Source: an uncultured Clostridia bacterium (GTDB taxonomy: Bacteria; Bacillota; Clostridia; Oscillospirales; Ruminococcaceae). Taken from it: a DNA stretch of 64,000 nt. The notes under the pieces were generated by a model. That model saw only the letters and a program-made list of their open reading frames with translations, made no database searches and had not been told where the DNA came from. The DNA is taken from positions 62,001-126,000 of the forward strand of contig CANRKB010000002.1 of the NCBI GenBank assembly GCA_947631115.1. The letters run 5' to 3'. Shown here piece after piece: positions 1-64,000 of the stretch; position 1 is the first letter of the stretch; each line of letters opens with the position of its first letter. The translations under genes were made by a program, and so were the position numbers.

Positions 1-1
1 C

Positions 2-334
2 AGCATTTCGGGAGCTGTCATATTATCCGTGTTTGCCGGCGCAGATAAAAAATCACGCGCCGGAGAAACGCTTGAAAGCGTTATAGTTTATTCGCAATCT
101 GTTGCAGAAGTTTATTCTTTAAACGGCGATTATGATGAAACGATGAAGATAGTTGCAAGCGAATGCGGGAAGCTCGATGATAAAATAACAGTCATAAAGG
201 ACGAAGAAAAAACCGAAAACGCGGCAGGAACGTTTTCAAAACTAACGCTTATATTTACAGCAAACGGCAAAAAGATCTATGATTTCACCTGCGCCGCTTA
301 TGTGAAGAACGGAGGCAGTGATGAACGGACGTAA
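2..334 (+). CDS. Pilin-like protein, C-terminal part (5' end outside window)
   Basis: The frame is open from the first complete codon at base 2, so the gene starts upstream of the window. The visible N-terminal residues are hydrophobic (SISGAVILSVFAGA) and look like the end of a membrane segment, followed by about 100 soluble residues with alternating beta-like stretches. The gene lies 5' of a second short membrane-anchored protein and a PilT-type ATPase, so a minor pilin or pseudopilin of a type IV pilus is the best guess. The class-defining prepilin cleavage motif would lie outside the window. An internal GTG at 29 is unlikely to be the true start because the hydrophobic segment runs through it. 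Confidence 0.6.
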   Translation, partial: SISGAVILSVFAGADKKSRAGETLESVIVYSQSVAEVYSLNGDYDETMKIVASECGKLDDKITVIKDEEKTENAAGTFSKLTLIFTANGKKIYDFTCAAYVKNGGSDERT

Positions 335-797
335 ACAGCAAAAAAATGCGGGGATAGGCGTCGGCTATATCACGGTTATGATAATCTTTGCAATTTTGTG
401 CCTGACCGTTTTCGCGGTGCTTAGTTTTCGTGCGGCAGGGTCAAACGACGCGCTGAACGACAGGGCAGGGAACTATCTTAAAGATTATTACGCGGCGGAT
501 ATGTCGGCAAAAGAAACACTGTCGAGGCTCGACGAGATAGCCGAAGAGCTTAAAGGCTCGGCATTCTTTGCGGAAAGTTTTGAAGAAGAAGCGGAAAGCA
601 TAGAAAGCGTTTCGGTCAAAAGCCTGCCGAACGGCTGCAATGTCGAATATTCCGTAGGCATAAACGACAGGCAAGGCATCTTTGTAAGCGTAACTTTCTT
701 TGAAAACGGCGAGTTCGAGATAAACGAATGGAAGAGCATCACAAACGATACGTTTGAAGAAGAACCCGGGCTGAACGTCTGGGACGGAACATTTTGA
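321..797 (+). CDS. Small single-pass membrane protein of the pilus cluster, minor-pilin-like
   Basis: The protein has 158 residues. A short basic N-terminus (NGRKQQKNAG) is followed by one strong transmembrane helix at about residues 15-36 and then an acidic, mostly helical extracellular domain. This is the layout of PilX-like or other minor pilins, but I see no canonical prepilin peptidase site. ATG 321 is preferred over GTG 318 because GGAGG at 311-315 is then 5 bases away. It overlaps the end of the preceding pilin-like gene and ends 15 bases before the PilT-like ATPase, so the three are one operon. The family is not recognised. Confidence 0.7.
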   Translation: MNGRKQQKNAGIGVGYITVMIIFAILCLTVFAVLSFRAAGSNDALNDRAGNYLKDYYAADMSAKETLSRLDEIAEELKGSAFFAESFEEEAESIESVSVKSLPNGCNVEYSVGINDRQGIFVSVTFFENGEFEINEWKSITNDTFEEEPGLNVWDGTF

Positions 798-812
798 CGA
801 TTTGAGGAAGAT

Positions 813-1865
813 ATGGAATTACTTGAAATTTTAAAAATTGCCGCGGACAATTCCGCGTCGGATATATTCATAATTTCGGGCGCGGCGCTCAGTTATAAGG
901 CTAACGGAGATCTTGTAAAAATTAACGACGCCCCGCTTACTCCCGCGGTTACAAAGGAATATGTGCATGAAATTTACAAGCTCGGCGGCTATAAATTTGA
1001 TATTGAAAATCTCCCCGAAAAGGAAATGGATTTTTCTATCTCGGTTGTCGGAATGGGAAGATTTCGCGCAAATATCTACAAACAACGCGGATCGTTTGCG
1101 GCGGTGCTGAGATATGTTCCGTTTACGCTTCCCGAACCCGAACAGCTCGGTATACCCGAAAGCGTAATGAAACTATCAAAACTGAAAAGCGGAATCGTTC
1201 TTGTCACCGGACCTGCGGGCAGCGGAAAATCAACTACGTTGTCCTGCATTATCGAAAAGATAAACGAAGAACGCTCGGGACATATTATCACGATAGAAGA
1301 CCCGATAGAGTTCTTGCATAAGCATAAAAAGAGCATAATCAGCCAGCGCGAAATTAATATCGACACCAAGAGCTATTTAAGCGCTCTGCGTTCTGCTTTG
1401 AGGCAGTCGCCCGATGTTATCCTGCTGGGCGAAATGCGCGATTACGAGACTATAAGCGTCGCAATGACAGCCGCCGAAACGGGTCAGCTCGTGCTTTCAA
1501 CGCTCCACACTCTCGGTGCGGCAAATACCATCGACAGAATAATAGACGTATTTCCTACAAATCAGCAGCACCAGATTAGGATCCAGCTTTCAATGGTGCT
1601 GAACGCCGTTATTTCCCAGCAGCTCGTTATGTCCACGGAAGGGAAGTATACTCCCGCGTTTGAGATAATGACAATGAACAGCGCGATAAGAACTCTTATC
1701 CGCGACGAAAAGACTCACCAGATAGATTCCGTCATACAGTCGGCTCCCGGTATGACCACAATGGACAACAGTCTGCTGAATATGTACAAGTCGGGCGTAA
1801 TTACTGCAGAAACCGCCGTGAAGTACGCGTACAATTCCGACATCATGGCGAAAAGAGTTATTTGA
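813..1865 (+). CDS. pilT: PilT-type type IV pilus retraction ATPase
   Basis: This 350-residue protein is the usual PilT length. Walker A is GPAGSGKST at residues 133-141, the Asp box IEDPIEF is at 161-167, Walker B DVILLGEMRD is at 201-210 and the His box STLHTLGAANTIDR is at 229-242. These are the hexameric PilT/VirB11 ATPase motifs, and LGEMRD is closer to PilT than to the assembly ATPase PilB. PilT powers pilus retraction at the cytoplasmic face of the inner membrane, giving twitching motility and DNA uptake. It is the last gene of the pilus operon seen here, and GAGGAAG lies just before the ATG. A paralogue such as PilU is possible. Confidence 0.9.
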   Translation: MELLEILKIAADNSASDIFIISGAALSYKANGDLVKINDAPLTPAVTKEYVHEIYKLGGYKFDIENLPEKEMDFSISVVGMGRFRANIYKQRGSFAAVLRYVPFTLPEPEQLGIPESVMKLSKLKSGIVLVTGPAGSGKSTTLSCIIEKINEERSGHIITIEDPIEFLHKHKKSIISQREINIDTKSYLSALRSALRQSPDVILLGEMRDYETISVAMTAAETGQLVLSTLHTLGAANTIDRIIDVFPTNQQHQIRIQLSMVLNAVISQQLVMSTEGKYTPAFEIMTMNSAIRTLIRDEKTHQIDSVIQSAPGMTTMDNSLLNMYKSGVITAETAVKYAYNSDIMAKRVI

Positions 1866-1993
1866 CATAATAGTTCACAAATCAGATGTTTTCGTTTAAT
1901 TATATTTTTTCTGATAGCTTGATTTTTGTTAAAATCAGCTAAAAAAGTTTGTAGGATTTGTTGAAATTTTGTAAATGTTTTTCTCTAAAACTA

Positions 1994-2022
1994 TTGACAT
2001 TTAGTATTATAAATGCTATAAT
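1994..2022 (+). promoter_or_regulatory. Sigma-A promoter of the repeat surface protein
   Basis: TTGACA at 1994-1999 and TATAAT at 2017-2022 are separated by 17 bases, a perfect consensus match. They lie about 60 bases upstream of the surface-protein start. The gene is therefore probably transcribed strongly and separately from the pilus operon. Confidence 0.85.
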
Positions 2023-2082
2023 AATAATAACCACAATAGGTGGAGAATTGTATCTTGTTATTGTTTTTAGGAGATGACAGCC

Positions 2083-4662
2083 ATGTCGAATGAAGAAAAA
2101 AGGAAAAAGACCAATAAGGGAAAAGTTGCTTTTATGTTCGCGTTTGCTGTTACTGTACTGGGTTCGCGCGCGGGTGCGCTTTCTGCGTCCGCTGCCGTTA
2201 CACCGGGCGATGACGCAAACAACGACGACAATAACAATGTGACTGAAAGCGCGCGGAACGATATAGGTTCAAACGAAGCATATCTCAAGTGCGGCTCGAA
2301 CGTTTACATTGCGTCGGAAGATGCGAGTGCTGTTGCAGACTTCAATAACGAACTATCCGGGTACAAGGGTTTTGCGGCGTATACAAAAGACCTGAATATG
2401 TACGGAATACACGTTGAAGGTAATATCTGCGCTGAAAAAGTTAATAAATTTGATGTTTTCAATACCAACGTAGCCGCTAACTTTGAGAGAAACGGCGTTG
2501 AAGCTCCGAGCGTTTATACTTGCTATATCGCAGAGCTTCCTCAGGACGGAGATTCGACGATAAAGCTCGGCGTTTACGAGGGCACTACATACGATCTTGT
2601 TTTCGGCTTTGACTTTGAAATAGTTGAAGGCGGAGACGCAAGCAAGATCACGTTTAACGCGGGAGGCAGAGATTATATAATCGACTGCCAGGGACACCCT
2701 GAAAAGGTTTCCATCCGCCGCGCTGACGCAAACGATTCGTTTGCAAACATAGGCGCGAAGCTTGACTCTATGGCAAAAGCAGGTCAGAGCCTCATTGATG
2801 AAGTCGGATTCTCCGCTGAGGATTCGGGAAGCTCTCTGAGAGACGCGGTTTATGCTATTGAGACAGGCGCGGTACAGCCCGGACAGACTCTTGTTGCCAG
2901 CGTTAGCAGCAACGATCTTAGCGCAAACGGCGAATACTTGCAGAAACTTCTGTCAAGAAACGGCGGCGTTAAGGTTATAATCAACGTTATCACTGACGAC
3001 AGCACGACATATGTTGATATGGGCTGCGTAAACGATAACGGCGATGACAAGATAAACTGGAACCTTTCTAACGCTAACATTACATTCAACTTCGGCAATT
3101 ATGCCGGCGATATAAAGACTTCGCAGATGGGCGGTATCGTAGTTGCTCCGAACGCACACTTCTTCAATGACGGCGTTCTTAGCGGCAGCGTATTCGCAAG
3201 CGATGTCAGAATGAATAACGAGATCCACCAGGTTACCGCTGACGACGGTTCTGCTCCCTCTGTTGATGATGAGCAGGATGTGACAACTCCGGACGAGGAA
3301 GATCAGGACGAAAAGGATCAGGATATTGATAAAGATGTCGTTCAGGATAACGACGACACTGACGACGGCGATGAAGAAGACGAGATCGGCGGCGGTGATG
3401 ACGATACCGATGAAACCACACCCGACGATGATGATTCTGATGATACAACGCCTGATGATGACGAAGAAGACAAGGTAGAAGAGGAAGATAAGTCTATTGA
3501 GACTGATGACGGCGATACGCCCGATGAGCCTACAGATGACACTTCCGATGAGCCTGATGATGCGGACGACGGTCCTGATGATACGGTTGTAGACGATGGC
3601 GATGACGGTGATGACGTAGTAGATGACTCGCCCGATGAGCCGACAGATGAAACGCCTGATGAGCCTACGGACGATACACCTGATGAACCCACGGATGACA
3701 CACCCGATGAGCCTACAGATGATACTCCCGATGAGCCTACAGATGATACTCCCGATGAGCCTACAGACGACACGCCTGATGAGCCTACGGACGACACACC
3801 CGATGAACCCACGGATGACACACCCGATGAGCCCACGGACGACACACCCGATGAACCCACGGATGATACACCCGATGAGCCTACGGACGATACACCTGAT
3901 GAACCCACGGATGATACACCCGATGAGCCTATAGACGACACACCTGATGAACCCACGGATGATACACCCGATGAGCCCACGGATGATACTCCTGACGAGC
4001 CTACAGACGATACGCCTGACGAACCTACGGATGACACACCCGACGAGCCTACAGACGATACGCCTGACGAGCCTACGGATGACACACCTGATGAACCTGT
4101 AGATGATACTCCCGAGGATCAGGTAACAGATGATGTTACTGATGTTGAAGACGAACCCGATGTTGATGACGATTACACCGAGGACAATACTGTTGACGCT
4201 GACGAGGAAGATCTTCCCGAGGATGATATTCCCGACGAGCCTGATACGCCCGATGAGCCTACAGTAGATGAGACTCCCGATGAACCTGTTGATGAAACAC
4301 CGGATGAGCCTACGGAAGAACCTGTTGAGCCTGAGACACCGGATGAAACCGTAGTTGATGACGCCAATGACGAAGTTGTTGACGCTCCCGAGGATACAGA
4401 TACTCCGAGCGATGATACTGTAGTTATTGACGATATTGAAATGGACGATTTCGATGATGATACGGAAGTTGCTACAGACAGTGTTTCCGATGAAAATCAT
4501 TTCGATGATATTGTAATAATTGACGACGATGATGTTCCGCTTGCTGATAATCCTTATACAGGTGTTGAAGATACATCTGCGGGATTGGGCATAGGCGCGG
4601 CTGTTGCTCTTGGAGCTACAGTTGCGGCGGCTTCTCTCAAGCGTAAGAAAAAAGATCAGTAA
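2083..4662 (+). CDS. Cell-wall-anchored acidic repeat protein with an ice-binding-like (choice-of-anchor A) N-terminal domain
   Basis: The protein has about 859 residues in four parts. First is a basic N-terminus plus hydrophobic signal sequence (residues 1-40). Next is a globular domain to about residue 390 ending in LSGSVFASDV and NNEIHQV, which resembles the ice-binding-like adhesive/choice-of-anchor A fold. Then comes a roughly 400-residue Asp/Glu/Thr/Pro stalk holding 20 tandem TPDEPTDD octads. Last is a C-terminal sorting signal: NPYTG, a hydrophobic helix and LKRKKKDQ. NPxTG-type signals are used by clostridial sortases. ATG 2083 is chosen because AGGAG at 2069-2073 is 9 bases away; ATG 2074 would abut it. 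The stalk should be extended, highly negative and possibly cation-binding. The ligand is unknown and no sortase lies in the window. Confidence 0.8.
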   Translation: MSNEEKRKKTNKGKVAFMFAFAVTVLGSRAGALSASAAVTPGDDANNDDNNNVTESARNDIGSNEAYLKCGSNVYIASEDASAVADFNNELSGYKGFAAYTKDLNMYGIHVEGNICAEKVNKFDVFNTNVAANFERNGVEAPSVYTCYIAELPQDGDSTIKLGVYEGTTYDLVFGFDFEIVEGGDASKITFNAGGRDYIIDCQGHPEKVSIRRADANDSFANIGAKLDSMAKAGQSLIDEVGFSAEDSGSSLRDAVYAIETGAVQPGQTLVASVSSNDLSANGEYLQKLLSRNGGVKVIINVITDDSTTYVDMGCVNDNGDDKINWNLSNANITFNFGNYAGDIKTSQMGGIVVAPNAHFFNDGVLSGSVFASDVRMNNEIHQVTADDGSAPSVDDEQDVTTPDEEDQDEKDQDIDKDVVQDNDDTDDGDEEDEIGGGDDDTDETTPDDDDSDDTTPDDDEEDKVEEEDKSIETDDGDTPDEPTDDTSDEPDDADDGPDDTVVDDGDDGDDVVDDSPDEPTDETPDEPTDDTPDEPTDDTPDEPTDDTPDEPTDDTPDEPTDDTPDEPTDDTPDEPTDDTPDEPTDDTPDEPTDDTPDEPTDDTPDEPTDDTPDEPIDDTPDEPTDDTPDEPTDDTPDEPTDDTPDEPTDDTPDEPTDDTPDEPTDDTPDEPVDDTPEDQVTDDVTDVEDEPDVDDDYTEDNTVDADEEDLPEDDIPDEPDTPDEPTVDETPDEPVDETPDEPTEEPVEPETPDETVVDDANDEVVDAPEDTDTPSDDTVVIDDIEMDDFDDDTEVATDSVSDENHFDDIVIIDDDDVPLADNPYTGVEDTSAGLGIGAAVALGATVAAASLKRKKKDQ
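3628..4107 (+). repeat. 20 in-frame tandem 24-bp repeats coding for TPDEPTDD
   Basis: The 480 bp divide exactly into 20 units of 24 bp, each coding for an octad of the type T-P-D-E-P-T-D-D. Rare substitutions occur: S at the first unit, E in unit 2, and I or V at the second Thr. Third codon positions vary between units, so the array is old enough to have drifted or is under selection for the protein sequence. Length variation by slippage is expected. There are no spacers, so it is not a CRISPR array. Confidence 0.95.
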
Positions 4663-4676
4663 TAGTTGACTAGATT

Positions 4677-4711
4677 TGTCCCGTTCTGCAAAAACAGAAC
4701 GGGACATTTTT
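4677..4711 (+). terminator. Rho-independent terminator after the surface protein
   Basis: There is a 12-bp perfect stem (4677-4688 with 4695-4706), a six-base loop and five T residues at 4707-4711. It ends the monocistronic surface-protein transcript. Confidence 0.9.
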
Positions 4712-4755
4712 AATTTAAAGCTTGATTATGCATGGTATTTTTTATATAAAAGATA

Positions 4756-4784
4756 TTGACTATAAATTAAAAAAGTGGTACAAT
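4756..4784 (+). promoter_or_regulatory. Sigma-A promoter of the metal-GTPase operon
   Basis: TTGACT at 4756-4761, a 17-base spacer and TACAAT at 4779-4784 lie 63 bases before the first gene of the operon. Confidence 0.7.
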
Positions 4785-4795
4785 ATAATGTGGAA

Positions 4796-4814
4796 TGCAA
4801 ATATGGAATTTGCA
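4796..4814 (+). promoter_or_regulatory. Operator-like dyad downstream of the GTPase-operon promoter
   Basis: TGCAAAT at 4796-4802 and ATTTGCA at 4808-4814 form a perfect 7-5-7 inverted repeat 12 bases after the -10 box, in the initially transcribed region. That is a repressor position. The half-site differs from the Fur-type box seen at 31868-31900, so the regulator is unknown. Confidence 0.4.
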
Positions 4815-4846
4815 AATTTAAATGAAAGGCATATGAGGTGTATAAA

Positions 4847-5929
4847 ATGACAAAGATAGATGTTTTTTCGGGTTTTTTGGGAGCAGGTAAAACAACGCTC
4901 ATTAAAAAACTTCTGAAAGAGGGTTATAAAGGAGAAAAGCTGGTTCTTATAGAAAACGAGTTTGGAGAGATAGGCATTGACGGCGGGTTTATGAAAGACG
5001 CGGGAATTCAGGTCACCGAGATGAACCAAGGCTGCATTTGCTGTTCATTGGTAGGTGATTTTGGAAAAGCTCTCCAAAAAGTTCTTGAAGAATTTGCTCC
5101 CGACAGAATATTGATTGAGCCGTCCGGAGTTGGAAAGCTTTCGGACGTTATAAAAGCGGTCATGGACATTAACAGCGAAGATATTGTTCTGAACAGTTAT
5201 ACGACCGTTGTTGACGCGACCAAGATCAGAATGTATATGAAGAACTTCGGAGAGTTCTATAAAAATCAGGTCGAAACTGCTAAAACCATTGTTCTGAGCC
5301 GTTCTCAAAAGCTCAGTGAAGATAAACTCGCTGCGGCGATCGCTCAGATAAAGGAGATTAATCCTAACGCTACAATTGTTACTACAAACTGGGACGAAAT
5401 AAGCGGTTCGCAGATCTTGCATGCAATGGAAAATGAAAATAAATTCGCCGACGACCTGCTTAAAGAAACTCTTGCTCATCACCATGATGACGATGAAGAT
5501 GAACACGAACATCACCACCATCACCATGATGACGATGATGAAGACGAGCATGAACATCATCACCACCATCATGACGACGATGATGAAGATGAACATCATA
5601 ATCACGACGGCGAAGAATGTCACTGCCATGACGAACATCACCACCATCACCATCACGCCGACGAAGTGTTTACTTCTATTGGAATTGAAACGGCAAAGAA
5701 GTTTACAAAGGAAGAGCTTGAAAATGCGCTATCAAAGCTTTCAAACGAGGAATACGGCGTTGTCCTGAGAGCAAAGGGCATTGTAGAGGGCAAGGACGGC
5801 TGGATCGAGTTTGATTTTGTTCCCGAGGAATATGAAATAAGAAACGGTTCTGCGGACGTTACGGGAAAAATGTGCGTTATCGGTTCAAAGCTTGACGAAG
5901 AAAAGATAAAGTCACTTTTCGGTGTCTGA
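4847..5929 (+). CDS. COG0523 (CobW/Zng/YciC-like) metal-transfer GTPase with a His/Asp-rich loop
   Basis: The 360-residue protein has a P-loop FSGFLGAGKTT near the N-terminus and the signature CxCC motif (GCICC, about residue 65) that binds the metal in this family. TTNWD stands in the place of the guanine-specificity motif. A strongly repetitive His/Asp/Glu stretch (about residues 210-270) precedes the CobW C-terminal domain. Such GTPases hand zinc, cobalt or other metals to client enzymes, and His-rich loops store or sense the metal. Start ATG 4847 has GAGG 8 bases upstream; GTG 4838 overlaps the ribosome binding site. A paralogue follows 12 bases later. The metal cannot be read from the sequence; zinc is the usual inference. 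Confidence 0.88.
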   Translation: MTKIDVFSGFLGAGKTTLIKKLLKEGYKGEKLVLIENEFGEIGIDGGFMKDAGIQVTEMNQGCICCSLVGDFGKALQKVLEEFAPDRILIEPSGVGKLSDVIKAVMDINSEDIVLNSYTTVVDATKIRMYMKNFGEFYKNQVETAKTIVLSRSQKLSEDKLAAAIAQIKEINPNATIVTTNWDEISGSQILHAMENENKFADDLLKETLAHHHDDDEDEHEHHHHHHDDDDEDEHEHHHHHHDDDDEDEHHNHDGEECHCHDEHHHHHHHADEVFTSIGIETAKKFTKEELENALSKLSNEEYGVVLRAKGIVEGKDGWIEFDFVPEEYEIRNGSADVTGKMCVIGSKLDEEKIKSLFGV

Positions 5930-5941
5930 TTGGAGTTTAAA

Positions 5942-6889
5942 ATGGAAATACCCGTTTATTTAATGACAGGCTTTCTTGAAAGCGGAAAAACGTCGTTTAT
6001 TCTTGAAACACTGAATGACAGAGAGTTCAGCAGGGGCGAAAGAACGCTTGTTATTGCCTGCGAGGACGGCGAAGTTGAATATGACGAGAAAATTTTAAAA
6101 GCGTCCAAATCTGTTGTTGAATTTATTGAAGACGAAGACGATTTTAATCCCGAAAACCTCACTGCGCTTATAGAAAAACATAGACCCTCAAGAGTTATGC
6201 TCGAATATAACGGAATGTGGAGTCTTAGGGATATGGAGCAGAAAGCACCGAAAAACTGGGTCTTCTACCAGATATTTATGTTTGTGGATCACACGAGATT
6301 TGACGTTTATCTTAACAATATGCGGCAGCTTTTGTCGGACAATATCGCCGTCGCCGACATTGTCATATTCAATCGCTGCGAACAGGGAAAAGTTGATAAA
6401 AAGCGTCTGCGCAGGATCTTAAAATCGTTAAATCCCCGTATTGATATGATGTTTGAGTATATGGACGGCGAGGTCGAGCAGGGATTTCAGGGAGACGACG
6501 AAATGCCATTTGACGTAAACGCCGATCCTATTGATATTGTTCATGATGATTTCGGGCTTTGGTATGTCGACATAATGAGCAATTCAAAGCGCTATAACAA
6601 CAGAAACATCAGAGTCCGCGGAATGGTGTTCAGGGCGAAAAATGTTCCGAAAGGCTATTTCGTTATTTCAAGAAGAGCCATGACCTGCTGTGCGAATGAT
6701 ATTCAGGTAGTGGGAATACTTGTAAAATGCCCCGATGAAAGTAAATTTAAAGACGGAGATTGGGTTGAAGTTACAGGCAGAATTGTCGGTGAAAAACAGG
6801 AAGTTTACAGAGGGGTAGGACCTGTTATTCTTGCAAGGTCTGTAGCTCCGACCGAAAAAGCCGACAGCGAGCTGGTTTATTTCAATTAA
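5942..6889 (+). CDS. CobW-like GTPase fused to a TIGR03943/DUF1980 (YcgQ-like) C-terminal domain
   Basis: The 315-residue protein has an N-terminal CobW-type P-loop domain (MTGFLESGKTS) but no CxCC metal motif, and FNRCE stands where NKxD is expected. From about residue 200 the chain changes to a beta-rich domain with AMTCCANDIQVVG and DWVEVTGRI, features I associate with TIGR03943/DUF1980. That is the soluble part of YcgQ, which acts with the permease YcgR and is found in zinc regulons of bacilli. GGAG at 5932-5935 supports ATG 5942. It follows a canonical COG0523 GTPase, so the pair may work together in metal handling. No YcgR-like permease is present in the window. Confidence 0.7.
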   Translation: MEIPVYLMTGFLESGKTSFILETLNDREFSRGERTLVIACEDGEVEYDEKILKASKSVVEFIEDEDDFNPENLTALIEKHRPSRVMLEYNGMWSLRDMEQKAPKNWVFYQIFMFVDHTRFDVYLNNMRQLLSDNIAVADIVIFNRCEQGKVDKKRLRRILKSLNPRIDMMFEYMDGEVEQGFQGDDEMPFDVNADPIDIVHDDFGLWYVDIMSNSKRYNNRNIRVRGMVFRAKNVPKGYFVISRRAMTCCANDIQVVGILVKCPDESKFKDGDWVEVTGRIVGEKQEVYRGVGPVILARSVAPTEKADSELVYFN

Positions 6890-6898
6890 GAGAAAAAT

Positions 6899-7930
6899 AT
6901 GGACAAAATTTTTACAGTCAGACTTTCCGAGGACAAAAACGCTGTTGAAATTATAGATCAGACGCTTCTTCCAAATGAAATAAAGTTTTTGCGCCTTGAA
7001 ACGCCTGAAGCTGTTTTTGAAGCAATAAAAGAGCTTCGGGTGCGCGGCGCTCCCGCGATTGGAATTGCCGCGGGATTTGGAATGTACGTCTGCGCAAAAA
7101 GACTTAATGAGAATAATTTTTATGATGAATTAAAAATGCTCGGACTTTATCTTGTTTCGTCAAGACCTACAGCGGTAAATCTTTCACACGCTGTCGAGCG
7201 TATGCTTTCGGCGGCAAAGGGCGCTGATAAAAAATCGGCGATCCCTTTGCTTTATGAGGAGTGTATGAAAATTTATGACGAGGACAGGCAGATGTGCAGA
7301 GCGATCTCCGAATACGGACTAACTCTCGTGAAAGACGGCGACGGCATTTTGACGCACTGCAACGCGGGAGCGCTTGCCGCGTCAGAATACGGCACGGGGC
7401 TTGGGACGCTTTTGCTGGGAAAAGAAAAGGGATATAACTTTCATGTGTTCAGTGATGAAACGCGCCCGCTTTTACAAGGCGCAAGGCTTACGAGCTTTGA
7501 ACTTAATCACGCGGGAATTGACGTTACGCTTATCTGCGACAATGCCGCGTCATTGTTGATGTCGCAGGGAAAAATAAACGCCTGCTTTGTAGGCTGCGAC
7601 AGAGTAGCCGCAAACGGCGACACCGCAAACAAGATAGGCACGCGCTCTGTTGCGATAAACGCTAAGTTTCACAATATCCCGTTTTACGTTTTCTGTCCAA
7701 GCTCTACTATTGATTTCAACTGCGAAAACGGCGGCAAGATAGTAATTGAAGAACGCGACAGCGATGAAATAAAGACAAAGTTTTTTGAAAAGCCTGTTGC
7801 CGAAAATGAAGTTAAATGTTTTAATCCCGCGTTTGACGTGACCCCCGCCGAGCTTATAACCGCGATAGTTACTGAAAAGGGAATTTGCCGCTATCCTTAT
7901 ACAAGCTCGCTAAAGAAACTGTTCGGCTGA
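6899..7930 (+). CDS. mtnA: S-methyl-5-thioribose-1-phosphate isomerase (or close MtnA paralogue)
   Basis: The 343-residue protein has family hallmarks [12 protein letters not shown], the catalytic Cys in [18 protein letters not shown] and the catalytic Asp in [18 protein letters not shown]. MtnA converts 5-methylthioribose 1-phosphate to methylthioribulose 1-phosphate in methylthioadenosine salvage. In many anaerobes it also works on 5-deoxyribose 1-phosphate. The next gene is an amidohydrolase of the methylthioadenosine/S-adenosylhomocysteine deaminase type, which supports a nucleoside by-product salvage role. eIF2B-type paralogues look similar, but GCDRV and the Cys motif favour MtnA. It starts 9 bases after the preceding stop codon. 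Confidence 0.9.
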
Positions 7931-7948
7931 TTATTGGAGGTAAATTTT

Positions 7949-9217
7949 ATGAAACTGCGTTTTTACAACGCTAAGATCCTCACAATGGAGAATGAAAATA
8001 TAATAAGCGGTGAACTTTGCACCAACGGCGGTTTGATTTCCTATGTCGGCAGCGAAAAGCAGGACGGAAATTTCGACCGTGAAATTGACCTATGCGGAAA
8101 CCTTATTATTCCCGGTTTTAAAGACGCGCATACTCACACCGCTATGACTTTTCTGCGCTCGTTTGCGGACGATCTGCCGCTTAACGACTGGCTTTACGAA
8201 CAAGTTTTCCCGCATGAGGCTAAACTTACTGAAGAGGCAATTTACGTTTTCACTCAGCTCGGCAATATGGAGTATCTTACAAGCGGAATAACTTCGAGCT
8301 TTGATATGTATTTCAAGCTCCCGAGCTACGCTAAAGCTAATACCGATATGGGTTTCAGAACAGTAATCTGTGGTTCGATAAACGACTTTGGCGGCACTGT
8401 TGAGGGCATTGAGGAAGAATACAACACCTATAATAACTATGACCCGCTTATTTCATATCAGCTCGGTTTTCATGCAGAGTATACCACAAAGCTTGAAACG
8501 CTTGAAGGACTAGCAAAACTTGCGCAGAAGTATAAAGCGCCGATGTTCACACACAACAGCGAAACGAAAGCGGAGGTTGACGGCTGCATTGAGCGCTATA
8601 AAATGACTCCTACTCAGCTTTTCGACAAGCTGGGAATGTTTGAATACGGCGGAGGCGGATTTCACTGCGTTTGGTTTGACGAGCGCGATATGGAGATCTT
8701 CCGCGATAAGGGGCTGTACATGGTGACAAACCCTGCGTCAAATCTTAAACTTGCGAGTGGGATTGCTCCGATCTGTGAAATGAAACGTAACGGCATGACG
8801 AATTTCGCAATAGGGACTGACGGCGCGGCATCTAATAACTGCCTTGATATGTTCAAGGAAATGTTTCTTGTCGCGGGATTGCAGAAAGTCAAGGAAAACG
8901 ACGCGGCAGCGTGTCCTGCGTTCGGGGTGCTTGAAATGGCTACAAAAGGAGGTGCGAAAGCTATGGGTATTAATGACTGCGATATTCTCGCCGTAGGAAA
9001 GCGCGCCGATCTTGCAGTTATCGACCTTGCGCAACCGAATATGCAGCCTATTCACAATATTGCGAAAAATCTCGTTTACGCAGGCTCTAAGCAGAATGTA
9101 AAAATGACCGTTATTGACGGGAAAATTCTGTACGAGGACGGAAAGTTTTTGACAGTTGACGCTGATGAAGTGTACAAGAGAGCGAATAAGATAGCAAGAG
9201 AAATCTGCGGGGACTGA
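7949..9217 (+). CDS. Amidohydrolase, probable 5'-methylthioadenosine/S-adenosylhomocysteine deaminase
   Basis: This 422-residue TIM-barrel metalloenzyme has the metal ligands HxH in DAHTHTAM, His in GFHAEYT, His in THNSETK and Asp in GTDGAASNN. The context LPLNDWLYEQVFP is typical of the MtaD/SahH-deaminase branch. It would deaminate methylthioadenosine or S-adenosylhomocysteine to the inosine derivative. GGAGG at 7936-7940 is 8 bases from ATG 7949. Adjacency to mtnA suggests a route through deamination, a phosphorylase (not seen here) and MtnA. Other purine-like deaminase substrates cannot be excluded from sequence. Confidence 0.82.
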   Translation: MKLRFYNAKILTMENENIISGELCTNGGLISYVGSEKQDGNFDREIDLCGNLIIPGFKDAHTHTAMTFLRSFADDLPLNDWLYEQVFPHEAKLTEEAIYVFTQLGNMEYLTSGITSSFDMYFKLPSYAKANTDMGFRTVICGSINDFGGTVEGIEEEYNTYNNYDPLISYQLGFHAEYTTKLETLEGLAKLAQKYKAPMFTHNSETKAEVDGCIERYKMTPTQLFDKLGMFEYGGGGFHCVWFDERDMEIFRDKGLYMVTNPASNLKLASGIAPICEMKRNGMTNFAIGTDGAASNNCLDMFKEMFLVAGLQKVKENDAAACPAFGVLEMATKGGAKAMGINDCDILAVGKRADLAVIDLAQPNMQPIHNIAKNLVYAGSKQNVKMTVIDGKILYEDGKFLTVDADEVYKRANKIAREICGD

Positions 9218-9224
9218 TTTACGA

Positions 9225-10124
9225 ATGAAAATTCTTGTAACGGGCGGAACTGTATTTGCAAGCCGCTTTACAGCGGAATATTTCTCAAAGGCAAACGAGG
9301 TATACGTTTTAAACCGCGGAACTCGTTGTCAGTCAAAGGGCGTTTTTCCGATAATTGCCGACAGGCACGCGCTCGGAGATGTGCTGAAAAAATACTCGTT
9401 TGACGCGGTTATAGACGTAACGGCTTATAATTCGGCGGATATTGACGATTTGCTTGACGGCTTGGGTGAATTTGGAAACTATATTATGATAAGCTCAAGC
9501 GCAGTTTATCCCGAAACCCTACCTCAACCGTTTTCCGAGGAAATGCCAACAGGCGCGAATAAAATATGGGGCGATTACGGCACAAATAAAATCGCGGCTG
9601 AAAAACGCCTGCTTGAACGCGTTCCAAACGCTTATATTCTTCGTCCGCCGTATCTTTACGGAAAATACAACAACCTATACCGAGAGGCATTTGTTTTTGA
9701 ATGTGCCGAGCAAGACCGCAAATTCTATGTTCCTAAAAACGGAAAAATGAAGCTGCAATTTTTCGACATTGAAGATATGTGCAGATTTATTGAGATAATT
9801 CTTGAAAAGAAACCGAAAAGGCGAGTTTTCAACGTTGGAAATCCCTGCTCTGTCGATATTCTCGAATGGGTTAGCATTTGTTATGAAGTTTTGGGGAAGA
9901 CACCCGAATTTGAGTTTGTACATGATAATATAAGCCAAAGAAGTTTCTTTCCGTTTTATGATTATGAATACGCTCTTGACGTTTCGGAAATGTCAAGGCT
10001 TATGCCGAATGTAAAGCCGCTCGGAGAGGGCTTAAAACAGGCGTACGAGTGGTTTAAAAACAATCGCGGTGAAGTTTTAAGAAAGAAACTGTTTGAATTT
10101 ATAGCTAGTGAATTGAGAGGATAA
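9225..10124 (+). CDS. NAD-dependent epimerase/dehydratase-like protein (extended SDR)
   Basis: The 299-residue protein has an N-terminal Rossmann fold MKILVTGGTVFASR, a variant of GxxGxxG, and VIDVTAYNS in the strand-4 region. SSSAVYP is followed by the active-site YGTNK, so the Y-x-x-x-K pair is present. This is the class containing nucleotide-sugar epimerases and chloroplast mRNA-binding CSP41-like proteins. It starts 7 bases after the amidohydrolase stop and ends 3 bases before ygiQ, so it is cotranscribed. The substrate cannot be inferred; the divergent glycine motif hints at a reductase of unknown specificity. Confidence 0.75.
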   Translation: MKILVTGGTVFASRFTAEYFSKANEVYVLNRGTRCQSKGVFPIIADRHALGDVLKKYSFDAVIDVTAYNSADIDDLLDGLGEFGNYIMISSSAVYPETLPQPFSEEMPTGANKIWGDYGTNKIAAEKRLLERVPNAYILRPPYLYGKYNNLYREAFVFECAEQDRKFYVPKNGKMKLQFFDIEDMCRFIEIILEKKPKRRVFNVGNPCSVDILEWVSICYEVLGKTPEFEFVHDNISQRSFFPFYDYEYALDVSEMSRLMPNVKPLGEGLKQAYEWFKNNRGEVLRKKLFEFIASELRG

Positions 10125-10127
10125 TTT

Positions 10128-11981
10128 ATGCCGTTTTTGCCTGTATGCAAAAAAGACCTTGAAGAACGCGGAATATCACAGCTTGACTTTATCTGCGTTA
10201 CGGGCGACGCCTATATAGACCACCCGACGTTTGGTATCGCCATAATTTCGCGTATGGTAGAAGCGGCTGGATTTTCGGTCGGCATTATTGCCCAGCCGAT
10301 AAGCGATGATGATTTCAGAAAACTCGGAAAGCCGAAACATTGTTTTATGGTAACGGGCGGGAACATTGACAGTATGGTGTCGAATTATACCGTTGCGCTG
10401 AAAAAGCGTAACGACGACGCATATTCTCCCGGAGGAAAGGGCGGAAAGCGCCCTGACAGGGCGGTGATTACCTACTGCAAGGCGTTAAAGCGCCTGTTTC
10501 CCGATACGGAGATAGAAATAGGCGGACTTGAAGCGTCGCTTCGCAGATTTGCACACTACGACTATTGGAGCGACAGCGTAATGCCGTCAATTCTGGTTGA
10601 CAGCGGAGCGGATTTTCTTATGTACGGAATGGGAGAAGTCACGCTCTCGGAAATGCTCAACCGTTTTAAACAGGGACAAAAGCTCTCGGATATGCACGAT
10701 TTGAGAGGGACTTGTTATCTAACAAAGCCCGAAAACACGCCCTTAGGCGCTGTTCAGTGCGACAGCTATGAAATAGTCAGCGCCAACAAAAAAGCCTATG
10801 CAAAGGCTTGCAGAAAACAGTATGACGAGCAGGACGAGGTTTACGGAAGAACAATTATCCAGCGCCACGGAAATATGATGCTTGTACAAAATCCGCCGCA
10901 GCGCTCCGTAACTCAAAAGGAATTTGACTATGCATACGAACTGCCGTATATGCGCACTTATCACCCGATGTACGAAAAAGACGGCGGCGTTCCCGCGATA
11001 CAGGAGATAGAGTTTTCGATAACCCACAACCGCGGCTGTTTCGGTTTCTGTAATTTCTGTTCAATCGCGCTTCATCAAGGGCGAAAAGTTCAGACAAGAA
11101 GCGAAGAGTCGGTTTTAAACGAAGCTGTTATGCTGACGCAAAAGCCGAATTTTAAGGGATATATACACGACGTCGGCGGACCTACCGCAAATTTCCGCCA
11201 CCCGTCCTGCGAAAATCAGGAAGAACACGGACTTTGCAAAGGCAGAAAGTGTTTAGCTCCGACGCCGTGCAAAAACATTAACGCAGACCACAGCGATTAT
11301 ATTGCGCTTTTGCGTAAACTGCGGTCAATAAAAAAGGTGAAAAAGGTTTTTATTCGTTCGGGTATTCGGTTTGATTATCTGCTTCTTGACAAGAACACAA
11401 ATTTTCTCGATGAGCTTGTAGAATTTCATGTCAGCGGTCAGCTCAAAGTTGCGCCCGAACACGCCTCAAACAGAGTTCTCGATCTAATGGGAAAGCCGCA
11501 TATTGAGGTGTACGAGGAGTTTGAAAAAAAGTTTTATAAGGCAACAAAAAAATGCGGAAAAGAGCAGTATCTTGTGCCTTACCTTATGTCTTCGCACCCC
11601 GGCTGTACGCTTAATGACGCGATAGAACTTGCGCTGTTTGAGAAAAAGCACAATATCCGTCCAGAGCAAGTGCAGGATTTTTATCCTACTCCCGGAACTA
11701 TTTCCACGGCAATGTTCTACACGGGCTTAGATCCTTATACAATGGAACCCGTATTTGTTCCCAGAACTTCCGAAGAAAAGGCAATGCAGCGCGCTTTGTT
11801 ACAGTATTTTATGCCGAAGAACCGCGCTCTTGTGGAAAAAGCGCTGAATATTGCAAAGCGCCGCGATCTTATCGGCTTTGGCGGAGAATGTCTGATTGCT
11901 CCCGACAAAACACTTCCCGAAAGGAAAAACAATGCCCAAAAGAAAGAAACCAATAACCAGAAAAAGAAAACCAAGCGTTAA
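10128..11981 (+). CDS. YgiQ family radical SAM protein
   Basis: This 617-residue protein has an N-terminal B12-binding-like region, with FLPVCKKDLEERG and VTGDAYIDHPTFG typical of YgiQ. The radical SAM cluster CFGFCNFC (C-x3-C-x2-C) comes after ITHNRG, and later motifs include HDVGGPTANF and HVSGQLKVAPEHAS. The biochemical role of the family is unknown. The Lys/Gln-rich tail of about 20 residues is encoded where the next gene has already begun, so the two frames overlap by 50 bases. Confidence 0.92.
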   Translation: MPFLPVCKKDLEERGISQLDFICVTGDAYIDHPTFGIAIISRMVEAAGFSVGIIAQPISDDDFRKLGKPKHCFMVTGGNIDSMVSNYTVALKKRNDDAYSPGGKGGKRPDRAVITYCKALKRLFPDTEIEIGGLEASLRRFAHYDYWSDSVMPSILVDSGADFLMYGMGEVTLSEMLNRFKQGQKLSDMHDLRGTCYLTKPENTPLGAVQCDSYEIVSANKKAYAKACRKQYDEQDEVYGRTIIQRHGNMMLVQNPPQRSVTQKEFDYAYELPYMRTYHPMYEKDGGVPAIQEIEFSITHNRGCFGFCNFCSIALHQGRKVQTRSEESVLNEAVMLTQKPNFKGYIHDVGGPTANFRHPSCENQEEHGLCKGRKCLAPTPCKNINADHSDYIALLRKLRSIKKVKKVFIRSGIRFDYLLLDKNTNFLDELVEFHVSGQLKVAPEHASNRVLDLMGKPHIEVYEEFEKKFYKATKKCGKEQYLVPYLMSSHPGCTLNDAIELALFEKKHNIRPEQVQDFYPTPGTISTAMFYTGLDPYTMEPVFVPRTSEEKAMQRALLQYFMPKNRALVEKALNIAKRRDLIGFGGECLIAPDKTLPERKNNAQKKETNNQKKKTKR

Positions 11982-12942
11982 ACAGATATACAGAAAAGTC
12001 GTTTCTACAGTGCTGATAATTATTTCGGTTGCAGCACTGTTTTTCTTTGTAAACGACAAGTTCCTTAAAATTGAATGGATACCGTCCTCAAACGACGTTG
12101 TTATCTTTTTCGGAGGCGGCATAAAGCCGCTCGTAAAACCCAAAGAGAATGAGGCTGTCGTGCATTTTATTGACGTCGGACAGGCTGACAGCGAACTTAT
12201 TGTCACAAATGATTTTACTGTACTTATAGACGGTGGATTAGAAGATACTTCGGGAAATATTTTCGGCTATCTGAAATTTCAGGAGATAGAAAAAATAGAT
12301 CTTGTAATATGCACCCACCCTCACGGCGACCATATCGGTTCAATTTACAAAGTACTTATGGATTATAATGTCGATAAGATCATTATGCCGAGAATACCCG
12401 TAGACCTTGTTCCCGACACAACGACCTATTTAAAAATGATGGCTGAGATAGACATGAAAAACATTGATGCTGAATATGCCGAAGTCGGCGATAAGTATTA
12501 TTTTGACAGTGACAGTTATATCGAGATAATGGCACCGTCAGTAGACTATTATGACGACCTTAATGATTTTTCAATAGTAACAAAATTTGTAGACGGCGAA
12601 AACTCGTTCTTGTTCACGGGAGATCTTACGAGCATAAGCGAAAAGGATCTTATTGAAAGCGGAGCGGATATTGACGTTGACGTTTTAAAGGTAGGTCATC
12701 ACGGAAGCGCGGGTTCAAGCTCGGAGGAGTTCCTGCAAAAAGTAACGCCCAATATAGCCGTGTTTGAAGTAGCGGAAATAAATTACTACGGACACCCCAG
12801 AAACGAGGTTTTCGACCGTCTTGAAAACGTAGGTTGTTATGAATATTACGCTACGTCACGCGACGGAAATATTGTTATGGTGAGCGACGGCTCGAAGCTT
12901 AGAATTGAAACGGAAAAGAATTTCTCGGGGAATGTCGCTTGA
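11932..12942 (+). CDS. Membrane-anchored ComEC/Rec2-like metallo-beta-lactamase-fold hydrolase
   Basis: The 336-residue protein starts with a very basic tail (PKRKKPITRKRK), then one membrane helix (about residues 20-42), then an extracytoplasmic metallo-beta-lactamase domain. Its motifs are HFIDVGQADSE, the metal site THPHGDHIGS, FTGDL and VGHHGS. This equals the C-terminal nuclease-like domain of the DNA-uptake protein ComEC without the channel. Such stand-alone proteins are common in clostridia and may act on DNA or other phosphodiesters outside the cell. ATG 11932 with AAGGA 7 bases upstream lies inside ygiQ, implying translational coupling. Confidence 0.82.
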   Translation: MPKRKKPITRKRKPSVKQIYRKVVSTVLIIISVAALFFFVNDKFLKIEWIPSSNDVVIFFGGGIKPLVKPKENEAVVHFIDVGQADSELIVTNDFTVLIDGGLEDTSGNIFGYLKFQEIEKIDLVICTHPHGDHIGSIYKVLMDYNVDKIIMPRIPVDLVPDTTTYLKMMAEIDMKNIDAEYAEVGDKYYFDSDSYIEIMAPSVDYYDDLNDFSIVTKFVDGENSFLFTGDLTSISEKDLIESGADIDVDVLKVGHHGSAGSSSEEFLQKVTPNIAVFEVAEINYYGHPRNEVFDRLENVGCYEYYATSRDGNIVMVSDGSKLRIETEKNFSGNVA

Positions 12943-13039
12943 CTGTTGTTAAAATGCATAAAAACATGGGTTAATGTTTGATTAAAATAATTAAAAACAC
13001 GGTTTTTAAATTATCATCTTGTAGAAATAAGTAAAATGT

Positions 13040-13167
13040 TGTATAATAATCGGAGAGCGATTATTATACATTTATGTCCACGCACATCCGCAAAATTTTT
13101 TACAAAATTTTGCTCCGTGCGGTAATGGACAATTATACAATAAATTCTTGCGAATTTATTGTATAAT
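13040..13167. repeat. Three consecutive hairpins upstream of typA
   Basis: Hairpin 1 is a 13-bp perfect stem (13040-13052 with 13058-13070). Hairpin 2 (13075-13131) is long and imperfect, built from TGTCCA/TGGACA, CGCAC/GTGCG and a 10-bp GCAAAATTTT stem. Hairpin 3 is a 16-bp perfect stem with a four-base loop (13132-13147 with 13152-13167). TTGTATAAT at 13039-13047 recurs at 13159-13167 and pairs alternatively with 13132-13140. No T-run follows, so this is not a normal terminator. The rest of the gap 12943-13214 holds only AT-rich DNA and the typA ribosome binding site. Confidence 0.75.
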
Positions 13168-13214
13168 ACTTTTGGTGTAAATCTATATATCAAGAAAAAG
13201 GAAAGTGAGCAAAT

Positions 13215-15038
13215 TTGGTTAGAGAAGATCTTAGGAATATTGCGATAATAGCGCACGTCGACCACGGAAAGACAACGCTTGTAGACGAAATGTTAAAGCA
13301 GGGGGGAGCGTTCCGCGAAAATCAGGCTGTCCAGGATCGAGTTATGGACAACAACGACATTGAGCGCGAGCGCGGAATTACTATTCTCGCAAAAAACACG
13401 TCCTGTATGTACAACGGCGTAAAGATAAACATAGTAGATACTCCCGGACATGCCGACTTTTCGGGAGAGGTAGAGCGCATACTCAAAATGGTAAACGGCG
13501 TTCTTCTTCTGGTAGACAGCTTTGAGGGGACAATGCCGCAGACGCGTTTTGTCCTGCAAAAAGCTCTGGAGCTTGGTCATAAGATAATTGTAGTAGTAAA
13601 TAAAACAGACCGTCCCGACGCAAGAAATCATGAGGTTGTAGATGAAGTTTTAGAGCTTTTGCTCGATCTTGACGCAACTGAAGAACAGCTCGACAGCCCC
13701 GTTGTGTTCTGCTCGGGAAGACTCGGCTGTTCGTCGTACAATCCCGACGAGATGGGAACTGATTTCAAGCCCCTTTTCGAGAAGATAATCGAACATATCC
13801 CCGCGCCGGAGGGAGATGAAAACGGCGATCTGCAGGTGCTTGTTTCGTCAATTGATTATAACGATTATGTGGGAAGAATTGCGATAGGCAGGGTAGAGCG
13901 CGGAGTTATAAAGCAAAATCAGGAAGTCATGGTCTGCGATTATCACAACAGAACAGCTCCCTTTAAGGCAAAGATCGTTTCGCTCAATCAGTTTGAAGGA
14001 TTGAACAAAGTGCCTGTCGAGAGCGCGTCTGTCGGCGATATAATTGCTTTTTCGGGAATTGAGGGTGTTACTATCGGACAAACTATCTGCTCGGTAAATA
14101 ACCCCGAACCGCTTCCTTTTGTAAAGATAAGCGACCCAACGGTAGAAATGACGTTTTCCGTAAACACCTCTCCTTTTGCGGGCAGAGACGGAAAATACGT
14201 TACATCTCGCCAGATACGCGAAAGACTTATTCGCGAAACATTAAAAGACGTTTCTCTCCGTGTTTCGGACAGCGATACTACCGATTCCATGAATGTTGCG
14301 GGACGCGGCGAAATGCACCTTTCGATACTTATTGAAACCATGCGCAGAGAGGGCTATGAGCTTTCCGTAAGCACGCCGCGCGTTTTGTACAAGGAAATTG
14401 ACGGAGTAAAATGCGAGCCTGTAGAGCGCGTTATAATAGATGTTCCAGAATCCGCCGTCGGCTCTGTTATGGAGAAAATGGGTCAGCGCAAGGGAGAAAT
14501 GGTCGAAATGCACCCGATAGGAACACGCACAAGGCTCGAATATCTCGTGCCGTCAAGAGGTCTTTTCGGCTATAGAAGCGAATTTCTTACAGATACTAAA
14601 GGCGAGGGCGTTATGAACACGATCTTCGACAGCTATAAGCCTTACTACGGAGATATAGCCAGAAGAACGGCAGGCTCTCTTGTTGCCTGGGAAACAGGAA
14701 CAGCTGTAACCTACGGACTGTTCAACGCCCAGGAGCGCGGAACGTTGTTTATTGACGCGGGCGTTGAGGTATACGAAGGAATGATTGTAGGCGTATCACC
14801 GAAAGCGGGAGATATTGTCGTAAATGTCTGCAAGAAAAAGCACCTTACAAATACCCGCGCTTCGGGTTCTGACGACGCGTTGCACCTTATCCCGTGCAAG
14901 CAGATGAGCCTTGAAGAAAGCCTTGAATTTATTCAGGACGACGAGCTTGTAGAAGTAACGCCCAAGAACATTAGACTCAGGAAAGTAATTCTCGAACGCG
15001 ACCTTCGCTTAAAGGCAGAAGCAAAATTAAAGAAATAA
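13215..15038 (+). CDS. typA: Ribosome-associated translational GTPase TypA/BipA
   Basis: The 607-residue protein is full length. The G domain has AHVDHGKTT (G1), RGITI (G2), DTPGHADF (G3) and NKTD (G4), followed by elongation-factor-like domain 2, EF-G-like domains III and V and the TypA-specific C-terminus. TypA binds the ribosome in a GTP-dependent way and supports large-subunit assembly and growth at low temperature or under stress. The start codon is TTG 13215, with AAGGAAAG about 9 bases upstream. It begins a run with a MATE transporter, an RluA enzyme and a small ORF. The upstream hairpin array is described separately. Confidence 0.95.
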
Positions 15039-15052
15039 CAAAGTTAAGAATA

Positions 15053-16435
15053 ATGGTTAAGGATATGACCCGCGGCGCGGTTACGCCCATATTGATACAA
15101 TTTTCGATACCTCTGCTGATAAGCGTTGTTTTCCAGCAGATGTACAACATTTCCGACAGCATAATTGCGGGAAGATTTATAAACAACGACGCTCTTGCCG
15201 CGATAGGTGCATCTTATCCTATCACGATGATTTTCCTGTCGATAGGGACGGGAATGAACATAGGCTGTTCAGTAGTCATTTCTACGCTTTTTGGAGCAAA
15301 GGATTACAAGGGAATGAAAACGGCGGTTTATACGTCGATAATTTCCACATTTTCCCTTGCTTTGATGCTTACGGTTGTCGGTATTTTCACAAGCGGACTG
15401 TTTTTAAATTTACTTGGAACGGATGATCTGATCTTCTCCGACTCCAAAACTTATCTTAATATTTACGTTCTCGGACTGGTTTTCTTGTTCGTATACAATA
15501 TCTGTACGGGAATTTTTACGGCTCTCGGCGACAGCAAAACACCGCTGTATTTTCTTATCGGTTCGTCAATCGGAAATATCGCTATGGATCTGCTGTTTGT
15601 CGCAGTTTTCAGAATGGGAGTTGCCGGCGCGGCATGGGCAACTTTTATTTGTCAAGGAATTTGCTCGGTACTTGCGTTTATCGTTCTGCTCCATAGAGTA
15701 GGCGAGATCAAGAGCGAAAAATACAAGCTGTTTGAATGGAAAACCCTTGGTAAAATTGCGTCGCTTTCTATCCCCAGTATTTTCCAGCAGAGCTTTGTAT
15801 CGGTTGGACAGCTATTTATTCAAAGTTTGGTCAACAGCTGCGGAACTGATGTCGTGGCGGGATATGCTTCGGCGATAAAGCTTAATACGTTCGCCGTGAC
15901 CTGCTGTTCTACGGTCGGGAACTCGATTTCAAGTTTTACGGCGCAGAACATCGGCGCTAAAGAATATTCCCGTGTAAAAAAGGGATTTTACGTCGGAAGC
16001 CTGATAACGTTGGTAATATCGGCGGCGTTTTCTATACTCTACCATATTTTTGCGGAAAATCTGATTTATTTGTTTATGGATAAAACTAATGCAAATACTG
16101 CCGCGGCGGCGGAGGCGGGAGTACATTTTCTGACTGTAGTTTCACCGTTTTATGCCGCAGTCGGGCTGAAACTTGCGGCTGACGCTATACTGCGCGGCGG
16201 CAGGAGAGTTGTTGCATTTATGGTGACAACATTCAGCGATCTGATTTTAAGAGTGGCGTTTGCGTTTATACTGAAACCGCATTTCGGAGCAACGGGAATA
16301 TGGCTCTCGTGGCCTGTCGGTTGGACGACAGCGGGGATAATATCACTTTCGCTGTACGCTGTCTATATAAGGAAGATCTGCCCGAAAAAGAAAGCGAAAG
16401 AAAAGAGCGACCACGAAAACGAGATCAAGCAGTAA
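15053..16435 (+). CDS. MATE family efflux transporter
   Basis: The 460-residue protein has about 12 hydrophobic helices and the two-fold repeated MATE layout. The N-terminus GAVTPILIQFSIPLLISV and QMYNISDSIIAG is typical of clostridial NorM/DinF-like MATE proteins. These export drugs or metabolites in exchange for sodium or protons. The tail after the last helix is short, charged and cytoplasmic. It starts 15 bases after typA with a weak ribosome binding site, so read-through or coupling is likely. The substrate is unknown. Confidence 0.92.
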   Translation: MVKDMTRGAVTPILIQFSIPLLISVVFQQMYNISDSIIAGRFINNDALAAIGASYPITMIFLSIGTGMNIGCSVVISTLFGAKDYKGMKTAVYTSIISTFSLALMLTVVGIFTSGLFLNLLGTDDLIFSDSKTYLNIYVLGLVFLFVYNICTGIFTALGDSKTPLYFLIGSSIGNIAMDLLFVAVFRMGVAGAAWATFICQGICSVLAFIVLLHRVGEIKSEKYKLFEWKTLGKIASLSIPSIFQQSFVSVGQLFIQSLVNSCGTDVVAGYASAIKLNTFAVTCCSTVGNSISSFTAQNIGAKEYSRVKKGFYVGSLITLVISAAFSILYHIFAENLIYLFMDKTNANTAAAAEAGVHFLTVVSPFYAAVGLKLAADAILRGGRRVVAFMVTTFSDLILRVAFAFILKPHFGATGIWLSWPVGWTTAGIISLSLYAVYIRKICPKKKAKEKSDHENEIKQ

Positions 16436-16454
16436 CGGCTGAACAGGAGCTATT

Positions 16455-17429
16455 ATGACTGAGATAACTGTTCAAAAAAATGACGCAGGACAGCGTGCCG
16501 ACAGGTTTTTGTCAAAAGCATACCCAAATCTTAAAACAACTCTTGTCTGCAAGCTGATGAGAAAAAAACGAATAAAGCTGAACGGCGCTAAAGCCGAGCC
16601 TAACACGATACTAAAAGAGGGCGACGTTTTCAGGTTTTATCTGAGCGAAGAATTGCTTTCAAAAAAGGCAGTTGAGAGAAAGGATATTTCTTCAGATATA
16701 AGCGTTATCTACGAGGACGAAAATATTCTTCTCTGCGACAAACCGTGCGGACTGGTCGTACACGAGGACAATGAAAATTCTCAGGACACGCTTATAAACC
16801 GCATACTTTGCTATCTTGAAAAAAAGGGAGAATATAAGCCCGAAAACGAACAAAGCTTTGTTCCGGCTCTTGTAAACAGAATTGACCGAAACACGAGCGG
16901 AATAGTTATCGCGGCAAAAAATGCCGAGGCATTGCGGATATTAAATCAAAAGCTCCGCGACAGGGAAATAGAAAAACTCTATTTATGCGCTGTTTTCGGA
17001 AAGCCCGAGCCAAGCGAAGCGGTGCTTACGGCATATTTGAAAAAGTTGTCGGTCGAAAACCGCGTTGTTATTTCCGACATTCCTAAACAGGACTTTCTCA
17101 CGATAAAGACAAAATACCGAGTTTTAGAAAGCAGGGAAGACCTGTCGCTTTTAGAGATCGACTTGCTTACGGGAAGAACTCACCAGATACGCGCACATTT
17201 TGCTCATATAGGTTGTCCGCTGCTCGGCGACGGCAAATACGGGAGCAATGAACGGAACAAGCCGTATAAAGCTAAATTTCAGGCGCTGTGTTCTTATAAG
17301 ATAAGGTTTAAATTCACAACAGACGCGGGTATTCTTAAATATCTGAACGGAAAAGAATTTCAAATCGAAAATCCCGAAAGTTTATGGTTTATGAAATATT
17401 TTGACAACAATTACACAACAAGTGAGTAG
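16455..17429 (+). CDS. RluA family pseudouridine synthase (RluC/RluD-like)
   Basis: The 324-residue protein has an N-terminal S4 RNA-binding domain (RADRFLSKAYP to KRIKLNG, about residues 10-65) followed by the catalytic domain. Catalytic Asp lies in NRIDRNTSGIVI, and HQIRAHFAHIGCPLLGD is the second family signature. Such enzymes isomerise specific uridines in 23S rRNA. RluC-type and RluD-type specificity cannot be separated by eye. AGGAG lies 6 bases before the ATG. Confidence 0.93.
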   Translation: MTEITVQKNDAGQRADRFLSKAYPNLKTTLVCKLMRKKRIKLNGAKAEPNTILKEGDVFRFYLSEELLSKKAVERKDISSDISVIYEDENILLCDKPCGLVVHEDNENSQDTLINRILCYLEKKGEYKPENEQSFVPALVNRIDRNTSGIVIAAKNAEALRILNQKLRDREIEKLYLCAVFGKPEPSEAVLTAYLKKLSVENRVVISDIPKQDFLTIKTKYRVLESREDLSLLEIDLLTGRTHQIRAHFAHIGCPLLGDGKYGSNERNKPYKAKFQALCSYKIRFKFTTDAGILKYLNGKEFQIENPESLWFMKYFDNNYTTSE

Positions 17430-17450
17430 CAATCAAAAGGAATTGATAAA

Positions 17451-17609
17451 ATGAACTGGGGTATATATGGAAGCGAATTTTACAGACAAGTTGAAGAAAC
17501 ATACAAAGCGTCACAATTAAATGAACAAAGAACAACTCAAATTCTTACAGAGCTTGAAAAAATCAAAGAAGAACTTGAAGAGCTGAAAAAGAAAATAGAT
17601 GAAAAGTAA
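17451..17609 (+). CDS. 52-residue coiled-coil protein, unknown
   Basis: ATG 17451 follows AAAAGGA with good spacing, and the frame runs 52 codons to TAA at 17607. The N-terminal third has aromatic residues (NWGIYGSEFY). The C-terminal half is a regular heptad stretch of Leu/Ile with Glu/Lys (TELEKIKEELEEL), predicted as a coiled coil. It begins 21 bases after the RluA-family gene and is probably its operon partner. I recognise no family. The coding look (ribosome binding site, sensible codons, clean heptads) makes it likely real. Confidence 0.65.
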   Translation: MNWGIYGSEFYRQVEETYKASQLNEQRTTQILTELEKIKEELEELKKKIDEK

Positions 17610-17718
17610 ATTTAAGTATTATGAAAAATCTAATAATTGGAGCTGACATTTGTGCAAAATTTACAAAAAAAAGTCAAAAAAGTTTACATTTATCATTACA
17701 TAAATTTTTCTAAGTCAC

Positions 17719-17747
17719 TTGATAATTTTCGGAAAATTTTGTATAAT
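17719..17747 (+). promoter_or_regulatory. Sigma-A promoter of gapA
   Basis: TTGATA at 17719-17724, 17 bases and TATAAT at 17742-17747 lie 50 bases before the gapA start. The stretch 17610-17718 before it is AT-rich and shows nothing else I can name. Confidence 0.8.
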
Positions 17748-17796
17748 ATTAGTTGATAGGAATTATCAAATTTTAATTTTCAGGAGGAATATTCCA

Positions 17797-18831
17797 ATGG
17801 CAGTTAAAGTTGCAATCAATGGTTTCGGTCGTATCGGACGTCTTGCTTTCAGACAGATGTTCGGCGCAGAGGGTTATGATGTAGTCGCTATAAACGACCT
17901 CACAAAGCCTTCAATGCTCGCAAATCTTTTAAAGTATGATACCGCGCAGAAGGGCTACTGCGGCGTTATCGGTGAAAATCTTCACACAGTTTCCGCTGAT
18001 GATGAGAATAACACTATCACCGTTGACGGAAAGACCCTCAAAATTTACGCTGAAAAAGAAGCAAAGGATCTTCCTTGGGGCGAGATAGGCGTTGACGTTG
18101 TTCTTGAATGTACAGGTTTCTACTGCTCGAAAGAAAAGTCAATGGCTCATATCAATGCAGGCGCTAAGAAAGTTGTTATTTCCGCTCCCGCAGGAAACGA
18201 CCTCAAGACTATCGTTTATTCCGTAAACGAAAAGACACTTTCAAAGGAAGATCAGATCATCTCTGCCGCTTCCTGCACGACAAACTGTCTTGCTCCTATG
18301 GCTAAGGCTCTTAATGATTACGCTCCTATCCAGAGCGGTATTATGAGCACGATCCACGCTTATACAGGCGATCAGATGATACTTGACGGTCCTCACAGAA
18401 AGGGCGACCTCAGAAGAGCAAGAGCGGGCGCTGCTAACATCGTTCCTAACTCTACGGGCGCTGCAAAGGCAATAGGTCTTGTTATCCCTGAGCTTAACGG
18501 AAAGCTTATCGGTTCTGCACAGCGTGTTCCTGTTCCTACAGGTTCTACAACTATCCTTACGGCTGTTGTTAAGGGTACTGACATTACAAAGGAAGGCATA
18601 AACGCTGCTATGAAGGCTGCTGCTTCCGAGTCTTTCGGCTACAATGAAGATCAGATCGTTTCTTCCGACGTTATCGGAATGAGATATGGTTCTTTGTTCG
18701 ACGCTACTCAGACAATGGTTTCAAAGGTTGGCGACGACCTCTACCAGGTACAGGTAGTTTCTTGGTATGATAACGAGAACTCCTATACTTCTCAGATGGT
18801 AAGAACCATAAAGTATTTTGCTGAGCTTTAA
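17797..18831 (+). CDS. gapA: Glyceraldehyde-3-phosphate dehydrogenase
   Basis: The 344-residue glycolytic enzyme begins with the NAD-binding [13 protein letters not shown]. The active-site Cys160 lies in ASCTTNC, with the partner His in the following HAYTGDQ segment, and WYDNENSY is near the C-terminus. It oxidises glyceraldehyde 3-phosphate to 1,3-bisphosphoglycerate with NAD. ATG 17797 has AGGAGGA at 17782-17788; the frame is open further upstream but without a ribosome binding site. It is monocistronic, with its own consensus promoter and terminator, and its codon use (many GCT, GTT, AAG, TCC) looks like that of a highly expressed gene. Confidence 0.97.
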
Positions 18832-18854
18832 TAATCGGCTTTGAACAAAAACAT

Positions 18855-18884
18855 AAAGCGGTATTCGGAAGAATGCCGCTTTTT
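18855..18884 (+). terminator. Terminator of gapA
   Basis: The stem AAAGCGGTATTC (18855-18866) pairs with GAATGCCGCTTT (18871-18882) with one G-T pair and a GGAA loop. It is followed by a short T-run. Confidence 0.88.
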
Positions 18885-18938
18885 CTTATGTTATTACCTT
18901 TATTGCCAAAAAATAAGCATTAAAGACAATATTCGTCA

Positions 18939-18967
18939 TTGACAAGTGATTGAAATTTTGTTATAAT
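18939..18967 (+). promoter_or_regulatory. Sigma-A promoter of the two-gene unknown operon
   Basis: TTGACA at 18939-18944, 17 bases and TATAAT at 18962-18967 are a perfect consensus, 37 bases before the GTG start at 19005. Confidence 0.85.
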
Positions 18968-19004
18968 CTAAATTGCAGGAATTACTTTATGGGGAGGACA
19001 AGCA

Positions 19005-19937
19005 GTGACCGAAAATCAGGATAATAAAGGCAGTATAGCTGTCGATGATACGACTGTTAAAGAAGCCGAGCTGGACGAAAAGCAAAAACAGCTTCTCGGC
19101 GCGTTTGATGAAATGCTTAAACGCCATTCTGCCGAAATATATAACGCAGGAAATCAAAAGCACGGTTTTGTTGCGTCAGAGCGTTTTACACGTGAAATAT
19201 TAAAAAAAGGCGTAGGTATAATTTCTCTCGGACTAATACTTATAACGTTCGGAATAATTATGATATGCTGTTTGTTTTCACAATCGCCCGATTATCTTAT
19301 TCCGTTAAAACTTTCGCCTATAGCGGCTATTTTATTCGGAATAGAAATTATTGTAACTTTGCTTATAACTCACGGAAGATTAAAGATAAACATAATATGC
19401 GTTATTATTTCGGCTCTACTTGTTGTGGGCTGCTGTACAATGGGCGTTCTGTTAAATCATTCTTATAACAAGGATAAGATAGAATACAACAACCGCACTA
19501 TTGCGGCGGAAATTTATGACAGAAGCTATAAAGAACTTCGCTACATAACGGATATAGAATCCATGGAAGTCGAAGTCGACCTTAATCCCGACGGAACAGG
19601 AATTACAAAAGGCATTGACGCTCTGTCTGCGGCCGACAAGGTAGTTGTAAATGTTGAATTCGGCGGAGCCTATTCAAAGCCGAGCGCATTTGCGGCTGAC
19701 TGTAAAAAAATAATTGAGGGCTTCAGAATAATGGATATAAATATCACGGATTTTCATTTCACAAATCAAAGCACTTTCCATAGTTACAAGCTTGATGTCG
19801 AGGGGAAATATCTTCAGGATTATTCGGAAACGCGCCTGACAGAGCTTGTAGATCATATTTATATAGAAGACGCGGATTATCTGGACGATATAGGGGATCT
19901 CGTTGATTCGGATAATTCGGAAAATTCAGCAGAATAA
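19005..19937 (+). CDS. Membrane protein of unknown function, three predicted helices
   Basis: This 310-residue protein has a soluble acidic and then basic N-terminal region (residues 1-65). Three hydrophobic helices follow (about 68-90, 100-122 and 128-150), the middle pair rich in Ile and Cys. The C-terminal soluble domain of about 150 residues is mixed alpha/beta and ends acidic. GTG 19005 is preceded by GGGGAGGA with 7-9 base spacing. It is followed 15 bases later by the 708-residue gene and shares its promoter. I recognise no family. Confidence 0.75.
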   Translation: MTENQDNKGSIAVDDTTVKEAELDEKQKQLLGAFDEMLKRHSAEIYNAGNQKHGFVASERFTREILKKGVGIISLGLILITFGIIMICCLFSQSPDYLIPLKLSPIAAILFGIEIIVTLLITHGRLKINIICVIISALLVVGCCTMGVLLNHSYNKDKIEYNNRTIAAEIYDRSYKELRYITDIESMEVEVDLNPDGTGITKGIDALSAADKVVVNVEFGGAYSKPSAFAADCKKIIEGFRIMDINITDFHFTNQSTFHSYKLDVEGKYLQDYSETRLTELVDHIYIEDADYLDDIGDLVDSDNSENSAE

Positions 19938-19952
19938 ATCAGGAGAAATATT

Positions 19953-22079
19953 TTGAAATACGAAGAAAAATTACAGTTGTATAGTTGTATAAAAAGACAG
20001 TTTACAGACGCAGGGCTGTATAGATTATCAAGAGTTTATGAATGGCTGTTTACAAACGGATTTTCAACCGAAAGTCTGGGATATGGTTCTTTCGAAGAAC
20101 TATGCGAAGATTTTCCCGAAGTGTTTATGTTTCAGGAAGATAAAAACAGCGGTTTTATTTTGATCAAAGATTGGCAAGACGCAGACAAAAATATTTCCGG
20201 GGAAAACAGTCATCCTGCCGACAATTTCTTTGGAACAAAGAATATCATTTTAAATGACGATATAATTGAAATGACGCAGCAATCGCTTTATGCGCTTTCA
20301 AAGATACTGGGTAATGATCTGGCTGTACAGCAGATGAAACAAGTGGTTTTCAGCCGTTTTGAAGAAGCAAAACAGTCCGATAAACTCGTTTTTATGGGTG
20401 ATAAATATATATTTCCGATAGAGCATTGTCGTGACGGACAGCTCATAAACGGTATAATTACGAAAAATCTTAACTCATGCGGCAAGAGCCTTTATTTTTC
20501 ATTTGAGAGATCAAAACAATATGTTTTAAGCTCTTATGAAAAGAGGTCGTCAGAAATTCCCGATGAAGAAAAACGGCGTATTTATAAACTGCTTTGTGAT
20601 AATTTTGCAACGAACAAACCGCATCATATGGCTGCTATAAGTAAACTCCTCACTGACAGCGGCGTTGACAGGATAAAGTTTGGGTATGGGAAAATGAAAG
20701 ATTTTCTAGCTCAAATGCCTTTTCTGGAATTAAAAGAGATGATACTCGGGGGCGTACCGCAATATCTCGTTACTATCAGAGATATAGGAAGAACATCCGT
20801 TAATTCTTCTGCAAAAACATTAGAAAATGAATTTGTTTACAACGACGCCTATGGGTATTTGAAAAATAACAGAATTCCTTTGGGAAAGCTCAGCGATTTT
20901 TGCAATCTTCCTGTAAAGCCAATGTCTATACTTAAAAAATATATTGAAGAAAGCGGAACGTCTGTTGATTTTTTTCAATTGACAGACAACGTTACAGAAG
21001 ATTTTGAAACAGCAAGAAAAAACGGAACTATACATTTCTACGGCGGTAAAATGATTTTCCCCATAAGATATAAAAAGAGCGACGGTTCTTGTGTGGAGCT
21101 AATATTAAAACCAAGCGCGTATGAGGGAAAAGAATGGTTTTTGTATTATGTAGACACATTTGTTCGTGAAAATACTTTTCCTGTTGCCGCAAAATATCCC
21201 GATAATTATGATTTTGCCGATATTGAAATGTTACAAGAGCTTAAAGCAATTGCTTTAGACGAAGAATGGGATACTTGCATGCTTGGCGAGTATTTAAGAT
21301 ACACGCTGAAAAAAATAATATCCGAGAAAAAGTTCTGCGTTTCGAGAAATTTTTCAGCGTTTAATACAGGTCTTGTCAATAAGAATTACGACGATATTTA
21401 TGCTTGTTTTGAATATAACGAATATGGCGATCATGAGTGGAAACTTATGGGATTTTGTACGGCATTTTCAAGTATCAGAGGCAAAAATATCCGTGAAATA
21501 TTTGGCAGACTGCCGCGACAGGCTGTTTATTTCACAAAAAACGAAGATATGATATTTGATGCGGGAAAGTATATTTATATCGACTATGAGAGGCTGTTTT
21601 TGGATAACCGTTTTCCGCTCGAATACATTTCCGAACTGTTTTATGACGTTCATGAAGCAACAGATATTATTCATCAAATAAGAACCGAAGCGCAATTAGA
21701 TGAACAGCTCTATGATAAAATAAGAGAATTGTATACACAAAGCGGAAAATTAGCTTTTAGGATACAAAATTCTCTGAGGAGCGCTGTTGAAACTGCCGTA
21801 AAGCGCGTTAAACGAAATTATAAAGCCGCAGTTCCCGCTTATCTTCCCGACATTGTTTCCAAAGCGTTTATGCTCCCGCTTGCGCTTATTGACGGTAAAA
21901 AGCCCGACGCTGCTCTGGCTGTAGAAATAACGCGTTCGGGAAGTTATCAGGCTCGGAAAGTTCTTGATATTCGCCGCGCTTATATCTGTTCAAGGCTTGT
22001 TTGCGGCCCTCAGGACGATTGGCTTTCTCCTTTCAAATCGGGAGTGGGAGATAAGGACTCCGAGATGTTTAACAAATAA
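19953..22079 (+). CDS. Unknown 708-residue protein with possible LOTUS/OST-HTH-like repeats
   Basis: Start TTG 19953 has AGGAG 7 bases upstream. Two segments, about residues 10-60 and 205-265, share a pattern of helices ending in G-Y-G-x-F/M-x-E/D-F/L-x-x-x-x-P. This recalls the winged-helix OST-HTH/LOTUS domain that binds RNA in other proteins. The remainder is mixed alpha/beta with many aromatic residues and no motif I can name, and no NYN nuclease domain is seen. It is cotranscribed with the preceding three-helix membrane protein. The LOTUS suggestion is inference from a visual pattern; profile searches would decide. Confidence 0.6.
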   Translation: MKYEEKLQLYSCIKRQFTDAGLYRLSRVYEWLFTNGFSTESLGYGSFEELCEDFPEVFMFQEDKNSGFILIKDWQDADKNISGENSHPADNFFGTKNIILNDDIIEMTQQSLYALSKILGNDLAVQQMKQVVFSRFEEAKQSDKLVFMGDKYIFPIEHCRDGQLINGIITKNLNSCGKSLYFSFERSKQYVLSSYEKRSSEIPDEEKRRIYKLLCDNFATNKPHHMAAISKLLTDSGVDRIKFGYGKMKDFLAQMPFLELKEMILGGVPQYLVTIRDIGRTSVNSSAKTLENEFVYNDAYGYLKNNRIPLGKLSDFCNLPVKPMSILKKYIEESGTSVDFFQLTDNVTEDFETARKNGTIHFYGGKMIFPIRYKKSDGSCVELILKPSAYEGKEWFLYYVDTFVRENTFPVAAKYPDNYDFADIEMLQELKAIALDEEWDTCMLGEYLRYTLKKIISEKKFCVSRNFSAFNTGLVNKNYDDIYACFEYNEYGDHEWKLMGFCTAFSSIRGKNIREIFGRLPRQAVYFTKNEDMIFDAGKYIYIDYERLFLDNRFPLEYISELFYDVHEATDIIHQIRTEAQLDEQLYDKIRELYTQSGKLAFRIQNSLRSAVETAVKRVKRNYKAAVPAYLPDIVSKAFMLPLALIDGKKPDAALAVEITRSGSYQARKVLDIRRAYICSRLVCGPQDDWLSPFKSGVGDKDSEMFNK

Positions 22080-22083
22080 AAAT

Positions 22084-22113
22084 AAACGGCTTGCATAACA
22101 ACAAGCCGTTTTT
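22084..22113. terminator. Bidirectional terminator between convergent operons
   Basis: AAACGGCTTG (22084-22093) pairs perfectly with CAAGCCGTTT (22102-22111). T-runs on both strands (TTTTT on plus, TTTATTTTTATTT on minus) serve both the plus operon ending at 22079 and the aro operon ending at 22123. Confidence 0.85.
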
Positions 22114-22122
22114 GTTGTAAAA

Positions 22123-22668
22123 TTATTCGTTAAAATAATCATCAAGATATTTTACAAAATCCTTTGGAGCGGTCTTTATTTTATTTTTTATATGATCTGC
22201 TTTTTCCGAATTTTCAGCGGTAATTTCAAGAAAATATTTCTGCTTTGTAGTTTCCTCGTCCATTATCCTTATTCCGATGGTGCACGTTTTGTCGGAGTTT
22301 TCAATATACCTTACGGCTATCATAGAGCCTTTTTTCTTCATAGCGTCGCGCGTGTAGACTCTTACAGCCTCTTTAAACATTTTATCACGCACCGAAAGGG
22401 GAACGTTTGACCCAAGCTCACGAGCGGCCTTTATCCCGAACTCAGTGTTTGTGTATACTGTTTCGTTGTCTAATATGATAGCTTTCAGCAGATGTCCTTT
22501 TGCTTTATCCAGTGCTTTCATAAGTCCGAAATAGTTTACCGCGTCTTCAAGAGATGTTATTTCAATAAGCTGATTTTTAGACAGCGGGCATCCGAGAGAA
22601 TAGATAAGATGACATATCAAGACGCATATATCGTCAATATTTTCAACTCGTATTCTTGGAACTTCCAA
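22123..22668 (-). CDS. DUF4364-like protein (winged-helix type), last gene of the aro operon
   Basis: The 181-residue protein begins at a TTG with AAGGAGGA at a normal distance. A longer frame reaching into aroC has no ribosome binding site of its own. The N-terminal part (VLICHLIYSLGCPLSKNQL and EDAVNYFGLMKALD) reads as a winged helix, and the rest is a predicted beta/alpha domain. This is the layout I associate with DUF4364, a clostridial family related to PadR-like regulators. The role is unknown. It sits 17 bases after aroC. Confidence 0.65.
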   Translation of the reverse strand: MEVPRIRVENIDDICVLICHLIYSLGCPLSKNQLIEITSLEDAVNYFGLMKALDKAKGHLLKAIILDNETVYTNTEFGIKAARELGSNVPLSVRDKMFKEAVRVYTRDAMKKKGSMIAVRYIENSDKTCTIGIRIMDEETTKQKYFLEITAENSEKADHIKNKIKTAPKDFVKYLDDYFNE

Positions 22669-22685
22669 AACCAAATCCTCCTTTT

Positions 22686-23771
22686 TTAAATTTTCGGATC
22701 GTTTATCATCGCTGACAAAAGCGCGATATTGAGAGCCGCTTCTACGCAAGGTACTGCGCGCGGCACTATGCACGGGTCGTGTCTTCCTTTTATTTCAAGC
22801 TCCGTTTCGGTCATTTCTTTGAAATCAACGCTCTTCTGATGACGTGAAATAGACGGCGTGGGTTTAAATGCCGCTCGGAATATAATAGGCATTCCCGAGC
22901 TTATCCCGCCCAATATTCCTCCGTGGTTGTTTGTTTTAGTAAGAACTTTTCCGTTTTCAATGTAGAACTCGTCGTTATTCTCACTGCCGAAAATATCCGC
23001 GCAAGAAAAACCGTTTCCGAATTCAATTCCTTTAACAGCAGGAATTGAAAATACTAAACGTGAAATTATATTTTCCAGTCCGTCCATCATCGGCGAGCCT
23101 ATTCCCGCGGGAAATCCGACAGCTGCACATTCAACTATCCCGCCGACGCTGTCCATATTCATTCTTGCGCTGTTTATTACTTCGCGCATTTTTTCTTCAA
23201 CGCCTGCCGAAAGAACAGGGAAGCCGTTCTTTAGAGCGTTAAGCTGATTTGCGGAAACATTTACGGGGTCAAATCTTTCGTCGCATACATCTTTTATTCT
23301 TTCTATATGCGCGCCTGTTGTAATTCCTTTGTGTTCGAGTATCTGTCCGCATACAGCCCCCGCAAAGCAAAGCGGAGCAGTAAGCCTGCCCGAAAAATGT
23401 CCGCCGCCGCGCGGGTCGTTCGCACCGTTATAACGAAGAAATCCCGTAAAATCAGCGTGAGCGGGACGCGCGATATGCGATATATTCCCATAATCCGACG
23501 AATGTTGGTCGGAATTACAGATTATAGCGCACAAAGGAGTTCCCGTTGTTTTTCCCTCATAAAGTCCCGACATTATTTCGGGAATATCTTTTTCATTCCG
23601 AGTTGTAGAAGTTCCGTCTTTTTTTGGAGCTCTACGCCTCATAAATTCGGCTATTTTTTCGATGTCTATTTCTTCTCCCGCAGGGATATTGTCAATAACC
23701 ACGCCTATAGCTTTTCCGTGGCTCTCGCCAAAAATCGAAACATCAATACCGCCGTTAAAACAAGATGACAT
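22686..23771 (-). CDS. aroC: Chorismate synthase
   Basis: The 361-residue enzyme has the N-terminal GESHGKAIGVVID, GGGHFSGRLTAP and the C-terminal GGILGGISSGMPI, all family signatures. It converts 5-enolpyruvylshikimate 3-phosphate to chorismate with reduced FMN as cofactor, in the cytosol. GGAGG lies 6 bases before the ATG. With aroB and aroA upstream on the same strand this is a shikimate operon. AroD/Q, AroE and AroK are not in the window. Confidence 0.96.
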   Translation of the reverse strand: MSSCFNGGIDVSIFGESHGKAIGVVIDNIPAGEEIDIEKIAEFMRRRAPKKDGTSTTRNEKDIPEIMSGLYEGKTTGTPLCAIICNSDQHSSDYGNISHIARPAHADFTGFLRYNGANDPRGGGHFSGRLTAPLCFAGAVCGQILEHKGITTGAHIERIKDVCDERFDPVNVSANQLNALKNGFPVLSAGVEEKMREVINSARMNMDSVGGIVECAAVGFPAGIGSPMMDGLENIISRLVFSIPAVKGIEFGNGFSCADIFGSENNDEFYIENGKVLTKTNNHGGILGGISSGMPIIFRAAFKPTPSISRHQKSVDFKEMTETELEIKGRHDPCIVPRAVPCVEAALNIALLSAMINDPKI

Positions 23772-23785
23772 ATTTTCCTCCGTAT

Positions 23786-24157
23786 CTATTTTGCCTTTAC
23801 GGTTTTCTTCGTAGCGTCAAAGCTCATATCCAATATCCATTTTATTTTTTCATCATCCGCCGAGCCGTCGAGAGCCGCGGTTATCCAACAGCTTTTGTTC
23901 ATGTGATAAGCAGGGAAGAAGCCGCTTTCTCTGATAAGCGAACCTATAAGTATATTGTCGCATTTTACATTCAGTATATCAATATTCTTGTCGCTTTTTA
24001 TGCCGAGTTTGGACGCGGATATATTCATTAAAAGTGCAAACCACTTTTTGTTTTCGGGATGACGGAAAACTGCATCGGTCGTGTCATTCTCCCACGGGTA
24101 ATCCTCTTTTACGCCATAGCTTTCAAATATATGCGATTTTATTTCTTCTCTTGTCAT
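23786..24157 (-). CDS. MmcQ/YjbR-like small protein
   Basis: This 123-residue protein has the family features VKEDYPWENDT, FRHPENKKWFALLM, CDNILIGSLI and HMNKSCWITAAL, matching the YjbR fold (double-wing DNA-binding-like). The function of this family is not established. Its ATG lies 1 base after the aroA stop, so translation is coupled. A longer frame reaching into aroA lacks a start signal. Confidence 0.85.
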   Translation of the reverse strand: MTREEIKSHIFESYGVKEDYPWENDTTDAVFRHPENKKWFALLMNISASKLGIKSDKNIDILNVKCDNILIGSLIRESGFFPAYHMNKSCWITAALDGSADDEKIKWILDMSFDATKKTVKAK

Positions 24158-24158
24158 T

Positions 24159-25376
24159 TTAAACCACTTCCGCGTTTCCTCCGAGTTCTCTGTAAACATC
24201 AAAGAAATCGGGATATGACTTTGCGACACATTCGACCTTACGAATTATCAGAGGCGCTTCACATCTTGTCGCAGCTACCGCCATAGACATTGCTATCCTA
24301 TGATCGTTAAAACAACCGACCTCGCCGCCTTTAAGCGTCCCGACGCCCTCTATTTCAAGACTGTCAGCTGTTGACCTAACGTTTCCGCCTATCTTGTTCA
24401 GACATTCTTCCATTGCCGCAAGCCTGTCACATTCTTTTATCCTGAGCCTACCCGCGTTTAAAACCCGGCTTGTGCCGCTGCAAAAACAAGCAAGCACCGA
24501 CATAACAGGCACAAGATCGGGAATATCCGAGCAGTCAATTTCAAACGCCTTTCCTTTTGCAGCATTTTTGCAAATATCTACAATAGCCTTGTCGCCTTGA
24601 AGCGAGTTTTCCTTCAGCCCGTTTATTTCAACCGAAGAACCGAGAGCGTTCGCAACATAAAAGAACGCCGCCTGTGAATAATCTCCCTCAACGCTTCCCG
24701 AGAAAGGCTTGAATTTTCCGACGCTTTTTATTAAATAACCCGTGTCTGTTTCGGTTATTCCGCATCCGAAATCACGAAGAACACCCAAAGTTATATCAAC
24801 ATAAGGCTTTGATTGCAGGGGAGAGGTAAGCCTAATCTCGCTGTCGTCAGTAAGAAGCGGTAATGCAAACAAAAGCCCTGTAATAAACTGAGATGAAATA
24901 CCGCCGTCTATCTCGAATTTTCCTCCGCTCAATCTGCCTCTTATATTGCAAGGCAAATTATATTCTCCCGAGAATTCAAACGAAACGTTATGCTTCGGAA
25001 ACTCGTTTACATAAGGAGTTATCGGTCTTTCGGGCAATTTTCCTCTGCCTATAAACTCGGATTTAACACCGAGAGCAGCCGCCACCGGTATAAGAAATCT
25101 GAGCGTCGAGCCTGATTCACAACAATCCAATACTGCTTTTTCGGGAACAGACTTTATTCCGTCAATAACAGCCGTTTTACCGTCATAGCTTATTTTCGCG
25201 CCAAGCGCTTCCATACAACCGAGAGTTGCTTTTATATCAACAGAAGGGAAGAGGTTTGATATTTCCGACCTGCCGTCGGAAAGAGAAGCCGCGATTATCA
25301 TTCTATGTGCGACGCTTTTTGACGGCGGCGCCAAAACCTTTCCGCATAATTTTTTTGGAATAATCTTTATATCCAT
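24159..25376 (-). CDS. aroA: 3-phosphoshikimate 1-carboxyvinyltransferase (EPSP synthase)
   Basis: The 405-residue enzyme shows APPSKSVAHRMIIAASL near the N-terminus, SGSTLRFLIP and RIKECDRLAAM (the LRxKExDR motif) in the second half. It transfers enolpyruvate from PEP to shikimate 3-phosphate. It starts 2 bases after aroB ends. The chain is slightly shorter than Gram-negative enzymes, as is usual in clostridia. I did not try to judge glyphosate class. Confidence 0.96.
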   Translation of the reverse strand: MDIKIIPKKLCGKVLAPPSKSVAHRMIIAASLSDGRSEISNLFPSVDIKATLGCMEALGAKISYDGKTAVIDGIKSVPEKAVLDCCESGSTLRFLIPVAAALGVKSEFIGRGKLPERPITPYVNEFPKHNVSFEFSGEYNLPCNIRGRLSGGKFEIDGGISSQFITGLLFALPLLTDDSEIRLTSPLQSKPYVDITLGVLRDFGCGITETDTGYLIKSVGKFKPFSGSVEGDYSQAAFFYVANALGSSVEINGLKENSLQGDKAIVDICKNAAKGKAFEIDCSDIPDLVPVMSVLACFCSGTSRVLNAGRLRIKECDRLAAMEECLNKIGGNVRSTADSLEIEGVGTLKGGEVGCFNDHRIAMSMAVAATRCEAPLIIRKVECVAKSYPDFFDVYRELGGNAEVV

Positions 25377-25378
25377 AT

Positions 25379-26431
25379 TCAGCTGTTTATAAACTCCTTG
25401 TATTCTTCGACAGACATTTTTATAACTTCGCTTTTACCGATGTCCGAGCAAATAACGATATTCATTCCGTCCGAGAGATGTTTTTTGTCGCGGAGCGAAA
25501 GCTCATAAAGTTTATCGAGCGGAGCGCTGTCGCTTATAGGCAGACCGCATTTTATAAGAAGAGCGTCTAACTTGTCGCCTACGCCTATTTTGCACATACC
25601 TCTGCGCTCGGCGATATGCGTGAAAACGCTCATTCCAACGGCAACGGCGTTTCCGTGAGTAATTCCCGTATAGTTATAATATTTTTCAAGCGCATGCGCA
25701 AGAGTGTGTCCGAAATTCAAGAGCATTCTTTCGCCTTTTTCGCGCTCGTCGTTTTCTACAACCTGTCCTTTGATAGAAACATTTCTGCGCATTATATCGA
25801 CGATATTGTCGTTTATATCCCCGCCGGAAAGTATTTCAAACAGCTCGGGAGATTTTATCATGCCGTGCTTTATAACTTCCGCAATACCGTCCGAGAAAAA
25901 TTCGGGAGTAAGAGTTTTAAGCGTGTCGGTGTCGCAAATAACAAGCTTCGGCTGATGAAAAGCGCCGACAAGGTTTTTTCCCGAATTTATGTTCACCGCC
26001 GTTTTACCGCCGACAGAGCTGTCAGCTTGTGAAACTACCGTTGTCGGTATCTGTACAAACTCTATACCGCGCATATACGTTGCCGCCGCATAACCCGCCG
26101 TATCTCCGACAACTCCGCCTCCGAGAGCCACAATAAAATCGGAGCGCGTATATCCGTTTTCCGCCATGAAATCGTAAATACCCAGCAGGGTAGAGTGATT
26201 TTTAGAAGCCTCACCGTGGGGGAAAACAAACTTTTTTGCTTTTATGCCCGCTTTGTCAAGCGATTTCATCAAACGTTCGCCATAGTATTTATCAACATTA
26301 TCGTCAGTAACTACGCAAGCCTTTGCCGTAGGTTTCATAACACGGGAAATAAGCTCTCCCGAAACATCTAGCAAGCCTTTGTCAAGCAGTATTTCATAAC
26401 TCGTGCTTGCGTTTATAACAACTTTTTCCAT
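25379..26431 (-). CDS. aroB: 3-dehydroquinate synthase
   Basis: The 350-residue enzyme has the NAD-binding GGGVVGDTAGYAAATYMRG, SVGGKTAVN and the metal-binding NFGHTLAHALE. It cyclises DAHP to 3-dehydroquinate, the second shikimate step. It is the promoter-proximal gene of the operon aroB-aroA-orf-aroC-orf and is preceded by a consensus promoter at 26490-26518. Confidence 0.96.
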   Translation of the reverse strand: MEKVVINASTSYEILLDKGLLDVSGELISRVMKPTAKACVVTDDNVDKYYGERLMKSLDKAGIKAKKFVFPHGEASKNHSTLLGIYDFMAENGYTRSDFIVALGGGVVGDTAGYAAATYMRGIEFVQIPTTVVSQADSSVGGKTAVNINSGKNLVGAFHQPKLVICDTDTLKTLTPEFFSDGIAEVIKHGMIKSPELFEILSGGDINDNIVDIMRRNVSIKGQVVENDEREKGERMLLNFGHTLAHALEKYYNYTGITHGNAVAVGMSVFTHIAERRGMCKIGVGDKLDALLIKCGLPISDSAPLDKLYELSLRDKKHLSDGMNIVICSDIGKSEVIKMSVEEYKEFINS

Positions 26432-26489
26432 AGCCGTCCTCCGAACAATTTATAGTTTTTCTGTTTATTCTACAATTGCCAATAATATT

Positions 26490-26518
26490 ATTATACAATA
26501 TCTTGGTAAAAAAGTCAA
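26490..26518 (-). promoter_or_regulatory. Sigma-A promoter of the aro operon
   Basis: On the minus strand TTGACT (26518-26513), 17 bases and TATAAT (26495-26490) lie about 60 bases before aroB. I saw no T-box or other leader structure in the short 5' region. Confidence 0.82.
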
Positions 26519-26520
26519 GT

Positions 26521-27009
26521 CTAAAGCTCAATATAATGCGGAATAATGTCCTCATATTGTCCGTTCTTCAGTAAGAAACCGTTCGGAATGATACCGAGCT
26601 GTTTAAAGCCGAGCTTTTTATAAAGTTCAAGCGCAGGCGTGTTTGACCTTACGACAGCGTTGAACTGCAATATCTTAAAACCAAGCTCGCGGGCTTTTTT
26701 GATACAGTCCTCTACCATGGCTTCGCCTATGTGGATCCCGCGCTTGTCTTTTTTTACAGCATAGCTTGCATTGCAGATATGACCGCATCTACCAACATTG
26801 TTCGGGTGCAGAATATAAACTCCTACGACTTCGCGGTTCTCAGCAAGTACTGCAGCGCCCGTATACGATTGACTGTCAAAAAACTTTCTCGCAGAATCAA
26901 GGTCGAGAGTTTCGGTCTGGGGAAAACTGTTTCCGTCAAGGACTACGCTGTTCCAAATATCAGTACACTGAGAAAGCTCGTTTTCCGTCATTTTAATAAT
27001 CTCTGTCAT
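26521..27009 (-). CDS. GNAT family N-acetyltransferase
   Basis: The 162-residue protein has the GNAT order: strand VVGVYILHPN, the acetyl-CoA pyrophosphate-binding region KDKRGIHIGEAMVEDCI (R/Q-x-x-G-x-G/A type) and the C-terminal SNTPALELYKKLGF. The substrate is unknown. GGAG lies before the ATG. The short gap to the SCP2-like gene contains an 8-bp hairpin that may partly separate the two transcription units. Confidence 0.85.
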   Translation of the reverse strand: MTEIIKMTENELSQCTDIWNSVVLDGNSFPQTETLDLDSARKFFDSQSYTGAAVLAENREVVGVYILHPNNVGRCGHICNASYAVKKDKRGIHIGEAMVEDCIKKARELGFKILQFNAVVRSNTPALELYKKLGFKQLGIIPNGFLLKNGQYEDIIPHYIEL

Positions 27010-27028
27010 TTTATAACTCCGTTAAATT

Positions 27029-27050
27029 GCCCCCGACTTATATCGGGGGC
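27029..27050 (-). terminator. GC-rich hairpin after the SCP2-like gene, weak terminator
   Basis: GCCCCCGA (27029-27036) pairs perfectly with TCGGGGGC (27043-27050). Downstream on the minus strand only AATTTAAC follows, so termination may be partial. Confidence 0.45.
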
Positions 27051-27067
27051 AAGATGATATTTAAAAA

Positions 27068-27514
27068 TCAGAATATCGACGCAACCATAACAGCCGCAGG
27101 AATATTTCCGTTTGCATTTAAAGATCCGTCTGCAATCGCATCCTTTATCGTAAGCTTTCCGTCAAGAAGTTTCATCATATTATCATAGCTTATATATGCT
27201 TCAAGACTGCAGTCATTGTATTCATAAGGCTGTACATTTACAGCGCCGTCTTTTATCTCGATATACAAATGACAGTTACTGTCATTTTCAAGTCCCCAGA
27301 CTTCAATATCAACAGCTGCATTAGTCTTGATATTGGCAGCTTTTTCGCTCTTTATAAGCTTTCTGAGCTTTACGCACATTTCGTCAGCCGTAGCAAACTT
27401 CGGCTTTTTAACAGCTCTTTTTCTTGCAACAGCGGTTTTTGCTGTAGTTTTTTTGGAGGTAACTTTTTTAGTCTCAGCTTTAGTAGTTTTCGCCGGTTTT
27501 TCAGATTTGGTCAT
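27068..27514 (-). CDS. SCP2 sterol-carrier-like protein with a Lys-rich N-terminal tail
   Basis: The 148-residue protein begins with about 45 residues of Lys/Thr/Ala (KKTTAKTAVARKRAVKKP) resembling histone H1-like tails. A domain of about 95 residues follows with VDIEVWGLEND, YIEIKDGAVNVQ and AYISYDNMMKLLDGKLTIKDAIADG, matching the SCP2 lipid-binding pattern. The tail could bind nucleic acid or membranes, while the domain could bind a lipid or CoA ester. ATG 27514 has AAAGGA about 9 bases upstream. The function is unknown. Confidence 0.72.
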   Translation of the reverse strand: MTKSEKPAKTTKAETKKVTSKKTTAKTAVARKRAVKKPKFATADEMCVKLRKLIKSEKAANIKTNAAVDIEVWGLENDSNCHLYIEIKDGAVNVQPYEYNDCSLEAYISYDNMMKLLDGKLTIKDAIADGSLNANGNIPAAVMVASIF

Positions 27515-27569
27515 AACATAAAATCCTTTCAACTTTACCGTGACATCACGATAATTCATTTACAATATT

Positions 27570-27598
27570 ATAATAACATATTCTTCTAAAAAAATCAA
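27570..27598 (-). promoter_or_regulatory. Putative promoter of the SCP2-like gene
   Basis: On the minus strand TTGATT (27598-27593), 17 bases and TATTAT (27575-27570). The remaining part of the 318-base gap (27560-27877) is AT-rich with no feature except this promoter and the divergent xer promoter. Confidence 0.45.
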
Positions 27599-27775
27599 CT
27601 GTTTTTTTTTCTTTTTGTATAATAAACAAAATCGTTTTTTATTTAGCATTAACAAAAACATAAACGTTCGAGAAAATTTCAAAAATCTAATAAATGTATA
27701 AGTTGCAAATTGTATTAAATTGTTTTTCTGCATAAGTTTTGATATTCAGATAAATTTGTGTATTTATTAAGGCTA

Positions 27776-27804
27776 TTGACTAATTTCACTTAAAATGCTA
27801 TAAT
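27776..27804 (+). promoter_or_regulatory. Sigma-A promoter of the Xer-type recombinase
   Basis: TTGACT at 27776-27781, 17 bases and TATAAT at 27799-27804, 74 bases before the ATG. Confidence 0.78.
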
Positions 27805-27877
27805 TAGAGCAGTGGGGGAAATATATAAGCTATTGCGTAAAATAGAAATTTTGCGTAATTAGAGGGAGGTATAAAAC

Positions 27878-28915
27878 ATGTCGGACAAAAAATATTATGA
27901 TTCCGCGCCGCAGTCAATTAAAGATTTTGTCTATTATGAGCAAATCGTCAAAGCTCGTTCGGAGCTTACGGTAAAAAATTATTATAACGATCTTAAAAGT
28001 TTTTTCAGATATTATAAAATAAGCAGAAACCTTGCAAAGGAAAAAGATTTTTCCGAAATTGATATTTCCGATATAACCGACGATGATATTAAATCTGTAG
28101 ACTTACAGGACGCGCAGGAATTTCTTATTTTCATGCAGACTAAGAAAAATAACAACCAAAAAGCTCGTTATCGTAAAGCTGTTACTCTGCGGCAGTTTTA
28201 CAAATTCCTTACAAACAACAAGCATATGTTTGAAGTCAGTCCTATGATAAATCTTGAACTTCCTACGCCAAAACCCGCTTTACCGAAGTTTCTGACTCTC
28301 GAACAGTCGCTTGAGCTTCTTGTAAACGTTGACACGCCCGATCCTAAGCGCGATTATTGCATAATAGTTTTCTTCCTTAACTGCGGAATGCGTTTGTCGG
28401 AGCTTGTAGGAATAAATATGAGCGATATTCGCAAAACCCGTAACAGCGCGGGTGAAATAATTTACTCCATGAAAGTGCTTGGAAAAGGCAGCAAAGAACG
28501 TATAATTTACCTTAATGAAGCGTGTGTAAATGCGTATAACGATTATATTTCGCCGGATATTACAGATGTCGAAGTTCGCCGCGAAAAAGGTATGAGGGAT
28601 ATGTCCGCGCCGACTAACGCCTTGTTTTTAAGCCGCAGGCGTACAAGAATATCAAACCGCCGCGTCCAGCAGATAGTTGAGGAATGTCTTAAAAAAAGCG
28701 GACTTGACAATATGGGGCTGTCCGTTCATAAGCTTCGTCATACGGCGGCAACGCTTATGTATCAGAACGGCGTAGACGTCAGAGTACTTAAAGACGTTTT
28801 AGGACATGAAAATCTTAATACCACGCAAATTTACACTCATGTTTCAAACTCTCAAATGGAAACAGCAATGAATAAAAATCCTCTGGCTAAAGTTGAGCCA
28901 AAGGACAAGAAATAA
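27878..28915 (+). CDS. Tyrosine recombinase of the XerC/XerD type
   Basis: This 345-residue protein has an N-terminal SAM-like core-binding domain (residues 13-130). The catalytic domain carries Arg172 in GMRLSEL, Lys206 in GKGSKER, His284 and Arg287 in HKLRHTA, His310 in LGHENL and the nucleophile Tyr319 in TQIYTH. All catalytic residues are intact. It stands alone with its own promoter and terminator, with no other mobile-element genes nearby. A housekeeping Xer protein for chromosome dimer resolution is therefore more likely than a phage integrase. GAGGGAGG precedes the ATG. Confidence 0.88.
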   Translation: MSDKKYYDSAPQSIKDFVYYEQIVKARSELTVKNYYNDLKSFFRYYKISRNLAKEKDFSEIDISDITDDDIKSVDLQDAQEFLIFMQTKKNNNQKARYRKAVTLRQFYKFLTNNKHMFEVSPMINLELPTPKPALPKFLTLEQSLELLVNVDTPDPKRDYCIIVFFLNCGMRLSELVGINMSDIRKTRNSAGEIIYSMKVLGKGSKERIIYLNEACVNAYNDYISPDITDVEVRREKGMRDMSAPTNALFLSRRRTRISNRRVQQIVEECLKKSGLDNMGLSVHKLRHTAATLMYQNGVDVRVLKDVLGHENLNTTQIYTHVSNSQMETAMNKNPLAKVEPKDKK

Positions 28916-28919
28916 AATT

Positions 28920-28953
28920 ACCGCCTTTGGTTTTTTAATCAAAGGCGGTGTTT
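28920..28953. terminator. Bidirectional terminator between xer and znuB
   Basis: ACCGCCTTTG (28920-28929) pairs with CAAAGGCGGT (28940-28949). T-rich tails follow on both strands (GTTTATT on plus, AATTTTATTT on minus). Confidence 0.75.
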
Positions 28954-28954
28954 A

Positions 28955-29773
28955 TTATTTATTTACAACTTTTCCCGCTATAAAAAATCCCGCAAATGCC
29001 GCTATATTAACGCATACAATGCTTGCTCCGCAGGGCGCGTCAAAGGCGTATGAGATCATCATTCCCACAATAAATGTTATAACGGAAACAACGGCGGAGC
29101 TTATTGTAACAGAACGAAAGCTCTTGAATACTCGCATTGAGCATAGCGCGGGAAAAATAATAAGACTTGAAATAAGCATACTTCCCATAAGCCGCATACC
29201 TATAACTATCGTTATTGCCGTAAGCAGCGCTATCATCATATTATACGCGCTCACTGCGCCGCCTGTTGCTTTTGCAAAACTTTCGTCAAAAGTTATGGCG
29301 AAGATCTTTGTGTAAAAGAACACAAACATAAATAAAACTATAAGTGCAAGAATAATGCTTATTACTACATCGCTTCTGCTGACGGAGATTATACTTCCGA
29401 AAAGATAGCTGTTTATATCAACGTTTACGCCTTTTGAAAGCGAAACAGCCATAACGCCTATTCCGAGAGCGCCCGTTGAAATAAGCGCAATCGCCGCGTC
29501 GCCCTTTATTTTGCCGTTTGAAGATAATCTCAAAAGCAAAAACGCCGCAGCTATTACTACGGGTATAGCTACTGCCATTGGCGCTAAGTTCATGACTGTT
29601 GCGACTGCAAGCGCTCCGAAACCTACGTGCGATAATCCGTCGCCTATCATGGAAAAACGCTTTAAAACCAGACTAACTCCCAGAAGCGCCGCGCAAAGAG
29701 ACACAAGAATGCCTACGATAAGCGCTCTTACAAGGACGGGCGTGCTGAAAATATCCGATAATATCTCAGTCAC
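28955..29773 (-). CDS. znuB: Zinc/manganese ABC transporter permease (ZnuB-like)
   Basis: The 272-residue integral membrane protein has about 8-9 helices and the family motif LVLKRFSMIGDGLSHVGFGALA near the N-terminus. GTG 29773 overlaps the end of the ATPase gene by 8 bases, so the subunits are translationally coupled. A longer frame upstream runs antisense-free through the ATPase gene but lacks a start signal. It forms the channel for the metal delivered by the binding protein. Confidence 0.9.
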   Translation of the reverse strand: MTEILSDIFSTPVLVRALIVGILVSLCAALLGVSLVLKRFSMIGDGLSHVGFGALAVATVMNLAPMAVAIPVVIAAAFLLLRLSSNGKIKGDAAIALISTGALGIGVMAVSLSKGVNVDINSYLFGSIISVSRSDVVISIILALIVLFMFVFFYTKIFAITFDESFAKATGGAVSAYNMMIALLTAITIVIGMRLMGSMLISSLIIFPALCSMRVFKSFRSVTISSAVVSVITFIVGMMISYAFDAPCGASIVCVNIAAFAGFFIAGKVVNK

Positions 29774-30488
29774 CGTTTTCACCGCCTTTCGCAAATTTTC
29801 TTCCGGCAAGATCTGCGAAATCACTGTTTTTAAATTCCTCGTTTGTCCCGAAAAAAAATCTGTCCTCGCGCATACATAGTATGCGGTCTGCGTATGCTGT
29901 CGCCGCGGAAATATCATGTGTTACCATAATTACGGTAATTCCCTCGGAATTTATTCTTGCAATTAACTCGTAAAATTCCGCAGTAATTATCGGGTCAAGT
30001 CCCGTTACGGGTTCGTCAAGCAATAAAAGTTTTTTCGTCGCGCAAAGCGCTCTTGCTAACAGAACTCGCTGTTGCTGTCCGCCCGAAAGCTCGCGGTAAC
30101 TTCGGTTTTTAAGCTCCGATATTCCGAGCTTATCCATATTGTCCAAAGCGGTTTTACGCTCTCTTGCAGAATAGAACGGGCGTATCCCGCGCGAATTAAG
30201 GCAGCCAGAAATAACCACCTCATAAACGCTTGCAGGAAAATTTTTTTGTGCGCTTGTCTGCTGAGGAAGGTAACCTATTTCGTTTTTCTTCAGCCCGTCA
30301 CCGAACTCAATAGTTCCCTTTTCGGGCTTTTTGAGCGACAAAAGCGCCTTTACAAGCGTACTTTTTCCCGAACCGTTTTCTCCGACGATACAAAGGTAAT
30401 CGTCGCTTTCCACCGTAAAATTCAGTTTTTCTGTTACCGTAATATTCTCATACGATAACGTAAGATCATTAACTTTAATTAGCGCCAT
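29766..30488 (-). CDS. znuC: Zinc/manganese ABC transporter ATPase (ZnuC-like)
   Basis: The 240-residue protein has Walker A GENGSGKST, Q-loop region LPQQTS, ABC signature LSGGQQQRV, Walker B LLLLDEP and the switch His in VTHD. It energises metal uptake with the binding protein and permease encoded on either side. It starts 8 bases after the binding-protein gene. Confidence 0.93.
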   Translation of the reverse strand: MALIKVNDLTLSYENITVTEKLNFTVESDDYLCIVGENGSGKSTLVKALLSLKKPEKGTIEFGDGLKKNEIGYLPQQTSAQKNFPASVYEVVISGCLNSRGIRPFYSARERKTALDNMDKLGISELKNRSYRELSGGQQQRVLLARALCATKKLLLLDEPVTGLDPIITAEFYELIARINSEGITVIMVTHDISAATAYADRILCMREDRFFFGTNEEFKNSDFADLAGRKFAKGGENGD

Positions 30489-30496
30489 AATTGTGT

Positions 30497-31450
30497 TTAT
30501 CTTTCTGTAATGTTCATCTGTTTTCCGAGAGCATTTTTCAGCATCTCATAATTCCTCTCCATAAGAGAAATATAACTCTCCCCTGCCGAAAAATCGTCTG
30601 CGGAAATGTTGTGGCAGGAGTGAAATTCCGCTATATCAAGACCATGTTCGTCGGCAAGCGTCTGAGCGAGCTTATGATTTGAAAGCTCAATGCAGAACAC
30701 GGTCTTTATCGTATCTTCTTCTTTTAGTTTTTCATCGAGAAACGCTATTATCTGCGCGGAGGGTTCCGTTTCGGAATTACAGCCGGGAAACGCCGCATAA
30801 TAATTCAGGTCGTATTCCTTGAAAAAATATAGCAGCGGGAATCTGTCGCCGAAAATAAAATATCTGTCTTCTCCCGAAAGCAGTTCTTCAAAGCGTTTAT
30901 CTAAATCATTTATTTTGTCGATACAGCTTTTGGCGTTTTCTTCAAATTCCGTACTGTAGTCTGGAAACAATTCCGACGCCTTTTCGCAAATGCCGGAAAC
31001 GATCTTTGCGGCATTTTTTGGAGACGTCCAGATATGCTCGTCATATTCGGCTTCTTCAGTATCATTGTCCTTTTCCCCGCCGAAAACGTCCTCTTCTTCA
31101 AGCGCATTGACCGCGTCCATCATTCTGAAAGTGTTTATTTCGTCAATGTCGCTTAGAATATTCTCTATCCATTCATCGGATTCTCCGCCGTTGTAAATAA
31201 ACAGATCGCAGTTATTTATTTTAACAATGTCCTTTGCCGAGGGATCATAACTATGACTTTCCGTTCCGGGTTTAAGGAGAAGCGTAATGTCAGCCTTATC
31301 GCCGAATACCTCGCGCGCAAGGTCATAGGCTGGAAAAATAGCGGTAACTATCTTCAGTTTACCACTGTCAGGAGAATTATCCATACAACCGCAGAACGAA
31401 AACACCGCTATCGCTATGCAAACAAATGCCGAGAAAAATTTCTTAGACAT
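30497..31450 (-). CDS. znuA: Zinc ABC transporter substrate-binding lipoprotein (ZnuA/AdcA-like)
   Basis: The 317-residue protein has an N-terminal lipoprotein signal, lipobox SFCGC. The cluster A-I metal-binding fold shows putative ligands in SHSYDPS, EAEYDEHIWTSP and NHKLAQTL. Instead of the His-rich loop of many zinc-binding proteins it has an acidic Glu/Asp stretch (EEEDVFGGEKDNDTEEAE) at the same place. ATG 31450 overlaps the 3' end of the Fur-family gene by 8 bases. Zinc is inferred from the operon with a Zur-like regulator; manganese cannot be excluded. Confidence 0.88.
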   Translation of the reverse strand: MSKKFFSAFVCIAIAVFSFCGCMDNSPDSGKLKIVTAIFPAYDLAREVFGDKADITLLLKPGTESHSYDPSAKDIVKINNCDLFIYNGGESDEWIENILSDIDEINTFRMMDAVNALEEEDVFGGEKDNDTEEAEYDEHIWTSPKNAAKIVSGICEKASELFPDYSTEFEENAKSCIDKINDLDKRFEELLSGEDRYFIFGDRFPLLYFFKEYDLNYYAAFPGCNSETEPSAQIIAFLDEKLKEEDTIKTVFCIELSNHKLAQTLADEHGLDIAEFHSCHNISADDFSAGESYISLMERNYEMLKNALGKQMNITER

Positions 31451-31847
31451 TTTCTTCACCCTTTGCGCAATCGCAGCACAAACCGTAGAACACCGTTTTT
31501 CCGATGTCTACCAAAAATTCGTGCTTTGTTTTTATATGCTCCTGTATCTGAGCAATAAAATCGCAGTCAAGATGAATTAGCTTTCCGCACCTTTCACACT
31601 TCAAATGAAAATGCGAAGAACACTCGTCAGAATCAGCAAGCTGATAACAAGAAGAATTTCCGTCTGTAAAGCGCTTTAAAACTCCGCTTTCCGTGAGCTT
31701 TGAAAGCGTTCTGTATACCGTAGCTTCTCCCGAAGTTATCTCCCCGCTTTTAATTATTTCTTTCGCCGAATAACATTTGCCGCGGCGCTTTGAAAAAAAC
31801 TCTACTATTTCATCGCGCTGTTTAGTATTGTAATTGTTTCTATCCAT
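31443..31847 (-). CDS. zur: Fur-family metalloregulator, probably Zur
   Basis: The 134-residue protein has the Fur layout: a winged helix (SGEATVYRTLSKLTESG), the regulatory metal region SSHFHLKCERCGKLIHLDC with the first structural CxxC, and a second CxxC in LCCDCAKG. It heads the operon zur-znuA-znuC-znuB and faces a perfect Fur-type palindrome in its own promoter. Zinc-dependent autorepression of uptake is therefore the natural model. PerR and Fur proper are less likely because of the transporter cargo. Confidence 0.88.
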   Translation of the reverse strand: MDRNNYNTKQRDEIVEFFSKRRGKCYSAKEIIKSGEITSGEATVYRTLSKLTESGVLKRFTDGNSSCYQLADSDECSSHFHLKCERCGKLIHLDCDFIAQIQEHIKTKHEFLVDIGKTVFYGLCCDCAKGEENV

Positions 31848-31867
31848 TATTATCTACACCCGACCTC

Positions 31868-31900
31868 TGAAATTGAAAATGATTTTCACTTTCAATTTCA
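31868..31900 (-). promoter_or_regulatory. Fur/Zur-type operator
   Basis: TGAAAAT-G-ATTTTCA (31874-31888) is a perfect 7-1-7 palindrome, nested in a larger inverted repeat with 11-bp arms (31868-31878 and 31890-31900). It starts 1 base downstream of the -10 box of the zur promoter, so binding would block transcription initiation. Confidence 0.78.
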
Positions 31901-31901
31901 A

Positions 31902-31930
31902 ATTATAACATATTTTTTTATAAATTTCAA
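31902..31930 (-). promoter_or_regulatory. Promoter of the zur-znu operon
   Basis: On the minus strand TTGAAA (31930-31925), 17 bases and TATAAT (31907-31902). It is back to back with the pduL promoter. Confidence 0.78.
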
Positions 31931-31939
31931 TAGATTTAC

Positions 31940-31968
31940 TTGATTTTTTCAGAAAAAAGTAGTATAAT
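31940..31968 (+). promoter_or_regulatory. Promoter of pduL
   Basis: TTGATT at 31940-31945, 17 bases and TATAAT at 31963-31968. Its -35 box is only 9 bases from the -35 of the divergent zur promoter. Confidence 0.78.
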
Positions 31969-32021
31969 TAAAGAGTAAATTTTGGGCATATCGCCCTAAA
32001 AAATTTTTGGAGGGAATTAAA

Positions 32022-32600
32022 ATGGCAGAAATACTCGTTGAAACATCGGCTAGACACGTTCACGTTACAAAGGAGACGCTTGAAGTCCTTTTCGGAAAAG
32101 GCGCAGAGCTTACAAAGAAAAAGGATCTTTCACAACCGGGACAGTTTGCGAGCGAGCAGAGAGTTACGGTCGTAGGTCCTAAGAGAGAGCTTGCAAACGT
32201 TTCTATACTCGGTCCTTGCCGTCCTGCAGACCAGGTTGAGCTTTCGGCGACAGACGCGCGTTCTATCGGTGTTGATATTGCTATTCGTGAGAGCGGAGAT
32301 ATTGCGGGAACTCCCGGCTGCACGCTCAGAGGTCCTGCGGGCGAAGTTACAATTAAAGAGGGCGTTATAGTTGCAAAGCGCCATATTCACCTTACTCCCG
32401 AAACCGCTGAAAAACTCGGTCTTAAGAGCAAGGACGTTGTTTGGGTAAAGTGCAAGACAAACGGCAGAGAAGCTATTCTCGGTGATGTTGTTGTAAGAGT
32501 AAGCGAAAAGTTCGCAGACGCTATGCACATTGACACAGACGAGAGCAACGCTATTTCGGCTACTCCCAATCTCATGGGCGAAATAATCAAGAGCCTTTGA
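32022..32600 (+). CDS. pduL: PduL-type phosphate acyltransferase (phosphotransacylase)
   Basis: The 192-residue protein has two copies of the PduL beta-barrel motif, with zinc ligands in SARHVHVT and AKRHIHLT plus MHIDTDE near the C-terminus. PduL interconverts acyl-CoA and acyl phosphate. No microcompartment shell genes are near, and the N-terminus lacks an encapsulation peptide. A housekeeping phosphotransacetylase role for acetate formation is therefore plausible. GGAGGG lies 7-8 bases before ATG 32022. Confidence 0.92.
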   Translation: MAEILVETSARHVHVTKETLEVLFGKGAELTKKKDLSQPGQFASEQRVTVVGPKRELANVSILGPCRPADQVELSATDARSIGVDIAIRESGDIAGTPGCTLRGPAGEVTIKEGVIVAKRHIHLTPETAEKLGLKSKDVVWVKCKTNGREAILGDVVVRVSEKFADAMHIDTDESNAISATPNLMGEIIKSL

Positions 32601-32620
32601 TTTATTTACTTAAATAAAAT

Positions 32621-32656
32621 AAACGCCTTTGCGCAGTAGAACGTAAAGGCGTTTTT
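32621..32656. terminator. Bidirectional terminator between pduL and the convergent operon
   Basis: AAACGCCTTT (32621-32630) pairs with AAAGGCGTTT (32645-32654), followed by TTTTT on plus and a T-rich stretch on minus. Confidence 0.85.
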
Positions 32657-32670
32657 CTTTTATAACAGAA

Positions 32671-33120
32671 TTATTTTTCCGTGTTTATCATTTTCTCCGC
32701 GAGATCGGCTGCATATTTGCAGAGCATAGGGCAAGGACGTTTTTTATAATACTCGGCGGTTCGAGGTTCGGGCGCAGCCGATTCTTCCATTTTTTCAAGC
32801 CCTAAAAGCTCGCGGCATATTATGCTTCCGTTGTCTTTGCGGAATTGTTCCGCGGCGGCGCGTATTTTTTCATACAGCGCTTTTTTCGCTTCAAGATCTT
32901 TCGGCTCGGAATATCCGTAAACTTCGCTCAGTATCATAACAACGCCCGAAAACGTTCCGCAGATTTCTCTCATTCTGCCCATTCCCCCGCCGAAGCCGCC
33001 CGATATTTTTGCGAGCTTATCTTCCGAAAGTCCGAAAATGTCCGAAAACGCGACCGTTACAGCTTGCGTGCAGTTATAGCCTTTCAGAAAATTTTCGTAG
33101 GCCATGTCTCCCCTGTTCAT
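32671..33120 (-). CDS. C_GCAxxG_C_C family probable redox protein
   Basis: The 149-residue protein matches the spacing of conserved cysteines in this family: GYNCTQAV near the N-terminus, REICGTFSGVVM in the middle (variant of GCAxxG), IICRELLG and the C-terminal PCPMLCKYAA. The family is thought to be redox-active and is common in clostridia; no reaction is established. Its ATG overlaps the mrp stop codon (ATGA), so it is translationally coupled to the Fe-S carrier. Confidence 0.85.
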   Translation of the reverse strand: MNRGDMAYENFLKGYNCTQAVTVAFSDIFGLSEDKLAKISGGFGGGMGRMREICGTFSGVVMILSEVYGYSEPKDLEAKKALYEKIRAAAEQFRKDNGSIICRELLGLEKMEESAAPEPRTAEYYKKRPCPMLCKYAADLAEKMINTEK

Positions 33121-33944
33121 TTACAAAATTCCTCTACTGCGTCTGCAATTGGATCCGCGGCAGTTGTTTCCATAAGCTCAAGCAACCCGCCGTCAACAAG
33201 CTTTGCAAGTTCCGCGTCTATTGGTAGTTTAGCTATGACCTTAAGACCAAATTTTGTTGCGGTCTCGTCAATATGACTTTCGCCGAATACGCTTATTTTC
33301 TTTTTGCAGTCGGGACACTCGACATAGCTCATATTCTCCACAAGCCCTATTATGGGAATATTCATCATTTCCGCCATTTTTACCGCTTTTCCGACTATCA
33401 TGGATACAAGCTCCTGAGGAGATGTAACGACTATAATTCCGTCGAGCGGTATTGACTGGAATACAGTAAGCGGAACATCGCCCGTTCCCGGAGGCATATC
33501 CACAAACATATAGTCAACATCGTCCCAGACAACGTCCGTCCAGAACTGTTTTGCCGTTCCCGCGATTATAGGTCCTCTCCATACAACTGGGTCGGTATCA
33601 TCGGGCAGCAGCAGATTTACGCTCATAACCCGTATTCCCTTTTTGGTTTTTACCGGGAAAATAGCGGTTTCATAGCCCTGCGCCTTTTCCTTTATACCAA
33701 ATGCTTTCGGAACGGACGGTCCTGTTATATCCGCGTCAAGAACAGCTGTACTAAACCCTCTTCTGTTCATCAAAACCGCGCTCATACAAGTAACTAAAGA
33801 CTTTCCGACGCCGCCTTTTCCGCTTACAACACCTATAACTTTCTTTATGTGAGAAAGCTCGTGGGGCTTTTCAAGAAAGCTCTTCGGGTCGCGTTCCGAG
33901 CAATTTTCGGAACACCCCGAACAATTGTGATTACATTCGCTCAT
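33117..33944 (-). CDS. Mrp/NBP35-type Fe-S cluster carrier ATPase
   Basis: The 275-residue protein has a Cys-rich N-terminus (C-x3-C-x2-C-x3-C, residues 4-15) that can bind a cluster. The deviant Walker A is GKGGVGKS, the DADITGPS switch I follows, and MPPGTGD is the family signature. The CPDC pair (C-x-x-C) near residue 220 is the bridging cluster site of Nbp35/ApbC. It loads Fe-S clusters onto client apoproteins in the cytosol. It is coupled to the C_GCAxxG_C_C gene. Confidence 0.92.
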   Translation of the reverse strand: MSECNHNCSGCSENCSERDPKSFLEKPHELSHIKKVIGVVSGKGGVGKSLVTCMSAVLMNRRGFSTAVLDADITGPSVPKAFGIKEKAQGYETAIFPVKTKKGIRVMSVNLLLPDDTDPVVWRGPIIAGTAKQFWTDVVWDDVDYMFVDMPPGTGDVPLTVFQSIPLDGIIVVTSPQELVSMIVGKAVKMAEMMNIPIIGLVENMSYVECPDCKKKISVFGESHIDETATKFGLKVIAKLPIDAELAKLVDGGLLELMETTAADPIADAVEEFCK

Positions 33945-33979
33945 TTTTAACAGTTCCTTTCTTTATTTAACATAAAAGA

Positions 33980-34414
33980 TCACACCTTTTTACTGTAAAC
34001 GTTTGAGTTCTCGTCTTTTATGTAACTTAACTTTTCCAACAGACCCTTTTTAATGTCGTCGTCAGCACTGAATACAAGTTGACAACATTGCATCTGACCT
34101 GTCCATTGTTCTATTGCTTTAAGCAAATATTCGTCTGCGCCTTGGCTTCTGAAGAAATCATTGGTATAAAAATCAATGACTTCGGCATAATGACCGTATC
34201 TAAATGAATATACCTCAGTGACATATGCATATCCCGCCATACGGTTTCCATGGTATACAGTAAGAAGTACGCCTCTTTCGTCATTCAATATCTCGTCATA
34301 AACGAAACCGCTTTCAAGCTCGGACAAACATTTATCGCCAAAAAGCCTTTTATTCATCAAAATATAATATTTAAGATCTTCTTCAGTGGGTGTTTTCATA
34401 TAAAAAGTATACAT
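33980..34414 (-). CDS. GNAT-like acetyltransferase, divergent
   Basis: The 144-residue protein has the central GNAT-like order: strand MAGYAYVTEVYS, then YAEVIDFYTNDFFRSQGADEYLL where Gln/Gly/Ala replace the usual R-G-x-G-x-A, and a final FSADDDIKKGLLEKLSYIKDE. The substrate is unknown. The ATG lies 1 base after the deoB stop, and AAGGA within the deoB end is its ribosome binding site. The weak acetyl-CoA motif lowers confidence. Confidence 0.65.
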   Translation of the reverse strand: MYTFYMKTPTEEDLKYYILMNKRLFGDKCLSELESGFVYDEILNDERGVLLTVYHGNRMAGYAYVTEVYSFRYGHYAEVIDFYTNDFFRSQGADEYLLKAIEQWTGQMQCCQLVFSADDDIKKGLLEKLSYIKDENSNVYSKKV

Positions 34415-34415
34415 A

Positions 34416-35582
34416 TTATTCCTTTATTATCTCATCAGCAAAACCATTTCCGTCAACTTTTCCCTTTGCTCCCAGCATATCCAGAACAGTACGCGCTATC
34501 TCGCAAAAGCCTGCTCGTGTTCCGATATTTCCCGATCTTATATTATTACCGTATATCAATACGGGAATATACTCGCGGGTGTGATCGGTTCCGTTGTGAC
34601 ATGGATCGCAGCCGTGATCCGCAGTCAAAATAAGAACATCTTCAGGACGCATTTTTTCCATAAATCCGCCAAGCCACCTGTCAAACTCATTCAAAGCGTT
34701 TGTGTATCCGATCGGATCGCGGCGATGTCCGAACTGCATATCAAAATCAACAAGATTTGTAAAACATAACCCGCGCCAGTCCTTTTCCTGATATTCTGAA
34801 GTTATTTTCATATCAACAGCGTTTCCTATTTCACGCTCTGCTGTTTTTATGCCTTTTCCCGCAAAAATATCGCTTATCTTTCCTATTCCTATCGTTTCAT
34901 AGCCGTTGGCGCTCAATATATCGAGCATTGTATCCCTTGGCGGGACAAGCGAAAAATCATGTCTGCGCGAAGTTCTTGTAAAAGGAAATTTTCCCTCAAA
35001 CGGACGTGCGATGACTCTGCCTACGGCATATTCTCCCGTGAGTATCTCGCGCGCTATCTTACAATATTCGTACAGCTCTTCAACGGGAACAACGTTCTCA
35101 TGCGCCGCTATCTGAAATACGCTGTCAGCCGAAGTGTAAACTATGAGCGCTCCCGTTTTAATATGCTCTTCCCCGTAATCAGCAATAACTTTTGTTCCCG
35201 AATACGGTTTGTTGCAGAGCGTTTTCCTGCCTGTTCTTTTTTCAAACTCGTCGATTATTTCTTTCGGAAAGCCGTCGGGAAAAGTTGGAAAAGCCTTTTC
35301 ACTTATTGTTCCCGCAATTTCCCAGTGACCCGTTGTTGTGTCCTTGCCTTTTGAAAGCTCGGAAAGCCGTAAAAATGCTCCGCTCGGATCATTTTCTTTT
35401 TCAGCGGCAGAAACACCGTCAATGTTGAACAGACCGAGCTTCGCCATATTCGGAACAACAAGCTTACCCGTATTACAGCAGGAACGCAGAGTATTCGCGC
35501 CCTTGTCGCCGAACATCTCGGCGTCTGGCAATTCTCCTATGCCGAAGCTGTCTAAAACAATCAGAAAAACACGTTTAATCAT
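34416..35582 (-). CDS. deoB: Phosphopentomutase
   Basis: The 388-residue alkaline-phosphatase-superfamily enzyme has metal ligands in LDSFGIGELPDA, TADHGCDP and TDHTREYIP, with the phosphoacceptor Thr region KDTTTGHWE. It interconverts (deoxy)ribose 1-phosphate and 5-phosphate. ATG 35582 has AAGGGTG at normal distance, while GTG 35591 lies inside the deoC tail. It follows deoC by 1 base, and together they turn deoxynucleoside sugar into acetaldehyde and glyceraldehyde 3-phosphate. Confidence 0.95.
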   Translation of the reverse strand: MIKRVFLIVLDSFGIGELPDAEMFGDKGANTLRSCCNTGKLVVPNMAKLGLFNIDGVSAAEKENDPSGAFLRLSELSKGKDTTTGHWEIAGTISEKAFPTFPDGFPKEIIDEFEKRTGRKTLCNKPYSGTKVIADYGEEHIKTGALIVYTSADSVFQIAAHENVVPVEELYEYCKIAREILTGEYAVGRVIARPFEGKFPFTRTSRRHDFSLVPPRDTMLDILSANGYETIGIGKISDIFAGKGIKTAEREIGNAVDMKITSEYQEKDWRGLCFTNLVDFDMQFGHRRDPIGYTNALNEFDRWLGGFMEKMRPEDVLILTADHGCDPCHNGTDHTREYIPVLIYGNNIRSGNIGTRAGFCEIARTVLDMLGAKGKVDGNGFADEIIKE

Positions 35583-35583
35583 T

Positions 35584-36234
35584 TTATTCACCCTTGGTCA
35601 AAAGCTTTACGGCGCGGCTCGTTCCTATTCTGTCGCAGCCCTCGTTCAAAAATAATTCGAGCTGTTCTTTTGAACTTATTCCGCCTGCCGCCTTTATTTT
35701 AACGCCTTTACCTATATATTTTCTGAAAAGTCGTATATCCTCTATATCGGCTCCCGCTTTTCCGAAGCCCGTTGATGTCTTTATATAATCCGCTCCCGCG
35801 CTTGTTACTATCCTGCACAATTCTATCTTTTCCTGCTCGGAAAGGTTGCAGGTTTCTATTATTACTTTAAGTATCTTGTCGCCGCAGGCGTCTTTAATCA
35901 GTTCGATTTCCTTTTCAACAAAAGTGTATCTTTTGTTTTTAACTTCGTTCTGATTTATGACCATATCAATTTCGTCCGCGCCGTTTTCAATCGCGTCCTT
36001 TGTTTCAAACCACTTTACATTTGCGGTCGAATAGCCTAGCGGAAATCCTATGACAGTGCATATATTAAGATCGGGAAAGTTATTCCGCGCACGTTTTACA
36101 AAACACGGAGGTATACAAACGGACGCAGTATGATATTTCATTGCCTCATGACAAAGCGCGGCTATCTGTACTGAAGCCGCAGCAGGGTCCAACAACGTAT
36201 GGTCAATATGAGGAAAGATCTCGGAATTTTCCAT
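35584..36234 (-). CDS. deoC: Deoxyribose-phosphate aldolase
   Basis: The 216-residue class I aldolase has DHTLLDP at the N-terminus, LKVIIETC with one catalytic Lys and the Schiff-base Lys in YIKTSTGFG, then IKAAGGI. It cleaves deoxyribose 5-phosphate. GAGGT lies 4 bases before the ATG, which is 3 bases after the U32 stop. Confidence 0.95.
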   Translation of the reverse strand: MENSEIFPHIDHTLLDPAAASVQIAALCHEAMKYHTASVCIPPCFVKRARNNFPDLNICTVIGFPLGYSTANVKWFETKDAIENGADEIDMVINQNEVKNKRYTFVEKEIELIKDACGDKILKVIIETCNLSEQEKIELCRIVTSAGADYIKTSTGFGKAGADIEDIRLFRKYIGKGVKIKAAGGISSKEQLELFLNEGCDRIGTSRAVKLLTKGE

Positions 36235-36237
36235 AAA

Positions 36238-37497
36238 CTACCTCTTTTCGACAATTTTTTTCCTAAGAAGAGAACGCTCGGGGACTTCAATGTCCGTTAT
36301 AATAGTTATCTGTTCCATTGCGTGATTTGCGACAGATGTTTCTTCTCCGCTGCTGTAATACATTTTTTGAGGAACAAACTTTATAGGTGCTTTTTTCGGA
36401 ACTACAAGCTCAAGTTCATCGCTTATCTCAAAATAATTTCTGACCGTAAGTTTCATCACGCCGTTGCTGCAACCGTCTACAGCTCCCACAAAATCATAAC
36501 CTCTTATATAACCGCTGTCCGCAAAATACTGACCGCCGTTTGTTATAACGTTTGCGTTCTGCGAATCGCTTCCGGAAGAAGGACTGTCGTAGAAAAATCC
36601 TGTACAATACGGTCTATGGCTGATTTTATTCATCTCGTCAAATACCCATTCGGGTATCTTTTCATTTTTTAGTCTACAGTCAAGCGCCGCTCGATATGCA
36701 TTTGTCGTAAGAGCGGTATAATATGCGGACTTTGCCCTGCCCTCTATTTTAAAACTGTCGATACCCGCTTCGAGCAAATCGTCAATATGCTCTATCATGC
36801 ACATATCACGGGCATTCAGTATATAACTCCCGCGCTCGTCCTCAAAGACTTTATAAAACTCTCCGGGTCGTTTTTGCTCCATAAGGTAATATTCCCATCT
36901 GCAAGGCTGGGCACATTCTCCGCGGTTTGCATTTCTACCCGTAAGGTATTCGGAAATAAGGCATCTTCCCGAAAAAGAAACGCACATCGCTCCGTGAACA
37001 AACGCTTCTATTTCCAAATCGTCGGGAATGTTTTTCCTTATCTTCTTTATTTCTTCAAGGTCAACTTCACGCGCGAGTACAACGCGTTTTACTCCCATTT
37101 TATAAAGTTCGAGAGCCGTCCTGTAATTTACTATACCCGTTTGTGTGGAAGCGTGAATTTCAAGATCAGGCTGTAATTCGCGGATAAGGGAAATAATGCC
37201 TATATCCGCGGCAATTACAGCGTCGACTCCCGCGTTTACCGCAGCAGAAATAAATTCGGGAAAGCGTTCTATCTCATCGTTGCTCGGAACAATGTTACAG
37301 GCAATGTAGACTTTTACGCCTTTTTTATGCGCTGCCTGCACGGCTGAATATAGTTCCTCTTCCGTAAAGTTTTTTGCTCCCGCTCTCATTCCGAAGCTTT
37401 TCCCGCCCAAATATACTGCGTCCGCTCCGTAATCAAGAGCGTATAAGAGGCTTTCAAAGTCTCCTGCGGGAGAAAGAAGTTCTGTCTTTCTAAACAA
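36238..37497 (-). CDS. U32 family protein, probable tRNA hydroxylation protein TrhP-like
   Basis: The 419-residue protein has ELLSPAGDFESL at the N-terminus and the U32 signature EAFVHGAMCVSFSGRCLIS. Four conserved cysteines that can bind an Fe-S cluster include C in GECAQPC. U32 proteins were first called collagenase-like peptidases. Members next to mltG (YrrN/YrrO in bacilli) are now linked to 5-hydroxyuridine formation at tRNA position 34 using prephenate. The order mltG-U32 is kept here, supporting that reading. The start codon is TTG with GAGGTGG upstream. Confidence 0.88.
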   Translation of the reverse strand: MFRKTELLSPAGDFESLLYALDYGADAVYLGGKSFGMRAGAKNFTEEELYSAVQAAHKKGVKVYIACNIVPSNDEIERFPEFISAAVNAGVDAVIAADIGIISLIRELQPDLEIHASTQTGIVNYRTALELYKMGVKRVVLAREVDLEEIKKIRKNIPDDLEIEAFVHGAMCVSFSGRCLISEYLTGRNANRGECAQPCRWEYYLMEQKRPGEFYKVFEDERGSYILNARDMCMIEHIDDLLEAGIDSFKIEGRAKSAYYTALTTNAYRAALDCRLKNEKIPEWVFDEMNKISHRPYCTGFFYDSPSSGSDSQNANVITNGGQYFADSGYIRGYDFVGAVDGCSNGVMKLTVRNYFEISDELELVVPKKAPIKFVPQKMYYSSGEETSVANHAMEQITIITDIEVPERSLLRKKIVEKR

Positions 37498-37508
37498 TAT
37501 CTGCCACC

Positions 37509-38930
37509 TCAGCTGCCGCTGTTTTCTTCTCTCAAAGCGGCGTCTTTGATATTCTGTTCATGTTCTTCATCGGTTTTCGCCCAGTAGAAAGTTCCGTCCT
37601 TACTTGCAAGGAAGTAATAATAATCTGTATTTGCGGGATTAAGCGCTGCTTCTATCGCGTCGAGTCCGGGGTTGCATATAGCTCCTGCGGGAAGACCCTC
37701 GCACTTATATGTGTCATAAGCGTCAGCTATAGCCTGCATTTTTTCCTTGTTTGACGAGGTAGTCGCGGGAGTTATAACTCTTTCGATATAAGTGTCGGTC
37801 GTATTAGACTGTAACTGAGGGTATATTTCGGGGTTATTAAGACGATTATGGAAAACAGACGAAACTCCCTCCATATTGCTTTTATTGGTACCTTCCCAGC
37901 AAATCAGAGAAGCAAGGCGTATAACTTCGTCAAGCGACATTCCAAGCTCTTCCATTCTCTGTTTCATGGATTTGGTTATCTTATTCTCAAAGTTATCGTA
38001 CATCTTATCGGCGGCCATTTCAGCATAATATGTCGTATCTACCTGTAAACCTTTTTTCAAGTCGTCTACAACATAGAAGAAATAGGTGTCGGGGAACAGA
38101 TACCCCTCAAGCATATTCAGACGGTTGGGGTTGTCCTCTATGCCTTCTTCAAAATCGTATTTATTCAGTTTCTGCTTGTAGCATTTTTCAAAATCAGACG
38201 CTTTGCAGACATAATTCTTTTCAAGAAGCTCGCCTACTTCCTTTGCCGTGAGTCCCTCGGGAATAGTGACCTTTACAGTTTCCGTATATTCCTTGGGTGA
38301 TTTAAGCGTGTTTATAAGGCTTCCGTAGGACATATTTGAATACAGCTTATAGCTTCCAGTCAAGAACGGCTTTTCTCCGTTGTCGGTATATTTAATATAT
38401 GTTTTCATCAAAAACGGCATATTTATGATTCCGTTGCTGTAAAGCTCGTCGACTATCTTATCGGCTGACATGCTGCTGTCGATAGTAACTTCCGCCACAC
38501 GAATAGTCTTTGACATTCCCGTAAAATCACGCAGACCGTTTATCGTGTATACAGCGAGTATAACTCCCGCAGCCAGTGAAATTACAGCGATAATAACTCC
38601 GAGAAAGACTTGTCCCATAGTTCTCGTGTGATCAACATTTGAATTGTGCTTGTGCTTTTTTCTGCGCTTTACAGTATTTTCTACAGGAACATTATGAACA
38701 GAGTTATCTTTTATGCTGCCCATAAGACGCGTTTTTCCCAACTCTTCATTGTTTTCATTTTCTAAGACGTCTTCCGATAATGATAACAGTTTTTTCTCAC
38801 CTGTAAAGTCGGAAATGCTGGCTATCTCTTGCGTTTCTTCAAGTCCCTCGTCAAACGAATCTTCGAGTTCATTCTCGGGTTCTTTTTCTTCTTTGTCATC
38901 AGAATCAAATATTAGTTTATTGTCGTCCAT
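37509..38930 (-). CDS. mltG: MltG-like endolytic murein transglycosylase
   Basis: The 473-residue protein has an acidic cytoplasmic N-terminus of about 105 residues and one membrane helix (about 107-130). The extracellular YceG domain has a LysM-like part (VTIPEGLTAKEVGELLEKN), LEGYLFPDTYFF, VSSVFHNRLNN and GLPAGAICNPGLDAIEAAL. MltG cuts nascent glycan strands and sets their length. The catalytic neighbourhood, usually VEKE, reads LICWEGTN, so one of the two acidic residues is replaced. GGAGG lies 6 bases before the ATG. Confidence 0.9.
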   Translation of the reverse strand: MDDNKLIFDSDDKEEKEPENELEDSFDEGLEETQEIASISDFTGEKKLLSLSEDVLENENNEELGKTRLMGSIKDNSVHNVPVENTVKRRKKHKHNSNVDHTRTMGQVFLGVIIAVISLAAGVILAVYTINGLRDFTGMSKTIRVAEVTIDSSMSADKIVDELYSNGIINMPFLMKTYIKYTDNGEKPFLTGSYKLYSNMSYGSLINTLKSPKEYTETVKVTIPEGLTAKEVGELLEKNYVCKASDFEKCYKQKLNKYDFEEGIEDNPNRLNMLEGYLFPDTYFFYVVDDLKKGLQVDTTYYAEMAADKMYDNFENKITKSMKQRMEELGMSLDEVIRLASLICWEGTNKSNMEGVSSVFHNRLNNPEIYPQLQSNTTDTYIERVITPATTSSNKEKMQAIADAYDTYKCEGLPAGAICNPGLDAIEAALNPANTDYYYFLASKDGTFYWAKTDEEHEQNIKDAALREENSGS

Positions 38931-38951
38931 TTACGACCTCCGTCCGGCAAA

Positions 38952-39482
38952 TCATTTATCAAAAATAGTGAAAGTTGTTTGTATATCGTGAGCTTCTTTT
39001 GGAACTTCACATTTAAAATCCTTGTAGCAAATAATAACGCTTGTTCCTTTAAAGCTCTTTAAAAACCTGTCATAATATCCTTTACCGTAGCCGAGCCTAT
39101 ATCCCTCTTTGTCCGCGCAAAGCGCAGGAACGATGCAAAGCGTCTTTTCACTCGCATATGCAGGTCTGTTTATCGGCGGCTCGTCGATATTATACCGTCC
39201 ATTTTTCAGCTCATTTATATTGTCGATGTAGTAAAACGACAACTCGTTTTCGCCGCTGACAGGCAATGCCACGGGAATATTATTCGACAAACAGTATCCT
39301 ATAATGCGTCTTGTGTCCACTTCTATTTCGGTCGATACATAGCAAAATACACTACTCGCGCAATTTACAAGCGGAACAAGCTGTCTGAAAATACTTTCAT
39401 CGGCGGCGGCTTTTTTCGCTGCGTCCATCGCTTTTCTCTTGGCAATAAGCTCTTTTCTGAGAGCTGACTTTATTTCTCGCAT
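38952..39482 (-). CDS. 5-formyltetrahydrofolate cyclo-ligase
   Basis: The 176-residue protein has a basic N-terminal helix (ALRKELIAKRKAM) and the ATP/folate motif RLGYGKGYYDRFL, diagnostic of the family. It converts 5-formyl-THF to 5,10-methenyl-THF with ATP. Its ATG lies inside the 3' end of the DJ-1 gene (13-base overlap). In clostridia this gene commonly sits near cell division and rhomboid genes; here it is between DJ-1 and mltG. Confidence 0.95.
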   Translation of the reverse strand: MREIKSALRKELIAKRKAMDAAKKAAADESIFRQLVPLVNCASSVFCYVSTEIEVDTRRIIGYCLSNNIPVALPVSGENELSFYYIDNINELKNGRYNIDEPPINRPAYASEKTLCIVPALCADKEGYRLGYGKGYYDRFLKSFKGTSVIICYKDFKCEVPKEAHDIQTTFTIFDK

Positions 39483-40015
39483 TGTATCGTAGTGCGTATC
39501 GTATCGCTCAGTTCTTTTCCTTTGAGCACTTTTACAAGTTCAAGTCCGAACTCAACCGAAACACCCGCACCCGCGGCAGTTGTGAAAAGTCCGTCGGTAA
39601 CGACGTTATGTTCCGATATTTGCGCGCCGTCAAGGTATTTTCTGTAATCGGGAAAAGCGGTAGCTTTATGATCCTTTAAAAGTCCTCGTTTTCCGTAGAT
39701 AGAGGGCGCCGCGCAAATCGCTCCCATAGGGATATGATTTTCGGCGCAATAGTCTATCGCAGACTGAACAACGCTTGAAGCCTCCAGATTTGAAGTTCCC
39801 AGAGAACCCCCGGGCAAAACTATCATTTCAAGCTTATCCGAAAGTTCAACATCTTTATCTTCAATATCCGCTTCCATAGGGATCTTATGAGAGCTTGTCA
39901 CTTCCCTGCCGCCGACGCCGACGGTTATAACATCAAGCTTCGCCCTGCGCAGCATATCTATCGGCGCAATTGCTTCTGTTTCTTCAAATCCGTTTGCCAG
40001 AAATACGTAAACCAT
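39470..40015 (-). CDS. DJ-1/PfpI family protein
   Basis: The 181-residue flavodoxin-like protein has FLANGFEETEAIAPIDMLRRA with the conserved Glu, and the nucleophile Cys in GAICAAPSI. LPGG and TAAGAGVSVEFGLELV mark the DJ-1 (YajL/ThiJ) branch. Such proteins act as glyoxalase III or protein deglycases, or protect thiols; the exact reaction here is open. AGGAG precedes the ATG. Confidence 0.9.
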   Translation of the reverse strand: MVYVFLANGFEETEAIAPIDMLRRAKLDVITVGVGGREVTSSHKIPMEADIEDKDVELSDKLEMIVLPGGSLGTSNLEASSVVQSAIDYCAENHIPMGAICAAPSIYGKRGLLKDHKATAFPDYRKYLDGAQISEHNVVTDGLFTTAAGAGVSVEFGLELVKVLKGKELSDTIRTTIQCEK

Positions 40016-40033
40016 TTTATTGTTCTCCTTTTG

Positions 40034-40699
40034 TCATATGATATTATAAAGCTGTCCGCATATTTTTTTGAAAATATCGTCTACAGAAAGCGGGCATCCG
40101 TCCTTTGCACATTCCACTATATCCCAGCCGCAGCGGTCTGCCGTGAACAAAGCGCTTTTGCGACACTGTTTCAGAAAGCTTACGTTTCTTTCGTGTATAT
40201 CCTTTTTGTTTTCATCACCGTTATAACGCTTTTTCAAAAGCTCCTGCGATACCTCGACGGGCATATCGAGAAAAATTACCTTGTCGGGTGCGGGAAGACC
40301 GAGCTTGTTGTATTCAAAATCAAAAAGCCATTCTAAAAACAGATCGTATTCTTCTTCGGGCATTTTTGCGAGCTGGTATATCGCATTTGAAGTCGTATAT
40401 CTACCCGTGATAACCGCTCCGCCGTTCAGATAAAACTCTTTCCAGTCTGTAACGTAACTTACATACCTGTCAATGGCGTAGATCGTAGAAGCCGAATAAG
40501 CTCCGTTTTTTCCTTCGCATTTTACTGTTCCGTCAAGATATTGCTGAACCAGCTTTCCGCTAAGCGTTTCATAGTTCGGAAAACTTACAGCGCGAAAATC
40601 TTTTCCGAGCTTTTTAAGATGCTCTGTAAGAAGTCCGAGCTGCGTTGATTTTCCGCAACCGTCCAGCCCCTCTATTACAACAAGTTTTCCATTCGACAT
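40034..40699 (-). CDS. tmk: Thymidylate kinase
   Basis: The 221-residue P-loop kinase has VIEGLDGCGKSTQ, FPNYE, YAIDRY, GRYTTSNAIYQ (the DRY-SS-AYQ region, with Gly for Asp) and a LID segment KKRYNGDENKKDIHE. It phosphorylates dTMP to dTDP. The start is ATG 40699; a frame six codons longer lacks a ribosome binding site. It heads the long minus-strand operon down to 32671. An extra insert between residues 60 and 90 distinguishes it slightly from E. coli Tmk. Confidence 0.9.
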   Translation of the reverse strand: MSNGKLVVIEGLDGCGKSTQLGLLTEHLKKLGKDFRAVSFPNYETLSGKLVQQYLDGTVKCEGKNGAYSASTIYAIDRYVSYVTDWKEFYLNGGAVITGRYTTSNAIYQLAKMPEEEYDLFLEWLFDFEYNKLGLPAPDKVIFLDMPVEVSQELLKKRYNGDENKKDIHERNVSFLKQCRKSALFTADRCGWDIVECAKDGCPLSVDDIFKKICGQLYNII

Positions 40700-40732
40700 A
40701 ATAAACCACTTCCACATATCAACATATAATAC

Positions 40733-40761
40733 ATTTTATCACAATTTCATAAATAAGTCAA
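40733..40761 (-). promoter_or_regulatory. Promoter of the tmk operon
   Basis: On the minus strand TTGACT (40761-40756), 17 bases and TAAAAT (40738-40733), 34 bases before tmk. It probably drives tmk through the C_GCAxxG_C_C gene, since no strong terminator intervenes. Confidence 0.65.
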
Positions 40762-40785
40762 TATATATGAACAATATTTCAGATT

Positions 40786-41499
40786 TTATTCAGAAAGCTC
40801 ACATTTGAACCCCGACTGAATAAAACCCAACTTATTATAAAACGACAAATTCTTGTCCTCGCAAAGCAAAAAGATCTTGCTTTTACAAAGCGCTTTGCAA
40901 ACGGACAAGATAAGCTCCGAAGCCTTTCCCTGTCCGCGCTTTTCGGGAATTGTCGCTATCTGCGACAACAGAGCCTCTCCGCAAAGATTATGCTGAACGG
41001 CAAGAACAGAGCTTTCATTTCCGTAAAGTTTTGAAATACCGTGCCTAATTCTATGCGACATATCAAGATACCAAGGCTCAAAATTTATTTCAAACGAAGT
41101 TTTAAGAATATCATACGCTTCTGTCAAAGAAAGTTCTGTATAATTACTGCACGCTTCGGGAATTTCTCCGCAGAACTTCATTAAATACAGCTTTTTGCTT
41201 TTAAGCGAAAGTTCATCTTTAAGAATTTCTCCGATGTCATCAGAACAGAATATTTTTGAAAATCCGCTGAATGTCAGAAATTTGCTCAATTCGTCTAATT
41301 TGTTATTATCCGCCGCGCCGTATTTGCATATGACAACATCATCGTAAAAGCGCGCTAAAATAAACTCGTCCGATTTATATAAGCTGCAAAATTCATAATT
41401 CGTTCCGTATGCCTTTAACAGCGCCCTTATTTTCTGAGCTTCCAACCCGCTTTCGGGGAGAATTATAAGTTCGTCATCGGAATTTACTCGTTTTATCAT
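40786..41499 (-). CDS. GNAT-fold acetyltransferase, two-domain
   Basis: The 237-residue protein has an N-terminal region of unclear fold. The C-terminal half is GNAT-like (about 120-237) with SQIATIPEKRGQGKASELILSVCKA (R-x-x-G-x-G/A pattern) and NLSFYNKLGFIQSGF. It is the last gene of the XRE-ImmA-M42-M42 operon and overlaps the preceding M42 gene by ATGA. The substrate is unknown. Confidence 0.8.
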   Translation of the reverse strand: MIKRVNSDDELIILPESGLEAQKIRALLKAYGTNYEFCSLYKSDEFILARFYDDVVICKYGAADNNKLDELSKFLTFSGFSKIFCSDDIGEILKDELSLKSKKLYLMKFCGEIPEACSNYTELSLTEAYDILKTSFEINFEPWYLDMSHRIRHGISKLYGNESSVLAVQHNLCGEALLSQIATIPEKRGQGKASELILSVCKALCKSKIFLLCEDKNLSFYNKLGFIQSGFKCELSE

Positions 41500-42500
41500 A
41501 TTTCAGCCGCCGCAGACAGCATTTTCTCAGAAAGACTTTTGACAGCGTCAAGATCGCTTAGTTTGATAACGCATGACGGCGAATGAAGATACCTGCAAGG
41601 AACGGATATTGCGCAGGTCCTTACTCCCGAACGGCTAACACTTATCGCGCGGCTGTCGTTTCCGCCCGCAATAACGGTTTTTGTCTGCACGGGGATATTG
41701 TTTTCATTTGCGGTATTCATTGCAAGAGAATACAAGTCTCTGTCATAGAGCGTGCCGTTGTCCATATAAGAAACTACCGCGCCTTTGCCAAGTTCGCAAA
41801 CTTTTTTTGCTCCCGAAACTCCCGCAATATCGCAGGCGGTCGTTGATTCAATTACAAACGCAATATCGGGTGCAACGCCAAATGCCGCGGCAGCAGCGCC
41901 GCGCGTTCCTATTTCCTCGCGGACGGTAAATACATACCATGCGTCATATTCGGGCGTTTTGTTTATCATGTCCATAAGGACAAGACAACCCGCTCTGTCG
42001 TCAATAGCTTTTCCTTTTAAATAACCCTCGCCGAATTCAAAATATTCCGCGTCAAAGTACGCATAGCTTCCGAGAGGCGCAATGCTTTCGGCTTCTTCGC
42101 GGGAACTTGCTCCGATGTCAAGATAAAGTTCGCTTATTTCCGGCATTTTTTTGCGCTCGTCTTTGGTCTGCTGATGGATAGCTTTTGTCGAACAAACGGC
42201 ATACTTTCCGTTTTCAAGTCTGAATCCTCTGCCGATGATAACAGACGGATCTATACCGCCCACTGCCCCGAAACGCAGAAATCCTTCTTCGTCAGCATAA
42301 GTTATCATAAGACCCACTTCGTCCATATGAGCGGCAAACATTATTTTGTTTTTGGAAGTTTTCCTGCCTTTTTTGAATACTATAAGATTTCCGACATTGT
42401 CGGTATAAACTTCATCTGCGCTTATATTATCCTTTATAAATTCGCGCACTCTGCTTTCATCGCCCGAAGCTCCGTTTATTTCACATAATTTTCTGAGCAT
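41496..42500 (-). CDS. M42 family aminopeptidase-like metallopeptidase (copy 2)
   Basis: The 334-residue protein has the two-metal site residues H in FAAHMDEVG, D in KAIDDRAG, catalytic E-E in VREEIGTRG, E in VIEST and H in RYLHSP. These are the M42 glutamyl aminopeptidase/endoglucanase-like residues, all intact. M42 enzymes form dodecameric cytosolic peptide-trimming shells. It follows another M42 gene by 4 bases; the pair may form a mixed or sequential peptidase. Confidence 0.93.
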   Translation of the reverse strand: MLRKLCEINGASGDESRVREFIKDNISADEVYTDNVGNLIVFKKGRKTSKNKIMFAAHMDEVGLMITYADEEGFLRFGAVGGIDPSVIIGRGFRLENGKYAVCSTKAIHQQTKDERKKMPEISELYLDIGASSREEAESIAPLGSYAYFDAEYFEFGEGYLKGKAIDDRAGCLVLMDMINKTPEYDAWYVFTVREEIGTRGAAAAAFGVAPDIAFVIESTTACDIAGVSGAKKVCELGKGAVVSYMDNGTLYDRDLYSLAMNTANENNIPVQTKTVIAGGNDSRAISVSRSGVRTCAISVPCRYLHSPSCVIKLSDLDAVKSLSEKMLSAAAEI

Positions 42501-42504
42501 ATCG

Positions 42505-43512
42505 TTATTCCTCCGAATACTTGCAGATAAGCGCAGCTGTAGAATCTATATCGCGCAGATCTATTGTTTCAACGGGCGTATGCATATATCTTATTGGTAT
42601 TGATAGCGTACAGCATCTTACGCCGCTTTTGCATATTCCTATAGCGTCCGCGTTTGTTCCCGTTGTACTTGGCATTATCTCGCGGGTAAAAGGTATTTTA
42701 AAGCTTTGCGAAAGATGGCACATTTTATTTGACATTTCTTTGTCAAGAGATGCTGAAAACCCTATCATAACGCCGCTTCCGAGCTTTGCGGTGTCATTTG
42801 GTAAGCTGTCGGGAGTGTTTCCGAATGAAACGTCGACAACTATCGCTTCATCGGGACTCAGCTTAAATCCGTTCATCTTTGCTCCGCTCTCCCCTGTTTC
42901 TTCACGACATGAAAAGCATACCGCAATATCATATTTCAGCTTTCTGCCATTCATTTTTTCAAGAGCAGAAAGTATAGCGCACACGCCGCTTCTGTCGTCA
43001 ATTGCGGGAGCGGATACTATCTTATCCGACAATTCGCGGAACTTTGAATTTACGGTTATCCTGTCGCCGAGCGAAATATATTCTTCAGCTGCTTTTCTGG
43101 ACATGCCGACGTCTATATAAATATCGCCCGATTCGGGAACAGATGTTTCTTTTTTTACATGAGGAGGGAGAGTTGAAACAACTCCGAGAACATCTTTTTT
43201 ACCGTGAATAGTGACCGACTGAGCAAGAAGAGTTTTAAGATCGGGAGAACCGCAGGCTCCCACGCCTATAAAACCGTTGTCGTCAATATAGGTCACAATA
43301 AGCCCGACTTGGTCTATGTGAGCGTCAAGCAGCAGCGTTTTCGCCTGAGGCTTTCCCGAAGGAATAAAACCCGTGACGCTCCCGAATTTATCTACGCTTA
43401 CGTTTTCGGCGTATTTGCGCAAATGCTCCGCGGCCTTTTCTGAAGCCGAAAATTCGTCGCCCGAAACTCCCGCGCAGTCAGTGAGGTCTTTTAAAACCGA
43501 TTTAATGTCCAT
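42505..43512 (-). CDS. M42 family aminopeptidase-like metallopeptidase (copy 1)
   Basis: The 335-residue protein has LLDAHIDQVGLI, PAIDDRSGV, SCREETGESG, VVDVSFG (Asp at the position of the usual Glu) and RYMHTP. The metal site is complete except for the usual Glu-to-Asp variation of this subfamily. It is 26-30 percent-like its neighbour by eye and is probably an old duplication. It sits 5 bases after the ImmA/IrrE gene in the same operon. Confidence 0.92.
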   Translation of the reverse strand: MDIKSVLKDLTDCAGVSGDEFSASEKAAEHLRKYAENVSVDKFGSVTGFIPSGKPQAKTLLLDAHIDQVGLIVTYIDDNGFIGVGACGSPDLKTLLAQSVTIHGKKDVLGVVSTLPPHVKKETSVPESGDIYIDVGMSRKAAEEYISLGDRITVNSKFRELSDKIVSAPAIDDRSGVCAILSALEKMNGRKLKYDIAVCFSCREETGESGAKMNGFKLSPDEAIVVDVSFGNTPDSLPNDTAKLGSGVMIGFSASLDKEMSNKMCHLSQSFKIPFTREIMPSTTGTNADAIGICKSGVRCCTLSIPIRYMHTPVETIDLRDIDSTAALICKYSEE

Positions 43513-43517
43513 TTTAT

Positions 43518-44012
43518 TTATCCCTTTAAAAAATCATTTTTAATTTCGGATATATTGAAATCATTGCCCTCGCTGTTAAGGGCAATGAGCTTATACGAAA
43601 TTATCTCGGGCGGATAACCGAGCCTTTTGGAAAGCGCTTCGAGAGAATTTTCGCTTTCAAGCTCCGACAGTATCTCGCCGTCGGAAATAAGCAAAGACGC
43701 CGCAAACAGGTTAGCTTCGCGCTCGGTCTTACTGTTTTCAAGAAATAAAGTAGTCTGACGTACTCCATCTTCCGAAAGTTCTCGGTGGAGCATATCGTGA
43801 CCAAGCTCGTGTGCGCAAACTACCTCTTTCATCTTGTTATCAAGGTCTTCGTTTATCACTATATATCTTGAGCCGTTTTCGGACAAATAAAACCCTTTCA
43901 GAGAACCGAGCTTTCTGAACCACACTTTTATACCGAGATCTTCCGCCGTTTCTATTACGTTTGCGCCGTATTCGCTTCTTATCCTGTTTGCAAGTTCAAT
44001 GATACGTTTCAT
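43518..44012 (-). CDS. ImmA/IrrE family metallo-endopeptidase
   Basis: The protein of about 164 residues has the zinc-peptidase motif HELGHDMLH and a downstream Glu in EREANLFAASLLI, the DUF955/ImmA signature. Such peptidases cleave or inactivate a partner repressor of the XRE type. The gene directly upstream is an XRE-like protein, matching the ImmR-ImmA or DdrO-IrrE arrangement. ATG 44012 has AGGT seven bases upstream; ATG 44018 is the alternative. Confidence 0.9.
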   Translation of the reverse strand: MKRIIELANRIRSEYGANVIETAEDLGIKVWFRKLGSLKGFYLSENGSRYIVINEDLDNKMKEVVCAHELGHDMLHRELSEDGVRQTTLFLENSKTEREANLFAASLLISDGEILSELESENSLEALSKRLGYPPEIISYKLIALNSEGNDFNISEIKNDFLKG

Positions 44013-44058
44013 TTGCATTACCTGTTTTCAAAAGCAGCGCGGTCACAAAGCAATAACG

Positions 44059-44451
44059 TCACGACTTTCCTTTGCGGCAGTCAGTATAAATTTCATTCAA
44101 ACACCGGATCATCAGATCCTTGTCCTCATCGGAAATGGAATTGCCCGCAAACAGACCCTTTGTTTCTTCAAAAAACTTTACAGCGCCCGTGCATCTTTTG
44201 CCGCTGTTCATAAGAGTTTTTAAGAGCTTGTCCTCCGCAGTAAGTTCGATGTCAATATTATCGTTTGAAAGAAATTCAGGCGTTACGCCGAGTTCGTCTG
44301 CCATTCTCTTCAATATTGCTTTTCTGGGTTTTCTTTTGTCTTTAAGGTAATAATAAAGCGCCCTGTAGGTTATACCAACCTTTTTCACAAAATCGGTTCT
44401 GCTTATTCGTTGTCTTGTAAGCAGATATTCAAGTTTTTCAGATATTTTCAT
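44059..44451 (-). CDS. XRE-family helix-turn-helix protein
   Basis: The 130-residue protein has an N-terminal HTH (EKLEYLLTRQRISRTDFVKKVGITYRALYYYL split over residues 5-36) and GVTPEFLSND, typical of Cro/C1-type repressors. A C-terminal acidic helical part of about 65 residues follows. It is expressed from a perfect consensus promoter, and the ImmA/IrrE peptidase lies 46 bases downstream. It probably represses this operon and is the peptidase target; that is inference from the pairing. Confidence 0.85.
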   Translation of the reverse strand: MKISEKLEYLLTRQRISRTDFVKKVGITYRALYYYLKDKRKPRKAILKRMADELGVTPEFLSNDNIDIELTAEDKLLKTLMNSGKRCTGAVKFFEETKGLFAGNSISDEDKDLMIRCLNEIYTDCRKGKS

Positions 44452-44476
44452 AAAGATCCCTCCGTTTCATAGTTAT

Positions 44477-44505
44477 ATTATACCAATTTAAAACATTTTT
44501 GTCAA
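44477..44505 (-). promoter_or_regulatory. Sigma-A promoter of the XRE-ImmA-M42 operon
   Basis: On the minus strand TTGACA (44505-44500), 17 bases and TATAAT (44482-44477), a perfect consensus 26 bases before the XRE gene. Confidence 0.85.
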
Positions 44506-44526
44506 GCGCTTAAATATTATTATAAA

Positions 44527-44613
44527 CGAATAATATTCAATTAAATTCAATATAAAATAGAATATCTTAAAAATTTTTGTTAATTTATTAAATTTTATTC
44601 GTAAAAATGAATA
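44527..44613 (+). promoter_or_regulatory. AT-rich dyads resembling ARG boxes upstream of argG
   Basis: CGAATAATATTCA (44527-44539) resembles an ARG box half-pair but with a 3-base instead of 4-base centre. A TATTC-N8-GAATA dyad lies at 44596-44613. They lie between the divergent XRE and argG promoters. ArgR control of an arg operon is expected from knowledge of the pathway; the sites themselves are weak. Confidence 0.3.
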
Positions 44614-44620
44614 TTTGTAC

Positions 44621-44649
44621 TTGACAAATAAAATGATTGAATGTAAAAT
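44621..44649 (+). promoter_or_regulatory. Promoter of the arginine operon
   Basis: TTGACA at 44621-44626, 17 bases and TAAAAT at 44644-44649, 40 bases before argG. I saw no T-box leader. Confidence 0.78.
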
Positions 44650-44689
44650 TTAATATGTAAATATTTTTTATGTAAAGGAGATTTTCATT

Positions 44690-45916
44690 ATGGCAGAGCA
44701 GATAAAAAAAGTAGTTCTTGCATATTCGGGAGGACTTGATACGTCCATTATTATACCTTGGCTCAAGGAAACATATCCCGGGTGCGAGGTAATTTGCGTT
44801 GCGGGAAATGTCGGTCAGGACGCAGAGATAGAGGGTCTTGAAGAACGCGCAAAGAAAACAGGCGCTTCAAAGCTCTACATTGAGGACATTCAGGACGAAT
44901 TTGTAAACGACTTTGTATTCCCCACACTTAAAGCGGGCGCAAAGTATGAGGGTTATCTCCTCGGAACATCTTTCGCTCGTCCTCCCATTGCAAAGAGAAT
45001 TGTAGAAATAGCAAAGAAAGAGGGCGCGGACGCTATTTGCCACGGCTGTACGGGAAAAGGCAACGACCAAGTTCGTTTTGAGCTTACAATAAAGGCGCTT
45101 GCTCCCGAAATGAAGATAATTGCTCCCTGGAGAATTTGGGGCATAAAGTCTCGCGACCAGGAGATTGACTATGCCGAGGCGCATAATGTTCCCATCAAGA
45201 TCACGCGTGAAACTAACTACTCAAAGGACATGAACCTCTGGCACCTTTCGCACGAAGGTCTTGACCTTGAAGATCCCGCAAATGAGCCACAGTATAACAA
45301 AGAGGGATTTCTTGAACTCGGAGTTTCTCCCGAGCAGGCTCCCGACAAGCCCACTTATATAACCATTCATTTTGAAAAGGGTGTTCCTACTGCGCTTAAC
45401 GGAGAAGAAATGGACGGCGTAAAGCTTATCAAGGCTTTAAACAAGGTTGGCGGCGAAAACGGTATAGGTCTGTTTGACGTTGTCGAAAACAGACTTGTCG
45501 GAATGAAGTCAAGAGGCGTTTATGAAACTCCCGGCGGAACTATTCTCTATCACGCACATGAAGTTCTTGAAACAATCTGCCTTGACAAGGAAACGCAGCA
45601 CTATAAATACGGTCTTGCGCAGAAATATGCGGAGCTTGTTTATAACGGTCAGTGGTATACTCCCTTGCGCGAGGCTATGGACGCGTTTGTAAATAAGACG
45701 CAGGAGACAGTTACGGGCGATGTAAAGCTGAAGCTCTACAAGGGCAACATCATAAACGCGGGCGTTACTTCTCCGTATACACTTTACAGCGAGGACTTCG
45801 CTTCGTTCGGCGAGGACGATGTTTACAACCAGAAAGACAGCGCAGGATTTATAAACCTGTTCGGTCTGCCTATCAAGGTTAAAGCTCTGCTTGACGCCGA
45901 AAGAAACAAGAAATAA
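44690..45916 (+). CDS. argG: Argininosuccinate synthase
   Basis: The 408-residue enzyme has the N-type ATP pyrophosphatase motif [28 protein letters not shown] and the aspartate/citrulline-binding stretches of the family. It joins citrulline and aspartate using ATP. AAAGGAG lies 9 bases before the ATG. It is the first gene of the operon argG-orf-argH-argC-orf-argJ-argB-argD-orf-argF. Confidence 0.97.
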
Positions 45917-46617
45917 TGAGCGGATTTATGGTCTACTGGTCAAAGGAATACGTGTCGAAGGTCCAAAAGGCCGGCGACACCGGTCCTTTGAAAGTTGTGT
46001 ACGGCAGTCACCACACGATCATGCCGCACATAAAATCGGTCAAAGTCGGCGACATTATTTACCCCGTGGCGCTTGTAAACGGGACTTTGGCGGTTATGGC
46101 AAGACTTCCCGTTGAGAAAATAGAGTGTGCGTTTGAATACACCATACGCGAGCTTGGCAGAGCGTACAGCGCTCTTATTCCCAAGGACGCGGCGTATTAC
46201 TGGAGAGAAACGCGCGGCGAGTTTGTCGCAGTGTACCGTGACAACGGGTTTGTTACGAGAAAAAACACGTACATAAGTTTTCGCTACAGCGGAATTGAAA
46301 ACCCGAAAGAAAACCGTATTCCCGATGATATAACCCGAGAATACCGCGAATGGGAAATTCCCGAACCTCCGCATCTGTTTACGCAAGAACCAAAGACTTG
46401 TTGCGCGGAACAAGCGGCAAGCGGCGAACACGGCTCGGAAATATATCCGCGCGAGATACCGCTTGAAACGGCGAAAATCTTGCTTTTTGGCAATACAAAA
46501 GCGTCTTTGAAGCCGTTAAAGCTTGACAAAAACGGTCGTTTCTCCACCATGTCGCTTTCGGGATCTGTACGCAAAATGAGCGATGAAACGTTTGAAGTTT
46601 TTGAAAAGCTGTTTTAA
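45916..46617 (+). CDS. Unknown protein within the arg operon
   Basis: The 233-residue soluble protein starts with ATG overlapping the argG stop (TAATG). The N-terminal 150 residues read as a beta-rich domain (IYPVALVNGTLAVMARLPVEK), followed by a Pro-rich linker with a CC pair (PKTCCAEQ) and a C-terminal helical part. No family is recognised. Coupling to argG suggests cotranslation. It may have joined the operon for expression rather than for pathway function. Confidence 0.7.
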   Translation: MSGFMVYWSKEYVSKVQKAGDTGPLKVVYGSHHTIMPHIKSVKVGDIIYPVALVNGTLAVMARLPVEKIECAFEYTIRELGRAYSALIPKDAAYYWRETRGEFVAVYRDNGFVTRKNTYISFRYSGIENPKENRIPDDITREYREWEIPEPPHLFTQEPKTCCAEQAASGEHGSEIYPREIPLETAKILLFGNTKASLKPLKLDKNGRFSTMSLSGSVRKMSDETFEVFEKLF

Positions 46618-46686
46618 TATCATGCAAAGTGGTGAAAAACCGCTTTGCTGTTTAATAAGATAAATTCAACAGGAGTAACTTTTATT

Positions 46687-48072
46687 ATGGCAATGTGGGC
46701 AGGAAGATTTTCAAAAGAGGTTGACGAGGGCGTAAACGCTTTCAACTCTTCCATATCTTTTGACGCAAGAATGTACAGGCAGGATATTGCGGGTAGCATT
46801 GCTCACGCGACAATGCTCGGAGAACAGGGCGTTATAAGTATGAGCGACAGCCTTGAAATAATCGGCGGCTTAAAAGAAATTCTCGCTGATATAGACAGCG
46901 GAAAGCTTGTGTTCGACCCAAACGCGGAAGATATTCATATGTTTATAGAAGCTGAGCTTACAAAGCGCCTCGGCGACGTTGGAAAAAGGCTTCATACATC
47001 GCGTTCGAGAAACGACCAGGTAGCTCTTGACATTCGGCTTTATCTGCGCGACGAGATAAAGGAAATAAAAGAACTTCTTATAAAGCTTATTGAAACGTTA
47101 TGTAAACTGGCACAAGAAAACGCCGATACAATAATGCCGGGCTATACTCATCTTCAGCGCGCCCAGCCGATAACTTTCGGACATCATCTTATGGCGTATG
47201 CTCAAATGCTGTTAAGAGATATTGACAGGCTAAACGATACGGAAAAGCGAATGAACGTAAATCCTCTCGGAAGCTGCGCTCTCGCGGGGACGACATACAA
47301 TATCGACCGCTTTCGTACAACTTCCCTGCTCAAAATGAAAGAGCCTATGGAGAACTCGCTTGACGGTGTTTCGGACAGAGATTTCTGCATGGAGCTTGCG
47401 AATGCGCTTTCTATCTGCATGGTTCATCTTTCGAGATTTTCCGAGGAAATAATTTTGTGGTGCAGCTGGGAATTTAAGTTTATAGAACTTGACGACGCTT
47501 TTTCAACGGGTTCGAGCATAATGCCGCAGAAGAAAAATCCCGATGTTACGGAGCTTATCAGAGGAAAGACAGCGCGCGTAATTGGCGACAATATGACGCT
47601 GCTTACTATGATGAAAGGTCTGCCGCTTGCATATAACAAAGATATGCAGGAAGACAAAGAGGCGATCTTTGACGCCGTTGACAATATAAAGCTCTGTATT
47701 TCAACATTTACGCCCATGCTTGCGACAATGACCGTGCTTCGCAACAATATGCGAAAAGCCGCCGCAAAGGGCTTTATAAACGCAACGGACTGCGCGGATT
47801 ATCTCGTAAAAAAAGGTATGCCTTTCAGAACGGCTTATAAGATAACAGGCGGACTTGTAGCGCTTTGTATAAATAAAAACACTACGCTTGAAGAACTTCC
47901 GCTCGACGAATACAAGAAAGCAAGCGAGCTTTTCGACAGCGATGTATATGATGAGATAAATCTTGAAACCTGCGTTAAAGAGCGAAAGTCTTACGGCGGT
48001 CCTTCGCCCGAGAGCGTGTTAGCGCAGATAAAATCGGTAAAGAATAAACTTGAGGAGCTTAACAATGGTTAA
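46687..48072 (+). CDS. argH: Argininosuccinate lyase
   Basis: The 461-residue enzyme of the fumarase/aspartase superfamily has the signature GSSIMPQKKNPD, the catalytic THLQRAQPI region and SRNDQVALD. It splits argininosuccinate to arginine and fumarate. ATG 46687 (MAMWAGRFSKEV) is the usual N-terminus, with AGGAG 11 bases upstream. Between the unknown gene and argH lies a small hairpin (46624-46648) without a T-run. Confidence 0.97.
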   Translation: MAMWAGRFSKEVDEGVNAFNSSISFDARMYRQDIAGSIAHATMLGEQGVISMSDSLEIIGGLKEILADIDSGKLVFDPNAEDIHMFIEAELTKRLGDVGKRLHTSRSRNDQVALDIRLYLRDEIKEIKELLIKLIETLCKLAQENADTIMPGYTHLQRAQPITFGHHLMAYAQMLLRDIDRLNDTEKRMNVNPLGSCALAGTTYNIDRFRTTSLLKMKEPMENSLDGVSDRDFCMELANALSICMVHLSRFSEEIILWCSWEFKFIELDDAFSTGSSIMPQKKNPDVTELIRGKTARVIGDNMTLLTMMKGLPLAYNKDMQEDKEAIFDAVDNIKLCISTFTPMLATMTVLRNNMRKAAAKGFINATDCADYLVKKGMPFRTAYKITGGLVALCINKNTTLEELPLDEYKKASELFDSDVYDEINLETCVKERKSYGGPSPESVLAQIKSVKNKLEELNNG

Positions 48073-49003
48073 GGTTTATATTGACGGGCAGGAAGGCACT
48101 ACGGGGATTAAAATCCTCGAAAGGTTTGAAGGCAGAAATGATATTGAACTGCTGAAAATCGACGATGACAAGCGCAAGGACAACGACGAGCGCAAAAAGA
48201 TGATAAACTCCGCAGATTTTACGTTTTTATGTCTGCCTGACGCAGCGGCAAAAGAGGCTGTCGCAATGGCGGGAGATAAAGTGAGGATAATAGACGCTTC
48301 TACCGCGCATAGGACAAATCCCGACTGGGCGTATGGATTTCCCGAGCTTGGCGCGGATTTCAGGGATAAGATAAAAGACAGCAGCAGAACGGCTGTTCCC
48401 GGATGTTATGCGAGCGGATTTATCTCAATGGTCTATCCGCTCATAAAGCTCGGTATCATGCCCGAAGATTATCCCGTTGTATGCCATGCGGTTTCGGGAT
48501 ACAGCGGCGCGGGAAAGAAAGCTATCGCGGTTTACGAGGGTGAAAACCGTCCTGCGGAATATGACAGTCCGCGCCAGTATGCGCTTTCGCAGCAGCACAA
48601 GCATCTTCCCGAAATGCAGAAGATATGCGGGCTTTTAGATGCGCCTATATTTAACCCGCTTGTTTGCGATTATTTTTCGGGAATGGTAGTGACTGTTCCG
48701 ATATTTACAAAACTTCTTACAAAAAAATATACGGCTGCTGACATAAGAAATGCTCTTTCGGAATTTTACGATAAGAACGGTTCTTATTTTGTAAAGGTAA
48801 TGCCCGAAGGCGAACCCGAGGACGGATTTATCGGCGCTAATAACATAAGCGGAACAAACAATATGCAGATATTCGTAAACGGAAACGACGAGCGGCTCGT
48901 TCTCTGTTCGCGGCTCGACAATCTCGGAAAGGGCGCTTCCGGCGCGGCGGTTCAGTGTCTGAATATAATGATGGGAATTGACGAAAAAACAGGTTTAGTT
49001 TAA
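48065..49003 (+). CDS. argC: N-acetyl-gamma-glutamyl-phosphate reductase, short type
   Basis: The 312-residue enzyme begins VYIDGQEGTTG, with the active-site Cys in VPGCYASGF and VSGYSGAGKK. The length and the N-terminal GQEGTTG mark the short form of ArgC. It makes N-acetylglutamate semialdehyde with NADPH. ATG 48065 overlaps argH by 8 bases, with GAGGAG upstream. Confidence 0.95.
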   Translation: MVKVYIDGQEGTTGIKILERFEGRNDIELLKIDDDKRKDNDERKKMINSADFTFLCLPDAAAKEAVAMAGDKVRIIDASTAHRTNPDWAYGFPELGADFRDKIKDSSRTAVPGCYASGFISMVYPLIKLGIMPEDYPVVCHAVSGYSGAGKKAIAVYEGENRPAEYDSPRQYALSQQHKHLPEMQKICGLLDAPIFNPLVCDYFSGMVVTVPIFTKLLTKKYTAADIRNALSEFYDKNGSYFVKVMPEGEPEDGFIGANNISGTNNMQIFVNGNDERLVLCSRLDNLGKGASGAAVQCLNIMMGIDEKTGLV

Positions 49004-49058
49004 ATCGGTCTTTATAAGTAAAAGCGCTTATCGGCATGATTGAAATTGAGGGTTATTT

Positions 49059-49514
49059 ATGTATTATAAAGAAATCAGGGTCTGGGTACCTGACGAAGAA
49101 GTTCTGAATATAAAATTTCTTAAACACGATAAATTTTTTGTTCTTAATTATCTGAACAAGCCGTATATAATTACAGCCGAAGTTTCGGAAACTAAAAATT
49201 TTATCGGCTTCGGAGCAGACGGGAATATTTTTCTTCTTGACAGAGAAAGAAACCGCGTTGATTATGCGTCAAGCTCGCTTGCTGTTTTCGGAAGGCAGCT
49301 AAAACATTATCGCGATTATATTGCCGAGTCGGATGATAAAGAAGCTGAAATTAAAGAAGATCCTAAAAACACAGAAAATGACGAAGCGGAAAATTCAACC
49401 GACAAGTTAAAAAAATTAGAAGAACAAATAAAAAAGCTCGACAAAAACGCTTTTACGGATGATAATAATTTCTGGTCGGAAGTTATGAGCGGGCTTAAAG
49501 CAAACGAAAACTGA
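49059..49514 (+). CDS. Unknown protein, possible SUKH-like fold, in the arg operon
   Basis: The 151-residue protein has an N-terminal domain of about 90 residues where IGFGADGNIFLLDRERNRV and SSLAVFGRQLKHY resemble the core of SUKH-type immunity and regulatory proteins. A C-terminal acidic coiled coil (KLKKLEEQIKKLD) follows. SUKH proteins act as toxin immunity proteins or as general binding modules. No toxin is seen here. GAGGG precedes the ATG. The fold assignment is a visual guess. Confidence 0.55.
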   Translation: MYYKEIRVWVPDEEVLNIKFLKHDKFFVLNYLNKPYIITAEVSETKNFIGFGADGNIFLLDRERNRVDYASSSLAVFGRQLKHYRDYIAESDDKEAEIKEDPKNTENDEAENSTDKLKKLEEQIKKLDKNAFTDDNNFWSEVMSGLKANEN

Positions 49515-49534
49515 TATAATATAAGAGGTTTAAA

Positions 49535-50770
49535 ATGGTTAAATTCGAGGGATTTAATTTTATTGACGGCGGCGTTTGCGCCGCTAAGGGATTTACCGCA
49601 TCGGGCGTTATTGCTGGAATTAAAGCGGGAAACACAACAAAACGCGACCTTGCTCTTATTAAATGCTCTGTAAGGTGCAGAACGGCGGCAATGTTTACAA
49701 AAAACAAAGTTAAGGGAGCGCCTATTCTTGTCTGCAAGGAACATCTTAAAGACGGCTACGCACAAGCGATCATTGTAAACAGCGGAAACGCCAACACCTG
49801 CAACGACAACGGTATTGAAATTGCTGAAGAAATGTGCAGTCTTGCGGCGGAAGCTCTTGAACTTAAAAAAGAAGATATACTTGTAGGTTCTACGGGAGTT
49901 ATTGGTCAGAAGCTGAGTATTGATCCTATAAGGAATGTAATTGCCGAGCTTACGGGTTCACTAAGCGAAAAAGGAAGTTCTCTTGCCTGCGAAGCAATAA
50001 TGACAACGGATACGCGCAAGAAAGAATTTGCGGTTGAATTTGAGCTTGACGGAAAGAAATGTCATGTCGGAGGAATTTCCAAAGGCAGCGGAATGATAAA
50101 TCCGAATATGGCGACAATGCTCGCGTTTATTACCACTGATGTAAAAATAAACGGCGAGCTTCTTGAAAAGGCATTGAGGAAAGTCTGCGCATTGACATAT
50201 AATATGGTCAGCGTTGACGGCGACACTTCAACAAACGATTCGCTCATACTTATGTCGTCGGGGCTTGCGGCAAATAGTGAGATAATTTGCGAGGACGAAA
50301 ACTACGAGAAGTTTGTAAACGCTCTATACGCGGTGATGATGAACCTCGCAAGAGAAACCGCGCGCGACGGAGAGGGCGCTACAAAGCTTATTGAATGTAT
50401 AGTAAGCGGCGCTCCGAATGAGGAAACGGCGAAAATAGTAGCAAAGTCCGTTATTTCTTCGAGCCTTGTAAAAGCGGCGTTGTTTGCGGCTGACGCAAAC
50501 TGGGGACGTATACTCTGCGCTATAGGTTATGCCGACGCGGAATTTGACATAAATAAAACCGACGTTGAACTTGCGAGCGAAAAGGGAAAAATTCCCGTAT
50601 GCAAAAACGGAGCGGGCGTTGACTTCTCGGAAGATATAGCAAAGGAAATACTTTCCGAGGAAGAAATAAAGATCATAGTTTCTCTTAACAGCGGCGACGG
50701 AAATGCGATAGCATGGGGCTGTGATCTTACGTTCGATTATGTAAAAATAAACGCTGAATACAGAACTTAA
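49535..50770 (+). CDS. argJ: Bifunctional ornithine acetyltransferase/N-acetylglutamate synthase
   Basis: The 411-residue enzyme self-cleaves before a Thr; here the site is in NPNMATMLAFI. Other family motifs are AAMFTKNKVKGAP, SVDGDTSTND and SGDGNAIAWGCD near the end. ArgJ recycles the acetyl group from acetylornithine to glutamate. If bifunctional it also makes N-acetylglutamate, which would explain why no argA is needed. GAGG is upstream. Confidence 0.95.
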   Translation: MVKFEGFNFIDGGVCAAKGFTASGVIAGIKAGNTTKRDLALIKCSVRCRTAAMFTKNKVKGAPILVCKEHLKDGYAQAIIVNSGNANTCNDNGIEIAEEMCSLAAEALELKKEDILVGSTGVIGQKLSIDPIRNVIAELTGSLSEKGSSLACEAIMTTDTRKKEFAVEFELDGKKCHVGGISKGSGMINPNMATMLAFITTDVKINGELLEKALRKVCALTYNMVSVDGDTSTNDSLILMSSGLAANSEIICEDENYEKFVNALYAVMMNLARETARDGEGATKLIECIVSGAPNEETAKIVAKSVISSSLVKAALFAADANWGRILCAIGYADAEFDINKTDVELASEKGKIPVCKNGAGVDFSEDIAKEILSEEEIKIIVSLNSGDGNAIAWGCDLTFDYVKINAEYRT

Positions 50771-50836
50771 TTAAGCTGATAAATTATTTTAAAATCGGGC
50801 TTTACAGTCCGCGTAATAAGAGGGGAAATTTTAAAA

Positions 50837-51691
50837 ATGGAAATTGATTATGATATTCGGGCAAACGTAATGGTAGAGGCTCTCCCCTACCTGCAGAAAT
50901 ACAACAACAAGGTCGTTGTAGTAAAATACGGCGGAAACGCCATGACAAACGACAGACTCAAACAAGCCGTAATGCAGGATATTGTTCTGCTTTCGCTTGT
51001 AGGAATAAAAGTTGTTCTGGTACATGGCGGCGGACCCGAAATAAACGATATGCTCAAAAAGATCGGAAAAGAAAGCAAGTTTGTAAACGGTCTGCGTTAT
51101 ACTGACGAAGAAACTATAGACATTGTTCAGATGGTTCTTGCGGGAAAGGTAAACAAAGACCTTGTGTCAATGCTTGAAAGTCACGATGGCAAAGCGATAG
51201 GTCTTTGCGGACTTGACGGAAATATGATCGAAGCAAAAATGCTCGACGAAAATTTAGGATATGTCGGCGAAATAACAGACGTCCACCCCGAAATAATTCA
51301 AAACGCGCTCGACAACGGTTATATCCCCGTTATCTCAACTATAGGGCGCGGCAAGGACGGAACTGTATACAACATAAACGCCGATACAGCCGCGGCGAGA
51401 ATTGCCGCGGAAATGAAAGCTCCGAGCCTTATACTGCTTACAGACATAAAAGGTCTTTTAGAGGACAAGGACGACGAAAACACGATAATCAGAACTGTCG
51501 GAGTAAGCGAAGTTCCGTATCTTAAAAAACAGGGTATTATTTCGGGAGGAATGATACCGAAAATAGAGTGCTGCGTCGAGGCAGTCCGCAGAGGCGTTAA
51601 ACAGGCGAACATAATCGACGGAAGAATACCGCACTCCATTCTTATTGAGCTTTTGACGGATATAGGCGCGGGAACGATGATAGTTGCATGA
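50837..51691 (+). CDS. argB: Acetylglutamate kinase
   Basis: The 284-residue amino-acid kinase has VVVKYGGNAM, LVHGGGPEINDML, GLCGLDGN and GGMIPKIECCVEAV. It phosphorylates N-acetylglutamate and in many bacteria is feedback-inhibited by arginine. AGGGGA is about 10 bases before the ATG. The 66-base gap from argJ holds a short hairpin-free AT-rich stretch. Confidence 0.96.
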   Translation: MEIDYDIRANVMVEALPYLQKYNNKVVVVKYGGNAMTNDRLKQAVMQDIVLLSLVGIKVVLVHGGGPEINDMLKKIGKESKFVNGLRYTDEETIDIVQMVLAGKVNKDLVSMLESHDGKAIGLCGLDGNMIEAKMLDENLGYVGEITDVHPEIIQNALDNGYIPVISTIGRGKDGTVYNINADTAAARIAAEMKAPSLILLTDIKGLLEDKDDENTIIRTVGVSEVPYLKKQGIISGGMIPKIECCVEAVRRGVKQANIIDGRIPHSILIELLTDIGAGTMIVA

Positions 51692-51701
51692 GAGGTTTGA
51701 A

Positions 51702-52865
51702 ATGAGTACGATTGAACAATTTAACAAATATGTTATGCAGTCTTACGGCAGATATGATCTTGTTCTGGATAACGGCGAAAAGGTCGTTTCTGCCGATGAG
51801 GACGGAAAAAGGTATATTGACTTCGGTTCGGGGATAGGAGTAAATTCCTTGGGATATTGCAACGACAAATGGGTAGAAGCAATATGCGCACAGGCAAAAA
51901 AGCTCCAGCATACCTCAAACTATTACTACACGAAAATTCAGGCTGACTTTGCAAAGGCGCTCTGTGAAACGGCAGGATATACGAATATGTTCTTCGGAAA
52001 TTCGGGAGCTGAAGCAAACGAATGTGCGATAAAAATTGCAAGGAAGTACAGCTTTGATAAATACGGAAAAGGCCGCCACAATATAATAACGCTGAAGAAT
52101 TCGTTTCACGGCAGAACTTTAGCGACAATATCCGCAACGGGACAGGACGTTTTCCACAACTACTTCTTCCCTTTTGTCGAGGGATTTATAAACGTTGAAG
52201 CGAACAACATCTCGGATTTGCGCAAGAAACTCGACGACACGGTCTGCGCGGTAATGTTTGAATATGTTCAGGGCGAGGGCGGAGTTATAAAGCTCGAACA
52301 GGATTTTGTAGACGAGATATTCAAGCTCTGCGAAGAAAAGGACGTTATAACCATTGCGGACGAGGTACAAACAGGCGTAGGAAGAACGGGAAAATTCCTA
52401 TGCGGAGATAATTTCGGTCATAAGGCTGACCTAACGACGCTTGCTAAAGGGCTTGCGGGAGGAGTTCCGATAGGAGTTTGTCTTTCGGGAGATAAATGCG
52501 CAAAGGTTCTTACCCCGGGAACTCACGCGTCTACTTTCGGCGGAAATCCCATAGTTTGCGCGGGTGGACTTGCAGTTTTGGATACCGTAAATTCAAACGG
52601 ATTTCTTGACGAAGTCAATAAAAAGGGAGAATATTTCCGCGAGAAGCTGAAAGCGCTTTCCGAAGTCGTTTCCGTTTCGGGAATAGGTCTTATGATAGGC
52701 ATTGAACTAAAATCAAAAGACGCGCACGACGTAGCGAAAGCGGCTCTCGACAACGGACTTTTGGTGCTTACCGCAAAAGAAAAATTGAGACTTCTTCCCC
52801 CTCTTACAATATCATATGAAGAAATTGACGAGGGAATGGAAATACTTGAAAAGATCTTAAAGTGA
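51702..52865 (+). CDS. argD: Acetylornithine aminotransferase
   Basis: The 387-residue class III PLP aminotransferase has GIGVNSLGYC, FFGNSGAEANECAIK, ADEVQTGVGRTG and the PLP Lys in TTLAKGLAGGVPIG. It converts N-acetylglutamate semialdehyde to N-acetylornithine. ATG 51702 has GAGAGG upstream; the argB stop is 11 bases before it. Confidence 0.95.
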   Translation: MSTIEQFNKYVMQSYGRYDLVLDNGEKVVSADEDGKRYIDFGSGIGVNSLGYCNDKWVEAICAQAKKLQHTSNYYYTKIQADFAKALCETAGYTNMFFGNSGAEANECAIKIARKYSFDKYGKGRHNIITLKNSFHGRTLATISATGQDVFHNYFFPFVEGFINVEANNISDLRKKLDDTVCAVMFEYVQGEGGVIKLEQDFVDEIFKLCEEKDVITIADEVQTGVGRTGKFLCGDNFGHKADLTTLAKGLAGGVPIGVCLSGDKCAKVLTPGTHASTFGGNPIVCAGGLAVLDTVNSNGFLDEVNKKGEYFREKLKALSEVVSVSGIGLMIGIELKSKDAHDVAKAALDNGLLVLTAKEKLRLLPPLTISYEEIDEGMEILEKILK

Positions 52866-52878
52866 GAAAGGAGCAAAA

Positions 52879-53277
52879 ATGAAAAGAGTAACTCAGATAG
52901 TTTCGGTCTTAAGTCTTCTGATAGCTGCGGTGGCTTTGATCTTTAATTTTCAGGTGCTTTTCGGAAGAAGCTATTTTATCAGATTTGCAATTTTTTCAAC
53001 AATACGAAGCGGCGACATGATGGGCTTTTTAGGAAATCTCCTGGGGCTTATCCTTACTTCTTTAGCATTCGCGGCAATGGGAATTTACGGCGTTATGCTG
53101 ACGATTTTTAACAAGGAAAAGGCAAGAAAACCCGCTCTTATATCGGGAATATGCGTAACGCTTCTCGCGCTTGTTTCGCTGTTCTTCAGCTTTCACAACA
53201 ATTTCAACATAGGCGATATTCTTATAGTCCTCTTCCCTGCTGCGTTTACATTTTGCGTGATAGAAACGGCAAAATAA
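52879..53277 (+). CDS. Four-helix membrane protein, unknown, in the arg operon
   Basis: The 132-residue very hydrophobic protein has four predicted helices (about 5-27, 47-75, 85-105 and 110-130) and short loops, with a basic stretch NKEKARKPA before helix 3. AAAGGAG precedes the ATG, 13 bases after argD. I recognise no family. It could be a small transporter or regulator of the membrane, or a passenger of the operon. Confidence 0.7.
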   Translation: MKRVTQIVSVLSLLIAAVALIFNFQVLFGRSYFIRFAIFSTIRSGDMMGFLGNLLGLILTSLAFAAMGIYGVMLTIFNKEKARKPALISGICVTLLALVSLFFSFHNNFNIGDILIVLFPAAFTFCVIETAK

Positions 53278-53304
53278 ATAATAAAACTGAAAGGATTTTT
53301 TATA

Positions 53305-54216
53305 ATGAAACATTTATTGAAACTGCTCGATCTGAGTACTGAGGAGATAATTGACATACTTAATCTCGCGGATCAGCTCAAATACGAGCAAAAGCACGGT
53401 ATCCCTCACAACATTTTAAAGGGCATGACGCTGGGAATGATTTTCCAAAAGGCTTCTACAAGAACTCGCGTTTCCTTTGAAACGGGAATGTATCAGCTCG
53501 GCGGAAACGCGCTGTTCCTTTCTTCAAAGGAGCTTCAGATAGGGCGCGGAGAGCCTGTTCAGGACACTGCCCGCGTTCTCTCGCGCTATCTGAACGGAAT
53601 TATGATAAGAACGTTTGAACAGTCCGAGGTGGAAAATCTCGCGGAATTTGGTTCTATTCCCATAATAAACGGACTGACGGATTTTTGTCATCCCTGCCAG
53701 GTGCTTGCTGATTTACAGACGATACGCGAATACAAAAACAAGCTTGAAGGTCTGAACTTCTGCTATATAGGCGACGGAAACAATATGGCAAACTCTCTGA
53801 CGGTAGGTTGTCTTAAAGTTGGAATGAATGTTACACTCGCCTGCCCCGAGGGTTATTATCCCGACGAAAAGGTACTTGATTTTACAAGGGATTATGAAAA
53901 CTTCAAGATCGTAAACAGTCCTGTAGAGGCTGCCGCTGACGCGGACGTACTTTATACGGACGTATGGGCGTCTATGGGAATGGAAGACGAGGTAGAAAAG
54001 CGCAGGATTGCGTTTAAGGGCTATCAGATAAACGATGATGTTATGGCTTCGGCAAAATCCGACGCAATAGTTATGCACTGCCTGCCCGCACACCGTGAAG
54101 AAGAAATAACCTCTAAGGTATTTGAACAGCACGCAAAGGAGATCTTTGACGAGGCTGAAAACCGTCTGCACGCACAAAAAGCCGTTATGGTAAGGCTTAT
54201 GGCGAATGAGGGATAA
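53305..54216 (+). CDS. argF: Ornithine carbamoyltransferase
   Basis: The 303-residue enzyme has the carbamoyl phosphate motif KASTRTRVSFE, HPCQVLADL, and the ornithine-binding Cys in MHCLPAHR. The family also includes aspartate and putrescine carbamoyltransferases, but HCLPAHR and the arg context fix ornithine. It makes citrulline, the ArgG substrate, and closes the operon before a strong terminator. Confidence 0.95.
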   Translation: MKHLLKLLDLSTEEIIDILNLADQLKYEQKHGIPHNILKGMTLGMIFQKASTRTRVSFETGMYQLGGNALFLSSKELQIGRGEPVQDTARVLSRYLNGIMIRTFEQSEVENLAEFGSIPIINGLTDFCHPCQVLADLQTIREYKNKLEGLNFCYIGDGNNMANSLTVGCLKVGMNVTLACPEGYYPDEKVLDFTRDYENFKIVNSPVEAAADADVLYTDVWASMGMEDEVEKRRIAFKGYQINDDVMASAKSDAIVMHCLPAHREEEITSKVFEQHAKEIFDEAENRLHAQKAVMVRLMANEG

Positions 54217-54322
54217 TAGCGGACGTATTCAGAATTTTAAAGCAGTTGAACTTGATAAATTAAAATAACGGGCTATATTTATAATCAGCTCAATAAATTT
54301 TTTATGTATTTCAGATATTTAT

Positions 54323-54358
54323 ATCACCGAACGAATTTTTGTTCGGTGATTTTTTTTA
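54323..54358 (+). terminator. Terminator of the arg operon
   Basis: ATCACCGAAC (54323-54332) pairs perfectly with GTTCGGTGAT (54341-54350) and is followed by TTTTTTT. The T-run contains the stop codon region of a small minus-strand gene. Confidence 0.92.
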
Positions 54359-54535
54359 CTTTAATTTTGAAATCAAACTTGATATTATTCTCTTTTTTTC
54401 GTCGGAAGTGTATCCGTAAATCGCCTTGCGGACAGTGTAAACAAACAGCTTGTCAGTTTCGGATATCAGTCTTTTTAAAATATTTTCATCCGAAATATGT
54501 ACCACTGCGCTAATTTTCTTTAAATTATCCGTCAT
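54356..54535 (-). CDS. 59-residue protein upstream of the serine recombinase, unknown
   Basis: ATG at 54535-54533 on the minus strand follows AAGGGGG with 8-base spacing. The frame has 59 codons ending TAA at 54356. The sequence is basic and helical (DENILKRLISETDKL, KKRIISSLISKL) with no cysteine. It is divergent from the recombinase gene, separated by 78 bases. Small basic proteins beside large serine recombinases are often recombination directionality factors or regulators. That is only position-based inference. Its 3' end overlaps the argF terminator. Confidence 0.55.
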   Translation of the reverse strand: MTDNLKKISAVVHISDENILKRLISETDKLFVYTVRKAIYGYTSDEKKRIISSLISKLK

Positions 54536-54572
54536 ACTTAATGCCCCCTTGAAAGTATATTATGACAGCGGA

Positions 54573-54582
54573 CTTGTACAAG
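54573..54582. promoter_or_regulatory. Perfect palindrome in the recombinase intergenic region
   Basis: CTTGTACAAG is a 10-bp perfect palindrome between the 59-residue gene and the recombinase, 32 bases before the recombinase ATG. An operator is plausible; no assignment is possible. Confidence 0.3.
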
Positions 54583-54613
54583 ATTACGAGTTATTGTAAG
54601 AAAGAGGGGTAAT

Positions 54614-56200
54614 ATGAAAATTGCGGTTTATTCAAGAAAATCAAAATTTACGGGAAAGGGAGAAAGCATTGAAAATCAAGTTTCACTCTGCCGTGAATAT
54701 ATCAAAACGCACATTCCCGAAGCGTGCGACAGCGACATAAGAGTTTTCGAGGACGAGGGCTTTTCAGCCAAAAACCTCGACAGACCGCGCTTTAAAGAAA
54801 TGATGAAAATTGAAAACGAACAACCGTTTGATTATATCATAGTTTACAGGCTTGACAGAATAAGCAGGAATGTCGGCGATTTCGCAAATCTTATTGAAAA
54901 GCTGAACGAGCAAAAAACGAGCTTCGTCTGCATTAAAGAACAGTTTGATACTTCAACGCCCATGGGACGGGCTATGATGAATATTTCCGCCGTTTTTGCT
55001 CAACTTGAGCGGGAAACTATTGCGGAGCGCATACGCGACAACATTGTACTTTTAGCAAGAACAGGACGCTGGCTTGGAGGAATAACGCCGCTTGGATTTA
55101 CGGGAGAAAAGCTTGAAATAAAGGATTCTGAGGGAAAGCGGAGGTTTGTATACAGGCTGTCGCCTGTTAAAGAAGAAATTTCGAGGGTAAAGACGATTTA
55201 CGAAAAGTTTCTTGAATTTCATTCGCTGACTAAAACTACTTCATGGCTTATTGCAAACGGAATTAAGTCGCGCGGAGGGAATGACTTCCGCACAAGGACG
55301 GTAAGAGATATACTGAAAAATCCCGTTTACTGCACGGCAGATGAAAATTCGTTTTCGTATTTTAAAGAGCTTGGGTGCGACGTTTGCTTTACAAAAGATG
55401 AAATAAGCGGAAAGCGCGGTATAATGCCGTTTTGCAGGACAACTCAAAGCGGAAAGAAATCCCGCAGAACTTCTCCCGATGAATGGATAATCGCCCTCGG
55501 AAAGCACAAGGGAATAATAAGCTCGGAGGAATGGATAAGAGTTCAGAATTTGCTGGGGCAAAACGCTTCAAAAACATTTTACAAGCCGTCAAGAAACGAT
55601 GTTGCAATTTTTACGGGGCTTGTAAAATGCGGAAAATGCGGGCATAATATGCGCCCGCGCATTTACGGCAACAATACCTCTCCACGTTCTTTTTCATATA
55701 TGTGCGAATACAAGGAGCGCTCACACAAGACTAAATGCGATATGAAAAACGTAAGCGGAAACGAACTTGATAAAATCGTGTGCGGGGAAATATTGAAACT
55801 TGTGGAAATTAATAATTCGGTTAAGCATGAACTTAGCCTTTTGATAAAAAACATTCCCGAAACCGACAACTCGGCAGAAATCAAAAGTCGAATAGCTCAC
55901 AAAGAAAAAGAAATCTCAAAACTTATGCGCGCTTTTGCAGGCTCGGACAATACAACTTTCGGATATGCAGAAAGCGAGATAAAAAACCTTGGAAATGAAA
56001 TTAAAATGCTGGATGAAGAACTTTCACGCATTAAAATCAAGAAATCCGATAATTTGAATGTAGAAACTGTCGCTGAAGAATTACTGAAATTCAGCGATAG
56101 GTTTAATGAATTGCCGGTGGTTGAAAAACGGGAGTTTGTAAATAAGGTTGTCGAAAAAATCATTTGGGACGGCGAGAATGTCCATATTTATCTGAAATAA
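54614..56200 (+). CDS. Large serine recombinase
   Basis: The 528-residue protein has an N-terminal resolvase domain with the catalytic Ser10 in YSRKSK, IENQ, YRLDRISRN (catalytic Arg region) and FAQLERETIAERI. A recombinase domain (RGGNDFRTRTVRDILKNPVY) follows, then a zinc ribbon (CGKCGHNM with later CEYKERSHKTKC) and a C-terminal coiled coil. All catalytic parts are intact. This is the architecture of SpoIVCA, the skin-element recombinase, and of phage and Tn integrases. It lies 2.6 kb from a truncated sigma-K gene and points toward it. GAGGGG precedes the ATG. It is the only mobile-type gene in the region. Confidence 0.93.
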   Translation: MKIAVYSRKSKFTGKGESIENQVSLCREYIKTHIPEACDSDIRVFEDEGFSAKNLDRPRFKEMMKIENEQPFDYIIVYRLDRISRNVGDFANLIEKLNEQKTSFVCIKEQFDTSTPMGRAMMNISAVFAQLERETIAERIRDNIVLLARTGRWLGGITPLGFTGEKLEIKDSEGKRRFVYRLSPVKEEISRVKTIYEKFLEFHSLTKTTSWLIANGIKSRGGNDFRTRTVRDILKNPVYCTADENSFSYFKELGCDVCFTKDEISGKRGIMPFCRTTQSGKKSRRTSPDEWIIALGKHKGIISSEEWIRVQNLLGQNASKTFYKPSRNDVAIFTGLVKCGKCGHNMRPRIYGNNTSPRSFSYMCEYKERSHKTKCDMKNVSGNELDKIVCGEILKLVEINNSVKHELSLLIKNIPETDNSAEIKSRIAHKEKEISKLMRAFAGSDNTTFGYAESEIKNLGNEIKMLDEELSRIKIKKSDNLNVETVAEELLKFSDRFNELPVVEKREFVNKVVEKIIWDGENVHIYLK

Positions 56201-56224
56201 TTGTCAACTCTTTTATTGCGGTGG

Positions 56225-56253
56225 TTGACATTCAGTTTATCGGATGCTATAAT
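56225..56253 (+). promoter_or_regulatory. Sigma-A promoter of birA-bioY-bioB
   Basis: TTGACA at 56225-56230, 17 bases and TATAAT at 56248-56253, perfect consensus, 34 bases before the birA start. Confidence 0.85.
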
Positions 56254-56284
56254 TGTATACAAAGAACACTAAAGAGGTATACGA
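56253..56284 (+). promoter_or_regulatory. Candidate BirA biotin operator
   Basis: TTGTATAC (56253-56260) and GTATACGA (56277-56284) form an inverted repeat, 7 of 8 positions, separated by 16 bases. This matches the architecture known for BirA operators (TTGT-type half-sites separated by about 15 bases). It begins at the last base of the -10 box, so the holo-repressor would block transcription. Confidence 0.58.
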
Positions 56285-56286
56285 TC

Positions 56287-57279
56287 TTGACTATAAAAGA
56301 ACAAGTTCTTGAACTTCTCGAAGAAAACCGAAACAATTTTATTTCGGGCGAATATATAGCAAAGAAGCTTTTTTGTACAAGAGGAGCTGTCTGGAAATCA
56401 ATAAAGTCGCTTAGAAATGACGGATTTGAAATAAACGCCGTTACAAATCGCGGATATAAGCTCGGCGACAGCGGCGACGTCCTCAGCAAATCGGGTATAT
56501 GCCGATATTTAAAAAACGACTGTAATATCATTCTGCTCAAAACAGTAGGTTCAACAAACGCGTATCTTCATGAGCTTGCTATTAAAGGCGAAAAAGAAGG
56601 CACCATGATGATAGCGTCCGAGCAGACAAACGGTTATGGACGGCGCGGACGAAGTTTCTTCTCCCCTGCCGATACGGGGCTTTATTTAAGCATTTTGCTG
56701 CGCCCGAAATTCTCCGCAAAAGAGTCGGTTAAAATTACGGCAGCCGCGGCAGTCGCTGCCTGCGTCTCAATAGAAAATGTAACGGGAATAAAAACCGACA
56801 TAAAATGGGTGAACGATATTTTTTGTGTCGGGAAAAAAGTTGCGGGAATATCTACAGTTGCGGCTGTAAACATTGAAAACGGAATGTTTGATCATGTTGT
56901 TATAGGTATAGGAATAAACGTTTATTATCCGAAAGAGGGTTTCCCGACTGAAATATCTAAAACAGCTGGTGCGCTGCTGAAAGAAAACATTCCGAATATC
57001 AAGAACAAATTAGCAGCCGAATTCTATGACAGGTTTACGGAGCTTTATAAACAGCTTCCCGAATGTAGCGGGCTTATTGAATACAAAAAACGGCTTATGT
57101 GGCAGGGAGAAAAAATCAATATTTATTCTGGCGCTGACAATGAAACGGTCACTCCCGCGGTGTTGCTCGGAGTCGACGATAATTTCGCCCTTAAAGTGAG
57201 ATACGAAAACGGCAAGGAAGATGTAATTTATTCGGGCGAGATAAGTATAAGGAGAAAAAATGACAAAAGCAAAAAATAA
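56287..57279 (+). CDS. birA: Bifunctional biotin--protein ligase/biotin operon repressor
   Basis: The 330-residue protein has an N-terminal winged helix (residues 5-65, FISGEYIAKKLFCTRGAVWKSIKSL). The catalytic domain has VGSTNAYL, the adenylate loop GYGRRGRSF and KWVNDIF, and a C-terminal SH3-like part follows. It attaches biotin to carboxylases and represses biotin genes when loaded. TTG 56287 has AGAGGT 9 bases upstream; the frame opens further upstream into the recombinase tail without a start signal. It leads the biotin operon and is probably autoregulated. Confidence 0.92.
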   Translation: MTIKEQVLELLEENRNNFISGEYIAKKLFCTRGAVWKSIKSLRNDGFEINAVTNRGYKLGDSGDVLSKSGICRYLKNDCNIILLKTVGSTNAYLHELAIKGEKEGTMMIASEQTNGYGRRGRSFFSPADTGLYLSILLRPKFSAKESVKITAAAAVAACVSIENVTGIKTDIKWVNDIFCVGKKVAGISTVAAVNIENGMFDHVVIGIGINVYYPKEGFPTEISKTAGALLKENIPNIKNKLAAEFYDRFTELYKQLPECSGLIEYKKRLMWQGEKINIYSGADNETVTPAVLLGVDDNFALKVRYENGKEDVIYSGEISIRRKNDKSKK

Positions 57280-57841
57280 AACAGTTATGATCTGTATGTG
57301 CGCGATCTTTGCCGCGCTTATTGCAATAGGAGCGTTTATAAGAATACCTATCCCCTACATAAACGTTACGCTTCAAGTGTTTTTCGTGGTTCTTGCGGGT
57401 ATGCTTCTCGGAGGAAAATTCGGCGCATTGAGCGTTATTGTTTACGTTATGCTGGGGCTTATCGGCATTCCGATATTTACGGAGGGAGGGGGATTTTTCT
57501 ATATTCTTAAACCGACTTTTGGTTATCTGATAGGATTTATTGTAGGCGCTTATGTCACGGGAAAAATTGCAAACGCCGTACATAATCCGTCAATAAAACG
57601 GCTTCTCACTGCTGATTTTATAGGCGTTTTGATAATGTATGCATTTGGGGTAGTTTATTTTTATATGGCGTCCAATCTTTGGGTCGGGAATGGCGGAATA
57701 AGTATAGGAGATTGTTTGTTATACTGTTTTGTACTTCTTTTCCCTAAAGACCTCGCTATAAGCATATTAGCCGTAGTTATCTCAAAGCGGCTTATACCGT
57801 TAGTAAGGAAATATCAGGAGGTTGACAAAAATGATTGCTGA
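57260..57841 (+). CDS. bioY: Biotin ECF transporter S component BioY
   Basis: The 193-residue membrane protein has six helices and the BioY motif PYINVTLQVFFVVLAGMLLGG, then GLIGIPIF and GGFFYILKPTFGYLIGF. BioY captures biotin, alone or with the shared EcfT-EcfA module, which is not in the window. Its ATG lies inside the birA end (20-base overlap). Confidence 0.95.
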   Translation: MTKAKNKTVMICMCAIFAALIAIGAFIRIPIPYINVTLQVFFVVLAGMLLGGKFGALSVIVYVMLGLIGIPIFTEGGGFFYILKPTFGYLIGFIVGAYVTGKIANAVHNPSIKRLLTADFIGVLIMYAFGVVYFYMASNLWVGNGGISIGDCLLYCFVLLFPKDLAISILAVVISKRLIPLVRKYQEVDKNDC

Positions 57842-58817
57842 GCTGAAAGAAAAGGTCCTCGACGGAGAAAGTATCACACGAGAAGAAGCTGTTTCGCTTA
57901 TACACGCGCCGCTCGGAGAACTTTGCACATCGGCAAATGAAATAAGGCAGAAATTCTGCGGAAATATTTTCGATATGTGTACTATCATAAACGGGAAAAG
58001 CGGGTGCTGTTCGGAAAATTGCAAATATTGTGCGCAGTCTTCTAAAAGCAAAGCCAGACACGACGAATACCCGCTTCTAGATACAAAGGACATCGTAGAG
58101 CACGCATTGTACAATTATAAACAGGGGGTTTTAAGGTTTTCAATCGTATGTTCGGGCAAAAAACTTTCGAACAGCGAAGTTGACAGACTTTGCGAAAGCA
58201 TACGCGAAATAAAAAAGGCTTGTCCAATATCCGTATGCGTTTCGGCGGGTCTGCTTGATGAAAATAATTTCCGAAAGCTGAAAGATGCAGGCGTTACCCG
58301 CGTTCATAATAATCTTGAAACATCACGAAGATTTTTCCCGAAAATATGTACAACTCATACGTTTGACGACAAGCTGAAAACAATAATCGCCGCAAAAAAT
58401 GCGGGGCTTGAGGTATGCAGCGGCGGTATTATGGGAATAGGAGAAACTATGGATGACAGGATAGACTTGGCGCTTACTTTGCGAGAACTCGGCATTAAAT
58501 CTATTCCCGTAAATATCTTAAACCCTATAATCGGAATGCCGCTCGAAAGCTACAAAATAATGACCGATATAGAAGCGGCGCGTATAATTGCCATATTCCG
58601 ATTTATTAACCCAACCGCGCAAATTCGGCTTGCGGGAGGAAGAGGACTTTTGAGCGATATGGGAAAAACGCTTTTACTTTCGGGCGCAAACGCCGTAATA
58701 TCGGGAGATATGCTGACGACAAGCGGAGTTTCCGTTGAAAACGATATGAAAACGACAAAAGAGCTTGGGTTTGTTGTAAAGCTTAGCGACAAAGAAAATG
58801 TTTCCGTAACGGTGTAA
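57831..58817 (+). CDS. bioB: Biotin synthase
   Basis: The 328-residue radical SAM enzyme has the cluster motif CSENCKYC (C-x3-C-x2-C), AQSSKSK, GGIMGIGETMDDRIDLA and the second-cluster Arg region INPTAQIRLAGGR. It inserts sulfur into dethiobiotin. ATG 57831 with AGGAGG at 57816-57821 overlaps bioY by 11 bases. No bioA, bioD or bioF is present here, so it may use imported dethiobiotin or genes elsewhere. Its stop codon lies 4 bases from the point where the antisense sigma-K gene loses homology. Confidence 0.94.
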   Translation: MIAELKEKVLDGESITREEAVSLIHAPLGELCTSANEIRQKFCGNIFDMCTIINGKSGCCSENCKYCAQSSKSKARHDEYPLLDTKDIVEHALYNYKQGVLRFSIVCSGKKLSNSEVDRLCESIREIKKACPISVCVSAGLLDENNFRKLKDAGVTRVHNNLETSRRFFPKICTTHTFDDKLKTIIAAKNAGLEVCSGGIMGIGETMDDRIDLALTLRELGIKSIPVNILNPIIGMPLESYKIMTDIEAARIIAIFRFINPTAQIRLAGGRGLLSDMGKTLLLSGANAVISGDMLTTSGVSVENDMKTTKELGFVVKLSDKENVSVTV

Positions 58818-59172
58818 TAGGATTATCAATACATCTGGAAGCATAAGTGGAAAATTTGTTGTTTTTTAGCGGATCAAACGTTTCTGCGGCTCGAATAAGT
58901 CCTATTGTTCCAATGGAAACAAGGTCGTCTATATCGGAAAAATCGGGATACTTTTTGTTTACGATATATGCCACCAGCCTCAGATTATGAACTATCAGCT
59001 TGTCGCGGGCTTCTTTTTTTTCTTCCACGGTACATTCGGGAGAAGCCATTGTTTTCAGACAGCGTTGTTCTTCTTTTGCGGAGAGCTGTTTGGGAAAGTT
59101 GTTTTTCCCCTCAAAATGCAATCCGAAAAACAAAATGTTTTCAAGCGCAAGTTTCACTATCAACCAAATCAT
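58783..59172 (-). CDS. sigK: N-terminal fragment of pro-sigma-K (SpoIVCB-like), interrupted at the skin position
   Basis: The 129-codon frame has a hydrophobic pro-sequence (residues 1-20, MIWLIVKLALENILFFG), then NNFPKQLSAKEEQ, HNLRLVAYIV, DLVSIGTIGLIRA and STYASRCIDN, all sigma-K region 2 features. After Asn117 homology stops; PITPLRKHFLCR is antisense to bioB. Full sigma-K is about 230-240 residues with regions 3 and 4, which are absent. In B. subtilis the skin element, as I recall, interrupts the gene at the matching Asn of CIEN. AAAGGA precedes the ATG. It is either half of a gene restored by excision in the mother cell or a relic. Confidence 0.85.
   Translation of the reverse strand: MIWLIVKLALENILFFGLHFEGKNNFPKQLSAKEEQRCLKTMASPECTVEEKKEARDKLIVHNLRLVAYIVNKKYPDFSDIDDLVSIGTIGLIRAAETFDPLKNNKFSTYASRCIDNPITPLRKHFLCR
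58802..58840. other. Candidate recombination attachment site at the sigK break
   Basis: The homology break lies between 58821 and 58822. An imperfect dyad surrounds it: TAAT (58815-58818) and ATTA (58822-58825) around AGG, with outer TTCC (58802-58805) and GGAA (58837-58840). About 40 bp with weak dyad symmetry is the usual form of serine recombinase attachment sites. The exact core cannot be fixed without the partner site. Confidence 0.4.
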
Positions 59173-59199
59173 AATATGTTCCTTTCGTGTTTTTAATTT

Positions 59200-59229
59200 A
59201 TTCTATTATATTGCGCTTGTTTAATATTC
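59200..59229 (-). promoter_or_regulatory. Sigma-E-like promoter of the sigK fragment
   Basis: On the minus strand GAATATT (59229-59223), 15 bases and AATAGAAT (59207-59200) resemble the sigma-E pattern (ATATT, 14-15 bases, CATAnnnT), 28 bases before the ATG. Sigma-E transcribes sigK in known sporulators. A sigma-A promoter is not evident here. Confidence 0.4.
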
Positions 59230-59237
59230 GTGATATA

Positions 59238-59267
59238 AAAGCGGACAGGCTCAGACCCGTCCGCTTT
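59238..59267 (-). terminator. Terminator of the two-component operon
   Basis: AAAGCGGAC (59238-59246) pairs with GTCCGCTTT (59259-59267), with extra inner pairs. On the minus strand TTTTATATC follows. It separates the histidine kinase from sigK. Confidence 0.7.
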
Positions 59268-59270
59268 GTT

Positions 59271-60773
59271 TTATTTATTGTTTTTCTGGTTTTTGTCAAA
59301 CTTATCAAACATATGCTTTTTGGGTATTTCAGGAGAAGTTTCCGAATATTCCGGAGCTTCAAACCAGAACTTACTTCCCTTTCCGAGACTGCTTTCAGCG
59401 CCGTATTTAAACCCGTGCTGTTCGAGTACGCTCTTTACTATTGAAAGCCCTATACCGCTGCCCATTTTAGCTCGCTTATGGGTAGAAGAACGCTCGCTGA
59501 CTTTATAGTATCTGTCCCAGATATACGGCAGATTTTCGGGCGAAATTCCCTCTCCGTGATCTTCGACCTCAAACCGCACAATTCCGTTTTGTTTTCTGAA
59601 AAGTCTTACTATTATTATATTGTCTTCTCCAACATAAGTAACAGCGTTGTTTATAAGATTGTATATGACCTGGTCAAGCTTTGTTACATCAGCGTATATC
59701 AATATATTATCCTCCGCCTGTAATTCAATGGAAATGCCCTCGTTAATTCTTATGACTTCAAAACGCGATACGACTTCGGAAATGTTATCGGACAGATCGA
59801 ACGTTTCTATATTAAGCTCGGAAACGCCCGCCTGCAGCTTTGAAAGATCGAGTATATCCGTTACAAGAGAAGAAAGTCTGTCTGTTTCATCTATAATAAC
59901 TTTAAGATGTTTTTCGCGTTTTTCGGGATTATCTCCCGATATATCGCGTATCATTTCGGCATAAGCCTTTATCATGGTCAAAGGAGTACGAAGATCGTGA
60001 GAAATATTCGACATAAGCTCGCGGCGCAGATCGTCGGATTTTGCTATTTCCTTTGAGGCGTCCGATAGCGTTTCTGCAAGCTGTTTTATTTCATCATAAT
60101 CGCGCTTTCCTATTTTAACGTCAAATTTTCCCTGCGAAAGACTTTTTGCGGAGTTGTTTATCCTAATAATCGGCTCTGATACTTTATTTGAGAAAATCGC
60201 GGACATAAATATCGTAAGTATCATTATCAACAGTCCGACAATATAAAATTGGCTCTGGAATATTTGTACTGTCGTACCTATAGGCTGAAGATAATTGAAT
60301 ATAAAAATATAAGAATCGGGAGAATATTTGTTGCCGCCGAGATAACTTCCCAGCATAAGAATGAAATTGTTTTCCTGTTCGTCACGGAACGTTTTGTATA
60401 TAAGACCCGATTCCGAATTTTTTACACTTTCAATAAAATCGTCTTTTGAAAGCATAGACAACGAATGACTTCCGCCGAGTCTGTTTATGATATAAGTAGT
60501 ACTGTCCTCGTAGATGATCTCGATAAACATCTTTTTGTCAGACGCCTGTTTTACGACAATGTTCTGCATATGATTACTGATATACGTCTCATCGTCTTCG
60601 CTCCATTCAGAACTTATCTTTGCAAACGTTTCGCTTATTTCATACCGTTTCATCCAACCGTAATACAGCGGAAACATAGCTATAAGGAAAATATAAGTAA
60701 AAGCCAGCATTGCAATAACGATGATTTCAAATCTCGCCCAGACTCTGACTTTTATGCTACGGAAAAAATTCAT
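59271..60773 (-). CDS. Membrane sensor histidine kinase
   Basis: The 500-residue protein has a first helix at about 17-38, an extracytoplasmic sensor domain to about 170, a second helix, then HAMP (PIIRINNSAKSLSQGKFDVKIG in part). HisKA has the phosphoacceptor His in NISHDLRTPL, and HATPase has N, DHGEGIS, GSGIGLSI and G2-box residues. It is a complete kinase of the EnvZ/PhoR type. It lies 1 base after its response regulator. The signal is unknown. Next in line downstream is the sigK fragment, beyond a terminator. Confidence 0.93.
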   Translation of the reverse strand: MNFFRSIKVRVWARFEIIVIAMLAFTYIFLIAMFPLYYGWMKRYEISETFAKISSEWSEDDETYISNHMQNIVVKQASDKKMFIEIIYEDSTTYIINRLGGSHSLSMLSKDDFIESVKNSESGLIYKTFRDEQENNFILMLGSYLGGNKYSPDSYIFIFNYLQPIGTTVQIFQSQFYIVGLLIMILTIFMSAIFSNKVSEPIIRINNSAKSLSQGKFDVKIGKRDYDEIKQLAETLSDASKEIAKSDDLRRELMSNISHDLRTPLTMIKAYAEMIRDISGDNPEKREKHLKVIIDETDRLSSLVTDILDLSKLQAGVSELNIETFDLSDNISEVVSRFEVIRINEGISIELQAEDNILIYADVTKLDQVIYNLINNAVTYVGEDNIIIVRLFRKQNGIVRFEVEDHGEGISPENLPYIWDRYYKVSERSSTHKRAKMGSGIGLSIVKSVLEQHGFKYGAESSLGKGSKFWFEAPEYSETSPEIPKKHMFDKFDKNQKNNK

Positions 60774-60774
60774 T

Positions 60775-61452
60775 TTAAACCTCGAATTTATACCCCAATC
60801 CGCGCAGAGTTACTATAAATTTTCTATATGGACCAAGATTGTTTCTGAGCATTTTTATATGCGTATCAATTGTTCTGTCATCGCCGAAAAAGTCATATCC
60901 CCATACTTCTTCGAGAAGTTTGTTTCTTGTAAGCGCAATATTTTTATTTCTTACAAGATAGAACAAAAGATCGTATTCCTTTGGCGTCAGATTTGCTTTA
61001 ACTCCGTCGATATAAACATTTCTTGAAACAAAGTTTATTTCAAGCCCCTCAAACTTTTCCGTATCTGACGACGACGTTTGAGCAGAAGCAGTTGAATTTC
61101 GCTTTACTATTGCATTTATTCTCGCCATAACTTCCTTTGGCGAAAACGGTTTAACAACATAATCGTCAATACCTATCTCAAAACCGAACAGCTTGTCGTA
61201 TTCTTCTCCGCGCGCCGACAGCATCATAACAGGTGTTTGTTTATATTTTCTTATTTCCTTGCAGGCAGAATAGCCGTCGAGCCTCGGCATCATGATGTCC
61301 ATTATTATTATATCATAATCCTTTGCCTTTGCCATTTCTATTGCCTGCATGCCGTCGCTTGCTTCGTCAACCTCGTGACCTTCAAATTCGGCATATTCCT
61401 TTATAACCTCGCGGATATGCTCTTCATCATCAACAACAAGTATTTTATACAC
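60775..61452 (-). CDS. OmpR/PhoB-family response regulator
   Basis: The 225-residue protein has an N-terminal receiver with DDEEHIRE, the phosphoacceptor Asp in IIIMDIMMPRLDG, Ser in MLSARG and Lys in VVKPFSP. The C-terminal winged helix has LTPKEYDLLFYLV and RTIDTHIKMLRNNLG. It pairs with the histidine kinase that follows. Its leader (61453-61600) contains a structured element described separately. Confidence 0.95.
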   Translation of the reverse strand: MYKILVVDDEEHIREVIKEYAEFEGHEVDEASDGMQAIEMAKAKDYDIIIMDIMMPRLDGYSACKEIRKYKQTPVMMLSARGEEYDKLFGFEIGIDDYVVKPFSPKEVMARINAIVKRNSTASAQTSSSDTEKFEGLEINFVSRNVYIDGVKANLTPKEYDLLFYLVRNKNIALTRNKLLEEVWGYDFFGDDRTIDTHIKMLRNNLGPYRKFIVTLRGLGYKFEV

Positions 61453-61502
61453 AAAAGCACCTCTTTCCGTTTTTATCCTTAATTTCCTATTTTAGTAAAA
61501 GC

Positions 61503-61598
61503 GGGCGCTCTTTATGTTTCAGAATCTGTTCACATAAACGCCGCTCCTCGCGGCAGATAAAAATTAGGTTTATGTAGACAGCCCCTGATAGAACGCCC
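61503..61598 (-). ncRNA. Structured RNA or leader element upstream of the response regulator
   Basis: A 96-base segment folds as one long interrupted hairpin. The 9-bp closing stem pairs 61503-61511 with 61590-61598. The next pairs are CTGT (61526-61529) with ACAG (61578-61581) and ACATAAAC (61532-61539) with GTTTATGT (61568-61575). An apical hairpin GCCGC-N5-GCGGC lies at 61540-61554. On the minus strand TTTT follows the closing stem and the element precedes the response regulator, so a leader or small RNA on minus is favoured. A miniature inverted-repeat element is the alternative. The rest of the gap 61599-61723 is AT-rich with no clear signal. Confidence 0.4.
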
Positions 61599-61723
61599 TA
61601 AAATAATAAAGAGAAAATTATGAACATTGCCGCCATGTCATAAGAACAAGTTTCCCTGTCCAAAAACAATGATACAAAATTTTTATGAAAACAACGTGAT
61701 AATAAACTGAAATTTACTAAAAA

Positions 61724-62809
61724 TCAAATATCATCACTAAATAATTCTAATACTTCTCCCATTTTAAGCTCCAAGAAATCAGGAATACCCGTTTCAAAAT
61801 ATGAAAATTCATCGCACTCAAAGATGAGGGCGTTATTTCCAAAAGTTTTAAGTTCGGGGATCTTTAACAGCGTAATAAATTTTCCGTCTTCTTGTAGAAT
61901 CATAAATTCGCCCTCGGTTTCATCCGCAAACTGTTTTAATATGGGAAATCCACATGGGAATTTATTTAATGAGAGATCATTATCAAACATATTTTTATGA
62001 TTTTCAGCATAAAAGGAAATGTCGTTTATTATCTTTATAACGACGTAATTATTATTGTTTTCGGTTATAGTGTTTAAAGTTATCAGAGGAACACAATCTC
62101 TGGGCGAATATAAAAGCGAATTCTGAATTGCACTTACAAACGCCGCTATTGTATGCCGCCTGTCTGCCGCAATATAGCAGGGCGCATGATCATATGAAAA
62201 ATCAATACATCTTCCGCAATTTGCAAGAAGTGTGTTGGTTCTAACTACTATGCTGTTTAAAAACTGATAACAATCTATCTTTACAGGTTCGGCTTTTCGC
62301 ATTACCATATTCAGATATTCAAGAATACTTTGAAAAACACGATTTATTTTTAAAAGACATTCTTCCATATCCAAAGACGGCTTTGATATATTCTGAGCTC
62401 TCAATCTTTTCATAATTCCCCAAAGTCTTGAAGAATTAGTCTGAATAATGTCTATACTTGAGATCATTCTTTCCGCAAAGTCTGTATACCTTGCCATTGA
62501 GCCGAGCTGATGACTGTTAAACAAACAGCAGATATAATATCCGTCTGTTCTCAGTATTTTCGCACAATACTGAACTCCTTTAACAACAAATATCGTTGTA
62601 TAATAATCAAGGTCTTCAAATTTATAATCTTCCTTGAAATACGATTTTGCCTCGGACTCGGGTTTTATCATCTCGTTATTACTATAAATACATTTGCTTT
62701 GACTGTCAAAGATAGCCACGGGGAAATCAAATAATTCGCAGATTTCGATTATCCTTTTAAGCCTTGCTCTTTCTTCAAGCAGGCTGTCTTTTATATACTG
62801 TTCGCTCAC
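61724..62809 (-). CDS. Sensor-like protein with a PAS-like and a degenerate HATPase-like domain
   Basis: The 361-residue soluble protein has an N-terminal part (residues 20-105) reading as a PAS domain (FDFPVAIFDSQSKCIYSNNEM). The middle is helical, and AAFVSAIQNSLLYSP is followed by VVIKIINDIS and GFPILKQFADETEGEF, echoing the N, D and G boxes of histidine kinase ATPase domains. No phosphoacceptor His is seen at the expected helix and the glycine boxes are weak, so it may be a pseudokinase. GTG start with GTGA overlap on the peptidase gene indicates coupling. Confidence 0.6.
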   Translation of the reverse strand: MSEQYIKDSLLEERARLKRIIEICELFDFPVAIFDSQSKCIYSNNEMIKPESEAKSYFKEDYKFEDLDYYTTIFVVKGVQYCAKILRTDGYYICCLFNSHQLGSMARYTDFAERMISSIDIIQTNSSRLWGIMKRLRAQNISKPSLDMEECLLKINRVFQSILEYLNMVMRKAEPVKIDCYQFLNSIVVRTNTLLANCGRCIDFSYDHAPCYIAADRRHTIAAFVSAIQNSLLYSPRDCVPLITLNTITENNNNYVVIKIINDISFYAENHKNMFDNDLSLNKFPCGFPILKQFADETEGEFMILQEDGKFITLLKIPELKTFGNNALIFECDEFSYFETGIPDFLELKMGEVLELFSDDI

Positions 62810-64000
62810 ACGAGCTTCTCCATTTCATTTAGTAATTCATTTAAAAGTTTCATTGCGTTTTTAGCAGGCACGTCTGACGTCATATCAACGCCCGCGTCTT
62901 TTAGCAATGATATAGGATCTTTTGAGCATCCTCCGCTCAGAAACCCTATATAATCCTTTACAGCGCTTTCTCCCTCGTTCAGTATCCTTTCGGATAGGGC
63001 TATTGCCGCAAGAAAGCCCGTAGCGTACTGATAAACGTAATAATCATAATAGAAATGCGGTATTCTTGCCCATTCCATATCCAGTCCGCAGTCTATTATA
63101 AGATCGTTTCCGTAATATTCACAATTGAGCTTACGGTACATCTCACAAAGTTTTTCCGCTGTAAGGCTGCCGCCGTTTTCAACGGTTTCGTTTATTTTCA
63201 GTTCAAATTCGGCGAACATTGCCTGACGGAAAAACGTTGTCCTGAATTGTTCAAGAAAATAGTTTACAAGAAACGCTCTGCGCTTTTTATCTGTCGTGGT
63301 TTTCAGAAGATACTGCATAAGCAGGCTCTCGTTACAGGTAGATGCGACCTCCGCGACGAAGATAACATAATCCGAATAGACCGTAGGCTGATTTTTGTTT
63401 GAAAGATACGAGTGGATAGCGTGACCCATTTCGTGAGCAAGCGTAAACTCCCAGTTGAGCGTGTTCTTATAATTGAGCAGGACAAACGGGTGAACCTTTG
63501 CTCCCGCAGAATATGCTCCGCTGCGTTTGCCCTCGTTTTCGAGTACGTCTATCCAACCGTTTTCCAGACCCTCGCGGAATATCTTTCGATAATCCTCGCC
63601 CATAGGAGCTAGAGCCTCGTAAACATCGCGCTTCGCCTGCTCATACGAAACATTGTCGTCTATGCCCTCGACTATAGGCGTGTACAGATCATAAGCGTGA
63701 AGCTCGTCAAGCCCGAGCGCTTTTTTGCGTATCCTCACATATCTATGCATAAGCTCCGCATTATCGTGGACGGAACGAATAAGGCTATGATATACCTTTG
63801 TATCGACTTCGTTCTGATTGAGCGACATTTCAAGAGTGCTGTTATATTTTCTTGCTCTTGAACGGAAAACAAGCGTTTTGACCTGTGCGGAAAGCATTGC
63901 CGCAGACGTGTTTTTAAAGCTCTCGTATGTCTCATACAAGGCGTCGAAAGCAGACTTTCTCAGTACCCTGTCAGGACTCTGAACAAGAGGAATATAACTC
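62806..64000 (-). CDS. pepF: Oligoendopeptidase F (M3B), C-terminal part (5' end outside window)
   Basis: The frame is open from the right window edge, where residues SPDRVLRKSAFDALYETYE match the family's conserved N-terminal third. The zinc site HEMGHAIHS lies in the middle, with a third ligand Glu in VAEVASTCNE. The tail HFYYDYYVYQYATGF and LSGGCSKDP is typical of PepF. About 398 residues are visible of a usual 600. PepF degrades 7-17-residue peptides in the cytosol. Confidence 0.95.
   Translation of the reverse strand, partial: SYIPLVQSPDRVLRKSAFDALYETYESFKNTSAAMLSAQVKTLVFRSRARKYNSTLEMSLNQNEVDTKVYHSLIRSVHDNAELMHRYVRIRKKALGLDELHAYDLYTPIVEGIDDNVSYEQAKRDVYEALAPMGEDYRKIFREGLENGWIDVLENEGKRSGAYSAGAKVHPFVLLNYKNTLNWEFTLAHEMGHAIHSYLSNKNQPTVYSDYVIFVAEVASTCNESLLMQYLLKTTTDKKRRAFLVNYFLEQFRTTFFRQAMFAEFELKINETVENGGSLTAEKLCEMYRKLNCEYYGNDLIIDCGLDMEWARIPHFYYDYYVYQYATGFLAAIALSERILNEGESAVKDYIGFLSGGCSKDPISLLKDAGVDMTSDVPAKNAMKLLNELLNEMEKLV

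Follow-up and report, generated by a model that had tools for sequence, protein, structure and literature searches.

In B. subtilis, as cited in PMC5025042, the mother-cell large serine recombinase SpoIVCA rebuilds sigK, the product of which carries a pro-sequence, from two halves in the classical order on either side of a prophage-like element (skin), and the gene is healed in the chromosome. In the skin system of C. difficile, the large serine recombinase CD1231 and the recombination directionality factor CD1234, which is required for excision and not for integration, lie between the halves and leave on a circle that carries attP; attB, that is, the rebuilt sigK, stays in the chromosome (available text of PMC5025042). 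SPbeta in spsM, gin in gerE and yin in yabG are likewise elements that intervene in sporulation genes; their targets are different, and there too, going by the available parts of these accounts, the rebuilt gene stays in the chromosome once the foreign element is gone (PMC4191935, PMC10747680 and PMC5595907).

Here we describe, in a group of uncultured gut bacteria, a late sporulation gene sigK that is also split at the attachment site of a large serine recombinase (LSR), in an arrangement in which the two halves have changed places. The window, the whole stretch of DNA that was analysed, is 64,000 nucleotides long and corresponds to C2:62001-126000 of a 2.06-Mb assembly in 60 contigs (genome G000); coordinates given without a contig refer to the window.

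The two halves of sigK

A minus-strand open reading frame for sigma-K extends from 58783 to 59172, and its sigma-K part (58822-59172, minus strand) comprises codons 1-117 of sigK, with the pro-sequence and region 2, ending in ...YASRCIDN. This N-half matches the N-terminal half only of the NCBIfam SigK model NF004471 (E 2e-30, 105.7 bits) and of TIGR02846 (E 4e-29), and its SigK score exceeds that of the best SigE model (88.4 bits). Past 58822 the frame continues antisense into the 3' end of bioB (57822-58817), as a preliminary description of the window had read it. That description had also pointed out that the C-terminal half is absent from the window, had suggested searching the genome for it, and had named a second, complete sigK elsewhere as evidence against its reading. 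A search of all contigs of the genome with the SigK model located the C-half at C2:167729-168094 (minus strand), on the same contig and 42 kb beyond the window, and found no full-length sigK. For the C-half, again, SigK scores higher than SigE (115.2 versus 82.8 bits), and the cut lies within the gene. The sole full-length match to the SigK model, at C9:64619, was rejected as SigE itself (348.9 bits, versus 258.6 for SigK).

Both halves are on the same strand, with the 3' end of the N-half toward lower coordinates and the 5' end of the C-half toward higher ones. For a gene on the minus strand this order is swapped: each half occupies one inner end of the intervening segment, which measures 47,273 bp from core to core. 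The C-half sits on the promoter side of sigK, not beyond the recombinase.

The recombinase, its small partner and neighbouring genes

The LSR gene (54614-56200, plus strand) is an open frame of 528 aa with the Pfam domains Resolvase, Recombinase and Zn_ribbon_recom. It is convergent with the N-half, and the earlier claim that an intact recombinase belongs to the split gene holds good: the two are linked here, and orthologues stand beside N-halves in other genomes as well. The protein has a serine at position 10, the position at which the catalytic serine of CD1231 is named (PMC5025042). In an order-wide search at E <= 1e-140, the LSR was found in three of 394 genomes, two in the same genus and one in another family.

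The tiny divergent gene that had been noticed beside the LSR is located at 54356-54535 (minus strand) and encodes 59 aa. Its homologues, conserved as proteins of 59-66 aa, were collected with an HMM built from six of them (six of its 13 hits are these building sequences), and one is present on the LSR contig in 12 of the 13 species with a split sigK; the exception is G028, the LSR contig of which is only 7.5 kb long. PHROGs assigned no function to the 59-aa protein. From its position, and by analogy with CD1234, we regard it as a candidate directionality factor. A homologue was also seen beside a spare C-half in G015.

Between the LSR and the sigK border lie birA, bioY and bioB (56164-58817, plus strand). 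The preliminary description had placed these genes at the border of the element, which is correct for the window, but they vary between species, and bioY and bioB were not found beside the LSR in G006 and G012; we regard them as passengers. On the outer side of the system is argF (53305-54216, plus strand), which directly adjoins a sensor kinase gene in three outgroup genomes (G034, G017 and G001). The sensor kinase and response regulator genes of the window (59271-61452, minus strand, Pfam) are the first genes of the intervening block on the N-half side.

Attachment half-sites and the rejoined frame

The break at 58822 is a hybrid attachment half-site (58796-58824, minus strand), made up of the core AA at 58823-58824 and an outer P'-type arm at 58796-58822. 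Read outward past the AA of GATAAT, this arm is TCCTATTACACCGTTACGGAAACATTT. Outside the C-half lies a partner arm (C2:168098-168124), the reverse complement of which is AGCAATTACACCCTAACGGAAACATTT. The two 27-nt outer arms mirror each other about the shared AA, in register, at 22 of 27 positions, and none of 10,000 shuffles was as good; thus the break in sigK is not a matter of chance. Symmetry about the central dinucleotide is expected of the attP of a serine recombinase (available text of PMC5595907), and, as judged from the sequence, that of the arms is of this kind. The claim that sigK is split at an LSR attachment site, just past CIDN, is therefore borne out by the mirrored arms.

Mirror scores in the other species (out of 27) are 22 in G012, 20 in G005, 19 in G063, 18 each in G009, G065, G006 and G019, and 15 in G033. 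At most one in 10,000 shuffles was as good in every species in which the arms were tested except G033 (17 in 10,000), the shuffle means being 7-8. Both P-type arms point outward and fall, like the LSR, beyond the limits of the 47-kb segment.

Joining the half-sites at AA fuses ...ASRCIDN to QIKMHFRK... with no stop in all nine species tested (G028, which also has both halves, was not among them). The joined sigma-K comes to 239 residues in the seven species of the G000 group that were tested; for G019 and G063 the aligned residues number 229 and 230, respectively. Recombination between the paired hybrid sites with mirrored P arms would thus restore the reading frame. Viral contigs scanned with one attP and one attB pattern gave no match, a scan that says little.

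The intervening block is native chromosome

The block runs from the sensor kinase gene in the window to C2:168097, outside it, and contains polC, ispG, rseP, dxr, frr, pyrH, hisD and the genes for fructose-bisphosphate aldolase, alanine racemase and an amidase, several of which we take to be essential. It also includes a SpoVT-like gene, with a match to SpoVT just under the cut-off. In G034 (on a 418-kb contig) and G017 these genes keep their order: spoVT comes first, polC and the his genes follow, and last is the sensor kinase gene, which adjoins argF. In both genomes sigK lies elsewhere (C1:357k in G034, contig C8 in G017). The block order is the same in G036, with a 2-kb gap before argF; in G001, where the sensor kinase gene adjoins argF, the block is spread over two contigs, and beyond the sensor kinase G031 and G019 carry other genes. 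It follows from this outgroup synteny that what stands exactly between the sensor kinase gene and argF in the G000 group is the N-half and its arm, together with the biotin genes, the LSR and the small partner. The C-half and a MATE gene stand just outside spoVT. We considered whether the 47-kb block could be a mobile element, prophage or genomic island; its core genes are colinear in G034 and G017, where sigK is elsewhere, and this rules the idea out. No tRNA gene was found in C2:112000-171999, which contains the block.

The preliminary description took 58822 to be one end of a new sigK-intervening element, and in this respect it has to be revised: the position is not the border of an ordinary element the loss of which would leave sigK in the chromosome. 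The halves are at the inner ends of a native block, and the P-type arms and the LSR are outside it; neither an element nor a recombinase lies between the halves. Its interpretation is partly supported.

Arrangements in related genomes

The sigK survey covered 61 genomes, 37 of them from the genus, and nine genomes of the genus (six of them new), giving 43 for the genus; all are draft assemblies, which leave the remaining chromosome unclosed between the outer ends. An LSR orthologue (E <= 1e-70) is present in 14 of the 43, and sigK is split in 13 of these 14. The fourteenth, G064, has an LSR that is 42% identical and an intact sigK. Comparison of related sigK loci, as the preliminary description had advised, established that the swapped order occurs on a single contig in G005, G009 and G065, where the halves span 48-59 kb, as well as in G000; in these four genomes the sites are direct repeats 47-59 kb apart. 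The same order can be deduced from the neighbouring genes in G006, G012 and G002 (N-half only). G033 has the same outer neighbours, but part of its block is locally inverted and its two halves are on different contigs; its sites may now be inverted. Two genomes, G019 (39 kb) and G063 (6.7 kb), have the conventional order. Three more with a split sigK were not assigned to either type: in G028 the halves are on two contigs, and in G030 and G003 there is an N-half only.

In 24 of the 30 genomes of the genus without the LSR, sigK is in one piece or is interrupted by nothing but a contig end (it is incomplete in G017, G023, G026 and G029). Two others (G004 and G031) have C-halves only, and the remaining four (G007, G018, G021 and G035) have only a sigma-E-like match. 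Spare C-halves or fragments were additionally seen in G011, G014, G015, G017 and G062.

A species with a probably rejoined gene

Eight of the nine species in the group have kept the split. The exception, G022, has an intact sigK with the sensor kinase gene upstream and the MATE and spoVT genes downstream, an order that is the predicted junction, and no match to the LSR was found in this genome. In a PolC tree (33 rows), G022 groups with G006 and G012 (91/86, below star level), and these three are nested in the group of nine (100/100); the PolC proteins of all three are without about residues 412-608. A glycosyl-hydrolase-like gene (gene X, Pfam GHL10) lies <=1.5 kb from spoVT in 11 of 22 outgroup loci and, among the seven split loci seen, near spoVT in all six other than that of G033. 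In G022 its place is taken by an MBOAT gene, which occurs there in none of the 22 outgroup loci. We rejected G022 as the ancestral intact state, because it has the MBOAT gene instead of gene X and shares the PolC gap with G006 and G012. The pattern of these two genes and the nesting with G006 and G012 make it most likely that G022 descends from a split state and that its gene was joined afterwards. An attP scar was looked for after def in G022 and was not found. The G022 contigs with carB and the amidase gene are too short to show how the block was rejoined.

Proposed mechanism and alternatives

Beyond the anatomy, orientation and conservation described above, we infer excision, its timing, the role of the 59-aa protein and the fate of the circle. 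With a probability of roughly 0.68, the locus is an LSR system turned inside out, in which recombination would release a 47-kb circle with the rebuilt sigK and the core genes, and the chromosome would be sealed at attP. In the resting chromosome, sigK would be off, with its promoter and N-half at one end of the block and its C-half at the other. The LSR and the small directionality factor would act in the terminal mother cell, and the two hybrid half-sites would recombine at the AA core, joining CIDN to QIKM in a sigK of 239 codons. Since the sites are directly repeated and their host halves face inward, it is on the circle that sigK would land: the rebuilt gene and its promoter would be carried by 47,273 bp together with polC, frr, pyrH, dxr, ispG, his and other genes. 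What remains of the roughly 2-Mb chromosome, with attP and the LSR, would close on itself. In the mother cell, neither product would need to be passed on, and the event would be harmless only in a cell that does not divide further. A growing cell would probably lose the circle and the genes on it; this should kill the cell and would select for keeping the split.

Somewhat less firmly than excision itself, we think it probable that the terminal mother cell breaks up its core chromosome in a programmed way, into a 47-59-kb circle (with sigK, polC and further core genes) and about 2 Mb of remaining chromosome. The arrangement would have persisted since the common ancestor of the group because accidental healing would cost a growing cell those genes.

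The best of the alternatives, though an unlikely one, is that the same LSR rebuilds sigK without an excised circle, by recombining half-sites on two copies of the chromosome or after a further rearrangement that reorders the sites. Any pair of such sites can in principle recombine, and the local inversion of G033, with its halves on separate contigs, would suit this reading; but the direct repeats found on one contig in G000, G005, G009 and G065 do not, since the simplest product of recombination between direct repeats is deletion into a circle.

We consider it improbable that sigK is a dead relic in species that no longer use sigma-K, an option that the preliminary description had left standing. 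The gene is in two parts in every readable LSR-bearing member, as a relic might be, but both halves are under purifying selection. Nei-Gojobori dN/dS values (own script), computed for those pairs of split species in which dS could be computed, range from 0.03 to 0.11 in the N-half and from 0.02 to 0.07 in the C-half (0.12-0.13 in the LSR), though several pairs are saturated and synonymous sites are near saturation between subgroups. The arms, the LSR and the partner are conserved, SpoIIID and SpoIVA pass their cut-offs, and SigE is present. Ahead of the N-half, a sequence similar to a sigma-E promoter and a ribosome site are also largely conserved in nine species, as judged by eye.

It is very improbable that the halves, both of them open and conserved, are made as separate polypeptides and form a two-part sigma factor without joining of DNA. 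By eye, no ribosome-binding site was found before the first ATG of the C-half in any of seven species, an attachment arm being there instead; the LSR is kept, and in G022 the gene is joined. Finally, these are draft metagenome assemblies, and two of them (G005 and G009) come from one project, but an artefact of assembly is scarcely credible as the source of the swapped order, which recurs on single contigs of four separate assemblies (one contig being 407 kb long), agrees with the outer and inner neighbours in G002, G006 and G012 (the last from another project), and involves a block that is colinear in outgroups.

If excision as a circle is correct, the mother cell tolerates the cutting of its own chromosome in two, and split sporulation genes may persist as the split state becomes indispensable for growth. 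The recombinase of a mobile element would now serve purely as a developmental switch, the element itself being gone. The prediction is a sharp one: two junctions and one circle of known size.

Comparison with known systems

In the open-access literature on the sigK, spsM, gerE and yabG elements, as far as its available text goes and with subscription papers outside the scope, no swapped halves are described. In the sporulation rearrangements found there, it is foreign DNA that departs, and the gene remains in the chromosome; in the present case the gene would depart, taking a block of core genes with it. Within the genus, G063 and G019 resemble G000 in having an LSR (59-60% identical), a homologous small partner, and the same cut past CIDN between mirrored arms, but their LSR lies between the halves, in the classical order.

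The present system shares with the C. difficile skin an LSR-split sigK, hybrid attL/attR sites, a small partner protein and a joining event that rebuilds, or here would rebuild, sigK (available text of PMC5025042). It differs in that the LSR is outside the halves and that the circle would carry sigK and core genes. Thus, by analogy, it appears to work like a skin-like sigK element turned inside out, the reverse of the known sigK elements.

The large serine recombinase of G033 (contig C135, locus L167) is 90% identical to the recombinase in the window (54614-56200, plus strand), with a dS of 0.43, whereas the sigK N-halves of the same two genomes (58822-59172, minus strand, in the window) are far more divergent, with a dS of 1.6. 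This contrast between sequences suggests that the recombinase was exchanged between species.

Beyond the C-half (C2:167729-168094, minus strand), genes for a GntR regulator and an ABC transporter (C2:168302-173174; L017 and L018) lie between its attachment arm and def. They are present there in G000 (the window's own genome), G005, G009, G033 and G065; G006 and G012 lack these genes at that spot, and the C-half arm directly follows def. The PolC proteins of G022 (C68), G006 (C89) and G012 (C49) are missing residues ~412-608, which form the exonuclease-like part in the window's species.

In addition to an intact sigK, G015 carries seven spare C-halves, on contigs C13 (L077-L080), C41 (L081) and C5 (L082), and G031 has four, on C7 and C19 (L083-L085); a sigK search of the G031 genome found no N-half. 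Most of these spare copies are preceded by a P-type arm, and they may represent either elements with a C-half of their own or a stock of alternative C-halves.

Recombinase fragments adjoin C-halves or sit directly behind an intact sigK in G011 (C55, L213), G062 (C122 and C38; L218 and L219) and G019 (C4 near 28.8k, L072), and are the remains of earlier elements. In another family, G355 (C115, L221) encodes a recombinase 47% identical to that of the window, and behind it lies a sigma C-half that shares 49% identity with that of G000.
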